Shown: positions 1-64,000 of the stretch, in pieces
Layout: each line of letters begins with the position of its first letter
How positions within the stretch are numbered: the first letter of the stretch is position 1
Assembly (NCBI GenBank): GCA_913774955.1
Contig: CAJYKV010000007.1
Coordinates: 521,693 to 585,692 of the forward strand
Source: an uncultured Acidovorax sp.
GTDB lineage: Bacteria > Pseudomonadota > Gammaproteobacteria > Burkholderiales > Burkholderiaceae_C
Direction: 5' to 3'
DNA: 64,000 bases
The notes under the pieces: generated by a model
The model's input: the letters and a program-made list of their open reading frames with translations, nothing else
What the model was told of the DNA's origin: nothing
The model's database searches: none
Translations under genes and position numbers: made by a program

Positions 1-1694
1 ATCTTCGTGCCCGGGCCCGCGCGCGTGATCAGCGTCTTCATCTGCTTGGGCGTCAGGTTCTGCGCCTCGTCGATGATGACGTACTTGTTGAGGAAGGTGC
101 GGCCCCGCATGAAGTTCATGCTCTTGATCTTGATGCGGCTGCGGATCAGCTCGTTCGTGGCCGCGCGTCCCCATTCGCCGGCATTGCCGCCGTCGCCCTT
201 GGCGAGGAATTCGAGGTTGTCGTCGAGCGCGCCCATCCAGGGGCCCATCTTCTCTTCCTCGGTGCCCGGCAGGAAGCCGATGTCCTCGCCCACGCTCACG
301 GTGGCGCGGGTCATGATGATCTCGGTGTAGCGGCGCTCGTCCAGCACCTGCGTGAGCCCGGCCGCGAGCGCCATGAGCGTCTTGCCGGTGCCGGCCGTGC
401 CGGTGAGCGTGACGAAGTCGACCTCCGGGTCCATGAGCAGGTTCATCGCGAAGTTCTGCTCGCGGTTGCGCGTGTTCACACCCCAGACGGTGTTCTTGGC
501 CGAGCCGTAGTCCTTGAGGGTCTGCAGCACGGCGGTCTTGTCGCGGATCTCGGTCACGCGCGCGAACAGGCTGGGCTCGCCGGGCGCCTCGAAATACACG
601 AACTGGTTGATCATGAGCTGCGGCACGACCGGCCCGCCGATGCGGTAGTAGGTGTGCGCGCCTTGCTGCCAGCTCTCGACGTTCTTGCCGGTCCTGGTCC
701 AGAAGTCCGCCGGCAGCGCCAGCAGGCCCGAATACAGCAGGTCGCCGTCTTCGAGGGCCTTGTCGTTCTGGTAGTCCTCCGCATTCAGGCCCAGGGCGCG
801 CGCTTTCACGCGCATGTTGATGTCCTTGGACACCAGCACGACCTCGCGCGGCGCGTACTTCTGGCTCAGTGCCTCCACCACCCCGAGGATCTGGTTGTCG
901 GCCTTGCCGACGGGCAGGCTGGTGGGCAGCTGGTAGTTCAGCGGTTCGGTCTGGAAGTAGAGGCAGCCGCCGGCGGCGCGCTGGCCGGTGGAATCCAGCT
1001 TGAGGCCGCGGGCGATGTCGGCGCCCTGGGTGGCCACGAGCTGGTCGAGCGTGCGGCTGGCCTGCCGGCCGTTGCGCGCCACCTCGGTCATGCCCTTCTT
1101 GTGGCCGTCGAGCTCCTCCAGCACGATCATGGGCAGGAAGATGTCGTGCTCTTCGAAGCGGAAGAGGCTGGTCGGGTCGTGCAGCAGCACGTTGGTGTCC
1201 AGCACGAACATTTTCGTCGGGCCGGTGCCGCGCGCCTTGCGTGGGCGGGCCGACGCTTCCGGCGCCGGGGCCGCGGCGTTGGCTGTGCGGCCCGCCCCGG
1301 CGTCGGGCGCGCGTGCGGTGACCGGTGCGGCAACGGGCGCGGGAGCTGCCGCCGGGCGCTTCGCGGTGGTGCGGCGCGCTGCCGTCGCGGCAGGTGCCGG
1401 CGCCTCGGCGGCGGGCACGGGGGGCGGCGCAGCGATGGGAGCGGCGGCTGCGGTCGGCTCCGCCGCGGCGCTCCGGCCGCGGGAGCGGCTGCTGCCGGCG
1501 GCCGTGGCGCGCCCGGTTTTCGCGGTGGCCCTGCGCGGTGCGGCGGCGTTGTCGGTGGTCAGCGCGGCGGCTGCGGGCGCGATGCCCTGGGCTTCGTCGG
1601 TATCGGAATCTTCCCTGCGGGACTTGGGCGTAGCGCGGAAGGCATCAGGAGAAAGCAGGGCGGCGCGTTTCGTCGGTGCGGGGGGCAGGGGCAT
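1..1694 (-). CDS. PhoH family ATPase with N-terminal PIN domain (partial, C-terminus off the left edge)
   Basis: The first 564 residues of a PIN-PhoH protein, a cytoplasmic family thought to couple an RNase-like PIN domain to a P-loop ATPase acting on RNA. Residues 1-160 are an Ala/Pro/Arg-rich low-complexity stretch. The PIN core starts at MFVLDTNVLLHD (residue 162), where the Asp residues fit the metal site. The Walker A GTAGTGKT lies near residues 432-439 and the Walker B-like VIIDEAQN near residue 540. The start chosen (ATG at 1694) is the most upstream in frame; the Met at residue 162 would remove the whole low-complexity region, so the true start is uncertain. The gene lies downstream of bcp on the same strand but is separated from it by a terminator, so it is probably transcribed alone. 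The end of the PhoH domain is outside the window. Confidence 0.9.
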   Translation of the reverse strand, partial: MPLPPAPTKRAALLSPDAFRATPKSRREDSDTDEAQGIAPAAAALTTDNAAAPRRATAKTGRATAAGSSRSRGRSAAAEPTAAAAPIAAPPPVPAAEAPAPAATAARRTTAKRPAAAPAPVAAPVTARAPDAGAGRTANAAAPAPEASARPRKARGTGPTKMFVLDTNVLLHDPTSLFRFEEHDIFLPMIVLEELDGHKKGMTEVARNGRQASRTLDQLVATQGADIARGLKLDSTGQRAAGGCLYFQTEPLNYQLPTSLPVGKADNQILGVVEALSQKYAPREVVLVSKDINMRVKARALGLNAEDYQNDKALEDGDLLYSGLLALPADFWTRTGKNVESWQQGAHTYYRIGGPVVPQLMINQFVYFEAPGEPSLFARVTEIRDKTAVLQTLKDYGSAKNTVWGVNTRNREQNFAMNLLMDPEVDFVTLTGTAGTGKTLMALAAGLTQVLDERRYTEIIMTRATVSVGEDIGFLPGTEEEKMGPWMGALDDNLEFLAKGDGGNAGEWGRAATNELIRSRIKIKSMNFMRGRTFLNKYVIIDEAQNLTPKQMKTLITRAGPGTK

Positions 1695-1736
1695 GGTGCG
1701 GGCCTCGGGAAGACGGGAAGGGATCGATCAGAAAGC

Positions 1737-1765
1737 AAAAAGCCGCCTGGAGACCGAGGCGGCTT
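1737..1765 (-). terminator. Rho-independent terminator of bcp
   Basis: On the minus strand a perfect 9-bp stem (AAGCCGCCT with AGGCGGCTT, 8-base loop) is followed directly by a T run. It lies about 100 bases past the bcp stop and before the phoH start, so it ends the bcp transcript and separates it from phoH. Confidence 0.85.
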
Positions 1766-1867
1766 GGTGGGGGTGGGGGAGCGGTGCGTCGTGCAGCAGC
1801 ATTGAAACCATTATGCACGCTTGCCGTGGCACTCCCGGCACGGCGCGCTGGGCGCCGCTGTAGGCAG

Positions 1868-2353
1868 TCAGGCCGCCTTCTTGAGGGCCTTGATGGACTT
1901 CACGGCCTTGAGGACCTCGTCCACGTGGCCCGGCACCTTGAGGCCGCGCCATTCCTGCACGAGCACGCCATCGGGGCCGATGAGGAAGGTGCTGCGCTCG
2001 ATGCCCTTGACCTTCTTGCCGTACATGATCTTGTTCTTGACCACGCCGAACATGTGGCACATTTTCTCTTCGGTGTCGGCGATGAGTTCGAAGGGCAGCT
2101 CGAGCTTTTCCTTGAAGTCGTCGTGCGACTTCATGTTGTCGCGCGACACGCCGAACACGGCGGCGCCGGCCTTGGCGAAATCCTCGTACTTGTCCCGGAA
2201 CTGCATGGCCTCGGTGGTGCAACCGGGGGTGTTGTCCTTGGGGTAGAAGTACAGGATCAGGATCTGGCCGAGGTGCGATGTGTTCGAGACCTTGATGCCA
2301 CCGGTCGCGTTGGCTTCGAATTCGGGGAGGGGTTTGTTGACAACGATCGCCAT
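1868..2353 (-). CDS. bcp: Thioredoxin-dependent peroxiredoxin, BCP/PrxQ family
   Basis: A 161-residue cytoplasmic peroxidase that reduces hydrogen peroxide and organic hydroperoxides using thioredoxin as electron donor. The peroxidatic cysteine is C45 in NTPGCTTEA. The length is normal for the family. E. coli Bcp has its resolving cysteine five residues later; here that position is Met50, and the only other cysteine seen is C99 (KMCHMFG). The enzyme is therefore either a 1-Cys form or uses C99 as resolving residue, as some PrxQ enzymes use a cysteine in a later helix. It is a single gene with a terminator behind it. The family assignment is firm; the catalytic subtype is inferred. Confidence 0.93.
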   Translation of the reverse strand: MAIVVNKPLPEFEANATGGIKVSNTSHLGQILILYFYPKDNTPGCTTEAMQFRDKYEDFAKAGAAVFGVSRDNMKSHDDFKEKLELPFELIADTEEKMCHMFGVVKNKIMYGKKVKGIERSTFLIGPDGVLVQEWRGLKVPGHVDEVLKAVKSIKALKKAA

Positions 2354-2525
2354 GGCACTTCAATCTTTGATGTAGTCGTTGAAAAGCCGGAGGAGTTGTG
2401 TGTTATTGCTCTTGGGAAGGCCTCCGACCGCAACCCGTGATTTTACCTTGAAACGGACTCTTTCGCGAATCGCAGGTCTGTAACCAAGATCCACGCGCAT
2501 TTCACGCTACGGAGTGCCCGGCCGT

Positions 2526-2903
2526 TCATTCGGCCGGCTCGAGCAGCAGGGCGGCCACGACGTGACGGCCCTCGCCCGCGAGGATGTTGTAGGTGCGGCA
2601 GGCGGCCTGCGTGTCCATCGTCTCCAGGCCGATGCGTCTGGCCATCAGCGGTCGCAGCCAGGCGGGCGGGGGGAAGCGGTTGCGCTGGCCGCTGCCGAAG
2701 ATGACCACCTCGGCATCGAACTCGGCGAGCAGCGCGAAGTGCTCGGCCGTGAGGTCGGCGAAGCTGCGGCAGTGCCATTCCCGGCGCTCTCCGCGCGAGC
2801 CGATCACCACGCTGGCGGTGAGCTTCTCCCCGTCCACCGCGACCCAGTCCGGGCCATAGGCGCTGATCGTCTGGGTGTCGGAGCGGTCGGGCTGGAATTT
2901 CAT
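2526..2903 (-). CDS. Mth938-like domain protein (DUF498 family)
   Basis: A small cytoplasmic protein of 125 residues from the chosen start MKFQPDRSD. Conserved features include YGPDWVAVDG near the N-terminus and a central VVIFGSGQRNRFP segment, typical of the Mth938/NDUFAF3-like fold. Human NDUFAF3 is a complex I assembly factor; the role of the bacterial members is not established, so no function is assigned. An upstream ATG would add 17 Arg-rich residues with no resemblance to the family, so the internal ATG at 2903 was preferred. It is divergent from the aminotransferase gene that follows. Confidence 0.82.
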   Translation of the reverse strand: MKFQPDRSDTQTISAYGPDWVAVDGEKLTASVVIGSRGERREWHCRSFADLTAEHFALLAEFDAEVVIFGSGQRNRFPPPAWLRPLMARRIGLETMDTQAACRTYNILAGEGRHVVAALLLEPAE

Positions 2904-2998
2904 GGGCAGGTGCTCGTGGAGGGGGGTATTCCTGCCGCGGCACGCGCGCCGCACCAGGGCGTGGGCGGGTGGGGGAAGGGTCTTGGAACTGTGGTCAA

Positions 2999-3004
2999 AT
3001 TATA
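2999..3004 (-). promoter_or_regulatory. Possible -10 element for the Mth938-like gene
   Basis: A perfect TATAAT on the minus strand about 95 bases upstream of the start codon, in the divergent gap. No convincing -35 hexamer is visible at 16-18 bases, so this is tentative. Confidence 0.3.
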
Positions 3005-3103
3005 GGTTTCGCCAGAGAGGCTATGCCTGCTGGCGGGGTATCCGGCCCCGGCCGCCACTCTTCCTTTCGGTCCGCAGCAGCATCCGCCCGCGCGGGCCCC
3101 CGC

Positions 3104-4348
3104 ATGATGAAGACGATCCACAAATCCGCGAAGCTCAATAACGTTCTCTACGATGTCCGGGGCCCGATCGTGGATGCGGCCAAGCAGATGGAGGACGAGG
3201 GCCAGAAGATCATCAAGCTCAACATCGGCAATCTCGCGCCCTTCGGGTTCGACGCGCCGGAAGAGATCCAGCAGGACATGATCCGCAACCTGCCGAACTC
3301 GGCGGGCTATTCGGACAGCAAGGGCATCTTCGCGGCGCGCAAGGCCGTGATGCACTACAGCCAGCAGCAGGGCGTGAAGGGCGTGACGCTCGACGACATC
3401 TACCTGGGCAACGGCGCGAGCGACCTGATCACCATGGCCACCAACGCGCTGCTCGACGACGGCGACGAGCTGCTGGTGCCCGCTCCCGACTACCCGCTCT
3501 GGACGGCGGCGGCGAGCCTGTCCGGCGGCCGGCCGGTGCATTACATGTGCGACGAGGACAACGGCTGGATGCCGAACCTCGACGACATCCGCGCCAAGAT
3601 CACGCCGCGCACCAAGGGCCTGGTGGTGATCAACCCGAACAATCCCACGGGTGCGCTCTACTCCGACGAGCTGCTGCGCGCGCTGGTGCAGATCGCGCGC
3701 GAGCATGGCCTCGTGCTGCTGGCCGACGAGGTGTACGACAAGGTGCTCTACGACGGCGAGCGCCACACGGCCATGGCGAGCCTGTCGACCGACGTGCTCA
3801 CGCTGACCTTCAATTCGCTCTCCAAGGCCTACCGCTCGTGCGGCTACCGCGCCGGCTGGATGGTGGTGTCGGGGAACAAGTCCGTGGCCCGCGACTACAT
3901 CGAGGGCATCAACATGCTCGCCAACATCAAGCTCGGCTCCAATGTGCCGGGCCAGTGGGCGATCCAGACCGCGCTGGGCGGCTACCAGAGCATCAACGAC
4001 CTGGTCCGCGAAGGCGGGCGCCTGCGGCGCCAGCGCGACCTGGCCTACGAACTCATCTCGGCGATCCCGGGCGTGAGCTGCGTGAAGCCCAAGGCGGCCC
4101 TCTACATGTTCCCCCGCCTCGACCCGGCCATGTACCCCATCGCCGACGACCGCCAGTTCTTCATGGAGGTGCTGCGCGCCACGCGCGTGATGCTGGTGCA
4201 GGGCTCGGGCTTCAACTATCCGGACCAGCAGCATTTCCGCATCGTGTTCCTGCCGCACGAGGACGACCTGCGCGAGGCCATCGGCCGGCTCGCGGGCTTC
4301 CTCGAGCAGTACCGGCGCAAGCACGCGGCCGCCGCTGCGGCCGAGTGA
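3104..4348 (+). CDS. alaA: PLP-dependent aminotransferase, alanine transaminase AlaA type
   Basis: A 414-residue class I/II aminotransferase, predicted to interconvert pyruvate/glutamate and alanine/2-oxoglutarate in the cytoplasm. It starts MMKTIHKSAKLNNVLYDVRG, close to the E. coli AlaA N-terminus, and is of similar length. The PLP lysine is K241 in FNSLSKAYRS; VVINPNNPTGA and the FPRLDP region near the C-terminus are also typical. A longer in-frame reading upstream adds 45 low-quality residues and was discarded. It lies 105 bases before hom with no visible terminator, so co-transcription with hom-thrC is possible. A neighbouring aspartate-family role cannot be excluded from sequence alone. 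Confidence 0.88.
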   Translation: MMKTIHKSAKLNNVLYDVRGPIVDAAKQMEDEGQKIIKLNIGNLAPFGFDAPEEIQQDMIRNLPNSAGYSDSKGIFAARKAVMHYSQQQGVKGVTLDDIYLGNGASDLITMATNALLDDGDELLVPAPDYPLWTAAASLSGGRPVHYMCDEDNGWMPNLDDIRAKITPRTKGLVVINPNNPTGALYSDELLRALVQIAREHGLVLLADEVYDKVLYDGERHTAMASLSTDVLTLTFNSLSKAYRSCGYRAGWMVVSGNKSVARDYIEGINMLANIKLGSNVPGQWAIQTALGGYQSINDLVREGGRLRRQRDLAYELISAIPGVSCVKPKAALYMFPRLDPAMYPIADDRQFFMEVLRATRVMLVQGSGFNYPDQQHFRIVFLPHEDDLREAIGRLAGFLEQYRRKHAAAAAAE

Positions 4349-4453
4349 GCGGCCGGGCGCGGCATTTCTCCTCCCTCTCCGAACCAACCATCGCCGGCAG
4401 CGCCCATCCCCCCCGCGCGCTGCGGCACCATCTGACTGACTGAGATACCGATC

Positions 4454-5788
4454 ATGAAACCGATCCAAGTGGGCCTGCTGGGCATTGGCACCGTCGGCAG
4501 CGGCGTGTTCAACGTGCTGCAACGCAACCAGGAGGAAATCCGCCGCCGCGCCGGCCGCGGCATCGAGATCGCCATGGTCGCGGACCTCGACGTGGCGCGT
4601 GCCCGTGCCGCCGCGGGCGAGGGCGTGCAGGTGGTCCAGGACGCGCGCGCCGTGATCGCCAACCCCGACATCGACATCGTGGTGGAGCTCATCGGCGGCT
4701 ACGGCGTGGCCAAGGCGCTGGTGCTCGAGGCCATCGCGGCCGGCAAGCACGTGGTGACGGCCAACAAGGCCCTGCTGGCCGTGCACGGCACCGAGATCTT
4801 CGCGGCCGCCTCGGCCAAGGGCGTGATGGTCGCCTTCGAGGCCGCGGTGGCCGGCGGCATCCCGATCATCAAGGCGCTCCGCGAAGGCCTCACCGCCAAC
4901 CGCATCCAGTGGATCGCCGGCATCATCAACGGCACGACGAACTTCATCCTCTCGGAGATGCGCGACAAGGGCCTGGACTTCGATGTGGTGCTCAAGGAAG
5001 CGCAGCGCCTGGGCTACGCCGAGGCCGACCCGACCTTCGACATCGAGGGCGTGGACGCGGCGCACAAGGCCACGATCATGAGCGCCATCGCCTTCGGCAT
5101 CCCGGTGCAGTTCGACAAGGCCTACGTGGAAGGCATCACGCGGCTGTCGGCCTCCGACATCCGCTACGCCGAACAGCTGGGCTACCGCATCAAGCTGCTG
5201 GGCATCGCGAAGCGCCGCGAGGGCGGGGTGGAGCTGCGCGTGCACCCGAGCCTGGTGCCGTCCAAGCGCCTGATCGCCAACGTCGAGGGCGCGATGAACG
5301 CCGTGATGGTGCAGGCCGATGCGGTGGGTACCACGCTCTACTACGGCAAGGGCGCGGGCAGCGAGCCCACGGCCAGCGCCGTGATCGCCGACCTGGTCGA
5401 CATCGCCCGCCTCGCCGCGGCCGACCCGGAGCACCGCGTGCCGCACCTGGCGTTCCAGCCGAACACGCTCGACGAGGCGCGCGAGGCGCTGCCCGTGCTG
5501 CCGATGGCCGAGGTGGTCACCAGCTACTACCTGCGCCTGCGCGTGGCCGACGAGGCCGGCGTGCTCGCCAAGGTGACGGGCCTGCTGGCCGGCGCCGGCA
5601 TCAGCATCGACGCGGTGCTGCAGCGCGAGGCCGACGAGGTGGGCGGCGAGGGATCGACGCAGACCGACCTGATCATCCTCACGCACGACACGCGCGAGGG
5701 TACGATGAACGCGGCGATCGCGCAGATGGAGGCCCTGCCCACGGTGCTGGGGCCGATCGTGCGCATCCGCAAGGAGGAACTGAACTGA
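4454..5788 (+). CDS. hom: Homoserine dehydrogenase
   Basis: A 444-residue monofunctional enzyme reducing aspartate semialdehyde to homoserine with NAD(P)H, the branch step to threonine and methionine. The nucleotide-binding motif is visible at residues 10-17 (GIGTVGSG), followed by the catalytic domain with GTTNFILSEM and ADPTFDIEG. Residues of roughly 350-435 form an ACT domain (YYLRLRVADEAGVLAKV), the expected site of threonine feedback inhibition. The stop overlaps the thrC start (TGATG), and the thrC ribosome-binding site AAGGAGG lies inside the last codons of hom, so translation of the two is probably coupled. Confidence 0.97.
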   Translation: MKPIQVGLLGIGTVGSGVFNVLQRNQEEIRRRAGRGIEIAMVADLDVARARAAAGEGVQVVQDARAVIANPDIDIVVELIGGYGVAKALVLEAIAAGKHVVTANKALLAVHGTEIFAAASAKGVMVAFEAAVAGGIPIIKALREGLTANRIQWIAGIINGTTNFILSEMRDKGLDFDVVLKEAQRLGYAEADPTFDIEGVDAAHKATIMSAIAFGIPVQFDKAYVEGITRLSASDIRYAEQLGYRIKLLGIAKRREGGVELRVHPSLVPSKRLIANVEGAMNAVMVQADAVGTTLYYGKGAGSEPTASAVIADLVDIARLAAADPEHRVPHLAFQPNTLDEAREALPVLPMAEVVTSYYLRLRVADEAGVLAKVTGLLAGAGISIDAVLQREADEVGGEGSTQTDLIILTHDTREGTMNAAIAQMEALPTVLGPIVRIRKEELN

Positions 5789-7233
5789 TGCGCTACCTCT
5801 CCACCCGCGGCCACGCAGACCGCAAGCGCTTCTGCGAAATCCTGCTCGAAGGCCTGGCGCCCGACGGCGGCCTGTACCTGCCCGAGCACTACCCGCAGAT
5901 CGACGACGCGGCGCTCACGCGGCTGCGCGCGGCCTACCACGAGCAGGGCTATGCGGAGCTGGCGTTCCAGATCCTGTCGCTCTACATCGACGACATTCCC
6001 GCGGCCGACCTGAAGCGCCTGTGCGAGAAGACGTACACGGCCGAAGTGTTCGGCACGGGCGAGATCGTGCCGCTGCGCCACCTGGAGAACAGCCTGTGGC
6101 TGGAGGCGCTCTCCAACGGCCCCACGCTCGCCTTCAAGGACATGGCGATGCAGCTGTTGGGCAACCTGTTCGAGTACGAACTGGGCCGCCGCGGCGAAGA
6201 ACTCAACATCCTGGGCGCGACCAGCGGCGACACGGGCAGCGCGGCCGAGTACGCGATGCGCGGCAAGCGCGGCATCCGCGTGTTCATGACGAGCCCGCAC
6301 GGCCGCATGAGCGCGTTCCAGCAGGCGCAGATGTTCAGCCTGCAGGATGCCAACATCTTCAACATCGCCGTCGAGGGCGTGTTCGACGACTGCCAGGACA
6401 TCGTCAAGGCGGTGAGCAGCGACCTGGAGTTCAAGCGCCGCTTCAAGATCGGCACGGTGAATTCGATCAACTGGGCGCGGCTGCTGGCGCAGGTGGTGTA
6501 TTACTTCGCCGGCTACGTGCAGGCCACCGAGTCGAACGACCAGAAGGTCAGCTTCACGGTGCCGTCGGGCAATTTCGGCAACGTCTGCGCGGGCCATGTG
6601 GCGCGCATGATGGGGCTGCCCATCGACCGGCTGGTGGTGGCGACCAACGAGAACGACGTGCTCGACGAATTTTTCCGCACGGGCATCTACCGCGTGCGCG
6701 GCAGCGCCGACACGCACGAGACCTCCAGCCCGTCGATGGACATCAGCAAGGCCAGCAATTTCGAGCGCTTCGTGTTCGATCTGCTGGGCCGCGACGCCGA
6801 GGCCACGCGCCAGCTGTTCGGCGAGGCCGTGGCGCGCGAGGGCCGCTTCGACCTGAGCGCGGACCCACGCTTCGCCGAGGCCGCATCGCGCTACGGCTTC
6901 GTGAGCGGGCGCAGCACGCACGCCGACCGCATCGCGACCATCCGCGACACCTTCCAGCGCTTCGGCATCACGATCGACACGCACACCGCCGACGGCGTGA
7001 AGGTGGCGCGCGAGCACACCGTGCCGGGCGTGCCGATGCTGGTGCTGGAAACCGCCCTGCCGATCAAGTTCGCCGAGACGATCCAGGAGGCGCTGGGCCA
7101 TGCGCCAGAGCGCCCCGCGAAATTCGACGGCATCGAAAGCCTGCCCAAGCGCGTGCAGGTGATGCCGGCCGACGTGGACCTGGTCAAGGCCTACATCACG
7201 CGCCATTGCGACGGCACGGCCGCGGCGGCCTGA
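5788..7233 (+). CDS. thrC: Threonine synthase
   Basis: A 481-residue PLP enzyme that converts O-phosphohomoserine to threonine. It opens MRYLSTRGHADRKRFCEILL, the typical N-terminus of the long bacterial type. The PLP lysine is K117 in PTLAFKDMAM; GATSGDTGSAAEYAMRG and FTVPSGNFGNVCAGHVARMM are the expected phosphate/PLP-binding loops. The ATG shares a base with the hom stop and has a strong Shine-Dalgarno (AAGGAGG) ten bases upstream. Homoserine kinase (thrB) is not in this window. Confidence 0.97.
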   Translation: MRYLSTRGHADRKRFCEILLEGLAPDGGLYLPEHYPQIDDAALTRLRAAYHEQGYAELAFQILSLYIDDIPAADLKRLCEKTYTAEVFGTGEIVPLRHLENSLWLEALSNGPTLAFKDMAMQLLGNLFEYELGRRGEELNILGATSGDTGSAAEYAMRGKRGIRVFMTSPHGRMSAFQQAQMFSLQDANIFNIAVEGVFDDCQDIVKAVSSDLEFKRRFKIGTVNSINWARLLAQVVYYFAGYVQATESNDQKVSFTVPSGNFGNVCAGHVARMMGLPIDRLVVATNENDVLDEFFRTGIYRVRGSADTHETSSPSMDISKASNFERFVFDLLGRDAEATRQLFGEAVAREGRFDLSADPRFAEAASRYGFVSGRSTHADRIATIRDTFQRFGITIDTHTADGVKVAREHTVPGVPMLVLETALPIKFAETIQEALGHAPERPAKFDGIESLPKRVQVMPADVDLVKAYITRHCDGTAAAA

Positions 7234-7277
7234 CCGCCGGGCCAGGCCCGGCCCGGGCACATCCACGGAAGGCATCC

Positions 7278-7832
7278 ATGAACGTCGTCGGTTTCGCCGG
7301 TTTCTCCAACAGTGGCAAGACCACGCTCGTGGAGCGCCTGATCCCGCTCATGCGCGCGCACGGGATGCGGGTCTCGGTGGTCAAGCATGCCCACCACCGC
7401 TTCGACATCGACCAGCCCGGCAAGGACACGTGGCGGCACCGCACGGCAGGCGCCTACGAGGTGGTGGCGTCGTCCGATCTGCGCATGGCGCTGATGCGCG
7501 AGTACGAGCAGCCGGCCGAGCCGGTGGTGCACGACCTCATCGCCCGGCTGGACGCGGCGGCGGACTGGGTGTTCGTGGAAGGTTTCAAGGAGAGCGACCT
7601 GCCCAAGATCGAAGTGTGGCGTTCGCCGTCCGGCGACTACCCATCCCAGCCGCTGCGGTTTCCCCACGACCCGCGCATCGTGGCCGTGGCGGCCGACGTG
7701 CCGGGCGATCGCCTGCCCGTGCCGCCGGGGGCGCTGCCGGTGTTCGACGTGGACGCGCCGGCCGTGCTGGCCGACTGGCTGCGCGCCAGCGGCGGGCGCT
7801 GGGCGTACCGTGGCGCGGAGGTATCGGCATGA
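7278..7832 (+). CDS. mobB: Molybdopterin-guanine dinucleotide biosynthesis adaptor MobB
   Basis: A 184-residue GTP-binding protein that assists MobA/MoeA in making the dinucleotide form of the molybdenum cofactor. The P-loop GFSNSGKT lies at residues 8-15, followed by VSVVKHAHHRFDID and FVEGFKES, all hallmarks of MobB. Its stop overlaps the moeA start (ATGA), so the two are translationally coupled. It begins 44 bases after thrC with no terminator visible between them. Confidence 0.93.
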   Translation: MNVVGFAGFSNSGKTTLVERLIPLMRAHGMRVSVVKHAHHRFDIDQPGKDTWRHRTAGAYEVVASSDLRMALMREYEQPAEPVVHDLIARLDAAADWVFVEGFKESDLPKIEVWRSPSGDYPSQPLRFPHDPRIVAVAADVPGDRLPVPPGALPVFDVDAPAVLADWLRASGGRWAYRGAEVSA

Positions 7833-9091
7833 ACGCCCCGACCACGGCACGGGCCCGCCCCCCGCTCAAGCCCCTGGACGACGCGCTGGCGGAACTGCTG
7901 GCGCAGGCCCGTCCGCTGGAGGGCACCGACGACGTCGACACCTTCGAGGCCGACGGCCGCGTGCTGGCGTGTGACGCCGTGTCGCCGCTGCGGGTGCCGC
8001 CGCACGACAACAGCGCCATGGACGGCTATGCCGTGCGCCGGGCGGACGTGGCCGCGGCGGGAGCCTCCCTGGCCGCGGAGCTTCCCGTCTCCCAGCGCAT
8101 CGCGGCCGGCGCCGCGCCGCAGCCGCTGGAGCCCGGCACGGCCGCGCGCATCTTCACCGGTGCGCCCCTGCCGCCCGGGGCCGATGCCGTGTGCATGCAG
8201 GAGGACTGCGAGGCCCTGGAGGGGGGGGCGCGCGTGCGCATCCAGGCCGTGCCGCAGCCGGGCCAGTGGGTGCGGCGTGCGGGCGAGGACATCGAGACCG
8301 GCGCGACGGTGCTGGCGGCCGGCACGCGGCTCACGCCGGCCGCGCTGGGGCTGGCGGCGAGCATCGGCCTCGCGCGGCTGCGCGTGGCGCGGCGGCCCCG
8401 CGTGGCGCTTTTTTCCACGGGCGACGAACTGGTGATGCCGGGCGAGGTGCCGCCCGAGCGCATGCCGCCGGGCGCCATCTACAACAGCAACCGCTTCTTC
8501 CTGCGCGCGATGCTGCAGCGGCTGGGCTGCGAGGTGTCGGATGCCGGCATCGTGCCCGACCGGCGCGATGCGACGCAGCGGGCGCTCGCCGATGCCGCGG
8601 CGGCGCACGACCTGGTGCTCACCAGCGGCGGCGTGTCGGTAGGCGAGGAAGACCACGTGAAGCCCGCCGTGGCCGCACTCGGGCGCATCGACCTCTGGCA
8701 GGTGGCGATCAAGCCCGGCAAACCCTTCGCCTACGGCCGCATCGGCGAGCATGTGCATTTCATGGGGCTGCCGGGCAACCCGGTGTCCAGCCTCGTCACC
8801 TTCGCGATCCTCGTGCGGCCCTTCCTGCTGCGGCTGCAGGGCGTGCAGGATGTCGCGCCGCGCGCCGTGGAGGCGCGGGCGAACTTCCAGTGGCCACGGG
8901 CCGACAAGCGGCGCGAGTTCCTGCGCGTGCGCCGCGCCGCCGACGGCGGGCTGGAACTGTTCCCGAACCAGGGCTCCGGCGTGCTCACGTCGGCGGCCTG
9001 GGGCGACGGCGTGGTGGACAACCCGCCGGGCCGCACCATCGCGCAGGGCGATGCGGTGCGCTTCATTCCCTTCGCCGATCTGCTCGCATGA
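7829..9091 (+). CDS. moeA: Molybdopterin molybdenumtransferase
   Basis: A 420-residue cytoplasmic enzyme that inserts molybdate into adenylylated molybdopterin. Family signatures are PPHDNSAMDGYAVR near residue 60, RIFTGAPLPPGADAV in the substrate domain, FSTGDELV, and SGGVSVGEEDHVK with the molybdate/nucleotide-binding loop. The length is close to E. coli MoeA (411). It overlaps mobB and moaD by four bases on each side, making mobB-moeA-moaD one tight unit. Confidence 0.96.
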   Translation: MNAPTTARARPPLKPLDDALAELLAQARPLEGTDDVDTFEADGRVLACDAVSPLRVPPHDNSAMDGYAVRRADVAAAGASLAAELPVSQRIAAGAAPQPLEPGTAARIFTGAPLPPGADAVCMQEDCEALEGGARVRIQAVPQPGQWVRRAGEDIETGATVLAAGTRLTPAALGLAASIGLARLRVARRPRVALFSTGDELVMPGEVPPERMPPGAIYNSNRFFLRAMLQRLGCEVSDAGIVPDRRDATQRALADAAAAHDLVLTSGGVSVGEEDHVKPAVAALGRIDLWQVAIKPGKPFAYGRIGEHVHFMGLPGNPVSSLVTFAILVRPFLLRLQGVQDVAPRAVEARANFQWPRADKRREFLRVRRAADGGLELFPNQGSGVLTSAAWGDGVVDNPPGRTIAQGDAVRFIPFADLLA

Positions 9092-9387
9092 CGTCCGACG
9101 CGCCTTCTCTGTCCGCTTCCCGCCCTTCCGCTGCCGTCACGGTCACCGTGCGGTATTTCGCGTCCATCCGGGAGGCCGTGGGGCAGGGCAGCGAGACCCT
9201 CTCCGTGCAGGCTCCCACGGTGGGTGCGCTGCGCGATGCGCTGATCGCCCGCGGTGGTGCCTGGGCGGAGAGCCTGGCGCGCGGGCGTGCCGTGCGCACC
9301 GCGCTCGACCAGGTGCTGTGCGGCGAGGAGGCCGCGCTGTCGGAGGGCTCCGAGGTTGCGTTCTTCCCGCCCGTGACGGGCGGCTGA
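9088..9387 (+). CDS. moaD: Molybdopterin synthase small (sulfur carrier) subunit
   Basis: A 99-residue ubiquitin-like protein that carries the thiocarboxylate sulfur on its C-terminal glycine. It ends FFPPVTGG, the required Gly-Gly tail, and contains VRYFASIREAVG, a typical MoaD start of the beta-grasp fold. The N-terminal 15 residues are a Ser/Ala-rich extension. It overlaps moeA by four bases. Its partner MoaE is 1.15 kb downstream rather than adjacent. Confidence 0.94.
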   Translation: MTSDAPSLSASRPSAAVTVTVRYFASIREAVGQGSETLSVQAPTVGALRDALIARGGAWAESLARGRAVRTALDQVLCGEEAALSEGSEVAFFPPVTGG

Positions 9388-9500
9388 CGCGGCACGGCCG
9401 TACCGATGGCCGCGGGGCGAACGGCGGGAGCACCACGTCCCTAGGAACCGTCGAGGTCCTGGCGTGCACGCTTTCCACGGGAGGCCAGACCGCCCCCGTG

Positions 9501-9830
9501 TCAGTTTTCAGCCGGCGGCGCCTCGGGCAGTTCGGGCGCGCGCCAGTACAGCAGTTCCGCCAGGCGCAGCGTGATCCAGCGCGCCTCGGCCGGCGACACC
9601 CCGGACCCGGCCGTGCAGAGGCCCGCATGGATGCGCGACAGCACCTCGGTCTCCGACGGTGCCTGCACGTGGTAGAGCGTCTGGGCCTGCTCCACGAGGT
9701 GGTTGGCGAGGTCTTCGCACAGCTCGTAGCGCTCGCGTATCTCGGCGGCGGGTGCCGTCAGGCGCTGGCGCGCGTCGCTGTGGAGCGCGGTGAACGAGGG
9801 CGGGACGTGGATCTGGTTCTCGTCGTGCAT
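9501..9830 (-). CDS. Conserved hypothetical protein, 109 aa
   Basis: I do not recognise a domain with known function. The protein MHDENQIHVPPSFTAL... is soluble, predicted mostly helical, with a central RYELCEDLANHLVEQAQ segment and a C-terminal AEARWITLRLAELL helix. I recall short proteins of this type in betaproteobacteria carrying the uninformative name 'ATPase with chaperone activity', but no ATPase motif is present. It is convergent with moaD and lies downstream of another small minus-strand gene, with which it may be co-transcribed. A start four codons upstream is also possible. Confidence 0.7.
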   Translation of the reverse strand: MHDENQIHVPPSFTALHSDARQRLTAPAAEIRERYELCEDLANHLVEQAQTLYHVQAPSETEVLSRIHAGLCTAGSGVSPAEARWITLRLAELLYWRAPELPEAPPAEN

Positions 9831-9892
9831 GGGTGCTGGCATCGGGGCGGCGGCAGGCCTGGGCGCGGGCGGGAGGGCCTGCCGCCGCCGGG

Positions 9893-10147
9893 TCAATCGG
9901 GGGTGAAGAGCCGCTCGAAGCGCCGGGCGTCGTCCGCCAGCTCGAACGAGACGAGCTGCCCCATCTTGTTGTCTTCGCGGCGGCAGGCGGCGAACAGGCT
10001 CGCCGGGCCGGCCAGTCCGTAGTCCGGCAGGTGGATGATCGCGTACGGGTGCGGCACGAACACCTGGTGCGTGAACACGCCGCGGTGCTCGTTGCGCGGC
10101 GAGGGGAACAGGACGTAGAGCTCGGTGGTGATGGTCTGCGTGGCCAT
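9893..10147 (-). CDS. Conserved hypothetical protein, 84 aa
   Basis: A small soluble protein of unknown function (MATQTITTELYVLFPSPRNE...). It has an alternating hydrophobic pattern suggesting a beta-rich fold and a C-terminal helix (ADDARRFERLF). The ATG at 10147 was chosen because the sequence upstream in frame is Arg/Pro-rich shadow sequence. It lies 62 bases ahead of the 109-residue hypothetical gene on the same strand, and is divergent from the plus-strand small gene at 10304. Confidence 0.65.
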   Translation of the reverse strand: MATQTITTELYVLFPSPRNEHRGVFTHQVFVPHPYAIIHLPDYGLAGPASLFAACRREDNKMGQLVSFELADDARRFERLFTPD

Positions 10148-10303
10148 GGACGGGAACGGAAGGGCTGATGAGAGGCAGGTCCCATGCTGCGCGGGGCGGC
10201 GGGGAGTGCGTGCGGCCACTGTAGCAAACCGGCCCGGAGCGCGCCGTTCCGTGGACAATCGGGCGGCAGCAGGTACAGACGACGACGCACGAGGACATTC
10301 CGC

Positions 10304-10540
10304 ATGGCACGCCAGGACAAGAACGCATGGGCCGCGAAGGTGCTCGCCCTCATCCAGGGCGGGCAGACGCAGGCCGCCATGGCCCAGATCAAGGTCGCCC
10401 CGTCGGCCGGCGACGTCGCGCGGCTGCAGGCCCTGCTGGCGGGCGTGCCGGCCGGCAACCCCGCGCGGCGCCAGCTCGACGCGTTCATCGAGGAAGAGCG
10501 CGCGCTGCTCGCCGCGCCCCGGCTGCACCGGGCCCCATGA
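10304..10540 (+). CDS. Small helical hypothetical protein, 78 aa
   Basis: An Ala/Gln-rich, helical soluble protein (MARQDKNAWAAKVLALIQGG...) with no motif I recognise. Its stop overlaps the moaE start (ATGA), so it is probably translated together with moaE. Whether it has any part in molybdopterin synthesis is unknown; the coupling is the only hint. Confidence 0.6.
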   Translation: MARQDKNAWAAKVLALIQGGQTQAAMAQIKVAPSAGDVARLQALLAGVPAGNPARRQLDAFIEEERALLAAPRLHRAP

Positions 10541-11070
10541 CCGACGGGATCGCCATGGCCGAGCCGCTTTCCTCCACCGCATCCGCCCGGCCCGGCGGCG
10601 GCCTCCGCGTCGCCATCCAGGCGCAGGATTTCGACGTCTCGGCCGAGCTGGCGGCGCTGCGCGCGCGGGACGGCCGCGTGGGGGCCGTCTGCTGCTTCGT
10701 GGGCACGGTGCGCGACCGCAGCGACGGCGACGCCGTGGCGTCGATGGAGCTCGAGCACTACCCTGGCATGACGGAGAAATCCATCGAGGCGATGGTGGAC
10801 GAGGCGCTGCGGCGCTTCGACATCTTCGGCGCGCGGGTGGTGCACCGCGTGGGACTGCTGGCGCCGCAGGACCAGATCGTGCTGGTGGCCGTGACATCGG
10901 CCCACCGCGGCCAGAGCTTCCAGGCCTGCGAGTTCCTCATGGACTACCTCAAGACCCAGGCCCCGTTCTGGAAGAAGGAAGCCACCCCGCAGGGCGCGCG
11001 CTGGGTGGATGCGCGCGTGAGCGACGACGCGGCGCTGGCCCGCTGGGGCATCGCGGCGCGCAACGGCTGA
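10537..11070 (+). CDS. moaE: Molybdopterin synthase catalytic (large) subunit
   Basis: A 177-residue protein that with MoaD adds two sulfurs to precursor Z to form molybdopterin. MoaE signatures are GAVCCFVGTVRDRSDG, SMELEHYPGMTEKSI, RVVHRVGLL, VAVTSAHRGQSFQACEF and FWKKEATPQGARWV. The ATG overlapping the upstream stop was chosen; the in-frame ATG at 10555 (MAEPLSST) would remove six residues. The N-terminal 20 residues are an Ala/Ser-rich extension relative to E. coli MoaE. Confidence 0.94.
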   Translation: MTDGIAMAEPLSSTASARPGGGLRVAIQAQDFDVSAELAALRARDGRVGAVCCFVGTVRDRSDGDAVASMELEHYPGMTEKSIEAMVDEALRRFDIFGARVVHRVGLLAPQDQIVLVAVTSAHRGQSFQACEFLMDYLKTQAPFWKKEATPQGARWVDARVSDDAALARWGIAARNG

Positions 11071-11104
11071 GCCGGGCCGGCTTGTGGCGGCCTGGCGCCG
11101 CATG

Positions 11105-11133
11105 CTTGAAAACTCCGGGTGGGCGCCTCATTT
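11105..11133 (+). promoter_or_regulatory. Sigma-32-type heat-shock promoter of clpB
   Basis: CTTGAAA at 11105-11111 is a perfect heat-shock -35. After 14 bases comes CCTCATTT (11126-11133), one mismatch from the -10 consensus CCCCATNT. Transcription would start near 11140, about 20 bases before the clpB ATG, leaving room for the CGGAGG ribosome-binding site at 11145-11150. Confidence 0.75.
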
Positions 11134-11160
11134 GCCCATCAATCCGGAGGACCACAGACC

Positions 11161-13770
<2,610 letters not shown>

Positions 13771-13836
13771 GTTCGGCAGTTCACGGTCGGGATGTCCATC
13801 GGGCGCTCCGGTCGGCCCTGAAGGAAAGGACGCGTT

Positions 13837-14190
13837 TTGAATGAATTCCTTGCCGGCCTGGTCCGGTGGATCGTGCGCCTGGCGGTCGTGGCCGCGGGCG
13901 CGGTGTTGTTCCTGAGCCTGCTGATCGTGGTGGCGCTGCTGGCGGTGGTCTGGGGCGCCCGGTCGCTCTGGGCCCGCCTCACCGGCCAGCCCGCCACGCC
14001 CTGGACGATGCGCATGGACCCGCGCGAGGGCTGGAGCACGGTGTACCGCAGCACCGCGCGCTGGTCGGCTGCCGGCCGGCGAGCGCAGGCCGCCGACGGC
14101 GAGCCCGGCGCGCTGCGCTCGGCCGAGCTGCCTGGAGCCCGCGCGGACGTGGTCGACGTGCAGCCGCGCGAGCTGTCCGGCAAGGCGTGA
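13837..14190 (+). CDS. Small membrane protein of unknown function, TTG start
   Basis: A 117-residue protein, MNEFLAGLVRWIVRL..., with a strongly hydrophobic segment at residues 8-40 (one long or two short membrane helices) followed by a hydrophilic, Ala/Arg-rich cytoplasmic or periplasmic tail. The start is TTG at 13837, supported by AAGGAAAGGA ten bases upstream; the nearby ATG at 13841 is in a different frame with no similar protein. Function unknown. It follows clpB by 66 bases without a visible terminator. Confidence 0.65.
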   Translation: MNEFLAGLVRWIVRLAVVAAGAVLFLSLLIVVALLAVVWGARSLWARLTGQPATPWTMRMDPREGWSTVYRSTARWSAAGRRAQAADGEPGALRSAELPGARADVVDVQPRELSGKA

Positions 14191-14257
14191 GGCGGGGTGT
14201 GACCGGCGGAGACGTCCATTTACATGGCGTTGCGAGGCCGCTCCCTATGATGCCTGC

Positions 14258-15694
14258 ATGACGCCCGACGACATCCGCCACCGATTCCAGCTCCAGCGGC
14301 AGGCCAGCAGGGAACAGCCCGAGACGCCGCTGCTGGTGCGGCGGGAGCGCCTGCTGCGCATGCGCAAGCTGCTGGACGAACACGGGCCGGCCCTCGCGGC
14401 GGCCGTGCAGGCCGATTTCGGCATCCGGTCGCCGCGCCTCACCGAAGTGGCCGACCTGTTCGTGCTGCGCGCCCAGGTCGCCCACACGCTGCGGAACCTT
14501 GCGCGCTGGAGCAAGCCGCGCCGCGTGCATACGCCGCTGCACCTGCAGCCCGCGCATGCCTTCGTGCAGCGGCAGCCGCTCGGGGTGGTCGGCGTGATCG
14601 CACCCTGGAACTACCCCGTGCAGCTCGCGCTCGGGCCCGCGATCTGCGCGCTCGCGGCGGGCAACCGGGTGATGCTCAAGCCCAGCGAGCTCACGCCGCA
14701 CACCTCCGCCCAGCTCGCGGCGCTGGTGAAGCAGTTCTTCTCGCCCGATGAATTCTGCGTGGTGCAGGGCGATGCCGCCGTGGCGCAGCTGGTGGCGTCG
14801 CTGCCGTTCGACCACCTGGTGTTCACGGGCTCCACCGCCGTCGGGCGCAAGGTGGCGATGGCCGCCGCCGCGCACCTGACGCCCACCACGCTGGAGCTGG
14901 GCGGCAAGTCGCCCTGCATCCTGGATGCGGACTGCGACCTGCACGATGCCGCGCTCAAGATCGCGCACGGCAAGCTGCTGAACGCCGGCCAGACCTGCGT
15001 GGCGCCCGACTACGTGCTGCTGCCGCGCGGCAGCGAGGCGGCGTTCGCGGAGGCCTACCGCGCCGCGGTGGCGAAGCTGTTCCCGTATTTCGAGGGCAAT
15101 CCCGACTACGCCTCCATCATCCATTCGCGCCATCTGGCGCGCCTGCGCACCATGCTGCAGCAGGCGCAGACCCAGGGCGCGGAAGTCATCGTGCTCGAAC
15201 CCGTGCCGGGATCGCCCCCGCCGCCGCCCCAGGGCATCGGCGACGGGGTGGCGCGGCAGATGCCGCCGGTGCTGGTGTTCAACGCCACGCTGCAGATGCA
15301 GGTCATGCAGGAGGAGATCTTCGGCCCGGTGCTGCCCGTGCTCGGCTACGACCGCCTGCAGGACGCGATCGACCACATCAACTCCGGCCCGCGGCCCCTG
15401 GCGCTCTACTGGTTCGGGCGCAGCGAGGCGACCCGCGACGACGTGCTGCGGCGCACGGTGAGCGGCGGCGTCACGGTCAACGACACGCTGCTGCACGTCG
15501 TGCACGACAATCTGCCTTTCGGCGGCGTGGGCGACAGCGGCTGGGGGGCCTACCACGGCGAATCCGGCTTCCTCCGGTTCTGCCACCAGAAGCCGGTGCT
15601 GGTGCAGTCCCGCTGGTCGATGGGCCACCTGCTGCACCCTCCCTACGGCGCGCGCTTCGACCGCGTGCTCGGCCTGTTGCGGCGCTGGCTCTGA
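14258..15694 (+). CDS. Aldehyde dehydrogenase, coniferyl-aldehyde dehydrogenase type
   Basis: A 478-residue NAD(P)-dependent aldehyde dehydrogenase. The catalytic cysteine is C247 (GQTCVAPDYV) and the general base E213 (LELGGKSP); VIAPWNYPVQL and FTGSTAVGRK form the cofactor site. The GQTCVAPDY motif and a C-terminal hydrophobic extension after the fold (GARFDRVLGLLRRW) are typical of the coniferyl-aldehyde/fatty-aldehyde branch, which oxidises aromatic or long-chain aldehydes. The true substrate cannot be read from sequence. It is a stand-alone gene; the ATG is the only good start. Confidence 0.85.
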   Translation: MTPDDIRHRFQLQRQASREQPETPLLVRRERLLRMRKLLDEHGPALAAAVQADFGIRSPRLTEVADLFVLRAQVAHTLRNLARWSKPRRVHTPLHLQPAHAFVQRQPLGVVGVIAPWNYPVQLALGPAICALAAGNRVMLKPSELTPHTSAQLAALVKQFFSPDEFCVVQGDAAVAQLVASLPFDHLVFTGSTAVGRKVAMAAAAHLTPTTLELGGKSPCILDADCDLHDAALKIAHGKLLNAGQTCVAPDYVLLPRGSEAAFAEAYRAAVAKLFPYFEGNPDYASIIHSRHLARLRTMLQQAQTQGAEVIVLEPVPGSPPPPPQGIGDGVARQMPPVLVFNATLQMQVMQEEIFGPVLPVLGYDRLQDAIDHINSGPRPLALYWFGRSEATRDDVLRRTVSGGVTVNDTLLHVVHDNLPFGGVGDSGWGAYHGESGFLRFCHQKPVLVQSRWSMGHLLHPPYGARFDRVLGLLRRWL

Positions 15695-15734
15695 CGGGCC
15701 TCCCGCACCCGGCAGGACGCCTTCCAGCGCGCGC

Positions 15735-15760
15735 TTTCACGACCGTTTTTCACGACCGTT
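15735..15760. repeat. Perfect 13-bp tandem repeat
   Basis: TTTCACGACCGTT occurs twice head to tail with no spacer in the gap between the aldehyde dehydrogenase and GNAT genes. The rest of that 207-bp gap holds no other clear feature besides a weak promoter-like TGGAGC-N17-GACAAT at 15820-15848. Confidence 0.8.
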
Positions 15761-15901
15761 CCCCCATGCCCGGGCGGGCCTGCAGGCCCCGCGCGCACCG
15801 GGGGCGAACATCCATGGTCTGGAGCTTCAAAACCAATTGCGCGACAATCGCGGGTTTTGCGTTCCGCACCCCCTTTCCCTTTTTTTGTTTCGTCGCTCTC
15901 C

Positions 15902-16435
15902 ATGTCCAGTATCCAGGCCAGTATTCAGGTTCGTCCCGCCACGCTCCGCGATGCCAAAGCCATTGCCCAGATCCACACGCAGTCCGCGATGGAAGCGTAC
16001 CGCGGCCTTGTTCCCGACGACCAATTGAAAGCCATGTCGTCGGTCGAGAAACGCCAGGCCTACTGGCGCGAGGCCATCGAGTACTGCGAGCCGCAGGTCC
16101 AGGTGGCCGTGGAAGGCGACAAGATCGTCGGCTTCGTCGGCTTCGACCGTTCGCGCGATGCCAAGTCGCGCCCCACCACCGGCGAGATCTGGGCCATCTA
16201 CGCGGCGCCTTCCCACTGGGACCAGGGCGTCGGCGTGGCCCTTTGGGATGCCGCGCGCGAAGGCCTGCAGCAGGAAGGCTGCACCAACGTGACCGCATGG
16301 GTGCCGATGCGCAACGAACGCGCCCTGCGCTTCCACGAGCTCGCGGGCTTCAAGCGCGAGATGTCCACCGCCAAGACCGCCGTCATCGGCGGCGTGAAGA
16401 TCGAGGAAGTGCGCCTGCAGCGCCCGATCAACTGA
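15902..16435 (+). CDS. GNAT family N-acetyltransferase
   Basis: A 177-residue acetyltransferase that moves an acetyl group from acetyl-CoA to an unidentified amine. The acetyl-CoA loop is visible as WDQGVGVALWDAA (Q-x-x-G-x-A) near residue 110, and the C-terminal WVPMRNERALRFHELAGFKRE is the classic GNAT beta6-beta7 region. The start MSSIQASIQVRPAT gives a normal N-terminus; a longer reading upstream crosses the probable promoter. It precedes the methyltransferase gene by 11 bases, suggesting an operon. Confidence 0.86.
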   Translation: MSSIQASIQVRPATLRDAKAIAQIHTQSAMEAYRGLVPDDQLKAMSSVEKRQAYWREAIEYCEPQVQVAVEGDKIVGFVGFDRSRDAKSRPTTGEIWAIYAAPSHWDQGVGVALWDAAREGLQQEGCTNVTAWVPMRNERALRFHELAGFKREMSTAKTAVIGGVKIEEVRLQRPIN

Positions 16436-16446
16436 AGGCGCTTTTC

Positions 16447-17631
16447 ATGATCCACTGGACCCACGGCGGCGAAGACCGCAGCGCGCACTGGCACTCCGAG
16501 GCCGGCGCCGCCGCGCCGCGCCGCGTGGTGCCGGCCGATGACACGCTGCCGGCCGATGCGGCCTACCGCATGGCCTGCGAGGGCACGGGGCTGCTCTGGC
16601 AGGGCGACTTCCAGAACGCCCGTCACCTGCTGCAGGCGCTCATGCGCCGCGCCGACGGGCGCGGCAGGAAGCCGGGTGCGCGCGGCCGGGCCAAGGCTTC
16701 CGCGCCCGCTGCGGCCGCACCGGCGGGCGCCGCACCGATCACCCAGGCATTCCACCTGCACCGCCAGGCCCAGGCGCAGCGCGCCCGGGTGCTCGGCATG
16801 CTGCTCATCCCCGTTCAGGGCGATCACACCATCGCATTGCGCCGAGCGCCCGACTGGCGTCCCGCGCTGGCCGAAGCCTGGGGCGCGCCGGACGGCACGC
16901 CGCGCGTGGTGGCGCTGCGCGAGCTGCTGGGCATCGTCGGCGCGCACGAGTGGCGCAAGAAGGGCGTGGAGGTGCCGGCGCTCGGTGCGCCGCCGGACAA
17001 CCGCATCCATCCGCACTACGGCGTGTTCTCGCCCGTGCGCGGCGAATATGTGGACCTCGTGGCGCAGGTGCCGCTGCCGGCGGGCGCCCAGGCCCTGGCG
17101 TTCGACATCGGCACCGGCACCGGCGTGCTCGCGGCCGTGCTGGCGCGGCGCGGCGTGCGCCGCGTGGTCGCTACCGACCAGGATCCGCGCGCGCTGCAGT
17201 GCGCCCGGGAGAACCTGCAGCGCCTGTCCGTGCTGCCGCAGGTGGACGTGCAGGAAGCCGATCTTTTTCCCGCCGGCCGCGCACCGCTCGTGGTCTGCAA
17301 TCCGCCCTGGGTGCCCGCGCGCGCGGCCGCCCCCATCGAACGCGCCGTGTACGACGAGGACAGCCGCATGCTGCGCGGCTTCCTCGGCGGGCTCGGTGCG
17401 CACCTGGAACCCGGCGGCGAAGGCTGGCTGATCCTGTCGGACCTGGCCGAGCACCTGGGGCTTCGTTCGCGCGCGCAGCTGCTCGCCTGGATCGAAGAGG
17501 CCGGTCTCCGCGTGCTGGACCGGCGCGACACGCGGCCCCGCCACGGCAAGGCGGCCGATCCGGCCGATCCGCTGCACGCCGCCCGCGCGGCGGAGGTCAC
17601 GTCGCTCTGGCGGCTCGGCGCGGCCGGCTGA
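16447..17631 (+). CDS. Class I SAM-dependent methyltransferase (NPPW type)
   Basis: A 394-residue protein. Residues up to about 215 form a helical N-terminal part with an Ala-rich insert near 75-100. The C-terminal half is a Rossmann methyltransferase: motif I FDIGTGTGVLAAVLA near 220, and the catalytic NPPW motif in VVCNPPWVP near 280. NPPW/NPPY is found in N6-adenine and N5-glutamine methyltransferases (PrmC, RlmF, TrmN types), so the target is likely an RNA, DNA or protein amide nitrogen; which one is not determined. It starts 11 bases after the GNAT stop. Confidence 0.85.
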   Translation: MIHWTHGGEDRSAHWHSEAGAAAPRRVVPADDTLPADAAYRMACEGTGLLWQGDFQNARHLLQALMRRADGRGRKPGARGRAKASAPAAAAPAGAAPITQAFHLHRQAQAQRARVLGMLLIPVQGDHTIALRRAPDWRPALAEAWGAPDGTPRVVALRELLGIVGAHEWRKKGVEVPALGAPPDNRIHPHYGVFSPVRGEYVDLVAQVPLPAGAQALAFDIGTGTGVLAAVLARRGVRRVVATDQDPRALQCARENLQRLSVLPQVDVQEADLFPAGRAPLVVCNPPWVPARAAAPIERAVYDEDSRMLRGFLGGLGAHLEPGGEGWLILSDLAEHLGLRSRAQLLAWIEEAGLRVLDRRDTRPRHGKAADPADPLHAARAAEVTSLWRLGAAG

Positions 17632-17674
17632 CCGGCCCCGCGGCCCCGTGCGCGGCCCGCTGCGGCGCAGCGCT

Positions 17675-18199
17675 TCAGTCCTGCCGCGGCAGCAGCTGCT
17701 CCATGCGCTGGCGCACGGTCGCAGCACGCTCGGGGCCGGCCAGCAGTTCGATTTCCTCCAGGATGACCGCGCTCACGTCGAGCATGCTGTCGCGGTCCCG
17801 CGCGGCGCGCAGGGACTCCAGGAAGTGGTGGGACAGCGCCGGATTGCGGCGCGCGAACATGCGCTCGCAGATGTCGAAGAGGTACATGCGCGCGCCCGCC
17901 AGCGACCGCAGCGCGTTCGATGGCGCCGGCGTGGTTTCGGCCTGGGTGGCCGGCGACGGCGGCGTGCCTCCCGGCGCGTCGTCGGGCGCCGGTCCGTCCT
18001 CGGCGTCGCCCGCGGGCGCCAGGTACCCATCGGCCAACAGACGGACCACGATGTCCTTGCCGGCACCGTGGTAGAGCGCCTCCAGTTCCCGCGCCGGCCG
18101 CCCTTCCGCCAGCAGCAGCAGGGAGCGTTCGCGCAGGCTCAGCGTGCGCACGCCCGGCGACAGTTCCAGCCGGGCCTTGTCGGTCTTCAGGAGCAGCAT
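17675..18199 (-). CDS. Conserved hypothetical protein, 174 aa
   Basis: No domain with a known function recognised. From the chosen start MLLLKTDKARLELSPG the protein has an N-terminal region with RTLSLRERSLLLLAEG that could be a winged-helix-like or degradation-signal domain, a Pro/Ala/Asp-rich linker at about residues 60-90, and a helical C-terminal domain containing LFDICERMFARRNPALSHHF. Similar linker-bearing proteins are common in Burkholderiales. A start 12 codons upstream (MSALTFP) is possible. It is convergent with the methyltransferase gene and divergent from dusC. Confidence 0.68.
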   Translation of the reverse strand: MLLLKTDKARLELSPGVRTLSLRERSLLLLAEGRPARELEALYHGAGKDIVVRLLADGYLAPAGDAEDGPAPDDAPGGTPPSPATQAETTPAPSNALRSLAGARMYLFDICERMFARRNPALSHHFLESLRAARDRDSMLDVSAVILEEIELLAGPERAATVRQRMEQLLPRQD

Positions 18200-18420
18200 G
18201 GACGGGAAGGAGAGAGGGAACGTGAGGGCGGACATTGGCGGACAATGGACGGCTGGCCGCATTCCATCGCACTCCGATGACGCCGCGATGACGCAGCGGT
18301 GCCTGCCGTTGTGCCGCCCCGCGCGCCGCCCGTTCATCTTCGCGCCCGCCCGCCCGCCTGCCTGCCGGACGGCTCCCCTGTCTTTCGCCGTTACCTGCCG
18401 ATCTCCGCCGTTCTCCGCCG

Positions 18421-19392
18421 ATGTTCCCTGCGCCCCTGCTGCTGCTCGCCCCCATGGAAGGGCTTCTCGATTTCGTGTTGCGCGACGTGCTCACGCGCGT
18501 GGGCGGGGTGGACCGCTGCGTCTCCGAGTTCATCCGCATCACCGGCACGCTGCTGCCGGACAAGGTGTTCCTGCGCTACATCCCGGAACTGCGCAACGGC
18601 GGCCGTACGGCGGCGGGCGTGCCGGTGCGCGCGCAGCTGCTCGGGTCCGATCCGGTCAGCATGGCCGAGAACGCCGCCCGGCTCGCCGCGCTGGGGCCCG
18701 AGGGCATCGATCTGAATTTCGGCTGCCCGGCCAAGGTGGTGAACCGCCACGGCGGCGGCGCGGCGCTGCTGCGCGAGCCCGAGCGCATCGCCGCGGTGGT
18801 GGCGGCCGTGCGCCGCGCGGTGCCGCCGCACCTGCCGGTGTCGGCCAAGATGCGGCTCGGCTACGACGACACCTCGCTCGCCCGCGAATGCGCGCAGGCG
18901 GCCGAGGCGGGCGGTGCCTGCGAGCTGGTGGTGCACGCCCGCACCAAGGCCGACGGCTACCGGCCGCCGGCGTATTGGGAGCTGATCGCACCGCTGCGCT
19001 CGGCCGTGCGCATCCCGGTGATCGCGAACGGCGAGATCTGGACGGTGGCCGACGCCATGCGCTGCCGCGATCTGTCGGGCGGCGACGCGCTGATGCTGGG
19101 CCGGGGCATCGTGGCCGATCCCGGTCTGGCGCTCGCCATCCGCGCGGCCGATGCGGGGCGGCCCGATGCGCCCGCCCTGGCCTGGAACGCACTGCTTCCG
19201 CAACTGGGCGTGTTCTGGCACACGGTCTGCGAAGACCTCGAACCCCGCCAGCGCGCGGGGCGGCTCAAGCAGTGGCTGAATCTGCTGCGGCGGCGCTTTC
19301 CCGAGGCCGAGGCCGCTTACCAGCACGTGCGCACGGAAACCGACCAGCGCACGATCACCGCATGGGTGCGGGCGCAGACCGGCGGCGCGTAA
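18421..19392 (+). CDS. dusC: tRNA-dihydrouridine synthase, DusC type
   Basis: A 323-residue FMN enzyme that reduces a uridine in the tRNA D-loop to dihydrouridine; DusC of E. coli acts at U16. It starts directly with LLLAPMEGLLDFVLRD, the FMN-binding strand. The catalytic cysteine is C102 in NFGCPAKVVNRHGGG. VSAKMRLGY, VHARTKADGYRPPA and VIANGEIW follow the barrel as expected. The C-terminal helical domain with VFWHTVCEDLEPRQRAGRL matches the DusC branch rather than DusA or DusB; subtype is inferred. Confidence 0.92.
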   Translation: MFPAPLLLLAPMEGLLDFVLRDVLTRVGGVDRCVSEFIRITGTLLPDKVFLRYIPELRNGGRTAAGVPVRAQLLGSDPVSMAENAARLAALGPEGIDLNFGCPAKVVNRHGGGAALLREPERIAAVVAAVRRAVPPHLPVSAKMRLGYDDTSLARECAQAAEAGGACELVVHARTKADGYRPPAYWELIAPLRSAVRIPVIANGEIWTVADAMRCRDLSGGDALMLGRGIVADPGLALAIRAADAGRPDAPALAWNALLPQLGVFWHTVCEDLEPRQRAGRLKQWLNLLRRRFPEAEAAYQHVRTETDQRTITAWVRAQTGGA

Positions 19393-19399
19393 GCGAGCG

Positions 19400-21247
19400 C
19401 TACAGCAGGTGGTCCGGCGCCAGCGGGCCGAGCAGCTGCAGCAGCAGCCGCAGCCCGGCGCTGGCATCGGGGTCGTGGCGGGCGTCCTGCAGGCCGCTGC
19501 CCTCGGGGGCGCGCCACACCAGGCCGCCATCCCCGTCGCGCTCCACGCGCCACGAGGCCCCGCGCATGGCGGTTTCGATCTGTTCCGAAGCCTTGCGCGA
19601 CAGTGCGCGGCTCTGGATCAGCAAGGCGATCTCGGTGTTCTGCAATTGCGAGCGCAGATCGAGGTTCATCGAGCCCACGACGAGCAGCCGCCCGTCCAGC
19701 ACCAGCACCTTGGAATGCAGCATCGCGCGCGAGCTGCCCGCGGCGCTGGCGCCGGAACTGCCGAAGGCGGATTTCACCCCGGCCTGCTCGCTGCGCAGCT
19801 CGTAGAGTTCGATCCCCATCGACAGCAGTTCCTCGCGGTGCCGCGCATAGCCTACGTGCGCGATGGGCGCGTCGTTGGAGGCCAGCGAGTTGGTGAGCAC
19901 CCGGATGCGCACGCCCCGGGCGCGCGCGTCCGCGAACGCGCGCTTCATGTCGTCACCGGGTACGAAGTAGGGCGAGATCACGAGCAGATCCTGGCGCGCC
20001 TGGCCCAGCAGGTGGAGCAGTCCGTCCACCACGGTGTCGCCCGCGGCGGCACTGTCGGCCGATGGCTGCAGCGACGCGGCTAGGGGGGCGGCGGATGCGG
20101 CCCGGCGTGGGCCCTCGCCGGGAGAGGAGCTTCTCGTGGACGGACCCAGCACGTCCAGTGCGGTGCCCGGCGGGGTGCTGCGGATGCTGGCAGGTTCCCC
20201 CTCCGCGGCGATCTTGGCGGGGCGGTCCGCCAGGAGAACCGCTGGCGCCCAGACGAAGGCTGCCGAGCCCAGGTCCATCGCCTGTTCGTTCCAGACGCGC
20301 GCCCGCTGCTCCGCGGTCGGACCGCTGCCCGCGGGGCGCGGTTCGCCGTCCGGCGGCCTGGGGCCTCCCGCGTCCGAAGTGCCGTCGTCCGGCGCCTGCT
20401 GCGTGCCGGGGCCATCGCCTTCCGGCCCCGCGCGCGGGTATCGGCCCACGGTCTGCTCCCGCAGGCGTGCGAGTTCCTCGCGGGTGATGAGCGACTGCAC
20501 GGGATAGGCGCGCGGGTTGTTCCAGTAGGTGTCGAAGCTGCGCGACATCTCCGCCACGATCGGGCCCGCGGCCAGCACATCCAGGTCCACGAAGTTGCCC
20601 GAATCGGCCTGGCCGAAATAGGCGTCGCCCAGGTTGCGCCCGCCCGTCACGCCCATCACGTTGTCGGCGATGAACAGCTTGTTGTGCATGCGCTGCTGCA
20701 CCCGCGAGAAATCGGTGATCGATCCCCAGAGCCGCCCCACCATGGAGGCGCGCGATCCCGCCACCGGATTGAACATGCGCATCTCGATGTTCGGCTGGAA
20801 GGCCAGGCCCATGACCAGCGCGTTGCGCCCGGTGCTGTGGAAGTCGTCCAGCAGCACGCGCACGCGCACGCCGCGCTGCGCCGCCGCCACCACGCCGCGC
20901 AGCAGCCGTTCGCTGCTGGCGTCGGCATGGATGGCGTAGTACTGCAGATCCAGCGTCTTCCGTGCGGCATCCACCAGCGCCAGGCGGCTGCCGTAGGCAT
21001 CCTGCGGCCCGCTCAGCAATACGAAGCCCGAGGCGGTGCGGGCGCCGTCGGCCTGCCGGCGTTCTCGCGCGATGCGGGCGAGCGGCGTGTCGGCCACGTC
21101 GGAGGCGGGCAGGGCGCGGGATTCGGGCCGCTCCACGTTCTGAGGAAGGCCCGAGCAGGCGGCGGTGGCGAGCACGATCGCCAGGGCGGCGAACCAGCGG
21201 CCGCAGGCGGCACGGGAGCGAAGGGAGAGGACGAAGCCTTCAGGCAT
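19400..21247 (-). CDS. Phospholipase D-like lipoprotein with two HKD motifs
   Basis: A 615-residue protein of the phospholipase D / cardiolipin synthase superfamily. A lipoprotein signal is clear: hydrophobic segment then LATAAC, with C31 as the lipidated residue, so it is probably membrane-anchored in the periplasm. The first HKD motif is H188-K190-D195 (HNKLFIAD), the second H511-K513-D518 (HSKVLVLD), each followed by the expected Gly/Asn-rich strand. Two low-complexity Pro/Gly/Asp/Ser inserts (about 271-318 and 359-402) separate the halves. Expected chemistry is phosphodiester transfer or hydrolysis on a phospholipid; the substrate is unknown. The start was chosen to give the signal peptide. 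Convergent with dusC, gap 7 bases. Confidence 0.88.
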   Translation of the reverse strand: MPEGFVLSLRSRAACGRWFAALAIVLATAACSGLPQNVERPESRALPASDVADTPLARIARERRQADGARTASGFVLLSGPQDAYGSRLALVDAARKTLDLQYYAIHADASSERLLRGVVAAAQRGVRVRVLLDDFHSTGRNALVMGLAFQPNIEMRMFNPVAGSRASMVGRLWGSITDFSRVQQRMHNKLFIADNVMGVTGGRNLGDAYFGQADSGNFVDLDVLAAGPIVAEMSRSFDTYWNNPRAYPVQSLITREELARLREQTVGRYPRAGPEGDGPGTQQAPDDGTSDAGGPRPPDGEPRPAGSGPTAEQRARVWNEQAMDLGSAAFVWAPAVLLADRPAKIAAEGEPASIRSTPPGTALDVLGPSTRSSSPGEGPRRAASAAPLAASLQPSADSAAAGDTVVDGLLHLLGQARQDLLVISPYFVPGDDMKRAFADARARGVRIRVLTNSLASNDAPIAHVGYARHREELLSMGIELYELRSEQAGVKSAFGSSGASAAGSSRAMLHSKVLVLDGRLLVVGSMNLDLRSQLQNTEIALLIQSRALSRKASEQIETAMRGASWRVERDGDGGLVWRAPEGSGLQDARHDPDASAGLRLLLQLLGPLAPDHLL

Positions 21248-21421
21248 GGGAATCCTGCGGAGCGCGGATGCGGGGTGCCTGAGGTATAGCGCGGCCGCTG
21301 CCGACGAGTTGTCGGACAACGCGCCGGGGCAGGGGCCGGGAGCCTGGCGTCCAGGCGCCGTTCCGCTGCGGCGCGTCCCGGCATGCGCACGGTGCGCGTG
21401 CCGCGTCGGCGGGGATGCGGG

Positions 21422-21733
21422 TCAGCGCCGCGCGTAGCCCAGGCAGGCGCCTGCGTTCGGCAGCCCCTTGCATTCCCGCAGCAGCCGGCGTTCCCTCTGG
21501 GCGGGCGTCTCTCCGGACGAGTACACCGGGCTGTTGCGGATGCGCGGTGGCTTGTTGCGGGCCCGGGCCTTCGCTTGCGCCCGGGGCTGGGTCCGGGCGT
21601 GGTCCGTGGCTTGCGAAGCGGCGGGCCCGTTTGCGGCCGCGGCGCCCTCGCCGGGCGCAGCGGCCGCCGCGCCCGCTAGCAGCGCGCCCGCGAGGAGCAG
21701 GGCAGCGCGTACAGTGCTCTTGTTGGCTTGCAT
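21422..21733 (-). CDS. Small secreted protein of unknown function, 103 aa
   Basis: MQANKSTVRAALLLAGALLAGAAAAA is a standard Sec signal peptide with cleavage near residue 26. The mature part is Ala/Arg/Gln-rich and then ends in a more ordered stretch with ETPAQRERRLLRECKGLPNAG and two cysteines (ECK and ACLG) that could form a disulfide in the periplasm. Family not recognised. It lies upstream of the phospholipase D-like gene on the same strand, gap 174 bases, and is divergent from the aminotransferase. Confidence 0.65.
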   Translation of the reverse strand: MQANKSTVRAALLLAGALLAGAAAAAPGEGAAAANGPAASQATDHARTQPRAQAKARARNKPPRIRNSPVYSSGETPAQRERRLLRECKGLPNAGACLGYARR

Positions 21734-21826
21734 GGGGAAGTCCTCCAGCTCGACAATGTACTCCCATGGCGCCCTCTGCGGAGAGCCCCGTGCCTTTCAC
21801 GCCGTCCCTGTCCGTTGCCACATTCC

Positions 21827-22999
21827 ATGCGCCATACCCTTGCCACCCTCGAAGAATCCAAGATCCGCGAAGTCGCCAATGCCGGCATGGGCCGTGCGGA
21901 CGTCCTGCCGTTCTGGTTCGGCGAGAGCGACGAGACCACGCCGGAGGTGGTGACCGAAGCCGCCGTGGCTTCGCTGCGCGCGGGCGAGACCTTCTATGCG
22001 CACAACCTCGGCCTGCCCGTGCTGCGCGAGCGCATCGCCGCCTACATGGCCGGCCTGCACGGCCCCGCGATCGATGCCGGGCGCATCGCCGTCACCTCCG
22101 GCGGCGTCAACGGCCTGATGCTGGCCGCGCAGGCGCTGGTCGACGCGGGCGACGAGGTGGTCGCGGTCACGCCGGTGTGGCCCAACCTCGTGGCGCAGCC
22201 GCAGGTCATGGGCGCCCGCCTGCGCAGCGTGCCGCTGCGGCCGCGCGCGGACGGCGCCTGGGAACTCGACATGCAGGCCCTGAAGAACGCCGTGACGACG
22301 GCCACGCGGCTTCTGGTGGTGAACGCCCCGAACAATCCCACGGGCTGGACGCTGTCGGCCGCCGAGCAGCGCGAGATCCTCGGCCACTGCCGCACCACCG
22401 GCACCTGGATCCTGGCCGATGAGGTGTACGAGCGCCTCTACTACGAGCGCACGCCCCACGGCTGCGCGCCGAGCTTCCTCGACATCGCCGAGCCGGATGA
22501 CCGGCTGGTGGTGGTGCACAGCTTCTCCAAGAGCTTCCTGATGACGGGCTGGCGGCTGGGCTGGCTCGTCATGCCGCCCGCGCTCACCCAGCCCATGGGC
22601 AAGCTCATCGAGTTCAATACCTCGTGCACGAGCGTGTTCACGCAGCGCGGCGGCGTGGCGGCCCTGGAGCACGCCGGGGAGATCGTGCCGCGCGTCACCA
22701 GCCACATGCGGCGGTGCCGCGACACGCTCCTGCCGCTGCTGCAAGCGGTGCCCGGCGTGCATGCGCATGCGGCCAGCGGCGGGATGTACGCCTTCTTCCG
22801 CATCGACGGCCACGGCGATGCGATGGCCACCGCCAAGCGCCTCGTGGCGGAGGCCGGCCTGGGCCTGGCGCCTGGCAATGCCTTCGGGCCAGAAGGCGAG
22901 GGCTGGCTGCGCTGGTGCTTCGCCTCGCGCGACCCCGGACGGCTGGCGGAAGGGGTGGATCGCCTGCGCAGATGGCTCGAAAAAGGCGGCGCGGTATAA
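21827..22999 (+). CDS. PLP-dependent aminotransferase, class I/II
   Basis: A 390-residue fold-type I aminotransferase of the aspartate/aromatic/valine-pyruvate superfamily. The PLP lysine is K235 in [28 protein letters not shown] and [12 protein letters not shown] form the cofactor pocket, and the C-terminal arginine for the substrate carboxylate is in [10 protein letters not shown]. The specific substrate cannot be assigned. The ATG at 21827 ([15 protein letters not shown]) gives a normal N-terminus. Its stop codon overlaps the TATAAT of the rpsO promoter. Confidence 0.84.
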
Positions 23000-23001
23000 T
23001 C
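22996..23001 (+). promoter_or_regulatory. -10 element of the rpsO promoter
   Basis: A perfect TATAAT that contains the TAA stop of the upstream aminotransferase gene. The -35 at 17 bases (TGGCTC) is poor. It would produce an rpsO leader of about 120 bases. Confidence 0.5.
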
Positions 23002-23005
23002 CCAG

Positions 23006-23127
23006 GGTTTTGCATGGTGCAAGACGCACGCCGCAGGCCGTTCCAGCCGGCGGCGCAAGTCAAAACCCGGGGCCGTCAGCCAATCGCCACGCGCTGGTGC
23101 GCCGCCCCCACACTCAAGGAAAAACAA
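23006..23127 (+). promoter_or_regulatory. Structured rpsO leader, possible S15 autoregulation element
   Basis: GGGTTTTG (23006-23013) pairs perfectly with CAAAACCC (23061-23068), closing a domain that holds a GC-rich hairpin with stacked GAC/GTC and CGCCG/CGGCG pairings. A second hairpin GCGC-TGGT-GCGC lies nearer the start codon. An alternative TTGCA-TGG-TGCAA hairpin competes with the closing stem. S15 represses its own mRNA through leader structure in several bacteria; that this leader does so is inferred. Confidence 0.45.
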
Positions 23128-23394
23128 ATGATCGCATCCTCCGCCAAGGCCGAAGTCGTCAAGGCCAACGCCCGCGCCGCCAATGACACCGGCAGCCCGG
23201 AAGTCCAGGTGGCCCTGCTCACGGCCCGCATCAATGAGCTGACCCCCCACTTCAAGCAGCACGCCAAGGACCACCACGGCCGCCGCGGCCTGCTGCGCAT
23301 GGTGAGCCGCCGCCGCAAGCTGCTGGACTACCTCAAGGCCAAGGACGCTGACCGCTACACGGCCCTGATCGCCAAGCTCGGCCTGCGCAAGTAA
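23128..23394 (+). CDS. rpsO: 30S ribosomal protein S15
   Basis: An 88-residue protein that binds 16S rRNA early in small-subunit assembly. It contains the family signature [20 protein letters not shown] and [20 protein letters not shown], and ends LIAKLGLRK as usual. The ribosome-binding site is AAGGAAAA upstream of the ATG. It is followed by its own terminator and then pnp, the conserved rpsO-pnp order. Confidence 0.99.
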
Positions 23395-23411
23395 GCGCAT
23401 TCGCATGCAGG

Positions 23412-23446
23412 AACGCCTGGGTTAGCACGCTGACTCAGGCGTTTTC
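23412..23446 (+). terminator. Rho-independent terminator of rpsO
   Basis: AACGCCTG (23412-23419) pairs with CAGGCGTT (23436-23443), followed by a short T run (TTTTCT). It lies 18 bases after the rpsO stop; read-through into pnp may still occur. Confidence 0.8.
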
Positions 23447-23478
23447 TACTTCGGAGCCGCAATAGCAGAGCGAAGCTG

Positions 23479-23538
23479 TGTCATTCCAATGGCCTTGGGG
23501 GCTGCCCGCCCCGGGGCTCCAGGTCCACTGGAATGGCA
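23479..23538 (+). promoter_or_regulatory. Long hairpin in the pnp leader, possible RNase III / PNPase autoregulation site
   Basis: TGTCATTCCAATGG (23479-23492) pairs over 14 positions with CCACTGGAATGGCA (23525-23538), with one wobble and one mismatch, and the loop holds further G/C pairing. It ends 75 bases before the pnp ATG. In E. coli a pnp leader stem is cut by RNase III to allow PNPase autoregulation; the same role here is inferred from position and shape. Confidence 0.55.
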
Positions 23539-23613
23539 TCGTGTTCTGAATTGCCCTCCGGCCCCCGCCGGCCTCCGTTGGCCGGCATCCACACCGAAGC
23601 ACAGGAAACACGC

Positions 23614-25881
23614 ATGACCATCTTCAACAAAGTCACCAAGTCCTTCCAATGGGGCGACAAGACCGTCGTCATGGAAACCGGCGAGATCGCCCGCCAGGCC
23701 AACGGCGCCGTGCTGGTCGAGATCGACGGCACCGTCATCCTCGCCACCGTGGCGGCCTCCAAGTCGGCCAAGCCCGGCCAGGACTTCTTCCCCCTGACGG
23801 TGGACTACATCGAGAAGACCTACGCCGCCGGCAAGATCCCCGGCAGCTTCTTCAAGCGCGAAGCCAAGCCCAGCGAACACGAAACGCTGACCAGCCGCCT
23901 GATCGACCGCCCGATCCGCCCGCTGTTCCCCGAAGGCTTCCTGAATGAAGTGCACGTGGTCATCCACACCGTGTCGCTCAACCCCGAAGTCGATGCCGAC
24001 ATCGCCGCCATGATCGGCGTGAGCGCTGCGCTGGCCATCTCCGGCATCCCGTTCGCCGGCCCGATCGGCGCCGCGCGCGTGGGCTACATCAATGGCGAAT
24101 ACGTGCTGAACCCGGGCCAGACCGTCCGCAAGAATTCGCAGATGGACCTGGTCGTCGCCGGCACCGAAGCCGCCGTGCTGATGGTCGAGTCCGAAGCACA
24201 GCAGCTCAGCGAGGAAATCATGCTGGGCGGCGTGGTGTTCGGCCACGAGCAGGCCAACATCGCCATCAACGCCATCCATGAACTGGTGCGCGACGCCGGC
24301 AAGCCCGTGTGGGACTGGCAGGCGCCCGCCGAAGACGAAGCCTTCGTCGCCAAGGTCAAGGGCCTGGCCGAAGACAAGCTGCGCGCCGTCTACCAGATCC
24401 GCAGCAAGCAGGCCCGCACGCAGGCCCTGCGCGAAGCCAACGCCAGCGTGATGGAAGCGCTCAAGGCCAGCGGCGAGCCGTTCGACGCCGGCAAGGTGGG
24501 CGATCTGCTGTTCGCCATCGAATCGAAGATCGTCCGCAGCCAGATCCTGGCCGGCGAGCCCCGCATCGACGGCCGCGACACGCGCACCGTGCGCCCCATC
24601 GAGATCCGCAGCTCCGTCCTGCCCCGCACGCACGGCTCCGCCCTGTTCACGCGCGGCGAGACGCAGGCGCTGGTGGTCTCCACGCTGGGCACCGAGCGCG
24701 ACGCGCAGCGCATCGACGCGCTGGCCGGCGAGTTCGAAGACCGCTTCATGTTCCACTACAACATGCCCCCCTTCGCCACCGGTGAAGTGGGCCGCATGGG
24801 CTCCACGAAGCGCCGCGAGATCGGCCACGGCCGACTGGCCAAGCGCGCGCTGGTCGCCGTGCTGCCGAACAAGGAAGAGTTCCCCTACACGATCCGCGTG
24901 GTGTCCGAGATCACCGAGTCCAACGGCTCGTCCTCGATGGCATCGGTGTGCGGCGGCTGCCTGTCGATGATGGACGCCGGCGTGCCGATGAAGGCCCACG
25001 TGGCCGGCATCGCCATGGGCCTGATCAAGGAAGACAACCGCTTCGCCGTGCTGACCGACATCCTGGGCGACGAGGACCACCTCGGCGACATGGACTTCAA
25101 GGTGGCCGGCACGACGGCCGGCATCACCGCCCTGCAGATGGACATCAAGATCCAGGGCATCACCAAGGAAATCATGCAGGTCGCCCTGGCCCAGGCCAAG
25201 GAAGCCCGCCTGCACATCCTCGGCAAGATGCAGGAAGCGATGGGCGAGGCCAAGACCGAGGTCTCCAGCTTCGCGCCCAAGCTCTACACGATGAAGATCA
25301 ACCCCGAGAAGATCCGCGACGTGATCGGCAAGGGCGGCGCCGTGATCCGCGCGCTCACGGAAGAGACCGGCTGCCAGATCAACATCGAGGAAGACGGCAC
25401 GATCACCATCGCCGCGACCGATGCCGAGAAGGCCGACGTCGCCAAGAAGCGCATCGAGCAGATCACGGCCGAGGTCGAGATCGGCAAGATCTACGAAGGC
25501 CCCGTTGTCAAGATCCTCGACTTCGGCGCGCTGATCAACCTGCTGCCCGGCAAGGACGGCCTGCTGCACATCAGCCAGATCGCCCATGAGCGCGTGGAAA
25601 AGGTCACCGACTACCTGACCGAAGGCCAGGTCGTGAAGGTCAAGGTGCTCGAGACCGACGAGAAGGGCCGCGTGAAGCTGTCCATGCGTGCGCTGCTGGA
25701 CCGCCCGATGGGCGACAGCGGCCGTCCGGCACCCGCCGAACGCGGCGAACGGGGTGATCGTGGCGACCGTCCGGAGCGCGGTGAGCGCCGTGAGCGCCGT
25801 GAACCCGCCGGTGCCGATCAGCAGCAGCAACAGCAGCAGTCCACCGGTGCGGGCGAACAGCCCGGCCAGCTGGATGCCTGA
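23614..25881 (+). CDS. pnp: Polyribonucleotide nucleotidyltransferase (PNPase)
   Basis: A 755-residue trimeric 3'-5' phosphorolytic exoribonuclease of the degradosome. Two RNase PH domains (about 1-210 and 310-545) flank a helical domain; [21 protein letters not shown]-type and [17 protein letters not shown] regions form the active site. The KH domain follows near 560-620 ([17 protein letters not shown]) and the S1 domain near 625-695 ([19 protein letters not shown]). The tail is rich in Arg/Gly/Glu and a Gln run, expected to be disordered and possibly RNA-binding. The start [14 protein letters not shown] was chosen; an upstream in-frame ATG lies inside the leader hairpin. Confidence 0.98.
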
Positions 25882-25972
25882 GCGTCCGCGCCGCCGCACC
25901 GCGGCGGCGACTGGCCGGCCCGGTCCTGCGCCGGCCGGCCTCTCTGAAACCTGACATTCCTGGGAATCCAGT

Positions 25973-26977
25973 ATGGCGACCACCATGCGTGCCGTGGAAA
26001 TCACGGGCTCCGGCGGCCCGGAAGTGCTGCGCCTCGCCGAGCGGCCCGTGCCGCAGGCCGGCGCCGGCGAGCTGCTGATCCGTGTCGCGGCCAGCGGCAT
26101 CAACCGGCCCGACGTGCTGCAGCGCAAGGGGCAGTACGCGCCCCCGCCCGGCGCGTCCGACCTGCCGGGTCTCGAAGTGGCCGGCACCATCGCGGAAGGC
26201 GATGCGTCGGCCATGGCCGCGGCCGGCCTGAAGGTCGGCGACCGCGTGTGCGCGCTCCTGGCCGGCGGCGGCTATGCCGAATGGTGCGTGGCGCCCGTCG
26301 CGCAGTGCCTGCCCGTGCCGGAAGGCTGGGGCGACGTCGAGGCCGCCTCGCTGCCCGAGACCTTCTTCACGGTCTGGAGCAACGTGTTCGACCGCGGCCG
26401 CCTCGCATCCGGCGAGACCCTGCTGGTGCAGGGCGGCAGCAGCGGCATCGGCGTGACGGCCATCCAGCTCGGCCGCGCCTTCGGCGCCACGGTGATCGTG
26501 ACGGCGGGCTCGGACGAGAAGTGCCGCACTTGCGTGGAGCTCGGTGCCCACCACGCCATCAACTACAAGACCCAGGACTTCGTGGCCGAGGTCCGGCGCA
26601 TCACCGAGGGCCGCGGCGTGGACGTGGTGCTCGACATGGTCGCCGGCGACTACGTGGCGCGCGAAGTCGAGTGCCTGGCCGAAGACGGCCGGATCGTGAT
26701 CATCGCGGTGCAGGGCGGTGTGCAGTCGTCCTTCAACGCGGGTCTGGTGCTGCGCCGCCGCCTGACCGTGACGGGCTCGACGCTGCGTCCGCGCTCGGTC
26801 GCGTTCAAGGGCGCCATCGCGGCAGCCCTGCGCGAGCGGGTGTGGCCGCTGCTGGCGGCAGGCACCGTGCGGCCCGTGGTGCACAGCACCTTCCCGGCGG
26901 CCGAGGCGTCCCGCGCCCATGAACTCATGGAATCGAGCCAGCATGCCGGCAAGATCGTTTTGACGTGGACAGCATGA
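25973..26977 (+). CDS. NAD(P)H-quinone oxidoreductase, PIG3-type zinc-free MDR
   Basis: A 334-residue medium-chain reductase that transfers electrons from NADPH to quinones or other electrophiles. [20 protein letters not shown] is the hallmark of the PIG3/QorA-like branch; [20 protein letters not shown] is the nucleotide-binding loop. No structural zinc cysteines are present. The start [10 protein letters not shown] was used; the Met five codons in is an alternative. Its stop overlaps the tpiA start (ATGA), so it forms an operon with tpiA and secG. The physiological substrate is unknown. Confidence 0.88.
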
Positions 26978-27729
26978 CAAAGAAGAAACTCATCGCGGGC
27001 AACTGGAAGATGAACGGCGCCCTGGGTGCCAATGCCGCGCTGCTGCAGGCGCTGCGCGGCGGCCTGGAAGCGGGCGTCCACCAGAACGTGGACGTGGCCG
27101 TGGCGGTGCCGTCGGCCTACCTCGCGCAGGTGCAGGGCCTGGCCGAAGGTTCCGCCATCGCGCTGGCGGCGCAGGACGTGTCGCGGCACGAAGCGGGCGC
27201 CTATACGGGCGAGGTCTCCGCGGCGATGCTGCAGGAGTTCGGCGTGCGCTATGTGCTGGTCGGCCATTCCGAGCGCCGCCAGTACCACGGCGAGACCGAC
27301 GAGCAGGTGGCCGAGAAGGCGCAGCGCGCGCTCGCCGCCGGCATCACGCCGGTGGTGTGCGTGGGCGAGACGCTGGCCGAGCGCGAGGCCGGCCAGACCG
27401 AGGCCGTGGTCAAGCGCCAGCTGGCCGCGGTCATCCACCAGAACGGCCATTGCATCAGCGAGACCGTGGTGGCCTACGAGCCCGTCTGGGCCATCGGCAC
27501 CGGCCGCACCGCCACGCCCGAGCAGGCGCAGCAGGTGCATGCGGTGCTGCGCGCCCAGCTGGCCGCGGCCAGCGAGCATGCGGACCGCATCCGCCTGCTC
27601 TACGGCGGCAGCATGAACGCCGCGAACGCGGCCGCCTTGCTGGCCCAGCCCGACATCGACGGTGGCCTCGTGGGCGGTGCGTCGCTCAAGGCCCAGGACT
27701 TTTTGCAGATCATCGCAGCGGCCGCCTGA
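26974..27729 (+). CDS. tpiA: Triosephosphate isomerase
   Basis: A 251-residue glycolytic enzyme interconverting dihydroxyacetone phosphate and glyceraldehyde 3-phosphate. The N-terminal GNWKMNG holds the catalytic lysine; H98 (GHSERR) and E169 ([11 protein letters not shown]) complete the active site; [15 protein letters not shown] binds phosphate. The ATG at 26974 overlaps the upstream stop; a GTG three codons earlier is less likely. It is followed 35 bases later by secG. Confidence 0.98.
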
Positions 27730-27764
27730 GCGGCGCCGCGCGAACCAACCGGAGTAGAGAAGAA

Positions 27765-28154
27765 ATGAATGTGCTCGTGAATGTGATCCTGGCCGTGCAG
27801 ATGCTGGCCGCGCTGGCGATGATCGGCCTCGTGCTCATCCAGCACGGCAAGGGTGCCGACATGGGAGCGGCCTTCGGCAGCGGCAGCTCCGGCAGCCTGT
27901 TCGGCGCCAGCGGCAGCGCGAACTTCCTGTCGCGCTCGACGGCCGTGCTGGCCGGCGTGTTCTTCGTCGCGACGCTCGCTCTGGCATACTTCGGCAATGC
28001 GCGCCCCGCAGGCGTGGGCAGCGTGCTGGAGTCGCCGGCCGCCGCTCCTGCGGCCGTGCAGCCCCTGGCGCCCGCGTCGAACCCGGCCGCTGCCGTGCCC
28101 GCTCCGGTGCCCGCGGCACCGGCTTCTGGCGCAGCGCAGATCCCGACAAAATAA
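27765..28154 (+). CDS. secG: Preprotein translocase subunit SecG
   Basis: A 129-residue inner-membrane protein that assists SecYE during protein export. Two membrane helices (about 3-23 and 57-77) flank the conserved cytoplasmic loop LIQHGKGADMGAAFGSGSSGSLFG. The C-terminal 45 residues are an Ala/Pro-rich tail common in betaproteobacterial SecG. A ribosome-binding site GGAG lies upstream. The stop codon sits in the loop of a small hairpin. Confidence 0.96.
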   Translation: MNVLVNVILAVQMLAALAMIGLVLIQHGKGADMGAAFGSGSSGSLFGASGSANFLSRSTAVLAGVFFVATLALAYFGNARPAGVGSVLESPAAAPAAVQPLAPASNPAAAVPAPVPAAPASGAAQIPTK

Positions 28155-28161
28155 TTGTCGG
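28143..28161 (+). other. Stem-loop across the secG stop codon
   Basis: CCGACAA and TTGTCGG form a perfect 7-bp stem whose 5-base loop contains the TAA stop. No T run follows on either strand, so it is not a classical terminator; it may stabilise or mark the 3' end of the tpiA-secG mRNA. Confidence 0.5.
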
Positions 28162-28270
28162 AAAAGTTACCGATTCATAAGGAGTCGGGTTTTTCCGGAG
28201 TAGAATTCCGGATTGTCTGGAAAGCCAAACAACCCTTCGGGTTCCTCATGCCATCCAGATGCAGACATCA

Positions 28271-28355
28271 GCCGTCGTGGTGAAATTGGTAGACACGCTA
28301 TCTTGAGGGGGTAGTGGCGAAAGCTGTGCGAGTTCGAGTCTCGCCGACGGCACCA
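28271..28355 (+). tRNA. tRNA-Leu (anticodon GAG)
   Basis: The 85-base gene starts GCCGTCG and ends CGACGGC followed by encoded ACCA, giving a perfect 7-bp acceptor stem. The anticodon stem CTATC/GGTAG encloses loop TTGAGGG with anticodon GAG, reading CUC/CUU. The long variable arm and GGTAGACACG D-region are class II features of tRNA-Leu; GTTCGAGTC is the T-loop. Confidence 0.97.
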
Positions 28356-28377
28356 ACACACAAGCAAGCCCGCCCGG

Positions 28378-28400
28378 CCATTCCTCTTTCGCAGGAATGG
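28378..28400 (+). other. Hairpin between tRNA-Leu and nuoA
   Basis: CCATTCCT and AGGAATGG form a perfect 8-bp stem with a 7-base loop, flanked by further GGCC pairing. No T run follows. It may be a processing or attenuation element in the leader of the nuo operon; no clear sigma-70 promoter is visible in this 77-base gap. Confidence 0.4.
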
Positions 28401-28432
28401 GGGTGCGGCCCCAGCGGTGAGTACCCCTCCAG

Positions 28433-28792
28433 ATGAACCTCGATCAATACCTCCCCGTTCTTCTGTTCATCCTGGTCGGCATCGGAGTGGGGGTGGTGCC
28501 CCTGGTCCTCGGCTACGTGCTGGGCCCCAACCGGCCCGATGCGGCCAAGAACTCCCCCTACGAGTGTGGCTTCGAGGCGTTCGAAGACGCGCGCATGAAG
28601 TTCGACGTGCGCTACTACCTCGTCGCCATCCTCTTCATTCTTTTCGATCTGGAAATCGCATTCCTCTTCCCGTGGGCGGTCGCGCTGCACGAGGTGGGAA
28701 TGACGGGTTTCGTCGCTGTCATCGTCTTCCTGGCCATCCTGGTCGTGGGCTTCGCCTACGAGTGGAAAAAGGGTGCCCTGGATTGGGAATGA
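28433..28792 (+). CDS. nuoA: NADH-quinone oxidoreductase subunit A
   Basis: A 119-residue inner-membrane subunit of complex I with three predicted helices (about 8-28, 62-82, 88-108). The loop between the first two holds the conserved [18 protein letters not shown], including the cysteine that lies near the quinone site. It is the first gene of a 14-gene operon and follows tRNA-Leu by 77 bases. Confidence 0.98.
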
Positions 28793-28816
28793 CCGGGCTT
28801 CACAAGGAACGACACG

Positions 28817-29296
28817 ATGATTGAAGGCGTGATGAAGGAAGGCTTCATCACCACGAGCTATGACTCCGTGGTGAACTGGGCCAAGACCGGATCGCTGTGG
28901 CCCATGACCTTCGGTCTGGCCTGCTGCGCCGTCGAGATGATGCATGCCGCCGCGGCGCGCTACGACATCGGCCGCTTCGGCGCCGAAGTGTTCCGTGCGA
29001 GCCCGCGGCAGTCCGATCTGATGATCGTGGCCGGCACGCTCTGCAACAAGATGGCCCCGGCCCTGCGCAAGGTGTACGACCAGATGTCGGAGCCGCGCTG
29101 GGTGATCTCCATGGGCTCGTGCGCCAACGGCGGTGGCTACTACCACTACAGTTATTCGGTGGTGCGCGGCTGCGACCGCATCGTGCCGGTGGACGTGTAC
29201 GTGCCGGGCTGCCCGCCGACCGCGGAAGCGCTCATCTACGGGATCATCCAGCTCCAGCAGAAGATCCGCCGCACCCAAACCATCGCCCGCGTCTGA
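28817..29296 (+). CDS. nuoB: NADH-quinone oxidoreductase subunit B
   Basis: The 159-residue peripheral-arm subunit that binds cluster N2, the last iron-sulfur cluster before quinone. The four ligands are visible as C36 and C37 ([10 protein letters not shown]), C102 (MGSCANGGG) and C132 ([11 protein letters not shown]). It starts 24 bases after nuoA. Confidence 0.99.
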
Positions 29297-29307
29297 AGGG
29301 TTCCAGC

Positions 29308-29916
29308 ATGACAGCCATTGCCATCCGACCCGAGGCTCTGCGGGACGCGGTCGCCGCTGCGCTCGGCGACAAGGCGCGCGACATCGTGCTCGCGCTCGAC
29401 GAACTCACGGTGACCGTCTCGGCCGCCGACTACCTGGCTGCGATGCAGCTGCTGCGCGATGCGCCCGGCTGCCGCTTCGAGCAGCTCATGGACCTCTGCG
29501 GCGTCGACTACTCCACCTACGGCGACGTGGGCACGGAAGGCCCGCGCTATGCCGTGGTGTCGCACCTGCTGTCGGTGAGCCTCAACCAGCGCGTGCGCGT
29601 GAAGGTGTTCTGCCCGGACGACGACTTCCCCGTCGTGGCATCGGTGTCCGGCATCTGGAACTCCGCCAACTGGTACGAGCGCGAGGCGTTCGACCTGTAC
29701 GGCATCGTGTTCGACGGCCACGACGACCTGCGCCGCATCCTGACCGACTACGGCTTCATCGGCCATCCGTTCCGCAAGGATTTCCCGCTGTCGGGCCACG
29801 TCGAGATGCGCTACGACACCGAGGCGCGCCGCGTGGTGTACGAGCCGGTGACGATCGAGCCGCGCGAGATCACGCCCCGCATCATCCGCGAAGAAAAGTA
29901 TGGAGGCCTGCACTGA
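29308..29916 (+). CDS. nuoC: NADH-quinone oxidoreductase subunit C
   Basis: A 202-residue (30-kDa type) peripheral-arm subunit. [25 protein letters not shown] and [12 protein letters not shown] are the family signatures. Unlike in E. coli it is not fused to nuoD, which is the usual state in betaproteobacteria. It starts 11 bases after nuoB. Confidence 0.98.
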
Positions 29917-29946
29917 GGCGCCGCTAGCGCTCTCGGGCAATCCACG

Positions 29947-31200
29947 ATGGCTGAAATCAAGAACTACTCCCTGAACTTTGGTCCGCAGCACCCGGCCGCG
30001 CACGGTGTGCTGCGGCTGGTGCTCGAGCTCGACGGCGAAGTCGTCCAGCGCGCCGACCCCCACATCGGCCTGCTGCACCGCGCCACCGAGAAGCTCGCCG
30101 AGCACAAGACCTTCATCCAGTCGCTGCCCTACATGGACCGGCTGGACTACGTCTCGATGATGTGCAACGAGCACGCCTACTGCCTGGCCATCGAGAAGCT
30201 GCTGGGCATCGACGTGCCGCTGCGCGCGCAGTACATCCGCGTGATGTTCTCCGAGATCACGCGCCTGTTGAACCACCTGATGTGGCTCGGCTCGCACGGA
30301 AACGATTGCGGCAGCTCCACCATCCTGATCTACACGTTCCGCGAGCGTGAAGACCTGTTCGACATGTACGAGGCGGTGTCGGGCGCGCGCATGCACGCGG
30401 CCTACTTCCGTCCGGGCGGCGTCTACCGCGACCTGCCGGACACGATGCCGCAGTACACGGCGAACAAGATCCGCAACGCCAAGGCGATCGAGGTGCTGAA
30501 CCAGAACCGCCGCGGCTCGCTGCTGGACTTCATCGACGACTTCACGCAGCGCTTCCCCAAGTGCGTGGACGAGTACGAGACCCTGCTCACGGACAACCGC
30601 ATCTGGAAGCAGCGCACCGTGGACATCGGCATCGTGACGCAGGAGCGCGCGCTGAACCTCGGCATGACGGGCCCGATGCTGCGCGGCTCGGGCATCGCCT
30701 GGGACCTGCGCAAGAAGCAGCCCTACGACGCCTACGACCGCGTGGAATTCGACATTCCCGTGGGCAAGACCGGCGACTGCTACGACCGCTACCTGGTGCG
30801 CGTGCAGGAGATGCGCCAGTCCAACCGCATCATCAAGCAGTGCGTGGACTGGCTGCGCGCCAACCCCGGCCCCGTCATCACCGACAACCACAAGGTGGCG
30901 CCGCCGTCGCGCGAGTCGATGAAGTCGAACATGGAAGAGCTGATCCACCACTTCAAGCTCTTCACCGAAGGTTTCCGCGTGCCCGAGGGCGAGGCCTATG
31001 CCGCCGTCGAGCACCCGAAGGGCGAGTTCGGCATCTACCTGGTGAGCGACGGCGCCAACAAGCCGTACCGGCTCAAGATCCGCGCGCCGGGCTTCGCCCA
31101 CCTCGCGACCCTCGACGAGATGGCGCGCGGGCACATGATTGCCGATGCCGTGGCCATCATTGGCACGATGGACATCGTGTTCGGAGAGATTGACCGATGA
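29947..31200 (+). CDS. nuoD: NADH-quinone oxidoreductase subunit D
   Basis: A 417-residue (49-kDa type) subunit that forms most of the quinone-binding pocket with Nuo[23 protein letters not shown] at the N-terminus contains the conserved quinone-contact histidines; [20 protein letters not shown] and the C-terminal DIVFGEIDR are typical. The stop overlaps the nuoE start by four bases. Confidence 0.99.
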
Positions 31201-31724
31201 GTACCGTATCGAACCAAGCCGCCGGCGCCTCGCCGGTGACCGAGGCGACGCGTGCGCGTTTCGCCCGCGAAGTGGCCAAGTACCCGCCGGAGCAGAAGCA
31301 GTCCGCCGTGATGGCCTGCCTGTCCATCGTGCAGCAGGAGCAGGGCTGGGTCAGCCCCGAGAGCGAGGCCGTGATCGCCGAGGTTCTGGGCATGCCCCAG
31401 ATCGCCGTGCACGAAGTCACGACCTTCTACAACATGTACAACCAGCAGCCGCTGGGCAAATACAAGCTGAACGTCTGCACCAACCTGCCGTGCCAGCTGC
31501 GCGACGGCCAGAAGGCGCTGCACCACCTCGAGAAGAAGCTCGGCATCACCATGGGCGAGACCACGCCCGACGGCCTGTTCACGCTGCAGCAGTGCGAATG
31601 CCTGGGCGCGTGCGCCGATGCGCCCGTGATGCTGGTGAACGACCGCACCATGTGCAGCTTCATGGACAACGAAAAGCTCGACCAGCTCGTGGACGGCCTG
31701 CGCCAGGCGGAGGGACAGGCATGA
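31197..31724 (+). CDS. nuoE: NADH-quinone oxidoreductase subunit E
   Basis: A 175-residue (24-kDa type) thioredoxin-fold subunit carrying the [2Fe-2S] cluster N1a. The four ligands are in VCTNLPCQ and [10 protein letters not shown]. It works with NuoF in the NADH dehydrogenase module. Four-base overlaps join it to nuoD upstream and nuoF downstream. Confidence 0.98.
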
Positions 31725-33079
31725 CCACCGCAGCACAGATCCTCTCGCAGTTCCAGGCCACGGGCGTCCAGACCTGCTTCCACGACCGCCACATCGAGCC
31801 GCAGATCTATGCGGGCCTCGATGGCACGAACTGGAGCATCAAGGACTACGAGGCGCGCGGCGGCTACCAGGCCCTGCGCAAGATACTCGGCACCGACGGC
31901 GGCGAGCCGATGACGCAGGACCAGGTCATCGCCACCGTCAAGGAATCCGGCCTGCGCGGCCGCGGCGGCGCGGGCTTCCCGACGGGCCTGAAGTGGAGCT
32001 TCATGCCCCGCTCTTTCCCGGGCCAGAAGTACCTCGTCTGCAACTCCGACGAAGGCGAGCCGGGCACCTGCAAGGACCGCGACATCCTGCAGTTCAATCC
32101 GCACATCGTCATCGAGGGCATGATCATCGCCGCCTTCGCGATGGGCATCTCGGTGGGCTACAACTACATCCACGGCGAGATCTTCCAGACCTACGACCGC
32201 TTCGAGGAAGCACTGGAAGAGGCGCGCGCGGCCGGCTACCTGGGCGACAGGATCCTGGGCAGCGGCTTCAGCTTCCAGCTGCACGCCGCCCACGGCTTCG
32301 GCGCCTACATCTGCGGCGAAGAGACCGCGCTGCTCGAGTCGCTGGAAGGCAAGAAGGGCCAGCCGCGCTTCAAGCCGCCGTTCCCGGCGAGCTTCGGCCT
32401 GTACGGCAAGCCCACCACGATCAACAACACCGAGACCTTCGCGGCGGTGCCCTGGATCATCCGCAACGGCGGCGCGGCCTACCTGGCCTGCGGCAAGCCG
32501 AACAACGGCGGCACCAAGATCTTCTCGGTGTCCGGCGACGTGGAGAAGCCCGGCAACTACGAAGTGCCCATGGGCACGCCGTTCGCCAAGCTGCTGGAAC
32601 TCGCCGGCGGCGTGCGCAAGGGCCGGCAGCTCAAGGCCGTGATCCCGGGTGGCTCGTCCGCGCCGGTGCTGCCCGCATCCATCATCATGGAATGCACGAT
32701 GGACTACGACTCCATCGCCAAGGCCGGCTCGATGCTGGGCTCGGGCGCCGTGATCGTCATGGACGATTCGCGCAGCATGGTCGAGAGCCTGCTCCGCCTG
32801 TCGTACTTCTATTCGCACGAGTCCTGCGGCCAGTGCACGCCCTGCCGCGAGGGCACGGGCTGGATGTGGCGCGTGATCGACCGCATCCAGCACGGCCTGG
32901 GCCGCGAAGGCGACCTGGACCTGCTCAATTCGGTGGCGGACAACATCCAGGGGCGCACCATCTGCGCCCTGGGCGACGCGGCGGCCATGCCGGTGCGCGC
33001 CATGATCAAGCACTTCCGTCCGGAATTCGAGGCGCTGATCCGCAACAAGACGAGCCCCCAGGCTCCGGCCTCCGCCTGA
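31721..33079 (+). CDS. nuoF: NADH-quinone oxidoreductase subunit F
   Basis: The 452-residue (51-kDa type) subunit that binds NADH and FMN and cluster N3. [16 protein letters not shown] is the NADH site, [15 protein letters not shown] and [15 protein letters not shown] the FMN site, and [14 protein letters not shown] with a later cysteine near the C-terminus holds the [4Fe-4S] cluster. Its ATG overlaps the nuoE stop. Confidence 0.99.
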
Positions 33080-33094
33080 TCGCGAGAAACGCAT

Positions 33095-35260
33095 ATGGTT
33101 GAAATCGAACTCGACGGGAAGAAGGTGGAAGTCGCCGAAGGCTGCATGGTGATGCATGCAGCCGAGAAGGCGGGCACCTACATCCCTCATTTCTGCTATC
33201 ACAAGAAGCTCTCCATCGCCGCCAACTGCCGCATGTGCCTGGTGGACGTGGAGAAGGCTCCCAAGCCGATGCCTGCCTGCGCCACGCCCGTGACGCAGGG
33301 CATGATCGTGCGCACCAAGAGCGACAAGGCCATCAAGGCCCAGCAGTCGGTCATGGAATTCCTGCTGATCAACCACCCGCTGGACTGCCCGATCTGCGAC
33401 CAGGGCGGTGAGTGCCAGCTGCAGGACCTGGCCGTGGGCTACGGCGGCTCCTCCTCGCGCTACGAGGAAGAGAAGCGCGTGGTGTTCCACAAGGACGTCG
33501 GCCCGCTGATCTCCATGGAGGAGATGACCCGCTGCATCCACTGCACCCGCTGCGTGCGCTTCGGCCAGGAAGTGGCCGGCGTGATGGAGCTGGGCATGAT
33601 CCACCGCGGCGAGCATTCCGAGATCACCACCGTGGTGGGCGATACCGTGGACTCCGAGCTGTCGGGCAACATGATCGACATCTGCCCTGTGGGCGCGCTC
33701 ACGAGCAAGCCGTTCCGCTACAGCGCCCGCACCTGGGAGCTGTCGCGCCGCAAGTCGGTCAGCCCGCACGATTCCACCGGTGCCAACCTGATCGTCCAGG
33801 TCAAGAACCACAAGGTCATGCGCGTCGTCCCGTTCGAGAACGAGGACGTGAACGAGTGCTGGATCGCCGACCGCGACCGCTTCTCGTACGAAGCGCTGAA
33901 CGGCCCCGACCGCCTGACCAGGCCCATGCTCAAGCAGGGCGGCCAGTGGAAGGAAGTCGACTGGCAGACGGCGCTCGAGTACGTGGCCAACGGCCTGCGC
34001 GGCATCCAGTCCGAGCACGGTGCCCAGAGCATCGGGGCGCTGGTCAGCCCGCACAGCACGCTGGAAGAGCTGCACCTCGCCACGCTGCTGGTGCGCGGCC
34101 TGGGCAGCGACAACATCGATCACCGCCTGCGCAATGCCGAATTCCCGGCTTCCGAAGGCGTGCGCTGGCTGGGCATGCCGATCGCGGCGCTGTCCACGCT
34201 GCAGTCGGTGCTCGTCGTGGGCTCCAACCTGCGCAAGGAACATCCGCTGTTCGCGCAGCGCATCCGCCAGGCGGCCCGCAAGGGCTGCGCGGTGAGCGCG
34301 CTGAATTCCGCGGCCTACGACTGGGCCATGCCGATGGCGCAGTCCCTCGTGGCACCCGCCGGTGAGTGGGCCGCCGCGCTGGCCGACATCGCGGCCGCCG
34401 TGGCCCAGGAGCGTGGCGTGGCCGCGCCCGTGGCCTCCGGCCGTGCGACCGATGCGGCGCTGGCCGTGGCCCGTTCGCTCGCGTCCGGCGAAGGCCGCGC
34501 CGTGTTGCTCGGCAATGCCGCCGCGCACCATGCCCAGGCGTCGTCGCTGCTGGCGCTGGCCCAGTGGATCGGCGCGCAGACCGGCGCCGTGGTCGGCTAC
34601 CTGACCGAAGCGGCCAACACCGTCGGCGCGCAGTTCGTGGGCGCGCAGCCGCGCCAGGGCGGGCTCGATGCCGGCCGCATGCTGGCCGGCGGCCTGAAGG
34701 CCGCGCTGCTGCTCAATACCGAGCCGGTGCACGACTCCGCTGCCGGTGCGCGCGCCGCAGAGGCGCTCGCGCGGGCCGAGATGGTCGTGACGCTGAGCCC
34801 GTTCAAGACCAACCTGGAATTCAGCGACGTGCTGCTGCCCATCGCCCCGTTCACCGAAACCTCCGGCAGCTTCGTGAATGCCGAAGGCCGACTGCAGGGC
34901 TTCCACGCCGTGGTGAAGCCGCTGGGCGATGCGCGTCCGGCCTGGAAGGTGCTGCGCGTGCTCGGCAACCTGCTGGGCGTGCAGGGCATCGGCTTCGAGA
35001 CCTCGCAGGAGGTGCTGGCCCATGCCGTGGGCGCCACCGGCGCCGAGCTGCCGACGCACCTGCCGGCCGCCCGGCTGTCCAACACGACGTCCGCGGCACC
35101 CGCCGTGCCGGCCATCGCGGCCGGTGCGCCGGAGCCCGTGGTCGCCGCCATCTACCAGCTCGACAGCCTCGTGCGCCGTGCGCCCTCGCTGCAGCTGACG
35201 GCCGACGGCCGCCAGGCTGCCGCGGCCGCCCCCGCCGCCGTGGAAGGAGCCGCAGCATGA
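33095..35260 (+). CDS. nuoG: NADH-quinone oxidoreductase subunit G
   Basis: A 721-residue (75-kDa type) iron-sulfur subunit. The N-terminal ferredoxin domain has [20 protein letters not shown] (N1b ligands); [14 protein letters not shown] and [14 protein letters not shown] with DICPVGAL hold N4 and N5. The rest is a molybdopterin-oxidoreductase-like domain that has lost its cofactor. The length is nearer the mitochondrial/Paracoccus form than the longer E. coli NuoG. The C-terminal 40 residues are Ala-rich. The stop overlaps nuoH. Confidence 0.98.
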
Positions 35261-36333
35261 TCGACGCGCTCTACAACGGCGGGCTGAACCTCGTCGCCCA
35301 ATCCTGGTGGACGGGCGCGGTGTGGCCCGTGCTCTGGAACCTGCTCAAGATCGTCGCCATCGTGGCGCCGCTCATGGGCGCGGTGGCCTACCTCACGCTC
35401 TGGGAGCGCAAGCTGCTGGGCTTCATGCAGGTGCGCCACGGCCCCAACCGCGTGGGCCCGTTCGGGCTGCTGCAGCCGCTGGCCGACGGCCTGAAGCTGC
35501 TCACCAAGGAAATCATCCAGCCCGCGGCGGCCAGCAAGGGCCTGTTCGTGCTCGGCCCGGTGATGGCCATCATGCCCGCGCTCGCGGCCTGGGTGGCGAT
35601 CCCCTTCGGTCCCGACGTGGCCCTGGCCAACGTGAACGCCGGCCTGCTGCTGATCATGGCGATCACCTCCATCGAGGTGTACGGCGTGATCATCGCCGGC
35701 TGGGCCTCGAACTCGAAGTACGCCTTCCTGGGCGCGCTGCGTGCCTCGGCGCAGATGGTGAGCTACGAAATCGCGATGGGCTTCTGCTTCCTGGTGGTCA
35801 TCATGGTCTCCGGCAGCATGAACCTCACGCAGATCGTGCTGAGCCAGGGCCAGGGCACCATGGCCAACGCCGGCCTGTCGTTCCTGTCGTGGAACTGGCT
35901 GCCGCTGCTGCCGATCTTCATCGTCTACCTGATCTCCGGCGTGGCCGAGACCAACCGCCACCCGTTCGACGTGGTGGAAGGCGAAGCGGAAATCGTGGCC
36001 GGCCACATGGTCGAGTACTCGGGCATGGGCTTCGCGATCTTCTTCCTGGCCGAGTACGCCAGCATGTGGCTCGTGTCCATCCTGGGCGTGACCATGTTCC
36101 TGGGCGGCTGGCTGTCGCCGGTGGCGGCCCTGGACTTCATCCCGGGCTGGATCTGGCTGGGCCTCAAGACCTTCCTCGTGGTGTCCATGTTCATCTGGAT
36201 CCGCGCGACCTTCCCGCGCTTCCGGTACGACCAGATCATGCGCCTGGGCTGGAAGATCTTCATTCCGGTCACCCTGGTGTGGCTGCTGATCGTGGGCGGA
36301 TGGCTGCTTTCGCCCTGGAACATCTGGAAATAA
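35257..36333 (+). CDS. nuoH: NADH-quinone oxidoreductase subunit H
   Basis: A 358-residue inner-membrane subunit with about eight helices that links the quinone cavity to the proton channels. Conserved loops are [20 protein letters not shown] and [19 protein letters not shown], whose acidic residues belong to the E-channel. Overlaps nuoG by four bases. Confidence 0.98.
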
Positions 36334-36348
36334 GCGGGACACGACATC

Positions 36349-36864
36349 ATGGCTGCTGTTGCTGCTGATACGAGATCTTTTTCCTTCAAGGACTTTTTCA
36401 AGAGCTTCATGCTCGTGGAACTGGTCAAGGGCATGGCCCTGACCGGCCGCTACGCGTTCCGCCGCAAGGTGACGGTGCAGTTCCCCGAAGAGAAGACGCC
36501 GCTGTCGCCGCGCTTCCGCGGGCTGCACGCGCTGCGCCGCTACGAGAACGGTGAAGAGCGCTGCATCGCCTGCAAGCTCTGCGAAGCGGTCTGTCCGGCG
36601 CTCGCGATCACGATCGAGTCCGACGTGCGGGCCGACGGCTCGCGCCGCACGACGCGCTACGACATCGACCTCACGAAGTGCATCTTCTGCGGCTTCTGCG
36701 AAGAAAGCTGCCCGGTCGATTCGATCGTCGAGACGCAGATCCTGGAGTACCACGGCGAGAAGCGGGGCGACCTGTACTTCACCAAGGACATGCTCCTGGC
36801 GGTCGGCGACCGCTACGAGGCCGAGATCGCCGCTGCCAAGGCGGCCGACGCCAAGTACCGCTGA
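36349..36864 (+). CDS. nuoI: NADH-quinone oxidoreductase subunit I
   Basis: A 171-residue (23-kDa, TYKY type) peripheral subunit with two [4Fe-4S] clusters N6a and N6b, bound by [12 protein letters not shown] and [14 protein letters not shown]. The N-terminal amphipathic region [14 protein letters not shown] anchors it to the membrane arm. It starts 15 bases after nuoH. Confidence 0.99.
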
Positions 36865-36902
36865 TCCGCGGCTCCTGAACCACTTTTCACAAGATCCGAT
36901 TC

Positions 36903-37574
36903 ATGGACGCCAAGACTGGTTTCTTCTATCTGTTCTCGGTCGTGCTGCTGTATGCGGCCTTCCGGGTCATCACCGCGCGCAACCCCGTGCATGCGGTGCT
37001 CCACCTGATCCTCGCGTTCTCGCAGGCCGCCGCCATCTGGCTGATCCTGAAGGCCGAGTTCCTGGCCATCGCGCTCGTGCTGGTCTACCTGGGTGCCGTC
37101 ATGGTGCTGTTCCTGTTCGTGGTGATGATGCTGGACATCCACATCGACACCGTGCGGCAGGGGTTCTGGCGCCATTTCCCGCTCGCGGCCTTCATCGGCG
37201 CGCTGATCGCGCTCGAAATGGCGGCGGTGCTGATGGGCGGCTTCCGCGGCATGGATGAACCCAAGGCCGTGGCTGCCATGGTGGACGTGGCCGGCAACGT
37301 GGTGCCGTACTCCAACACCAAGGCGCTGGGCAAGCTGCTCTACACCGAATACCTGTACCCGGTGGAAATCGCCGCCGTGATCCTGCTGGTGGCGATGATC
37401 GCCGCCATCGCCCTGACCCTGCGCCAGCGCAAGGACACCAAGGTGACCAAGGTCTCGGAACAGGTGCGTGTGCGTGCCGCCGACCGCGTCGCGCTGGTGA
37501 AGGTCGCCGCGACGCAGAAGCCCGCGGAAGAACCGGCGGCGCCCGCTGCGGCCGCCGAGGAGAAGAAGGCATGA
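36903..37574 (+). CDS. nuoJ: NADH-quinone oxidoreductase subunit J
   Basis: A 223-residue inner-membrane subunit with five predicted helices; the conserved third helix region [19 protein letters not shown] contains the pi-bulge segment linked to gating in complex I. The C-terminal 45 residues are a charged, Ala/Lys/Glu-rich tail typical of betaproteobacterial NuoJ. The stop overlaps nuoK. Confidence 0.97.
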
Positions 37575-37879
37575 CGTTGACCCTGGGCCATTTCCTGTCG
37601 CTGGGCGCGATGCTGTTCGCGCTGTCGGTGATCGGCATCTTCCTGAACCGCAAGAACCTCATCGTGCTGCTCATGGCCATCGAGCTGATGCTCCTGGCCG
37701 TGAACATGAACTTCGTGGCGTTCTCCCACTACCTGGGCGACATGCACGGGCAGGTGTTCGTGTTCTTCATCCTGACGGTGGCCGCGGCCGAATCCGCCAT
37801 CGGCCTCGCGATCCTGGTGCTGCTGTTCCGCAACAAGTCCAGCATCGACGCGGAAGATCTCAACACCCTCAAGGGTTGA
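37571..37879 (+). CDS. nuoK: NADH-quinone oxidoreductase subunit K
   Basis: A 102-residue inner-membrane subunit with three helices, the ND4L homologue. Buried glutamates in [16 protein letters not shown] and [17 protein letters not shown] are the conserved proton-path residues. Overlaps nuoJ by four bases. Confidence 0.98.
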
Positions 37880-37907
37880 TCCGCCGGTACTTGCAAGGTC
37901 TTCAAGA

Positions 37908-39944
37908 ATGAGTCAAACCCTCTCCGCTTCGATGCTCCTCGCGGTGCCGCTGGCGCCGCTGGCGGGCTCCGCGCTCGCCGGCATCCTCGGCACGGCCTTC
38001 GGCGGCAACCGCATCGGACGCCGCGCGAGCCACACCCTCACGATCCTCGGCGTGTTCGTCGCGTTCGTGCTCTCGGCCCTGACGTTCAAGAGCGTGGCGC
38101 TCGACGGCGCCCGCTTCAACGAGACGCTCTACACCTGGATGGTGGTGGGCGGCCTCAAGATGGAAGTCGGCTTCCTCATCGACACGCTCACCGCCATGAT
38201 GATGTGCGTGGTGACCTTCGTGTCGCTGATGGTGCACATCTACACGATCGGCTACATGGAAGAGGACGACGGCTACAACCGCTTCTTCTCGTACATCTCG
38301 CTGTTCACGTTCTCGATGCTCATGCTGGTCATGAGCAACAACCTGCTGCAGCTGTTCTTCGGCTGGGAAGCGGTGGGCCTGGTGTCGTACCTGCTGATCG
38401 GCTTCTGGTTCAACAAGCCCACGGCCATCTTCGCCAACATGAAGGCGTTCCTGGTGAACCGCGTGGGCGACTTCGGCTTCATCCTGGGCATCGGCCTGAT
38501 CGCCGCCTACGCCGGCACGCTGAACTACGGCGAGATCTTCGCCAAGTCGGGCGAACTCGGCACCATCGGCTTCCCCGGCACCGACTGGATGCTGATCACC
38601 GTGATCTGCATCTGCCTGTTCATCGGCGCGATGGGCAAGAGCGCGCAGTTCCCGCTGCACGTGTGGCTGCCCGACTCGATGGAAGGCCCGACGCCGATCT
38701 CCGCGCTGATCCACGCGGCCACCATGGTGACCGCCGGCATCTTCATGGTGTCGCGCATGTCGCCGCTGTTCGAACTCTCGGACACGGCCCTCAACTTCAT
38801 CCTGGTGATCGGTGCCATCACGGCCCTGTTCATGGGCTTCCTGGGCATGATCCAGAACGACATCAAGCGCGTGGTGGCCTATTCCACGCTGTCGCAGCTG
38901 GGCTACATGACCGTGGCGCTGGGCGCTTCCGCCTATTCGGTGGCCGTGTTCCACCTGATGACGCACGCGTTCTTCAAGGCGCTGCTGTTTCTCGGCGCGG
39001 GCTCGGTGATCATGGGCATGCACCACAACCAGGACATCCGCTGGATGGGCGCCGTGCGCAAGTACATGCCCATCACCTGGATCACCTCGCTGCTGGGCTC
39101 CCTGGCGCTGATCGGCACGCCGCTGTTCTCGGGCTTCTATTCCAAGGACAGCATCATCGAGGCCGTGCACGCCAGCACGCTGCCCGCCGCGGGCTTCGCG
39201 CACTTCGCGGTGCTGGCCGGCGTGTTCGTCACGGCGTTCTACTCGTTCCGCATGTACTTCCTGGTCTTCCATGGCAAGGAGCGCTACGACCAGAACCCGG
39301 ATGCGCACCACGACGACCACCATGCCCACGACGACCATGGCCACGGCCATGGCCACGACGCCAAGCCGCACGAGTCGCCCTGGGTGGTGACGGTGCCGCT
39401 GGTGCTGCTGGCGATCCCCTCGGTGGTGATCGGCTTCCTGGCCATCCAGCCGATGCTGTTCGGCGACTTCTTCAAGGACGTGATCTTCGTGGATGCCGCC
39501 AAGCACCCCGCGATGGCCGAGCTGTCCGAGATGTTCCACGGCCCGGTGGCCATGGCCCTGCACGGCCTGCAGACCGCGCCGTTCTGGCTGGCGCTGGCCG
39601 GTGTCGCGCTCTCCTACTACATGTACATGATCAACCCGGCGCTGCCGGCGGCGATCAAGCGCATCTGCATGCCGATCTACGTCCTGTTCGAGAACAAGTA
39701 CTACCTTGACTGGATCAACGAGAACATCATCGCCCGCGGCGCCCGTGCGCTCGGCGTGGGTCTCTGGAAGGGCGGCGACCAGGCCGTGATCGACGGCGCC
39801 GTGGTGAACGGCTCCTGGAAGGTCGTCGGCTGGGTCGCGGGCATCGTGCGCTGGGTGCAGTCGGGCTACATCTACCACTATGCGCTGGTGATGATCCTGG
39901 GCGTGTTCGGGCTCATGACGTACTTCGTGTGGCTCAACAAGTAG
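37908..39944 (+). CDS. nuoL: NADH-quinone oxidoreductase subunit L
   Basis: A 678-residue antiporter-like subunit (ND5 homologue) at the distal end of the membrane arm, with the long lateral helix expected at its C-terminus. FGWEAVGLVSYLLIGFW carries the key glutamate, and HVWLPDSMEGPTPISALIHAATMV is the signature. A cytoplasm- or periplasm-exposed loop at about residues 465-488 carries ten histidines mixed with aspartates (DAHHDDHHAHDDHGHGHGHD). Starts 28 bases after nuoK. Confidence 0.98.
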   Translation: MSQTLSASMLLAVPLAPLAGSALAGILGTAFGGNRIGRRASHTLTILGVFVAFVLSALTFKSVALDGARFNETLYTWMVVGGLKMEVGFLIDTLTAMMMCVVTFVSLMVHIYTIGYMEEDDGYNRFFSYISLFTFSMLMLVMSNNLLQLFFGWEAVGLVSYLLIGFWFNKPTAIFANMKAFLVNRVGDFGFILGIGLIAAYAGTLNYGEIFAKSGELGTIGFPGTDWMLITVICICLFIGAMGKSAQFPLHVWLPDSMEGPTPISALIHAATMVTAGIFMVSRMSPLFELSDTALNFILVIGAITALFMGFLGMIQNDIKRVVAYSTLSQLGYMTVALGASAYSVAVFHLMTHAFFKALLFLGAGSVIMGMHHNQDIRWMGAVRKYMPITWITSLLGSLALIGTPLFSGFYSKDSIIEAVHASTLPAAGFAHFAVLAGVFVTAFYSFRMYFLVFHGKERYDQNPDAHHDDHHAHDDHGHGHGHDAKPHESPWVVTVPLVLLAIPSVVIGFLAIQPMLFGDFFKDVIFVDAAKHPAMAELSEMFHGPVAMALHGLQTAPFWLALAGVALSYYMYMINPALPAAIKRICMPIYVLFENKYYLDWINENIIARGARALGVGLWKGGDQAVIDGAVVNGSWKVVGWVAGIVRWVQSGYIYHYALVMILGVFGLMTYFVWLNK

Positions 39945-39957
39945 AGGAAGAAGAAAA

Positions 39958-41433
39958 ATGGGTTTGTTGAGTCTTGCCATCTGGACGCCGATCGCCTTCG
40001 GTGCCCTGCTGCTGGCCTTCGGGCGTGACGATCAGGCGCGCATGGTCCGCTGGATCGCGCTGATCGGCTCGCTGATCGGCCTCGCCGCCACGCTGCCGCT
40101 GCTCAGCGGCTTCGACAACGGCACGGCCGCCGCGCAGTTCGTCGAGAAGATGCTCTGGATCGAGCGCTTCAACGTGCACTACCACCTGGGCCTGGACGGC
40201 ATCTCGTTCTGGTTCGTGCCGCTCACGGCCTTCATCACGGTGATCGTGGTGATCGCGTCGTGGGAGTCGATCACCGAGCGCGTGAACCAGTACATGGGCG
40301 CGTTCCTGATCCTGTCGGGCCTCATGATCGGCGTGTTCAGCGCGGCCGACGGCCTGCTGTTCTACGTGTTCTTCGAAGCCACGCTGATCCCGATGTACCT
40401 GATCATCGGCATCTGGGGCGGTCCGAACAAGATCTACGCGGCGTTCAAGTTCTTCCTCTACACGCTGCTCGGCTCGCTGCTGATGCTGATCGCCCTGGTG
40501 TACCTGTACAACCAGTCAGGCGGCAGCTTCGACATCGCCACCTGGCACCAGCTGCCGCTGTCGGCGCGCGCCCAGACGCTGCTGTTCTTTGCGTTCTTCG
40601 CGGCCTTCGCCGTGAAGGTGCCGATGTGGCCGGTGCACACCTGGCTGCCCGACGTGCACGTGGAAGCGCCCACGGGCGGCTCCGCCGTGCTGGCGGCCAT
40701 CATGCTGAAGCTCGGCGCCTACGGTTTCCTGCGCTTCTCGATGCCGATCGCTCCCGACGCGGCACGCCAGTGGGCGTGGCTGATGATCGCGCTGTCGCTG
40801 GTCGCGGTGATCTACGTGGGCCTGGTGGCCATGGTGCAGAAGGACATGAAGAAGCTGGTGGCGTATTCGTCCGTGGCGCACATGGGCTTCGTGACGCTGG
40901 GCTTCTTCATCTTCAACGACCTGGGCGTCTCCGGCGGCCTGGTGCAGATGATCGCCCACGGCTTCGTGTCCGGCGCGATGTTCCTCTCGATCGGCGTGCT
41001 GTACGACCGCGTGCATTCGCGGGAGATCGCGGCCTACGGCGGCGTGGTCAACACCATGCCCAAGTTCGCGGCGTTCGCGCTGCTGTTCGCGATGGCCAAC
41101 TGCGGCCTGCCGGGCACTGCCGGTTTCGTGGGCGAGTGGATGGTGATCCTGGGCGCCGTGAAGGCGAACTTCTGGGTCGGCTTCGCCGCCGCCACCGCGC
41201 TGATCTTCGGCGCCGCCTACACCCTGTGGATGTTCAAGCGCGTCTATCTCGGCCCGGTGGGCAACGACAACGTGCGCGGCCTGCTGGACATCAGCGCCCG
41301 CGAATTCCTGGTGCTGGGCGTGCTCGCCGTGGCCGTGCTGTACATGGGCCTGTATCCGCGCCCCTTCACCGACGTGATGGACGTGTCGGTGGCGGAGCTG
41401 CTGAAGCACGTGGCGCAGACCAAGCTCCAATGA
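39958..41433 (+). CDS. nuoM: NADH-quinone oxidoreductase subunit M
   Basis: A 491-residue antiporter-like proton-pumping subunit (ND4 homologue) with about 14 helices. FFEATLIPMYLIIGIWGG carries the essential glutamate; HTWLPDVHVEAPTGGSAVLAAIMLK and KKLVAYSSVAHMGFV are family signatures. Starts 13 bases after nuoL. Confidence 0.98.
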   Translation: MGLLSLAIWTPIAFGALLLAFGRDDQARMVRWIALIGSLIGLAATLPLLSGFDNGTAAAQFVEKMLWIERFNVHYHLGLDGISFWFVPLTAFITVIVVIASWESITERVNQYMGAFLILSGLMIGVFSAADGLLFYVFFEATLIPMYLIIGIWGGPNKIYAAFKFFLYTLLGSLLMLIALVYLYNQSGGSFDIATWHQLPLSARAQTLLFFAFFAAFAVKVPMWPVHTWLPDVHVEAPTGGSAVLAAIMLKLGAYGFLRFSMPIAPDAARQWAWLMIALSLVAVIYVGLVAMVQKDMKKLVAYSSVAHMGFVTLGFFIFNDLGVSGGLVQMIAHGFVSGAMFLSIGVLYDRVHSREIAAYGGVVNTMPKFAAFALLFAMANCGLPGTAGFVGEWMVILGAVKANFWVGFAAATALIFGAAYTLWMFKRVYLGPVGNDNVRGLLDISAREFLVLGVLAVAVLYMGLYPRPFTDVMDVSVAELLKHVAQTKLQ

Positions 41434-41457
41434 ACCGACTGACAACGAGAGACCGAG

Positions 41458-42951
41458 ATGATTGACAACATCAGCTGGCTGGCGGTGTACCCGGAGATCG
41501 TTCTCCTGGTGATGGCCTGCGTGATCGCCCTGGTGGACCTGGGCGTGAAGAGCGCCCGTCGCACCGGCACCTACGTGCTCACCATGCTCACCCTGGCCGT
41601 GGTGGCCGTGCTGCAGGGCATGTACGCGAGCAGCGGCAACACGTTCTACGGCTTCGGCAACATGGTCGTGAGCGACGCCATGGGCAACTGGCTCAAGTGC
41701 TTCGCCACCATCACGGTGATGGTGACGCTGGTCTACGGCCGTCCCTACGCGGCGGACCGCGGCATGCTGCGCGGCGGCGAGCTGTTCACGCTGTCGATGT
41801 TCATGCTGCTCGGCGTGTTCGTCATGGTGTCGGGCAACAACTTCCTGGTGATCTACCTGGGCCTGGAACTGCTGACGCTCTCCAGCTACGCGCTGGTGGC
41901 GCTGCGCCGCGACCACACCACGGCCACGGAAGCCGCCATGAAGTACTTCGTGCTCGGCGCGATGGCGAGCGGCTTCCTGCTCTACGGCCTCTCGATGCTG
42001 TACGGCGCCACCGGCTCGCTGGACATCGGCCAGGTCTTCAAGGCCGTGAATTCGGGCCAGATCCGCCACCAGGTGCTGGTGTTCGGCCTGGTGTTCGTCG
42101 TGGCCGGCCTCGCGTTCAAGATCGGCGCCGTCCCCTTCCACATGTGGATCCCGGACGTCTACCACGGCGCCCCCACGGCGGTGACGATCATCATCGGCAG
42201 TGCGCCCAAGCTGGCGGCTTTCGCGATCATGATCCGCCTGCTGGTGGACGGACTGCTGCCGCTGGCCATCGACTGGCAGCAGATGCTGGCGGTGCTGGCG
42301 ATCGGCTCGCTGCTCGTGGGCAACCTGGCGGCCATCGCGCAGACCAACCTGAAGCGCATGCTGGCCTACTCGACCATCGCGCAGATGGGCTTCGTGCTGC
42401 TGGGCCTGCTGTCGGGCGTGATCAACGGCAACGTGGACGCGAACGCGGTCGAGAACGCCTACAGCTCGGCGATGTTCTACATCCTGACCTACGTGCTGAC
42501 CACGCTGGCGAGCTTCGGCATCATCCTGCTGCTGGCGCGCGAGGGCTTCGAGAGCGAAGAGATCTCCGACCTGGCGGGCCTGAACCAGCGCAGCCCGCTG
42601 TATGCCGGCGTGATGGCCGTCTGCCTGTTCTCGCTGGCGGGCATCCCGCCGATGGTGGGCTTCTATGCCAAGCTGGCGGTGCTGCAGGCCCTCGTGGCTT
42701 CCGGCCAGGCTCCCTACATCGCGCTGGCCGTCTTCGCCGTCGTGATGTCGCTGATCGGCGCGTTCTACTACCTGCGCGTCGTGAAGGTGATGTACTTCGA
42801 CGCGCCGCTGACGGCCACCAGCGTCTCGGCCCCGCTCGATGTGCGCATGGTGCTCACGCTGAACGGTGCGCTCGTGCTGATCCTCGGCCTGGTGCCTGGC
42901 GGCCTGATGGCCCTCTGCGCCGACGCCGTGGTGCGCGCGCTGTCCACCTGA
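41458..42951 (+). CDS. nuoN: NADH-quinone oxidoreductase subunit N
   Basis: A 497-residue antiporter-like proton-pumping subunit (ND2 homologue). [40 protein letters not shown] and [18 protein letters not shown] are the conserved helices with the pumping Lys/Glu residues. It is the last nuo gene; all 14 subunits (A to N) are present in canonical order and none appears broken. Confidence 0.98.
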
Positions 42952-43046
42952 ACTGAAGGAACGGCCCACCGCTTTTTCCGGCCCGCCGTTGCTTCAATGC
43001 ACGGCGCGCAGGAGGGAAGGGCGGTGATCCCCACGGATTCGCTCCC

Positions 43047-43352
43047 TTGTCGTCCTCCGCATCCATCTGGCTGGTGATCGTGGCGGCTTTCGCCGCTGCC
43101 AACCTGCCGTTCTGCAACCAGCGCTGGCTGGTGGTGGGGCCGCGTGCGGCCGCGGCCAAGCCGCTGGCGGCGCGCCTGGGTGAACTGGTGCTGTGCTACT
43201 TCCTGGTGGGGGCGCTCGCGCTGCTGCTGGAGCGCCGTGCCGGCCAGATCGCTCCCCAGGGCTGGGAGTTCTACGCGATCACGGCCGCGCTGTTCGCGAC
43301 GCTGGCGTTCCCCGGTTTCGTCTACCGCTACCTGCTGCGCCGGCGCGGGTGA
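43047..43352 (+). CDS. DUF2818-type small membrane protein, TTG start
   Basis: A 101-residue protein with three hydrophobic segments (about 6-24, 45-62, 75-95) and the motif NLPFCNQRWLVVGP in the first loop. I recall DUF2818 proteins as regular companions of nuoN in Burkholderiales; the function is unknown, and a role in complex I assembly is only an inference from position. The only in-frame start giving the full first helix is TTG at 43047, 95 bases after nuoN; the ribosome-binding site is weak. Confidence 0.75.
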   Translation: MSSSASIWLVIVAAFAAANLPFCNQRWLVVGPRAAAAKPLAARLGELVLCYFLVGALALLLERRAGQIAPQGWEFYAITAALFATLAFPGFVYRYLLRRRG

Positions 43353-43404
43353 GCCCGGCCACGCTCCACACCCCCAGCGCCATGCACGCCGCGGAGTCTC
43401 CAGA

Positions 43405-43908
43405 ATGAAAGTGCTGGATCTGCACTGCGAGCACGACCATGCCTTCGAAGGCTGGTTCGCTTCCGAAGGCGATTTCCAGGACCAGCTCGCGCGCGGGCTG
43501 CTGGAGTGCCCGATGTGCGGCAGCCGCGGTGTCCGCAAGGTGCTGAGCGCGCCGCGGCTGAATCTGCGCTCCAACGCGGCCGAGCCGCCGACGCGGCAAA
43601 CTGGAACTGCGGGCACCGGCCCTGCGGATGCCGCGGCTTCTCCTGCGTCGCAGGCATCGCCGTCGCGGGCGATCGCGCCCCAGGAACTGCAGGCCGCCTG
43701 GCTGCGCATGGCGCGCCAGGTGATGGAGAGTACCGAGGACGTCGGCCCACGCTTCGCCGAGGAGGCACGCCGCATCCACCACGGCGAGGCCGAGGAGCGG
43801 CCGATCCGCGGCCAGGCGAGCGTGAAGGACACGGTGCAGCTGCTGGAAGAGGGCATCGCCGTGCTGCCGCTGCCCTTGCCGGCAGCCGCCAAGGAAACGC
43901 TGCAATAG
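43405..43908 (+). CDS. DUF1178 family protein with N-terminal zinc-ribbon-like motif
   Basis: A 167-residue cytoplasmic protein. It begins MKVLDLHCEHDHAFEGWFAS and has CPMCGSRGVRKVLSAP, so the pairs of cysteines/histidines (C8, H10, C36, C39) could bind zinc as in FmdB-type regulators. A Pro/Ala/Ser linker near 55-90 leads to the conserved C-terminal helices with YGED-like ...PRFAEEARRIHHGEAEERPIRGQAS. Function unknown. It ends the nuo region, 52 bases after the DUF2818-type gene, and may be in the same transcript. Confidence 0.82.
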   Translation: MKVLDLHCEHDHAFEGWFASEGDFQDQLARGLLECPMCGSRGVRKVLSAPRLNLRSNAAEPPTRQTGTAGTGPADAAASPASQASPSRAIAPQELQAAWLRMARQVMESTEDVGPRFAEEARRIHHGEAEERPIRGQASVKDTVQLLEEGIAVLPLPLPAAAKETLQ

Positions 43909-44032
43909 CCTGCCGCGCCGCTGGGGACTGCCCCTCTGCCGCTGCCTCCGGTGCCTGCCTGTGCTGCTGGTGGCGGTGCCTCTGGCAGGTGGCCGGATGG
44001 CAGGTCATCCGGGCTTCTGACCCGTTGCCTCG

Positions 44033-45868
44033 TCAGGCCGCGAACTGCAATGCGGCCAAGCGCGCATAGGCCCCGCCTTGCTGCAGCAGTTCCGCATGCC
44101 GGCCCTGCTCGATCACGCGGCCATGCTCCAGCACGACGATGCGGTCCGCGTTCTGGACGGTGGCCAGCCGGTGCGCGATGACCAGGGTGGTGCGGCGCCG
44201 TCCGCGCGGGTGCAGCGCGGCATCGAGGGCGGCCTGCACCATGCGTTCGCTTTCCGCGTCGAGCGCGCTGGTGGCCTCGTCGAGCAGCAGCAGCGGGGCG
44301 TCCTTGAGCAGCGCGCGGGCGATCGCGATGCGCTGGCGCTGTCCGCCCGACAGGCGCACGCCGCGCTCACCCAGGAAGGTGCCGTAGCCGTCGGGCAGGG
44401 CGGCGAGGAAGTCGTGGGCGAATGCGGCGCGCGCGGCGGCTTCCACTTCGGCATCGGTCGCGCCGGGGCGGCCATAGCGGATGTTCTCGCGCGCGGACGC
44501 GGAGAAGACGACGGCGTCCTGCGGCACCACGGCGATGCGTGAGCGGAAATCCCCGAGCGCCAGCGTGCGCAGGTCGTGCCCGTCCAGCAGGATGCGTCCG
44601 CCGGACGCCCCGCCGTCCACGTCGTAGAAGCGCTGCAGCAGCTGGAACACCGTGGTCTTGCCCGCGCCGCTCGCACCCACCAGCGCCACGGTTTCGCCGG
44701 GCGCGATGTGCAGATCGAACCCGTCCAGCGCGGCTTGAGCCGGGCGGGACGGGTAGTGGAAACGCACCTGCTCGAAATCCACCCGCAGGCCCTGGCCGGC
44801 GGGCACGAACGGCGCGGCGTTCGGCGGCGAAGCGATTGCCGCGGGCGCGGCGAGCAGTTCCATCAGCCGCTCGGTGGCGCCGGCCGCGCGCAGCAGGTCG
44901 CCGTAGACCTCGCCGAGGACCGCCACGGCGCCGGCGAGCAGCATGACGTAGATCACGGTCTCGCCGAGCTGCCCGGCCGACATGTCGCCCGAGAGCACCG
45001 CCTGCGTGCCGCGGTACAGGCCCCAGAGCAGCAGCGCGGCGTTGGTGACGATGACGAACGCCACCAGCGCCGCGCGCGCCCGGCTGCGGCGCACGGCCGC
45101 GTCGAAGGCGTTGGCCGTGGCCGCGCGGAACCTGGCGCTCTCGCGCGTCTCGGCCGTATGGCTCTGCACCACCGGGACCGCGTTCAGCACCTCGCCGGCC
45201 AGCGCGCTCGCATCGGCCACGCGGTCCTGGCTGTCGCGCGACAGCCGGCGCACGCGCCGCCCGATCCAGGCCGTGGGCGCCACGACGGCGACGATGCCCA
45301 GCAGGACCACGGCCATCAGCCGCGGATGGCTCCAGACCAGCATGCCGAGCGCACCGATGCCCATCACCGCGTTGCGCAGACCCATGGACAGGGACGATCC
45401 CACGACGGTCTGCACCAGCGTGGTGTCGGTGGTGAGGCGCGAGAGCACCTCGCCGGTCTGCGTGGTCTCGAAGAATGCCGGGCTCTGCTGCAGCACGCGT
45501 GCATAGACGGCGTTGCGCAGATCGGCCGTGACGCGTTCGCCGAGCCAGCTGACCAGATAGAACCGCGCGGCCGAGAACACCCCGAGCGCCACCGCCACGA
45601 GGAACAGCAGGCCGAAGTGCTCGCGCAGCGCCAGTGCCTGGGCGCCGCGGTCGCCGGGTACGAGGCCACCGTCGATCAGCGCCCGCAGCGCCATGGGGAA
45701 GGCGAGGGTCGCGCCGGCCGCGAGCACCAGGAACACGAGCGCGAGGGCGATGCGCCCGGCGTAGGGCCGCAGAAAGGGCAGCAGCCCGGCCAGCGCACGG
45801 GGCGGAACGCGGGGGGGATTTCCCGGAGGGGGTGCCTCGCGGCGTGCGTCGGCAGGGGCGGAGGACAT
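44033..45868 (-). CDS. ABC transporter, fused permease and ATPase (MsbA / multidrug exporter type)
   Basis: A 611-residue half-transporter expected to work as a homodimer in the inner membrane and export a lipid or hydrophobic compound. An Ala/Pro-rich N-terminus leads into six membrane helices (about residues 40-330). The ATPase has Walker A GASGAGKT, Q-loop VPQDAVVFSAS, signature LSGGQRQR, Walker B LLLLDEATSALD and switch IAHRLATV, all intact. It resembles MsbA/BmrA and the lipid A-type exporters annotated in Comamonadaceae; the substrate is not deducible. Convergent with the DUF1178 gene. Confidence 0.9.
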   Translation of the reverse strand: MSSAPADARREAPPPGNPPRVPPRALAGLLPFLRPYAGRIALALVFLVLAAGATLAFPMALRALIDGGLVPGDRGAQALALREHFGLLFLVAVALGVFSAARFYLVSWLGERVTADLRNAVYARVLQQSPAFFETTQTGEVLSRLTTDTTLVQTVVGSSLSMGLRNAVMGIGALGMLVWSHPRLMAVVLLGIVAVVAPTAWIGRRVRRLSRDSQDRVADASALAGEVLNAVPVVQSHTAETRESARFRAATANAFDAAVRRSRARAALVAFVIVTNAALLLWGLYRGTQAVLSGDMSAGQLGETVIYVMLLAGAVAVLGEVYGDLLRAAGATERLMELLAAPAAIASPPNAAPFVPAGQGLRVDFEQVRFHYPSRPAQAALDGFDLHIAPGETVALVGASGAGKTTVFQLLQRFYDVDGGASGGRILLDGHDLRTLALGDFRSRIAVVPQDAVVFSASARENIRYGRPGATDAEVEAAARAAFAHDFLAALPDGYGTFLGERGVRLSGGQRQRIAIARALLKDAPLLLLDEATSALDAESERMVQAALDAALHPRGRRRTTLVIAHRLATVQNADRIVVLEHGRVIEQGRHAELLQQGGAYARLAALQFAA

Positions 45869-46228
45869 CGTGCGGCCAGTGTAGGCGGGTCGCCGGAGAC
45901 CGGTGCCGGACGGGTATTGTCCATCCTGGAATTGCTACTTTTTAAGGAGCATCGGATGCATGTCTGGCATCGCTCTGCAGGCGGATCCCGAGTCTCCGGT
46001 GCCGCAGGTGCCGCGCGGTGGCGGCACCCCGGCAGGCCTGTCTCCCGGCGAGGTCGGGCAGGTGCGGGGGGTGTTTGCTTAGGCGTTTATACATAGGCAT
46101 TTGTCCCAGTTCCTGGCCTTCGGGGGGGCGGCATACGATGCGCCGCAAGCCCCTTGACCGCGGCAGCTGCCGACCCTTCCCGGGCGGCGTGCCGAGGGAC
46201 CACACCACAGGAAGCGGCAACCTGCCCC
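45869..46228. other. 360-bp divergent intergenic region
   Basis: The region between the exporter (minus) and livG (plus). It holds a plausible promoter for the exporter at 45916-45945. No convincing sigma-70 promoter was found for livG. A 46-codon reading frame at 45956-46096 follows a good AAGGAG but only about 59% of its third positions are G or C, far below real genes here, so it is not called. Confidence 0.6.
45916..45945 (-). promoter_or_regulatory. Possible promoter of the MsbA-type exporter
   Basis: On the minus strand TTAAAA (45945-45940) is followed after 18 bases by GACAAT (45921-45916), giving a leader of about 40 bases. Each hexamer has two mismatches or fewer, so this is only plausible. 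Confidence 0.4.
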
Positions 46229-47002
46229 ATGAGCGACGACGTCATTCTCGAAACCCGCCATCTCACCAAGGAATTCAAGGGCTTCACCGCGGTGAGCGAT
46301 GTGAATCTGTCGGTGCGCCGCGGTTCCATCCATGCGTTGATCGGCCCCAACGGCGCGGGCAAGACCACCTGTTTCAACCTGCTGACCAAGTTCCTCGAGC
46401 CCACGTCCGGCACCATCACCTTCAACGGCGCGGACATCACCCGCGAGGCCCCCGCGCAGATCGCCCGGCGCGGGGTGATCCGCTCGTTCCAGATCTCGGC
46501 CGTGTTTCCGCACCTGACGCTCACCGAGAACGTGCGGCTCGGCCTGCAGCGCCGGCTCGGCACATCGTTCCATTTCTGGAAAAGCGAGCGCAGCCTGGCG
46601 CACCTCGACAGCCGGGCGCGCGAGCTGCTCGCGGAGGTGGGCCTCGCCGACCTGGCGGACGAGGTCACGGTCAATCTGCCCTATGGCCGCAAGCGCGCGC
46701 TGGAGATCGCCACGACGCTCGCGATGGAGCCCGAACTGATGCTGCTCGACGAGCCCACGCAGGGCATGGGCCACGAGGACGTGGACCGCGTCACGCAGCT
46801 CATCAAGAAGGTGTCCGTGGGCCGCACGATCCTCATGGTCGAGCACAACATGAAAGTCATCTCCACCATCGCGGACCGCATCACGGTGCTGCAGCGCGGC
46901 GCCGTGCTGGCCGAAGGGCCGTACGAGGAGGTCTCGCGCAATCCGCAGGTCATGGAGGCCTACATGGGCACGACCGACGGCCAATTGCAGGGAGCGCACT
47001 GA
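46229..47002 (+). CDS. livG: ABC transporter ATPase, LivG type
   Basis: A 257-residue ATPase of a branched-chain-amino-acid-type importer. Walker A is GPNGAGKT at 39-46, Walker B LMLLDEPTQGMG, switch VEHNMKV. The signature region reads NLPYGRKRALEIA, the degenerate form normal for LivG. FLEPTSGTITFNGADIT and the C-terminal MEAYMG are typical. It is the first gene of the import operon; the partner ATPase follows after 192 bases filled by a repeat. Confidence 0.93.
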   Translation: MSDDVILETRHLTKEFKGFTAVSDVNLSVRRGSIHALIGPNGAGKTTCFNLLTKFLEPTSGTITFNGADITREAPAQIARRGVIRSFQISAVFPHLTLTENVRLGLQRRLGTSFHFWKSERSLAHLDSRARELLAEVGLADLADEVTVNLPYGRKRALEIATTLAMEPELMLLDEPTQGMGHEDVDRVTQLIKKVSVGRTILMVEHNMKVISTIADRITVLQRGAVLAEGPYEEVSRNPQVMEAYMGTTDGQLQGAH

Positions 47003-47011
47003 TGATGATGC

Positions 47012-47186
47012 GCCAACCCCCTGAGGCGCTTCGCGCCTTCCCCCTTCTCCTGCGGGAAGGGGGACGCCGCCAGTGGCCGGGCCAAGCCCGTTCCACGGCG
47101 TCTGCTGGCCTGGACTGCTCCGCGGCCTTCGGAACGGAAAGGCCGTGCTGCTTCCAACGGCGGCTGGCCGCAATCTGCGCATTGGA
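47012..47186 (+). repeat. Hairpin-rich intergenic repeat between livG and livF
   Basis: A non-coding 192-base gap inside the operon. AGGCGC-TTC-GCGCCT (47024-47038) is a tight hairpin; CCCCCTTC (47040-47047) pairs with GAAGGGGG (47056-47063); further on CGGCCTT pairs with AAGGCCG. I recall near-identical sequence dispersed between genes in Acidovorax and relatives, so I call it a REP/MITE-like element. No second copy was noticed in this window. Confidence 0.65.
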
Positions 47187-47194
47187 TCACTGAG

Positions 47195-47908
47195 ATGGCA
47201 TCGTCCCCCGCTCTCGAAATTCGCGGCCTGGAGGCCTGGTACGGCGAATCGCACGTGCTGCACGGCGTGGACGTGGTCGTGCAGCCCGGCGAGGTGGTCA
47301 CGCTGCTGGGCCGCAACGGCGCGGGCCGCACCTCCACGCTGCGCGCGGTGATGGGCCTGACCGGCTCCCGCAAGGGTTCGGTGAAGATCAACGGGCAGGA
47401 AACCATCCAGATGCCGACGCACCGCATCGCGCACCTCGGCGTTGGCTACTGCCCCGAAGAGCGCGGCATCTTCTCCAGCCTGTCGTGCGAAGAGAACCTG
47501 CTGCTGCCGCCCGTACTCAAGACGGGCCGTGCCGGCATGCCGGTGGACGAGATCTACGCGATGTTCCCCAACCTCGCGGAGCGCCGCCATAGCCAGGGCA
47601 CGCGGCTGTCGGGCGGAGAGCAGCAGATGCTGGCCGTGGCGCGCATCCTGCGCACGGGCGCGCAGTTGCTGCTGCTCGACGAAATCTCGGAGGGGCTCGC
47701 GCCCGTCATCGTGCAGGCCCTGGCTCGGATGATCACCACGCTGCGCCAGAAGGGCTACACGGTGGTGATGGTGGAGCAGAACTTCCGCTTCGCCGCGCCG
47801 CTTGCCGACCGCTTCTACGTGATGGAGCACGGGCGCATCGCCCTGCAGTTCGGCGCCGACGAGCTGGAGCAGCGCATGCCGGTGCTGAACGAATTGCTGG
47901 GCGTGTGA
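47195..47908 (+). CDS. livF: ABC transporter ATPase, LivF type, with Arg in Walker A
   Basis: A 237-residue second ATPase of the importer. The Walker A reads GRNGAGRT at 39-46, with Arg45 in place of the usual catalytic lysine (codon CGC). Signature LSGGEQQM, Walker B LLLLDEISEGLAP and switch VEQNFRF are intact. I recall Arg at this position in some other LivF-type proteins, so it may be tolerated because LivG carries the normal lysine. It begins just after the intergenic repeat, with its own upstream region unclear. Confidence 0.92.
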   Translation: MASSPALEIRGLEAWYGESHVLHGVDVVVQPGEVVTLLGRNGAGRTSTLRAVMGLTGSRKGSVKINGQETIQMPTHRIAHLGVGYCPEERGIFSSLSCEENLLLPPVLKTGRAGMPVDEIYAMFPNLAERRHSQGTRLSGGEQQMLAVARILRTGAQLLLLDEISEGLAPVIVQALARMITTLRQKGYTVVMVEQNFRFAAPLADRFYVMEHGRIALQFGADELEQRMPVLNELLGV

Positions 47909-47970
47909 GCCGAATCGGCCCCCGACCGAACGAATGAACGAATGACCATCCAGCCTCAGGAGACGACGAC

Positions 47971-49194
47971 ATGACGAAACTTCAACGCACCACCGCGACC
48001 TTCAAGACCCTGGCCGTGGCGCTGGGCCTCGCGGGCCTGTGCGCCGCCTCGGCCGTGCAGGCGCAGGACGGCAATAAGGTGAAGATCGGCTTCATCACCG
48101 ACATGTCGAGCCTGTATGCCGACGTGGAGGGCAAGAACGGCGCCGTGGCGATCCAGATGGCGATCGACGATTTCGGCGGCAAGGTGCTGGGCATGCCGAT
48201 CGAGCTGGTTTCGGCCGACCACCAGAACAAGGCCGACATCGCCGCCAGCAAGGCGCGCGAGTGGATCGACACGCAGGGCCTGACGATGCTCTTCGGCGGC
48301 ACCAACTCGGGCACGGCCCTGGCCATGGCCAAGGTGGCGCAGGAGAAGAAGCGCGTCTTCATCGTGAACGGTGCGGGCACCTCGGCGCTGACCAACGAAC
48401 AGTGCAGCCCCTACACAGTGCAGTACGCCTACGACACGGTGGCGCTGGCCAAGGGCACCGGCGGCGCGGTTGTGCAGCAGGGCGGCAAGGACTGGTTCTT
48501 CCTGACGGCCGACTATGCCTTCGGTGCGGCGCTGGAGGCGGACACGGCCAAGGTGGTGAAGGAGAAGGGCGGCCGCGTGCTGGGCAGCGTGAAGCATCCG
48601 CTCAATGCGTCTGACTTCTCCTCGTTCCTGCTGCAGGCGCAGAACTCGAAGGCGCAGATCCTGGGCCTGGCGAACGCGGGCGGCGACACGATCAACGCGA
48701 TCAAGGCCGCGCGCGAGTTCGGCATCAACAAGAGCATGAAGATGGCCGGCCTGCTGGTGTTCCTGACGGACATCCACAGCCTGGGCCTGAAGAACACCGA
48801 GGGCCTGCTGCTGACCACCAGCTGGGACTGGAACCTCGACGACAAGACCCGCGCCTTCGGCCGCAAGTTCTTCGCCAAGACCAAGCGCATGCCCACCGAC
48901 ATCCAGGCGGCCGATTACTCGGCCACGATGAACTACCTGAAGGCCGTGCAGGCGGCCAACAGCACCGATGCCGACAAGGTGATGGAAAAGCTCAAGTCCA
49001 CGCCGATCGACGATTTCTACGCCAAGGGCAGCATCCGCCCGGACGGCCGCTTCGCGCACGACATGTACCTGATGCAGGTGAAGTCGCCCGCCGAATCCAA
49101 GGAGCCGTGGGACTACTACAAGGTGGTCGCCAAGCTCCCCGCCGACCAGGTGTGGACGACCAAGGCCGAGAGCAAGTGCGCGCTCTGGAAGTGA
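47971..49194 (+). CDS. ABC transporter periplasmic binding protein, LivJ/Leu-Ile-Val type (copy 1)
   Basis: A 407-residue type I periplasmic receptor. The signal peptide ends near AVQAQ (about residue 31). The mature part starts VKIGFITDMSSLYADVEGKNG, the PF13458-like start of amino acid/amide receptors. The ligand is not certain: this class binds branched-chain amino acids, but also amides, urea or aromatic compounds. It is followed 63 bases later by a close paralogue. CPLW-like ending ESKCALWK is shared by both copies. Confidence 0.92.
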   Translation: MTKLQRTTATFKTLAVALGLAGLCAASAVQAQDGNKVKIGFITDMSSLYADVEGKNGAVAIQMAIDDFGGKVLGMPIELVSADHQNKADIAASKAREWIDTQGLTMLFGGTNSGTALAMAKVAQEKKRVFIVNGAGTSALTNEQCSPYTVQYAYDTVALAKGTGGAVVQQGGKDWFFLTADYAFGAALEADTAKVVKEKGGRVLGSVKHPLNASDFSSFLLQAQNSKAQILGLANAGGDTINAIKAAREFGINKSMKMAGLLVFLTDIHSLGLKNTEGLLLTTSWDWNLDDKTRAFGRKFFAKTKRMPTDIQAADYSATMNYLKAVQAANSTDADKVMEKLKSTPIDDFYAKGSIRPDGRFAHDMYLMQVKSPAESKEPWDYYKVVAKLPADQVWTTKAESKCALWK

Positions 49195-49257
49195 CGCACC
49201 GCGCCTGACGGCCGCTTTCCCGCGATGGACGAACGACAACACCAGGAGACAAGCACC

Positions 49258-50463
49258 ATGGCACACGGAATCACGCAACTGGCAATGGCGCTCGGCGCCG
49301 CAGGGCTCTTCGCGGCCTCGGCCGCGCACGCGCAGCAGGACGCGCCGGTGAAGATCGGCTTCATCACCGACATGTCGAGCCTGTACGCCGACGTGGAGGG
49401 CAAGAACGGCGCGGTGGCGATCCAGATGGCGATCGACGATTTCGGCGGCAAGGTGCTCGGCCGGCCGATCGAACTGCTGACGGCGGACCACCAGAACAAG
49501 GCGGACATCGCGGCCAGCAAGGCACGCGAGTGGATCGACACGCAGGGCCTGACCATGGTCTTCGGAGGCACCAACTCGGGCACGGCGCTGGCCATGGCGA
49601 AGGTGGCGCAGGAGAAGAAGCGCGTCTTCATCAACAACGGCGCGGCGACCTCGGCGCTGACCAACGAGCAGTGCAGCCCCTATACCGTGCACTACGCCTA
49701 CGACACCGTGGCGCTCGCCAAGGGCACGGGCGCGGCCATCGTGGACGCGGGCGGCAAGAGCTGGTTCTTCCTCACGGCCGACTATGCCTTCGGCCATGCG
49801 CTGGAGGCCGACACCTCCCGCGTGGTGAAGGAGAAGGGCGGCACCGTGGTCGGCTCGGTGCGGCATCCGCTCAATGCGTCGGACTTCTCCTCCTTCCTGC
49901 TGCAGGCGCAGAACTCGAAGGCGCAGATCCTGGGCCTGGCGAACGCGGGCGGCGACACGATCAACTCGATCAAGGCGGCCAAGGAGTTCGGCATCGGCAA
50001 GAACATGAAGCTCGCCGGCCTGCTGATCTTCTTCAGCGACATCCACAGCCTGGGCCTGAAGACGACCGAGGGCCTGCAGTTCACCACCAGCTGGTACTGG
50101 GACCTGAACGACGAGACCCGCAAGTTCGCCGACCGCTTCATGGAGAAGACCAAGCGCCGGCCGACCGAGATCCAGGCGGCCGACTATTCGGCCACCATGA
50201 ACTACCTCAAGGCCGTGGAAGCCGCCAAGAGCATCGAGGCCGACCAGGTGATGGAGGCCTGGCGCGGCATGAAGATGAACGACTTTTTCAACAGCGGCAC
50301 GCTGCGCCCGGACGGCCGCTACGTGCACGACATGTACCTCATGCAGGTGAAGACGCCCGCGGAATCCAAAGGCACCTGGGACTACTACAAGCTCGTGAAG
50401 AAGCTGCCGGGCGACCAGGTCTTCGCCACCAAGGCCGAGAGCAAGTGCGCGCTCTGGAAATGA
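49258..50463 (+). CDS. ABC transporter periplasmic binding protein, LivJ type (copy 2, tandem paralogue)
   Basis: A 401-residue receptor, about 80% identical to copy 1 over the mature region by my hand alignment. The signal peptide is distinct (MAHGITQLAMALGAAGLFA, cleavage near AHAQ). Conservation is very high in the first 130 mature residues and drops in the C-terminal lobe, so the two may bind different ligands or differ in affinity. The ATG at 49258 has AGGAG upstream; an in-frame ATG 11 codons earlier lacks signal-peptide character. Confidence 0.92.
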   Translation: MAHGITQLAMALGAAGLFAASAAHAQQDAPVKIGFITDMSSLYADVEGKNGAVAIQMAIDDFGGKVLGRPIELLTADHQNKADIAASKAREWIDTQGLTMVFGGTNSGTALAMAKVAQEKKRVFINNGAATSALTNEQCSPYTVHYAYDTVALAKGTGAAIVDAGGKSWFFLTADYAFGHALEADTSRVVKEKGGTVVGSVRHPLNASDFSSFLLQAQNSKAQILGLANAGGDTINSIKAAKEFGIGKNMKLAGLLIFFSDIHSLGLKTTEGLQFTTSWYWDLNDETRKFADRFMEKTKRRPTEIQAADYSATMNYLKAVEAAKSIEADQVMEAWRGMKMNDFFNSGTLRPDGRYVHDMYLMQVKTPAESKGTWDYYKLVKKLPGDQVFATKAESKCALWK

Positions 50464-50513
50464 CGAGCCGCACCGCCTGAGCGCCACCCACCCGCATCCC
50501 TAGCCGCCCTCCC

Positions 50514-51398
50514 ATGGAAATCTTCGGTGTCTCTCTGCCGGCCCTGCTGAGCCAGCTCCTGCTGGGGCTGGTCAACGGCTCGTTCTACGCCATCCTCAGC
50601 CTGGGGCTGGCGGTGATCTTCGGCCTGCTCAACGTGATCAACTTCGCGCATGGGGCGCTGTTCATGCTGGGGGCGCTGCTCACCTGGATGGCGGGGGCGT
50701 ATTTCGGCATCAACTACTGGGTGATGCTCATCGCGGCGCCGCTCGTCGTCGGCCTCTTCGGCGTGGTGATCGAGCGGCTGCTGCTGCGCTGGATCTACAA
50801 GCTCGACCACCTCTACGGCCTGCTGCTCACGCTCGGGCTCACGCTGCTGATCGAGGGCGTGTTCCGCTCCATCTACGGCGTCTCGGGCCTCGGGTACGAC
50901 ACGCCGGAGCTGCTGGAAGGCGCCACCAATCTCGGCTTCATGATCCTGCCCAACTACCGCGCCTGGGTGGTGTTGGCCTCCATCGTGGTCTGCATCGGCA
51001 CGTGGTACGTCATCGAGAAGACCAAGCTCGGCGCCTACCTGCGCGCCGGCACCGAGAACCCGCGCCTGGTGGAGGCCTTCGGCATCAACGTGCCGGTCAT
51101 GATCACGCTGACCTACGCCTTCGGCGCGGCGCTGGCGGCCTTCGCGGGCGTGCTGGCGGCTCCGGTCTACCAGGTCACGCCGCTCATGGGCCAGAACCTC
51201 ATCATCGTGGTGTTCGCGGTGGTGGTGATCGGCGGCATGGGCTCGATCATGGGCTCCATCCTCACCGGCCTGGGCCTGGGCATCGTCGAGGGCTTCACCA
51301 AGGTGTTCTATCCCGAGGCATCGTCCACCGTGGTGTTCGTCATCATGGTGGTGGTGCTGCTCATCCGCCCCGCCGGCCTGTTCGGCAAGGAAAAGTGA
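50514..51398 (+). CDS. livH: ABC transporter permease, LivH type
   Basis: A 294-residue inner-membrane permease with about eight helices. LVNGSFYAILSLGLAVIFGLLNVINFAHGALFMLGA is the family N-terminal signature (split here across helices 1-2), and GGMGSIMGSILTGLGLGIVEG is the conserved cytoplasmic loop contacting the ATPases. It starts 50 bases after the second binding protein and 19 bases before livM. Confidence 0.94.
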   Translation: MEIFGVSLPALLSQLLLGLVNGSFYAILSLGLAVIFGLLNVINFAHGALFMLGALLTWMAGAYFGINYWVMLIAAPLVVGLFGVVIERLLLRWIYKLDHLYGLLLTLGLTLLIEGVFRSIYGVSGLGYDTPELLEGATNLGFMILPNYRAWVVLASIVVCIGTWYVIEKTKLGAYLRAGTENPRLVEAFGINVPVMITLTYAFGAALAAFAGVLAAPVYQVTPLMGQNLIIVVFAVVVIGGMGSIMGSILTGLGLGIVEGFTKVFYPEASSTVVFVIMVVVLLIRPAGLFGKEK

Positions 51399-51417
51399 CC
51401 AGGACGGGGCCGCGCAC

Positions 51418-52398
51418 ATGCACCACAAGAATCTCGCCACCTTCGGCTATGGCCTGCTGCTGCTGGGCCTGATCGCCGCGCCGTTCCTCGGCGCCTATCC
51501 CGTGTTCGTGATGAAGCTGCTGTGCTTCGCACTGTTCGCTTCCGCCTTCAACCTGCTGCTGGGCTACACGGGGCTGCTGTCCTTCGGGCATGCCGCCTTC
51601 CTGGGCGGAGCGGCCTACGTCGCCGGCCATGCGATCAAGGTCTGGGGGCTCACGCCCGAGGTCGGGCTGCTGCTCGGCACGGCCGGCGGCGCGCTGCTGG
51701 GCCTGCTGTTCGGCTGGCTGGCCATCCGCCGCCAGGGCATCTATTTCTCGATGATCACGCTGGCGCTCGCGCAGATGCTGTTCTTCGCGTGCCTGCAGGC
51801 ACCGTTCACGGGCGGCGAGGACGGCCTTCAGGGCGTGCCGCGCGGCAAGCTGTTCGGCGTGCTCGATCTTTCCAGCGACGTGACGATGTACTACGTGGCG
51901 CTCGCCGTGGTGGTCGCGGCCTTCCTGCTGATCGTGCGCACCATCCATTCGCCGTTCGGCCAGGTGCTCAAGGGCATCAAGGAGAACGAGCCGCGCGCGA
52001 TCTCGCTGGGCTACGACACGCAGCGCTTCAAGCTGCTGGCCTTCGTGATCTCGGCCGCCATCGCGGGGCTGGCCGGCTCGCTCAAGACGCTGGTGCTGGG
52101 CTTTGCCACCTTGTCGGACGTGCACTGGACGGCCTCGGGCCAGGTGATCCTGATGACGCTGGTCGGCGGCCTGGGCACGCTGTCCGGCCCGCTGGTGGGC
52201 TCTGCCGTGGTGGTGCTGCTGGAGAACAAGATCGGCGAATTCGGCAACCTGCTCGCATCCCTCACGGGCGTGGACTGGTTCCGTACCCTGGGAGAGTCGG
52301 TGACCATCGTCACCGGCCTGATCTTCGTGGTCTGCGTGCTGGCGTTCCGCCGCGGGATCATGGGCGAGTTCATCGCAAGGGTGAGGAAGACCAACTGA
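51418..52398 (+). CDS. livM: ABC transporter permease, LivM type
   Basis: A 326-residue inner-membrane permease with about ten helices. ASAFNLLLGYTGLLSFGHAAFLGGAAY and RTIHSPFGQVLKGIKENEPRAISLGYD are family signatures, the second being the ATPase-contact loop. It closes the operon, which runs livG-repeat-livF-receptor-receptor-livH-livM; the ATPases come first, which is not the most common order. Convergent with the AttH-like gene, gap 13 bases. Confidence 0.94.
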   Translation: MHHKNLATFGYGLLLLGLIAAPFLGAYPVFVMKLLCFALFASAFNLLLGYTGLLSFGHAAFLGGAAYVAGHAIKVWGLTPEVGLLLGTAGGALLGLLFGWLAIRRQGIYFSMITLALAQMLFFACLQAPFTGGEDGLQGVPRGKLFGVLDLSSDVTMYYVALAVVVAAFLLIVRTIHSPFGQVLKGIKENEPRAISLGYDTQRFKLLAFVISAAIAGLAGSLKTLVLGFATLSDVHWTASGQVILMTLVGGLGTLSGPLVGSAVVVLLENKIGEFGNLLASLTGVDWFRTLGESVTIVTGLIFVVCVLAFRRGIMGEFIARVRKTN

Positions 52399-52411
52399 GT
52401 CGCCTTCGGCA

Positions 52412-53554
52412 TCACAGGCGCAGCGCGCCCGCGTAGCCGGTGAGTTCCAGGTAGCCGCGGCCGACGCCCTGGCCCGCTGCGTCGCGCAGCGTGCTGAGGC
52501 CCTCCCAGTAGATCGCGCCGGTGGAGCCGCGGCTGTCCAGTTCCTGGTCGTCGACCAGGGCGTCGACCTCGAAGCGGCCGGCGGGCGTGTCGATGCGCCA
52601 GGCGACGGGGTAGCGGGTGCCGGTGCGCGGGCTGGTCCAGTGGCGCAGCGGCGTGAAGGCCATGGCCTCGGCCTGTTCGAAGACCTGCAGCGCGGCGGTC
52701 GCGCCCGCGCGGAACGAGCCGCTGGCCCAGAGCGTGCTGCCGTCCCGGCGGCGCAGCCGGAAGGCGGTGAGGGCGCCGCCGCCATCGAGGTTCATGCCGA
52801 TCCAGTCCCAGCCCACGGCCTCGGGGTGCATCAGGGCCTCGCTCCATTCGTGGTCGAGCCAGGCGCGGGCCGCAGGGCTGCCCGTGGCGCCCGCCGGCGC
52901 GATGGCGATGCGGCGGTCCGGCAGGGCGATGGTGCCGCGCACGTCCAGCTGGGGCTGGCTGTAGTAGTAGCTGGCCTGCTCCGGCCGCGGGCCCTTGCGC
53001 GACAGGCCCTGCCGGCCCTGCAGGATGGGAGGCTGGGTGGTGTCGAACTGCAGGTCGAGGCTGAACGGCCCGGCCGGGATGCGGGCCGTGTAGCGGCCGC
53101 CACCGGCACGCGGGGTGGCTTCCCGCACCAGGGACCAGGCCCCGATCCGGACGGCCGTGTCGGCTTCATCGGCCTGTGCGATGCCGAAGCCCGCGCGCGC
53201 GATGCGCTGGTCGTGCAGCAGCCGGCCGCTGCGCACGTCGGTGAGCGCGGCGTGCGCGAACAGCAGGTGGCGCGCCGCGAACGCCGAGCGCAGCGAGCGG
53301 GTTTCGTCGACGCGCGAGCGGAAGAAGGTGACCTGGAAACCCCAGTCCTGCCCGTCCGCATGCGCGTGGCCGGTGATGTACCACCACTCCGTGCGCAGCT
53401 CCGGATGGCTGCCGTGGTCGCGCGGAAAGACGAGGGTGCGTGCGGGCAGCGCCTGGGCGGCGTGCGGCCATGCGCCGACCGCTCCGGCGCCGAGCGCCGC
53501 GGCGAGCCAGGCGCGGCGCGTGGCGAACGAGGAGGGTGGCAGGCGCAGGGGCAT
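52412..53554 (-). CDS. AttH/CrtC-like lipocalin-type protein (carotenoid 1,2-hydratase family)
   Basis: A 380-residue exported protein. The N-terminus SFATRRAWLAAALGAGAVG has a twin-arginine pattern, so Tat export to the periplasm is likely. The mature part opens FPRDHGSHPELRTEWWYITGH, the hallmark of the AttH/hydroxyneurosporene-synthase family, with ARAWLDHEWSEALM and GWDWIGMNLDGGGALTAFRLR later. Relatives have a calycin double-barrel fold and are often found beside LolCDE-like ABC transporters, suggesting lipid handling; carotenoid hydration itself is unlikely here as no carotenoid genes are seen. The transporter is present 4.3 kb away on the same strand. Confidence 0.85.
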   Translation of the reverse strand: MPLRLPPSSFATRRAWLAAALGAGAVGAWPHAAQALPARTLVFPRDHGSHPELRTEWWYITGHAHADGQDWGFQVTFFRSRVDETRSLRSAFAARHLLFAHAALTDVRSGRLLHDQRIARAGFGIAQADEADTAVRIGAWSLVREATPRAGGGRYTARIPAGPFSLDLQFDTTQPPILQGRQGLSRKGPRPEQASYYYSQPQLDVRGTIALPDRRIAIAPAGATGSPAARAWLDHEWSEALMHPEAVGWDWIGMNLDGGGALTAFRLRRRDGSTLWASGSFRAGATAALQVFEQAEAMAFTPLRHWTSPRTGTRYPVAWRIDTPAGRFEVDALVDDQELDSRGSTGAIYWEGLSTLRDAAGQGVGRGYLELTGYAGALRL

Positions 53555-53588
53555 CGTGCGGACGGGTGGGTCTGGCGCGGCCTGCGCC

Positions 53589-54686
53589 TCAGGCGTCCAT
53601 CCGGGCCTGGATGCCGGCACGGGCCGCGTTGCAATCGCCGATGGTGCCGGCCACCCAGGCGTCGTCGAAGTAGGTGGGCAGGTAGCGCTCGCCCGAGTCG
53701 CAGAGCAGCGACAGCAGCGAGCCCCGTTCCCCGCGCTTGCGCATGCCGCTCGCCAGGCGCAGCATGGCCGCGAAATTCGTGCCGGTGGAAGGGCCCACGC
53801 GCCGCCCGAGCAGGGCGGAGAGCACCTGCATCGCGGCCACCGATTCGGCATCCGCCACTTCCTCCATCCGGTCCACGAGCGTGCGCACGAAGCTGGGCTC
53901 GACGCGCGGGCGGCCGATGCCCTCGATGCGCGATCCCCGTGCCGTGAGCGTGCCGTCCCCGGTGCGCCAGTAGGCGGCGAACACCGACCCGGCCGGGTCC
54001 GCGACGCACACCTGCGTGGCATGCCGCTGGAAGCGGATGTAGCGGCCGATGGTGGCGCTCGTGCCACCCGTTCCGGCACCCACCACGATCCAGCGCGGCA
54101 CGGGGTGGCGCTCGCGCTGCATCTGCAGGAACATGCTCTCGGCGATGTTGTTGTTGCCGCGCCAGTCGGTGGCCCGCTCGGCATACGTGAACTGGTCCAT
54201 GTAATGGCCGCCCGTGTCGGCGGCGATCGCGCGGGCCGCGTCGTACACCTCGGCCGCGTTGTCCACGAAATGGCAGCGGCCACCGTGGAATTCGATCAGC
54301 GCCACCTTTTCCGCGGAGGTACCGCGCGGCATGACGGCCACGAAGGGCAGGCCGAGCAGGCGCGCGAAGTACGCTTCGCTCACCGCGGTGGAGCCGCTGG
54401 AGGATTCGACGATGGTCGAGCCCTCGTGCAGCCAGCCGTTGCACAGCGCGTAGAGGAACAGCGATCGCGCGAGGCGGTGCTTGAGGCTGCCCGTGGGATG
54501 GGTGGATTCGTCCTTCAGGTAGAGGTCGATGCCGTGGGCCGCGTAGGCGGGCAGGTTGAGCGGGATGAGGTGCGTGTCGGCGCTGCGGTGGTAGTCGGCT
54601 TCGATCCGGGCGATGGCTTCGTGCAGCCAGCCGCCCGCGGGTGCAGGCGAGGGCGCGGCGGCGCCGCTGGGGGAGGGTGCGGTCAT
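53589..54686 (-). CDS. PLP-dependent cysteine synthase family protein (possible L-cysteine desulfhydrase)
   Basis: A 365-residue fold-type II PLP enzyme. The PLP lysine is K69 in [34 protein letters not shown] binds the substrate carboxylate and [17 protein letters not shown] the phosphate. The overall pattern fits the Cds1-like desulfhydrase branch, which releases H2S from cysteine, rather than CysK/CysM, but the reaction is inferred. An in-frame upstream ATG at 54722 would add 12 residues; MTAPSPSG was chosen. It lies 34 bases before the AttH-like gene, likely the same transcript. Confidence 0.85.
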
Positions 54687-54747
54687 GCGGGAAGTATCGC
54701 AGGCATGGGGCACCGCCGGCACCGTGCCTGCCCTGCCGCAGCCTGCG

Positions 54748-55824
54748 CTACAGCCCGAAGAAGGGCCGGTTCGACTCGATGCGCGCGGCTTCCGAGGCCG
54801 GGAAGCGCCGCTCGCGCAGCAGGCGCTGCAGGGCTTCGCGCCCCTGCTCGAAGGCCCGCACGTAGAACGCGCTCACGGTGAGCTCGTCGAGCGCGCGCCA
54901 TTCGTACACGGCCGCATCGACGAAGAGGATGTCCGCCGGCCGCGGTATGCGGGCGGCCTGCTGGGCATAGAGGTGCGCGAGCGCGAACTCCGAGCGAAGC
55001 CGGTGGTAGCGGGCCAGTTCGCACAGCGGCTCGGCGCGGGCCGGGCGCTGCGCATAGGCGGCGAGGTAGGTCTCGCGCACCTCCTGCGGCGAGTCCTGCA
55101 GGCGCTCCGTGAGCATCGCCACCTGGAGCGCCGCGTACCAGCATTCCTCGTCCCAGCCGCCCATCGCCGCGCGCCGGCGGTAGGCCTCGCGCGACTCCTG
55201 CAGGAGCCCCGCGTCGCGCAGGCTCTGGGCGAGGTAGAACGCGTAGCGCGTGTTGCCGGGCTCGTCCCGCAGGGCCGCTTCGAGCACGGCGATGTCGCGC
55301 AGGTAGGTCTGCGGATCGCGGGCGCGGGCGCCGTCCCGGGAAACGTCGATCAGCGGGCCCGGCAGCGACTGCCAGGCGCCGTGCGCGGGCGCGGACAGGT
55401 ATTCATGCAGCACGCCCTCCCAGCGCCACGGCACGCGCGCGGCCACCATGGCGTTGCGCTGGTACTCGCAATCGCCCATGCGGCAGGTGAACATGTAGCC
55501 GTCCGCATCCAGCCGGGGCCATGCGAAGCCGTCGGGCACGCGCAGCTGCTCGTCCGCATCGATGAAGAGCAGGTAGTCGGCCTCGGGCCGCGCGAGCTCC
55601 AGCGCCTCGTTGCGGTTGTGCGCGAAGTTCTTCCAGGGCCGCTCGTGCAGGCTGCCGGGCAGGTCCCGGAGGAAATCACGCACGATCTCCTGCGTGCCGT
55701 CCGTGGAGCCGGTGTCCACGATCACCCAGTGGTCTATGAACGGGCGCACGGAAGCGAGGCACCGGTTGATCACCGGTGCCTCGTTCTTCACGATCATGTT
55801 GAGGCAGATGCGGGGGCGGGTCAC
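54748..55824 (-). CDS. Family 2 glycosyltransferase with TPR-like C-terminal region
   Basis: A 358-residue cytoplasmic sugar transferase. The GT-A core begins [20 protein letters not shown] with [15 protein letters not shown] for nucleotide-sugar binding, and the metal-binding DxD is in [10 protein letters not shown] near residue 88. From about residue 170 on the protein is helical with TPR-like repeats ([23 protein letters not shown]), as in transferases that act on proteins or bind scaffolds. No membrane segment is seen. It lies 63 bases downstream of the collagen-like gene on the same strand, so that protein is a candidate acceptor; this is inferred, not shown. Confidence 0.87.
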
Positions 55825-55887
55825 TGCAGTCTCATCGTGGCGGCCGGGGAGTGCATCGAAATCGTCGGCAGCCCGGCATCGGCAGCT

Positions 55888-56943
55888 TTACTGGCAGTAG
55901 GCTTCAGCCGCCACGCTCGCCGCCGACGTGCAATTGAATTTGCAGGACCACTGGGTGGCCGCGGAGCGGCGCGTTGTTGCAACGGTATTCAGGAAATCCG
56001 ATGAGTTGCAGCCACCGGACACTACGTTGCCGGCACTACATGTGGCGGTCACGGTAATCTCCCCTGAATTGCCGCAACTCGCTGCAGGGGACACGGACGT
56101 CGTCAGCGTACCCACGCTCCCCGTGGCACCCGTCGCTCCGGTAGGGCCCGTCGCCCCGGTCGCGCCATTGGCGCCGGTAGGTCCGGTGAACCCCACGGGG
56201 CCCGTCGCTCCAGTGTTGCCCTGGATGCCCTGCGGGCCCTGCGGCCCGGTCGCGCCCGTGGCGCCGTTCGCTCCGGTAGCGCCCGTCACGCCCGCAGGCC
56301 CCGTGGCGCCCGTCGCGCCGTTGGCGCCGGTCGCGCCCGTCACACCGGCAGGCCCGGTGACGCCCGTGGCCCCTGCGGGGCCGGTCACGCCCGTCGCGCC
56401 GTTGGCACCCGTAGCACCCGTCACGCCGGCCGGGCCAGTGGCGCCCGTGACACCGGCGGGGCCGGTGACGCCCGTGGCGCCCGTGGCGCCGTTGGCTCCC
56501 GTGGCACCCGTCACGCCGGTGGGGCCGGTCACGCCGGTTGCGCCCGTCGGTCCCGTCGCACCCGTCGCGCCAGTGCCCGAGGCGCCGGTCGCACCCGTCG
56601 CGCCCGTGGCGCCGGCCGGCCCGGTCGCACCCGTGGCGCCCGTCGCACCGGTGGCGCCGTTGCCCAGTCCGGGCTGGCACTTGGTGAGTTGCCCCGTGGC
56701 GCTGTCGTAGCAGGTGAGGTTGCCGCTGGTGCCCGTGGAAGGCAGGCCCGGCACATAGACCTCGCCCGTGCCCTGCACGCGCAGCCGCTCCTGGCCGCCC
56801 GAGCCCTTGATGACGAAGCCGCCGCCCGCGGGCGGGGTGGCGGTGATGTCCGCCGCCAGCACGCCGGTGGCATGCAGGGCGATGACGGAGCACAGTGCCG
56901 TGGCGGCCCAGTGGCGGGCGATGCGGGGGGTGGTTTTGGACAT
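55888..56943 (-). CDS. Secreted collagen-like protein, Gly-X-Thr rich
   Basis: A 351-residue protein. Residues 1-30 are a Sec signal peptide (cleavage near VLA-AD). Residues 31-95 form a small N-terminal domain with [16 protein letters not shown] and a C79/C89 pair. Residues 96-277 are 60 Gly-X-Y triplets with one two-residue break at 123-124; Y is threonine in most triplets (GAT, GPT, GVT), with recurring GAN, GPA and one GPQGPQGIQ patch. Residues 278-351 are a C-terminal domain with six cysteines. Such proteins form triple helices without hydroxyproline and are often surface adhesins or fibres. The adjacent glycosyltransferase suggests Thr glycosylation, as known for BclA of Bacillus. Start chosen for the signal peptide. 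Confidence 0.9.
56113..56658 (-). repeat. Tandem DNA repeats encoding the collagen-like shaft
   Basis: The 546 bases repeat 9-base units encoding Gly-X-Thr, organised in larger blocks around [13 protein letters not shown]. The two-residue break near 56574-56579 may be a past deletion within the repeat. Such tracts can change length by slippage or recombination, so shaft length may differ between strains. Confidence 0.85.
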
Positions 56944-57011
56944 GGGTGATCCCTCTCTCTCAGAGTCTATGGTCGATATGTGGGTGCTGACCGCCGCGGG
57001 CGGGCAGGGAA

Positions 57012-57719
57012 TCAGCGCAGACGGGGGGTGCCGGGGGCCGCGAACTCGCGGCGCTTCCAGAACGCAAGCGCGGCCACCAGCAGCGACAGCAGCATCAGGC
57101 CGTATTCGCTGAGCGTGGGGATCGCCGTCAGTGCCGTGGGCGCGGCGCCGATCTGCACGGTGGGGGGCACACTGGCGAAGTTGCGCGTGACCGTGGCGTT
57201 GGGGCCCAGGTTGACCACGGCCGTGCCGCTGGAGGACACCAGCTGCACCGGCTGCGCGGCGGTTCCCTGGACGGTGAGCGAGCCCAGCACGGTGATGTTG
57301 GCGCCCTGGGGCAGCACGAACGTGCGGCCGGTGCTGCTCTGCAGCACCAGGTTCTGTACCACGATATTGCCGCTCAGTTGGGAGGTGTTGCCGGCATTGC
57401 AGCCGTCGCGCAGCACCAGCGTGTTGTTGCCCGTGTTGAGGGTGCCCGTGGCGATGACATCGCCTCCGACGGAGATGGTGCCGCCGGAGCCGGTGACATC
57501 CGACCCCGAGGTGAAGGTCGCGTTGGTATCGACCGAGAGCGTGCCGCCGCCGAGGTTGAGGGTCCCCTGCATCTCGAGCGAGGTGCAGGCGATGTCCATG
57601 GCGCCACCCGCCACGTCGAGCGAACTGCCGGGCGGCACCACCACCTGCGCAGCCACAGGCGCGCACAGCGAGACGAGCAGAGCGGCACCGGCCAGCCAAC
57701 GCAGGGAATGTCGACGCAT
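57012..57719 (-). CDS. IPTL-CTERM sorting-domain surface protein
   Basis: A 235-residue exported protein. The signal peptide ends near AAQ (residue 24-25). The middle is Gly/Thr/Asn/Ser-rich with repeated short beta strands ([34 protein letters not shown]), suggesting a beta-helix or beta-solenoid. The C-terminus is an IPTL-CTERM tripartite signal: IPTL at 200-203, hydrophobic helix about 207-221, basic cluster KRR at 222-224. IPTL proteins are thought to be processed and sorted to the surface by a dedicated protease in betaproteobacteria; that protease is not in this window. It is the first gene of a minus-strand series with the collagen-like and glycosyltransferase genes. Confidence 0.88.
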
Positions 57720-57775
57720 GAAAATCTCCTCCTGAGCCGGCAGTGCCTATGCGATGGCCTGTTCCAGCGAATGAT

Positions 57776-57866
57776 TTGCCAATGAACAAAAACTAACTGA
57801 CCGACTCAACTCACTGCGGGTCGTTGCTGCCAATAGTCTTTGGCAATTGGTCAGTGTTTCCGAAAC
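57776..57866. promoter_or_regulatory. AT-rich region with inverted repeats upstream of the IPTL-CTERM gene
   Basis: TGCCAA (57828-57833) and TTGGCA (57840-57845) form a perfect 6-bp hairpin; another TTGCCAA lies at 57776; CTGACC (57797) pairs with GGTCAG (57849); GTTTCCGAAAC (57856-57866) is a separate palindrome. No T run follows, so these look like operator sites or a structured leader. Base composition is clearly more AT-rich than the surroundings. No strong sigma-70 promoter is evident. Confidence 0.4.
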
Positions 57867-57904
57867 ATAAGACAAAATCCATTACAACCGCTAACTTTTT
57901 CTGC

Positions 57905-60532
57905 TCACCAGTCCTCTTTGACAGAGGATGCCGCCCCACGGGATGCGGCCGAGTGGCCCGAAAGCCACGCGGCTGCAGTACCCGTTGCCACCACGGCCAG
58001 CCCGAGCAGCGCGAGCCGGGCCGCAGGAAAGCGCAGGTCCATGGTCCAGTGGAAGCTCTGCGGGTTCACCACGTACACCAGCACGGCCGACAGCATCCAT
58101 CCGAGCGCGGTGCCGGCGACCGCGCCCACTGCCGTCCAGGCCGCGCCCTCGCCTGCCACCACGGCAAGAATCTGGGCGCGTGTCAGCCCCAGGTGCGCGA
58201 GCAGGCCGAATTCCTTGCGCCGCGCCAACACCTGGGCCGAGAAGCTCGCGGCGATGCCGAAGAGCCCGATGCCGATGGCCACGGCCTGCAGCCAGTAAGT
58301 CACCGCGAAGCTGCGGTCGAAGAGCGCCAGGGAACGCTCGCGGATGGCCTGGGCGGAACTGAATTCGAGCGCGGGAGGGTCTGCATGCCCTGTCGCCGTT
58401 TCCCGCAGCGCGGCCGAGATGGCTGTCTTGAGTGCTGCTTCGTCGGCACCGGGGGCGGGCCACACCGCCAGGTCATTGATGCGCGCATCCCCCGTGAGGC
58501 GGATGAAGTCCTCACGCTCCATCGCAACGGCGCCGAACTGGCGCACGTAGTCGCGCCAGACGCCCGCCACGAAGAACACCGGGGCCCCGCCGCCGGCGCG
58601 CGGCGCCTGCAGGCCGAAGGCATGGGACAGCGCCGGCCAGTACGCGCCCGGCCGAACGCCATACAGATCGACGATCGCCTCGCTCACGTACACGGCGATG
58701 CGGCCTTCGGGCACGGGCAGCGGCCCTTCGCGCAGCGGAAGCGTCTGTGCCGCGCCACGGCCGAACGGCCTCGCCAGCAGGGCGACCGGCGGCCGTGCAG
58801 GGTCGAGCAGCAGGCTGGCGACGCGCAGCGCTTCGGCACGGTCCACGCCCGGCAGCCCGGCCACCGTCCGGTCCCCGCCGGCGGGGAGCGCGGCACTGTC
58901 GTCGCCGGCGGTGGCGCCCGCGGCGCGCACGTAGAGCGGAGCGGGCAGCGCGGCGTCCAGCCACTGCATCACCGAGCCGCGGAAGCTCGCCACCATCACC
59001 GTGAGCGCGACGGACAGCGCCAGGCTCGCGACCACGCCACCCACGGCCACGGCGGCCATTCCGTGCATGCGGCGCGCGCGCTCTACGGCGAGCAGCGGCA
59101 GGGCGCTGCGGACCGCCCAGGGTGCAAGCAGGCCCAGTAGGCCGCGCACCAGCAGCGGGAGCAGGCCGATGCTGCCCACCAGCAGGAACGCGACGGAGGC
59201 ATAAGCGGCCAGCGGCAGGCCGGCCACCGGGGGGGCGAAGGCCAGCGCGGCCCCGGCGGCTACGGCCAGCGCCGGCGGTGCCATGCGGGCGTGGTTTCCG
59301 GCGGCCGCCCCCAGCCCCTTCAGTGCCTGGGCCGGCGCCAGCCGTTCGGCCGCACGCGCCGGCCACCAGCCGCCCGCAAGTGCGGCGGCGGTGCCGAGCA
59401 GTCCGTAGAGCAGTGCCCCGCCCGGGCTCCACTGCAGCGAGGGCCGCACGCCTTCGAAGTAGCCCCCTCCCAGATCGCCGCCCATCCACCGCAGGGCCAA
59501 CTGGGCCAGGGCCGTGCCCAGGGCGATGCCCGCGGCGCTGCCCGCCACGCCCAGCAGCGCCGATTCGGCCAGCACCAAGCCCCGCCGCATGCGCGGCGTG
59601 GCGCCGAGCACGCCCAGCAGCGCGAACTGCGGCGCGCGTTGCGCCACGCTGAGGGCGAGTACCGAGAACACCAGGTAGGCCCCGGTGAACAGCGCCACCA
59701 GCGCCAGCACCGTCAGGTTCACGCGGTAGGCGCGGGAGAGGTCGTCGGTGCGCTGGGCGGTATCCTGCGGCCGCACCACGGCGATGCCCGCTGCCGCCCG
59801 GGGCTCCAGTCCGGCCGCCTGCAGCAGCGCGGGCAGGGCGGCCTGGAAATCCTCGGCACGCTGGCCTGGGCGCAATTGCACGTCGATGCGGCTCAGCCGT
59901 CCGAGGCGGCCGAAGAAGTCCTGCGCTGCGCCGATGTCCATCACGGCCAGCGGGGGACCTCCGGCCGTCACCGTCCCCGCGACCCGCGCGGGCGCCGCAG
60001 TGGTCGCACCGTACAGCGTCACCGTGGTGCTGCGGTTTGGGCCCTGCGCCTCCCCGAGTCCCAGTGCCTGGAGCGCGGCAGGGTTCAGAAACACGGTGCC
60101 GGGCGACAGCATCGCCAGCCGGTCCGCGTCCGGAAAGGGCCGGGGTGCCAGTTCGGGCGCCATGGCGCCCAGCAGCAGGGCGTCCGCGCCCACCACACGC
60201 ACGGCCACAGAAGGCGCGGAGCCAGCCGTCTCTCCCCGGCTGGCCCGCGCGGCGATCTCCAGCACCGGGCCGGCGCGGGCCACCATCGGGTGCGTCGCCA
60301 CCCGCCCGTAGAGGCCTTCGGGCAAATCGCCCTGCACGGCGCGCATTTGCAGGTCCGGCTGGCCGCTCGCTGCGCGCACGGCCTGGCCGAACTCCGACAG
60401 GGCGGAAGCGTGGATCAGGTGCACGGCGAAGGCCAGGGCCACGCCGAGCATCACCGCGGCGGCGGCCACGGCGGCGCGCCAGGGGTGGCGGCGCAGTTCC
60501 TGCCAGGAGAAGGTGCGGAGCAAGGCGAGCAT
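57905..60532 (-). CDS. FtsX-like ABC transporter permease, LolCE/MacB superfamily (two FtsX domains)
   Basis: An 875-residue inner-membrane permease with a first helix near 20-40, a large periplasmic domain, three helices near 275-385, a further hydrophobic block at about 415-520, a second periplasmic domain and three helices near 755-860. This is the ten-helix double-FtsX arrangement found in transporters that pair with AttH-like proteins. FGLLAHLGLTRAQILAVV near the end is the typical FtsX coupling loop. The start MLALLRTFSWQELRRHP was chosen over an upstream ATG. The ATPase gene lies 48 bases upstream on the same strand. Substrate unknown, possibly lipid or lipoprotein. Confidence 0.87.
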   Translation of the reverse strand: MLALLRTFSWQELRRHPWRAAVAAAAVMLGVALAFAVHLIHASALSEFGQAVRAASGQPDLQMRAVQGDLPEGLYGRVATHPMVARAGPVLEIAARASRGETAGSAPSVAVRVVGADALLLGAMAPELAPRPFPDADRLAMLSPGTVFLNPAALQALGLGEAQGPNRSTTVTLYGATTAAPARVAGTVTAGGPPLAVMDIGAAQDFFGRLGRLSRIDVQLRPGQRAEDFQAALPALLQAAGLEPRAAAGIAVVRPQDTAQRTDDLSRAYRVNLTVLALVALFTGAYLVFSVLALSVAQRAPQFALLGVLGATPRMRRGLVLAESALLGVAGSAAGIALGTALAQLALRWMGGDLGGGYFEGVRPSLQWSPGGALLYGLLGTAAALAGGWWPARAAERLAPAQALKGLGAAAGNHARMAPPALAVAAGAALAFAPPVAGLPLAAYASVAFLLVGSIGLLPLLVRGLLGLLAPWAVRSALPLLAVERARRMHGMAAVAVGGVVASLALSVALTVMVASFRGSVMQWLDAALPAPLYVRAAGATAGDDSAALPAGGDRTVAGLPGVDRAEALRVASLLLDPARPPVALLARPFGRGAAQTLPLREGPLPVPEGRIAVYVSEAIVDLYGVRPGAYWPALSHAFGLQAPRAGGGAPVFFVAGVWRDYVRQFGAVAMEREDFIRLTGDARINDLAVWPAPGADEAALKTAISAALRETATGHADPPALEFSSAQAIRERSLALFDRSFAVTYWLQAVAIGIGLFGIAASFSAQVLARRKEFGLLAHLGLTRAQILAVVAGEGAAWTAVGAVAGTALGWMLSAVLVYVVNPQSFHWTMDLRFPAARLALLGLAVVATGTAAAWLSGHSAASRGAASSVKEDW

Positions 60533-60580
60533 GCGGCGATGGTGGAGCGGAGGGCCCGGGTGCATGGGAGCGGGGCCGGT

Positions 60581-61290
<710 letters not shown>

Positions 61291-61294
<4 letters not shown>

Positions 61295-62343
61295 GCCGCC
61301 ACCCCGAGCGCATCCAGCGCGGCCGCCACCCATCGCTCGGATGCCTCCGGCGCGTCGCAGGCGATCGCATGGCGCCAGGGCATGCTGCGCAGCCAGGTGA
61401 CCTGCCGCTTGGCGAGCTGCCGCGTGGCCGCGATACCGCGTTCGCGCAGCTCCGCGAGCGGCAGCCGTCCGGTGCGCGCTTCTTCGTCCAGCGCCTCCCA
61501 GGCCTGGCGGTAGCCCACGCAGCGCATGGAGGGCAGATCGGGATGCAGATCGCCGCGTGCGCGCAGGCGGCGGACCTCGTCCACGAAGCCCTCGCTCAGC
61601 ATCGCATCAAAGCGCTGGGCGATGCGCGCGTGCAGCCAGGCGCGGTCCTGGGGCTCCAGTGAAAAAAGCGGCATGGACGGGCGAGCGGCGCCCGCCGCTT
61701 CGTCCGCGGTCCGGGAACGGGTGTGGAAGCTCGACAGCGGCCGGCTGGAGACGTGCCAGACTTCCAGCGCGCGCTGGATGCGCTGGCTGTCGCCGGGCGC
61801 GAGCCGGGCAGCAGTCTGCGGGTCCACGCGCGCCAGTTCGGCATGCAGGGCCGGCCAGCCCTCGGCCGCGGCCTGCGCCTCCAGCCGCGCACGCACGGCG
61901 GGGTCGGCGGGCGGCATGTCGTCGATCCCGTCCCACAGGGCCTTGAAGTAGAGCATCGTGCCCCCCACCAGCAGGGGCAGCGCGCCGCGCTCCTGGATCT
62001 CCTGCACGAGCCGCTGCGCATCGGCCACGAATTCGGCCGCGCTGTAGGCCTGCAGCGGATCGCGGATGTCGATCAGGTGGTGCTGCACGGCGGCCTGCTC
62101 GGCGGCGGTCGGCTTGGCCGTGCCGACGTCCATGCCGCGGTACACCAGCGCCGAATCCACGCTCACGATCTCCACGGGCCGGTACGGCGCGAGCGCGCGG
62201 GCCAGCGCGAGGGCACCGGCCGTTTTGCCCGATGCCGTGGGGCCCGCGAGCGCGATGCAGGAGGGAAGTGCCGGAGCGGCCGTGCGGCGGGCCGCGGAAG
62301 GCGCTGGCGCGGCCGCGGCCGGCAGGGAAGGGGAGAAGGACAT
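61291..62343 (-). CDS. miaA: tRNA dimethylallyltransferase
   Basis: A 350-residue enzyme that isopentenylates A37 of tRNAs reading codons that start with U. The P-loop GPTASGKT is at 34-41; [44 protein letters not shown] and [11 protein letters not shown] are diagnostic. The N-terminal 28 residues are an Ala/Pro-rich extension. The stop overlaps the LolD-like ATPase start. The ATG at 62343 has AGGGGA upstream. Confidence 0.97.
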
Positions 62344-62392
62344 GATCCCCTGGAGCGTACCAGCGCGCGGTGCCCCCCCGCTGCTTGCGGAA

Positions 62393-63259
<867 letters not shown>

Positions 63260-63319
63260 GGATGGTTTTCCTTGAGGCAAGTGGAAGAAGACGCCACAAT
63301 AGCCTGCAAGCAAACTTTT

Positions 63320-63346
63320 AGTAAGTACCTACAAAAAGGTAAGTGA
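63320..63346. promoter_or_regulatory. Likely HxlR-type operator between qorB and its regulator
   Basis: AGTAAGT (63320-63326) and GGTAAGT (63339-63345) are a near-direct repeat, and TACCT (63326-63330) with AGGTA (63337-63341) forms an inverted repeat. AGTAAGTAC-like half sites are typical of HxlR-family operators as I recall them. The site overlaps the ribosome-binding region of the regulator gene. Confidence 0.45.
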
Positions 63347-63798
63347 TGAGCGAAGCTTCCGTCGACGCGTCCACCATTCCCGCGATGGCATCGGCCGTCG
63401 AACCTTCCCCGCCCCTGGCCGAACTGATGCGCCGGGGCGACGTACTGTCGCCCTCCTGCCCCGCGCGCGAGATCCTGCAGCACGTGACCAGCCGCTGGGG
63501 CGTGCTGGTGCTGGTGGCCCTGCAAGGCGGAACGTTGCGGTTCAGCGAGTTGCGTCGCAAGGTGGGCGTGGTGAGTGAGCGCATGCTCGCGCAGACGCTG
63601 CAGGTGCTGGAGCGCGACGGTTTCGTGGAACGCCACGCCTATCCCGTCGTGCCGCCGCATGTCGACTACCGGCTGACTCCCCTGGGGCGTGAGGTGGGCC
63701 TGCACGTGCAGGCACTCGCGGACTGGATCGGAGGGCATCTGCCGGAGATCCTGGCGGCGCGTTCGCAGACCGGAAGCGACGCCCCCCCGGAGGATTGA
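63346..63798 (+). CDS. HxlR family transcriptional regulator (QorR/YtfH type)
   Basis: A 150-residue winged-helix protein. After a 20-residue Ser/Ala-rich N-terminus comes RRGDVLSPSCPAREILQHVTSRWGVLVLVALQGG, where the single cysteine (SCPAR) is the thiol used by redox-sensing members such as QorR and HypR (split description; Cys near residue 38). FSELRRKVGVVSERMLAQTLQVLERDG is the recognition helix and GYV-like DYRLTPLGREV the wing end. It is predicted to repress qorB and itself until oxidised by quinones or similar electrophiles. ATG at 63346 was chosen; GTG one codon earlier is possible. Confidence 0.88.
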   Translation: MSEASVDASTIPAMASAVEPSPPLAELMRRGDVLSPSCPAREILQHVTSRWGVLVLVALQGGTLRFSELRRKVGVVSERMLAQTLQVLERDGFVERHAYPVVPPHVDYRLTPLGREVGLHVQALADWIGGHLPEILAARSQTGSDAPPED

Positions 63799-63876
63799 CG
63801 GCTCGGGCCGGGCGCGCGGCAGGGTGCCGCCCGCGCGGCCTGCCGTGCCCTGCCACGGGCCGGGGGCGGCGCCCGA

Positions 63877-64000
63877 TCAGGCGGCGGTGCCGGTCGCGGA
63901 GGCCCGCTGCGCCGGCGCACGGGCAGGCACGGGCACGGCGGGCAACTGGAACAGATCCGCCAGCGCCTCCCGGTACTGCGCCTCGCCCACGGTGTTGGTG
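63877..64000 (-). CDS. Unidentified protein, C-terminal 40 residues (partial, cut by right edge)
   Basis: An open frame from the right edge ends at a TGA at 63877. It reads TNTVGEAQYREALADLFQLP followed by an Ala/Pro/Arg-rich tail. The first part looks like a real helical protein end, and codon use has G or C in nearly all third positions, as in other genes here. The family is not recognisable from this fragment. Confidence 0.5.
   Translation of the reverse strand, partial: TNTVGEAQYREALADLFQLPAVPVPARAPAQRASATGTAA

Follow-up and report, generated by a model that had tools for sequence, protein, structure and literature searches.

A three-gene locus in an uncultured Acidovorax predicted to make a glycosylated collagen-like surface fibre with an IPTL-CTERM partner

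Three neighbouring genes of an uncultured Acidovorax sp. probably (we put the probability near 0.72) specify a glycosylated collagen-like surface fibre, in which a SunS-like glycosyltransferase would place sugars on threonines in the Y position of Gly-X-Y triplets, with an IPTL-CTERM protein of the exosortase H (XrtH) type as partner. The window, i.e. the whole stretch of DNA that was analysed, is 64,000 nucleotides long; the genes of the locus and its flanks are given below.

57905..60565, minus strand: FtsX-type ABC permease, upstream flank of the trio
57012..57719, minus strand: IPTL-CTERM protein, 235 aa; PF18203 and TIGR04174 matches over cut-off
55888..56943, minus strand: collagen-like protein, 351 aa; PF01391 match over cut-off
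54748..55824, minus strand: SunS/ThuS-like GT2 glycosyltransferase (GT) with TPR tail, 358 aa; GTG start
53589..54686, minus strand: PLP-dependent enzyme near cysteine desulfhydrase Cds1 (562 bits, cut-off 600)

An earlier note, made from the sequence alone, had described the trio as three genes of one strand, IPTL-CTERM, collagen-like and GT in that order, 68 and 63 bases apart, and this is what we found. Its protein assignments were also upheld: the IPTL-CTERM, collagen and GT2 matches all exceed curated cut-offs, the DxD motif is present as DAD, and the TPR-like tail of the GT, for which TPR family matches stay below cut-off, is visible as helices in the predicted structure. The earlier note had overlooked both flanking genes. 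The PLP-enzyme gene is on the same strand and starts 61 bases past the GT gene if the ATG at 54686 is its start; in relatives it follows the GT gene at four loci (L031, L038, L121 and L122) and was not found after it in L126 or L141. It is a flank kept in some relatives, possibly co-transcribed, and stands outside the proposed mechanism. No terminator-like or promoter-like sites were found in 53500..58500, which has little meaning because shuffled sequence averages only 1.7 and 0.2 such sites.

The GT has a single match in the whole 4.78 Mb genome to which the window belongs. Its catalytic domain matches PF00535 (GT2) with 50.9 bits (cut-off 23.3), and the DAD motif at residues 89-91 is invariant in all 44 aligned homologues. 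The predicted structure (pLDDT 95.5) has the GT2 plus TPR two-domain fold of the SunS type; the closest solved folds are the peptide glycosyltransferases SunS and ThuS (PDB 7msn, 7msp and 7msk), with a match that takes in the GT domain together with some or most of the TPR region, at 16-18% identity. The score against the SunS family model TIGR04195 is 41.1 bits over residues 3-92 only and does not reach the cut-off of 350; thus the GT is not filed as a member of that family, and the resemblance is one of fold. A signal peptide is absent by inspection, so the enzyme is likely to be cytosolic.

The collagen-like protein (PF01391, 94.5 bits, cut-off 27.2) consists of a signal peptide (by inspection), an N-terminal domain, 61 Gly-X-Y triplets and a C-terminal domain containing cysteine. 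Counted over runs of five or more triplets, Thr occupies Y in 42 of the 61. Among 13 orthologues the ratio of nonsynonymous to synonymous differences was 2.11 for X positions, 0.40 for Y and 0 for G, with repeats aligned automatically and pairs of orthologues not independent of each other; the low value at Y and the high value at X indicate retention of Thr in Y and drift at X. In the available part of a review, Thr is given as the commonest Y residue over all bacteria (31.6%), and bacterial collagens are described as mostly devoid of hydroxyproline yet favouring Thr in Y (PMC8968730).

We compared the Thr content of Y in collagens with and without a GT, using collagens among the matches listed rather than all collagens of the 399 family genomes, and applying a filter for genuine collagens that was chosen after the unfiltered table had been seen and that removed 61 of 113 ORFs. 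Among the matches listed, filtered collagens within 3 kb of a GT had Thr-in-Y of at least 0.38 in 18 of 18 cases (median 0.58). The same level was seen in 5 of the 7 located elsewhere in GT-bearing genomes (median 0.50; the other two at 0.17) and in 8 of the 27 from GT-lacking genomes (median 0.26). Thr in X did not rise in parallel, its median being 0.03-0.04 in every group of the filtered collagens listed. Genus means of Thr-in-Y differed with a p-value of 2.7e-5 (4.5e-6 to 0.0016 in five other treatments), again among the matches listed.

The N-terminal domain of the collagen-like protein is common to 39 of the collagen-like proteins found, and 26 of these are near a GT, with Thr-in-Y from 0.38 to 0.90. 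Members of this family in GT-lacking genomes had values of 0.22, 0.04, 0.11, 0.18, 0.32 and 0.46, the last one at L108. The difference between GT-near and GT-lacking members has a p-value of 6.7e-4, obtained with genera g1 and g86 standing on both sides and without seven members whose genomes carry a GT at a different place (0.17, 0.17, 0.48, 0.50, 0.51, 0.54 and 0.55). A tree-corrected test of independent pairs gave one or two supported pairs, too few to reach significance. We infer, with good support from these comparisons, that the GT attaches sugars to Thr in Y of the shaft. The earlier idea that the transferase would modify the shaft is supported by comparison, as the presence of the GT tracks Thr in Y of the neighbouring collagen in the expected way.

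Several other Thr-rich sequences were seen in passing. In G035 (L051 5206-11860) two very similar tandem collagen genes are Thr-rich exceptions (0.59 and 0.56); after them come no more than the first ∼35 codons of a GT gene and then a gene resembling, by eye, the one after the intact GT in L034. Lipoprotein-like proteins of ∼130 aa with a short Gly-X-Thr (GXT) tract and Thr of 0.5-0.84 occur in genomes without the GT (L055, L062, L073, L084 and similar); these are a separate kind of small bacterial collagen. Very large proteins read as filamentous-haemagglutinin-like, also from genomes without the GT (L045 and L063), carry 290 and 574 Gly-X-Y triplets, and Thr takes 0.45 and 0.55 of the Y positions.

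Relatives of the GT were collected with a profile built from seven GTs, which matched in 24 of 399 family genomes (E≤1e-25); this profile replaced a search with a single GT, in which 98 of 150 genomes gave mostly GT2-domain-only matches. The GT is present in 13 of 17 genomes of the window's own genus, and a close orthologue of the IPTL-CTERM protein is present in the same 13, while G088 has a distant one. The earlier note would have taken its reading as refuted if the three genes were not neighbours in relatives, but neighbours they are: all 13 genomes of the genus that have the GT show the same order, as do five further genera of the family, where the three genes are co-directional (L031, L037, L038, L127 and L130), and one gammaproteobacterium, Parahaliea aestuarii (L153). 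In the latter the trio again runs in one direction, and its first protein shares 39% identity with the IPTL-CTERM protein; no NCBIfam model matched it at E 0.01 and no tail signal was recognised. In L038 (6940-8065, genome G003) the trio is otherwise conserved, and the GT lies in three reading frames, through decay of the gene or through errors in the assembly. In G088, and in this own-genus genome only, the FtsX and PLP genes are adjacent and the trio is absent, an empty site that fits a trio gained or lost as one block. Genomes G190, G407 and G409 had no FtsX gene beside the PLP gene within the stretch covered and are uninformative in this respect.

Orientation differs in several relatives: GT and collagen genes are convergent in L032, L123-L125 and L144 and divergent in L142 and L143. 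The IPTL-collagen pair is conserved with or without the GT, the latter in L039 and L040. A GXT tract was found within 2 kb of the GT at 18 of 25 family loci (7 had none, and two contig-end fragments were left out), with 2 tracts in 176 kb of far flank. Among 80 named loci from several phyla, including Cupriavidus, Paraburkholderia, Methylococcus, Streptomyces and Chlamydiae records, 31 had such a tract and 49 had none, with 1 in 478 kb of far flank; for 10 plasmid or phage loci, taken from 22 matches, the corresponding counts were 4 and 6, with 1 in 32 kb. Around generic GT2 genes, a GXT tract was near 0 of 22 loci under a stricter triplet-variety filter and with 1.5 kb taken on each side; this filter, which drops perfect GXT repeats, gave 27 of the 80 named loci. 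When the GXT-neighbour label is placed on a FastTree tree of 113 GTs, its distribution takes a minimum of 24 changes, a bare count. The wider unit is the GT with a GXT shaft, and the IPTL-CTERM protein is a lineage-specific addition. A general scan for Thr-rich ORFs (17 of 80 loci near, 3 ORFs far) was set aside as less specific.

Some neighbours of GT homologues are of other kinds. In the 309 kb Tunturiibacter phage Tunturi_5 (L266 5004-6107) the GT is 44% identical, and a tail fibre gene lies 3.7 kb away; the part of this gene that was covered has 12 Gly-X-Y triplets with Thr in Y of 0.42. A Citrobacter conjugative plasmid (L267 1915-6191) carries an autotransporter gene followed by a GT homologue (34% identity) beside an arsenic operon, and the same GT match is found on six enterobacterial plasmids. 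In L274 the homologue is beside a YadA-type protein. In L036 and L132 (genus g55) it lies between two genes that we take to encode BapA-like adhesins, and one such neighbour in L036 has GTSTNTGT repeats.

The IPTL-CTERM protein has a signal peptide (by inspection), a repetitive body rich in Gly, Thr and Val, and an IPTL-type tail (PF18203, 46.7 bits; TIGR04174, 37.6 bits, cut-off 20.5), as far as its layout can be read from the sequence. The genome of the window encodes exosortase H (G000:C8:227507-227977; 260.4 bits, cut-off 86). XrtH was present in 14 of the 17 genomes of the genus; the remaining three (G190, G407 and G409) have no XrtH, no IPTL match and no GT. Among 150 family genomes, XrtH over cut-off was found in 13 of 14 with a match to the IPTL-CTERM protein versus 5 of 136 without, a link that partly restates the known pairing of tail and exosortase because several of the 14 matches cover little beyond the tail.

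Taken as a pathway, the cytosolic SunS-like GT would add a sugar, for which the SgtA parallel suggests GlcNAc as a guess, to the Y-position Thr of Gly-X-Thr chains that are still unfolded. Sec would carry these chains out of the cytosol, and as trimers they would form a decorated stalk on the cell surface. The IPTL-CTERM protein would likewise be exported and its tail probably cut by exosortase H, as suggested by the tail together with the co-occurrence of the two; it may serve as the surface partner of the fibre, perhaps its base, since its pairing with the collagen gene is conserved. One could guess at adhesion, biofilm formation or helix stabilisation as the purpose. In work on Riftia collagen, a sugar on Thr in Y is said to be able to stabilise the triple helix.

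Could the GT serve other surface proteins (the IPTL-CTERM protein, autotransporters or large adhesins), the collagen-like protein being one client or none? The autotransporter, YadA-type and BapA-like neighbours in L267, L274, L036 and L132 would fit this reading, as would the 49 of 80 named loci that have no GXT tract within 2 kb. We regard it as unlikely, since within the family most loci (18 of 25) have a GXT shaft next to the GT, and Thr in Y goes with the presence of the GT. A quite improbable reading, to our judgement, is that Thr in Y is selected for hydration of the triple helix alone and that the GT acts on a glycan or lipid of the surface, within a general surface island. Many GT2 enzymes do make glycans or lipids, and Thr-rich bacterial collagens without this GT exist; the review cited above, in its available part, also puts the stress on hydration (PMC8968730). 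Against this stand the closest folds, which are those of peptide glycosyltransferases with part of the TPR region included in the match, and the two flanking genes examined, which encode an FtsX permease and a PLP enzyme and are not genes of glycan synthesis. Moreover, a collagen-like protein of the same genus that occurs without the GT has 1 Thr in 27 triplets.

That the three genes came together by chance and each have a role of their own has very little to recommend it. The GT is indeed reoriented or missing in some relatives, and the IPTL-collagen pair stands without it at two loci; still, an order kept in every GT-bearing genome of the genus, in five more genera and in a gammaproteobacterium, as well as the empty site in G088, argues against coincidence. 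The glycosylated collagen-like fibre is our preferred reading.

More tentatively, and as a possibility that we would not call probable, SunS-like GTs that accompany Gly-X-Thr stalks in several phyla, on plasmids and close to the tail fibre gene of a phage could form a family that makes Thr-glycosylated collagens, with glyco-Thr in Y taking the place of the missing hydroxyproline. Burkholderiales might have added an exosortase-H-processed repetitive protein to serve as a dedicated base at the surface; the result would be a transferable system for glyco-collagen fibres. Should a dedicated GT account for Thr in Y across a good share of bacterial collagens, this preference would become a directly testable matter of glycosylation. 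A sequence rule (a SunS-like GT beside a GXT tract) would then predict glycosylated collagens across bacteria, IPTL-CTERM/exosortase H proteins would gain a concrete partner and an assay, and the genes would offer a compact kit for producing glycosylated recombinant collagen.

Several known systems resemble parts of the locus. SunS and ThuS share the fold of the GT, which matches TIGR04195 at 41 bits; their substrates are small bacteriocin peptides, unlike the proposed collagen. Sorting by IPTL-CTERM and exosortase H (TIGR04174 and TIGR04177) is matched by the tail over cut-off and by XrtH in the genome, but the definition of this family includes neither a collagen-like partner nor a GT. In the literature searched, IPTL-CTERM is mentioned once, in one paper; no paper was found that combines two of the terms exosortase, XrtH and IPTL, and no title on collagen glycosylation in Gram-negative bacteria was among the literature matches listed. 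Legionella Lcl, as described in the available text, is likewise a trimeric collagen-like adhesin on the surface of a Gram-negative bacterium, shaped like a lollipop, but its repeat, GPQGLPGPKGD(K/R)GEA, is not Thr-rich (PMC11162425). The word stem 'glycosyl' is absent from the main text of that paper, and our collagen-like protein scores 92.9 bits against the Lcl equivalog NF046116, for which the cut-off of 500 is not reached. BclA of Bacillus anthracis is also a glycosylated collagen-like surface protein, but one of the spore (PMC8968730, available part).

The nearest parallel is the SgtA-BclA3 pair of C. difficile. According to the available part of the source, the gene for SgtA directly precedes bclA3, and the enzyme was shown in vitro to attach beta-O-GlcNAc to Thr of peptides from the BclA3 collagen repeats; it also accepts serine versions of these peptides (PMC7157674). 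The earlier note had suggested an undescribed system; that description now fits the IPTL/Gram-negative version only, as a collagen-modifying GT beside a collagen gene is already known from C. difficile (PMC7157674). Both systems have a GT gene adjoining a Gly-X-Thr collagen-like gene and a surface location, and we liken SgtA to our GT by gene arrangement and by the activity proposed for ours. The C. difficile pair belongs to a Gram-positive spore surface and has sgtA upstream of bclA3, whereas here the GT follows the collagen gene; an IPTL/XrtH partner is not mentioned in the available part of PMC7157674. An arrangement resembling a known spore-surface system would occur in a different kind of cell, a plant-associated bacterium, and the locus is most likely a Gram-negative variant of the SgtA-BclA3 kind to which an IPTL-CTERM/exosortase H partner has been added.
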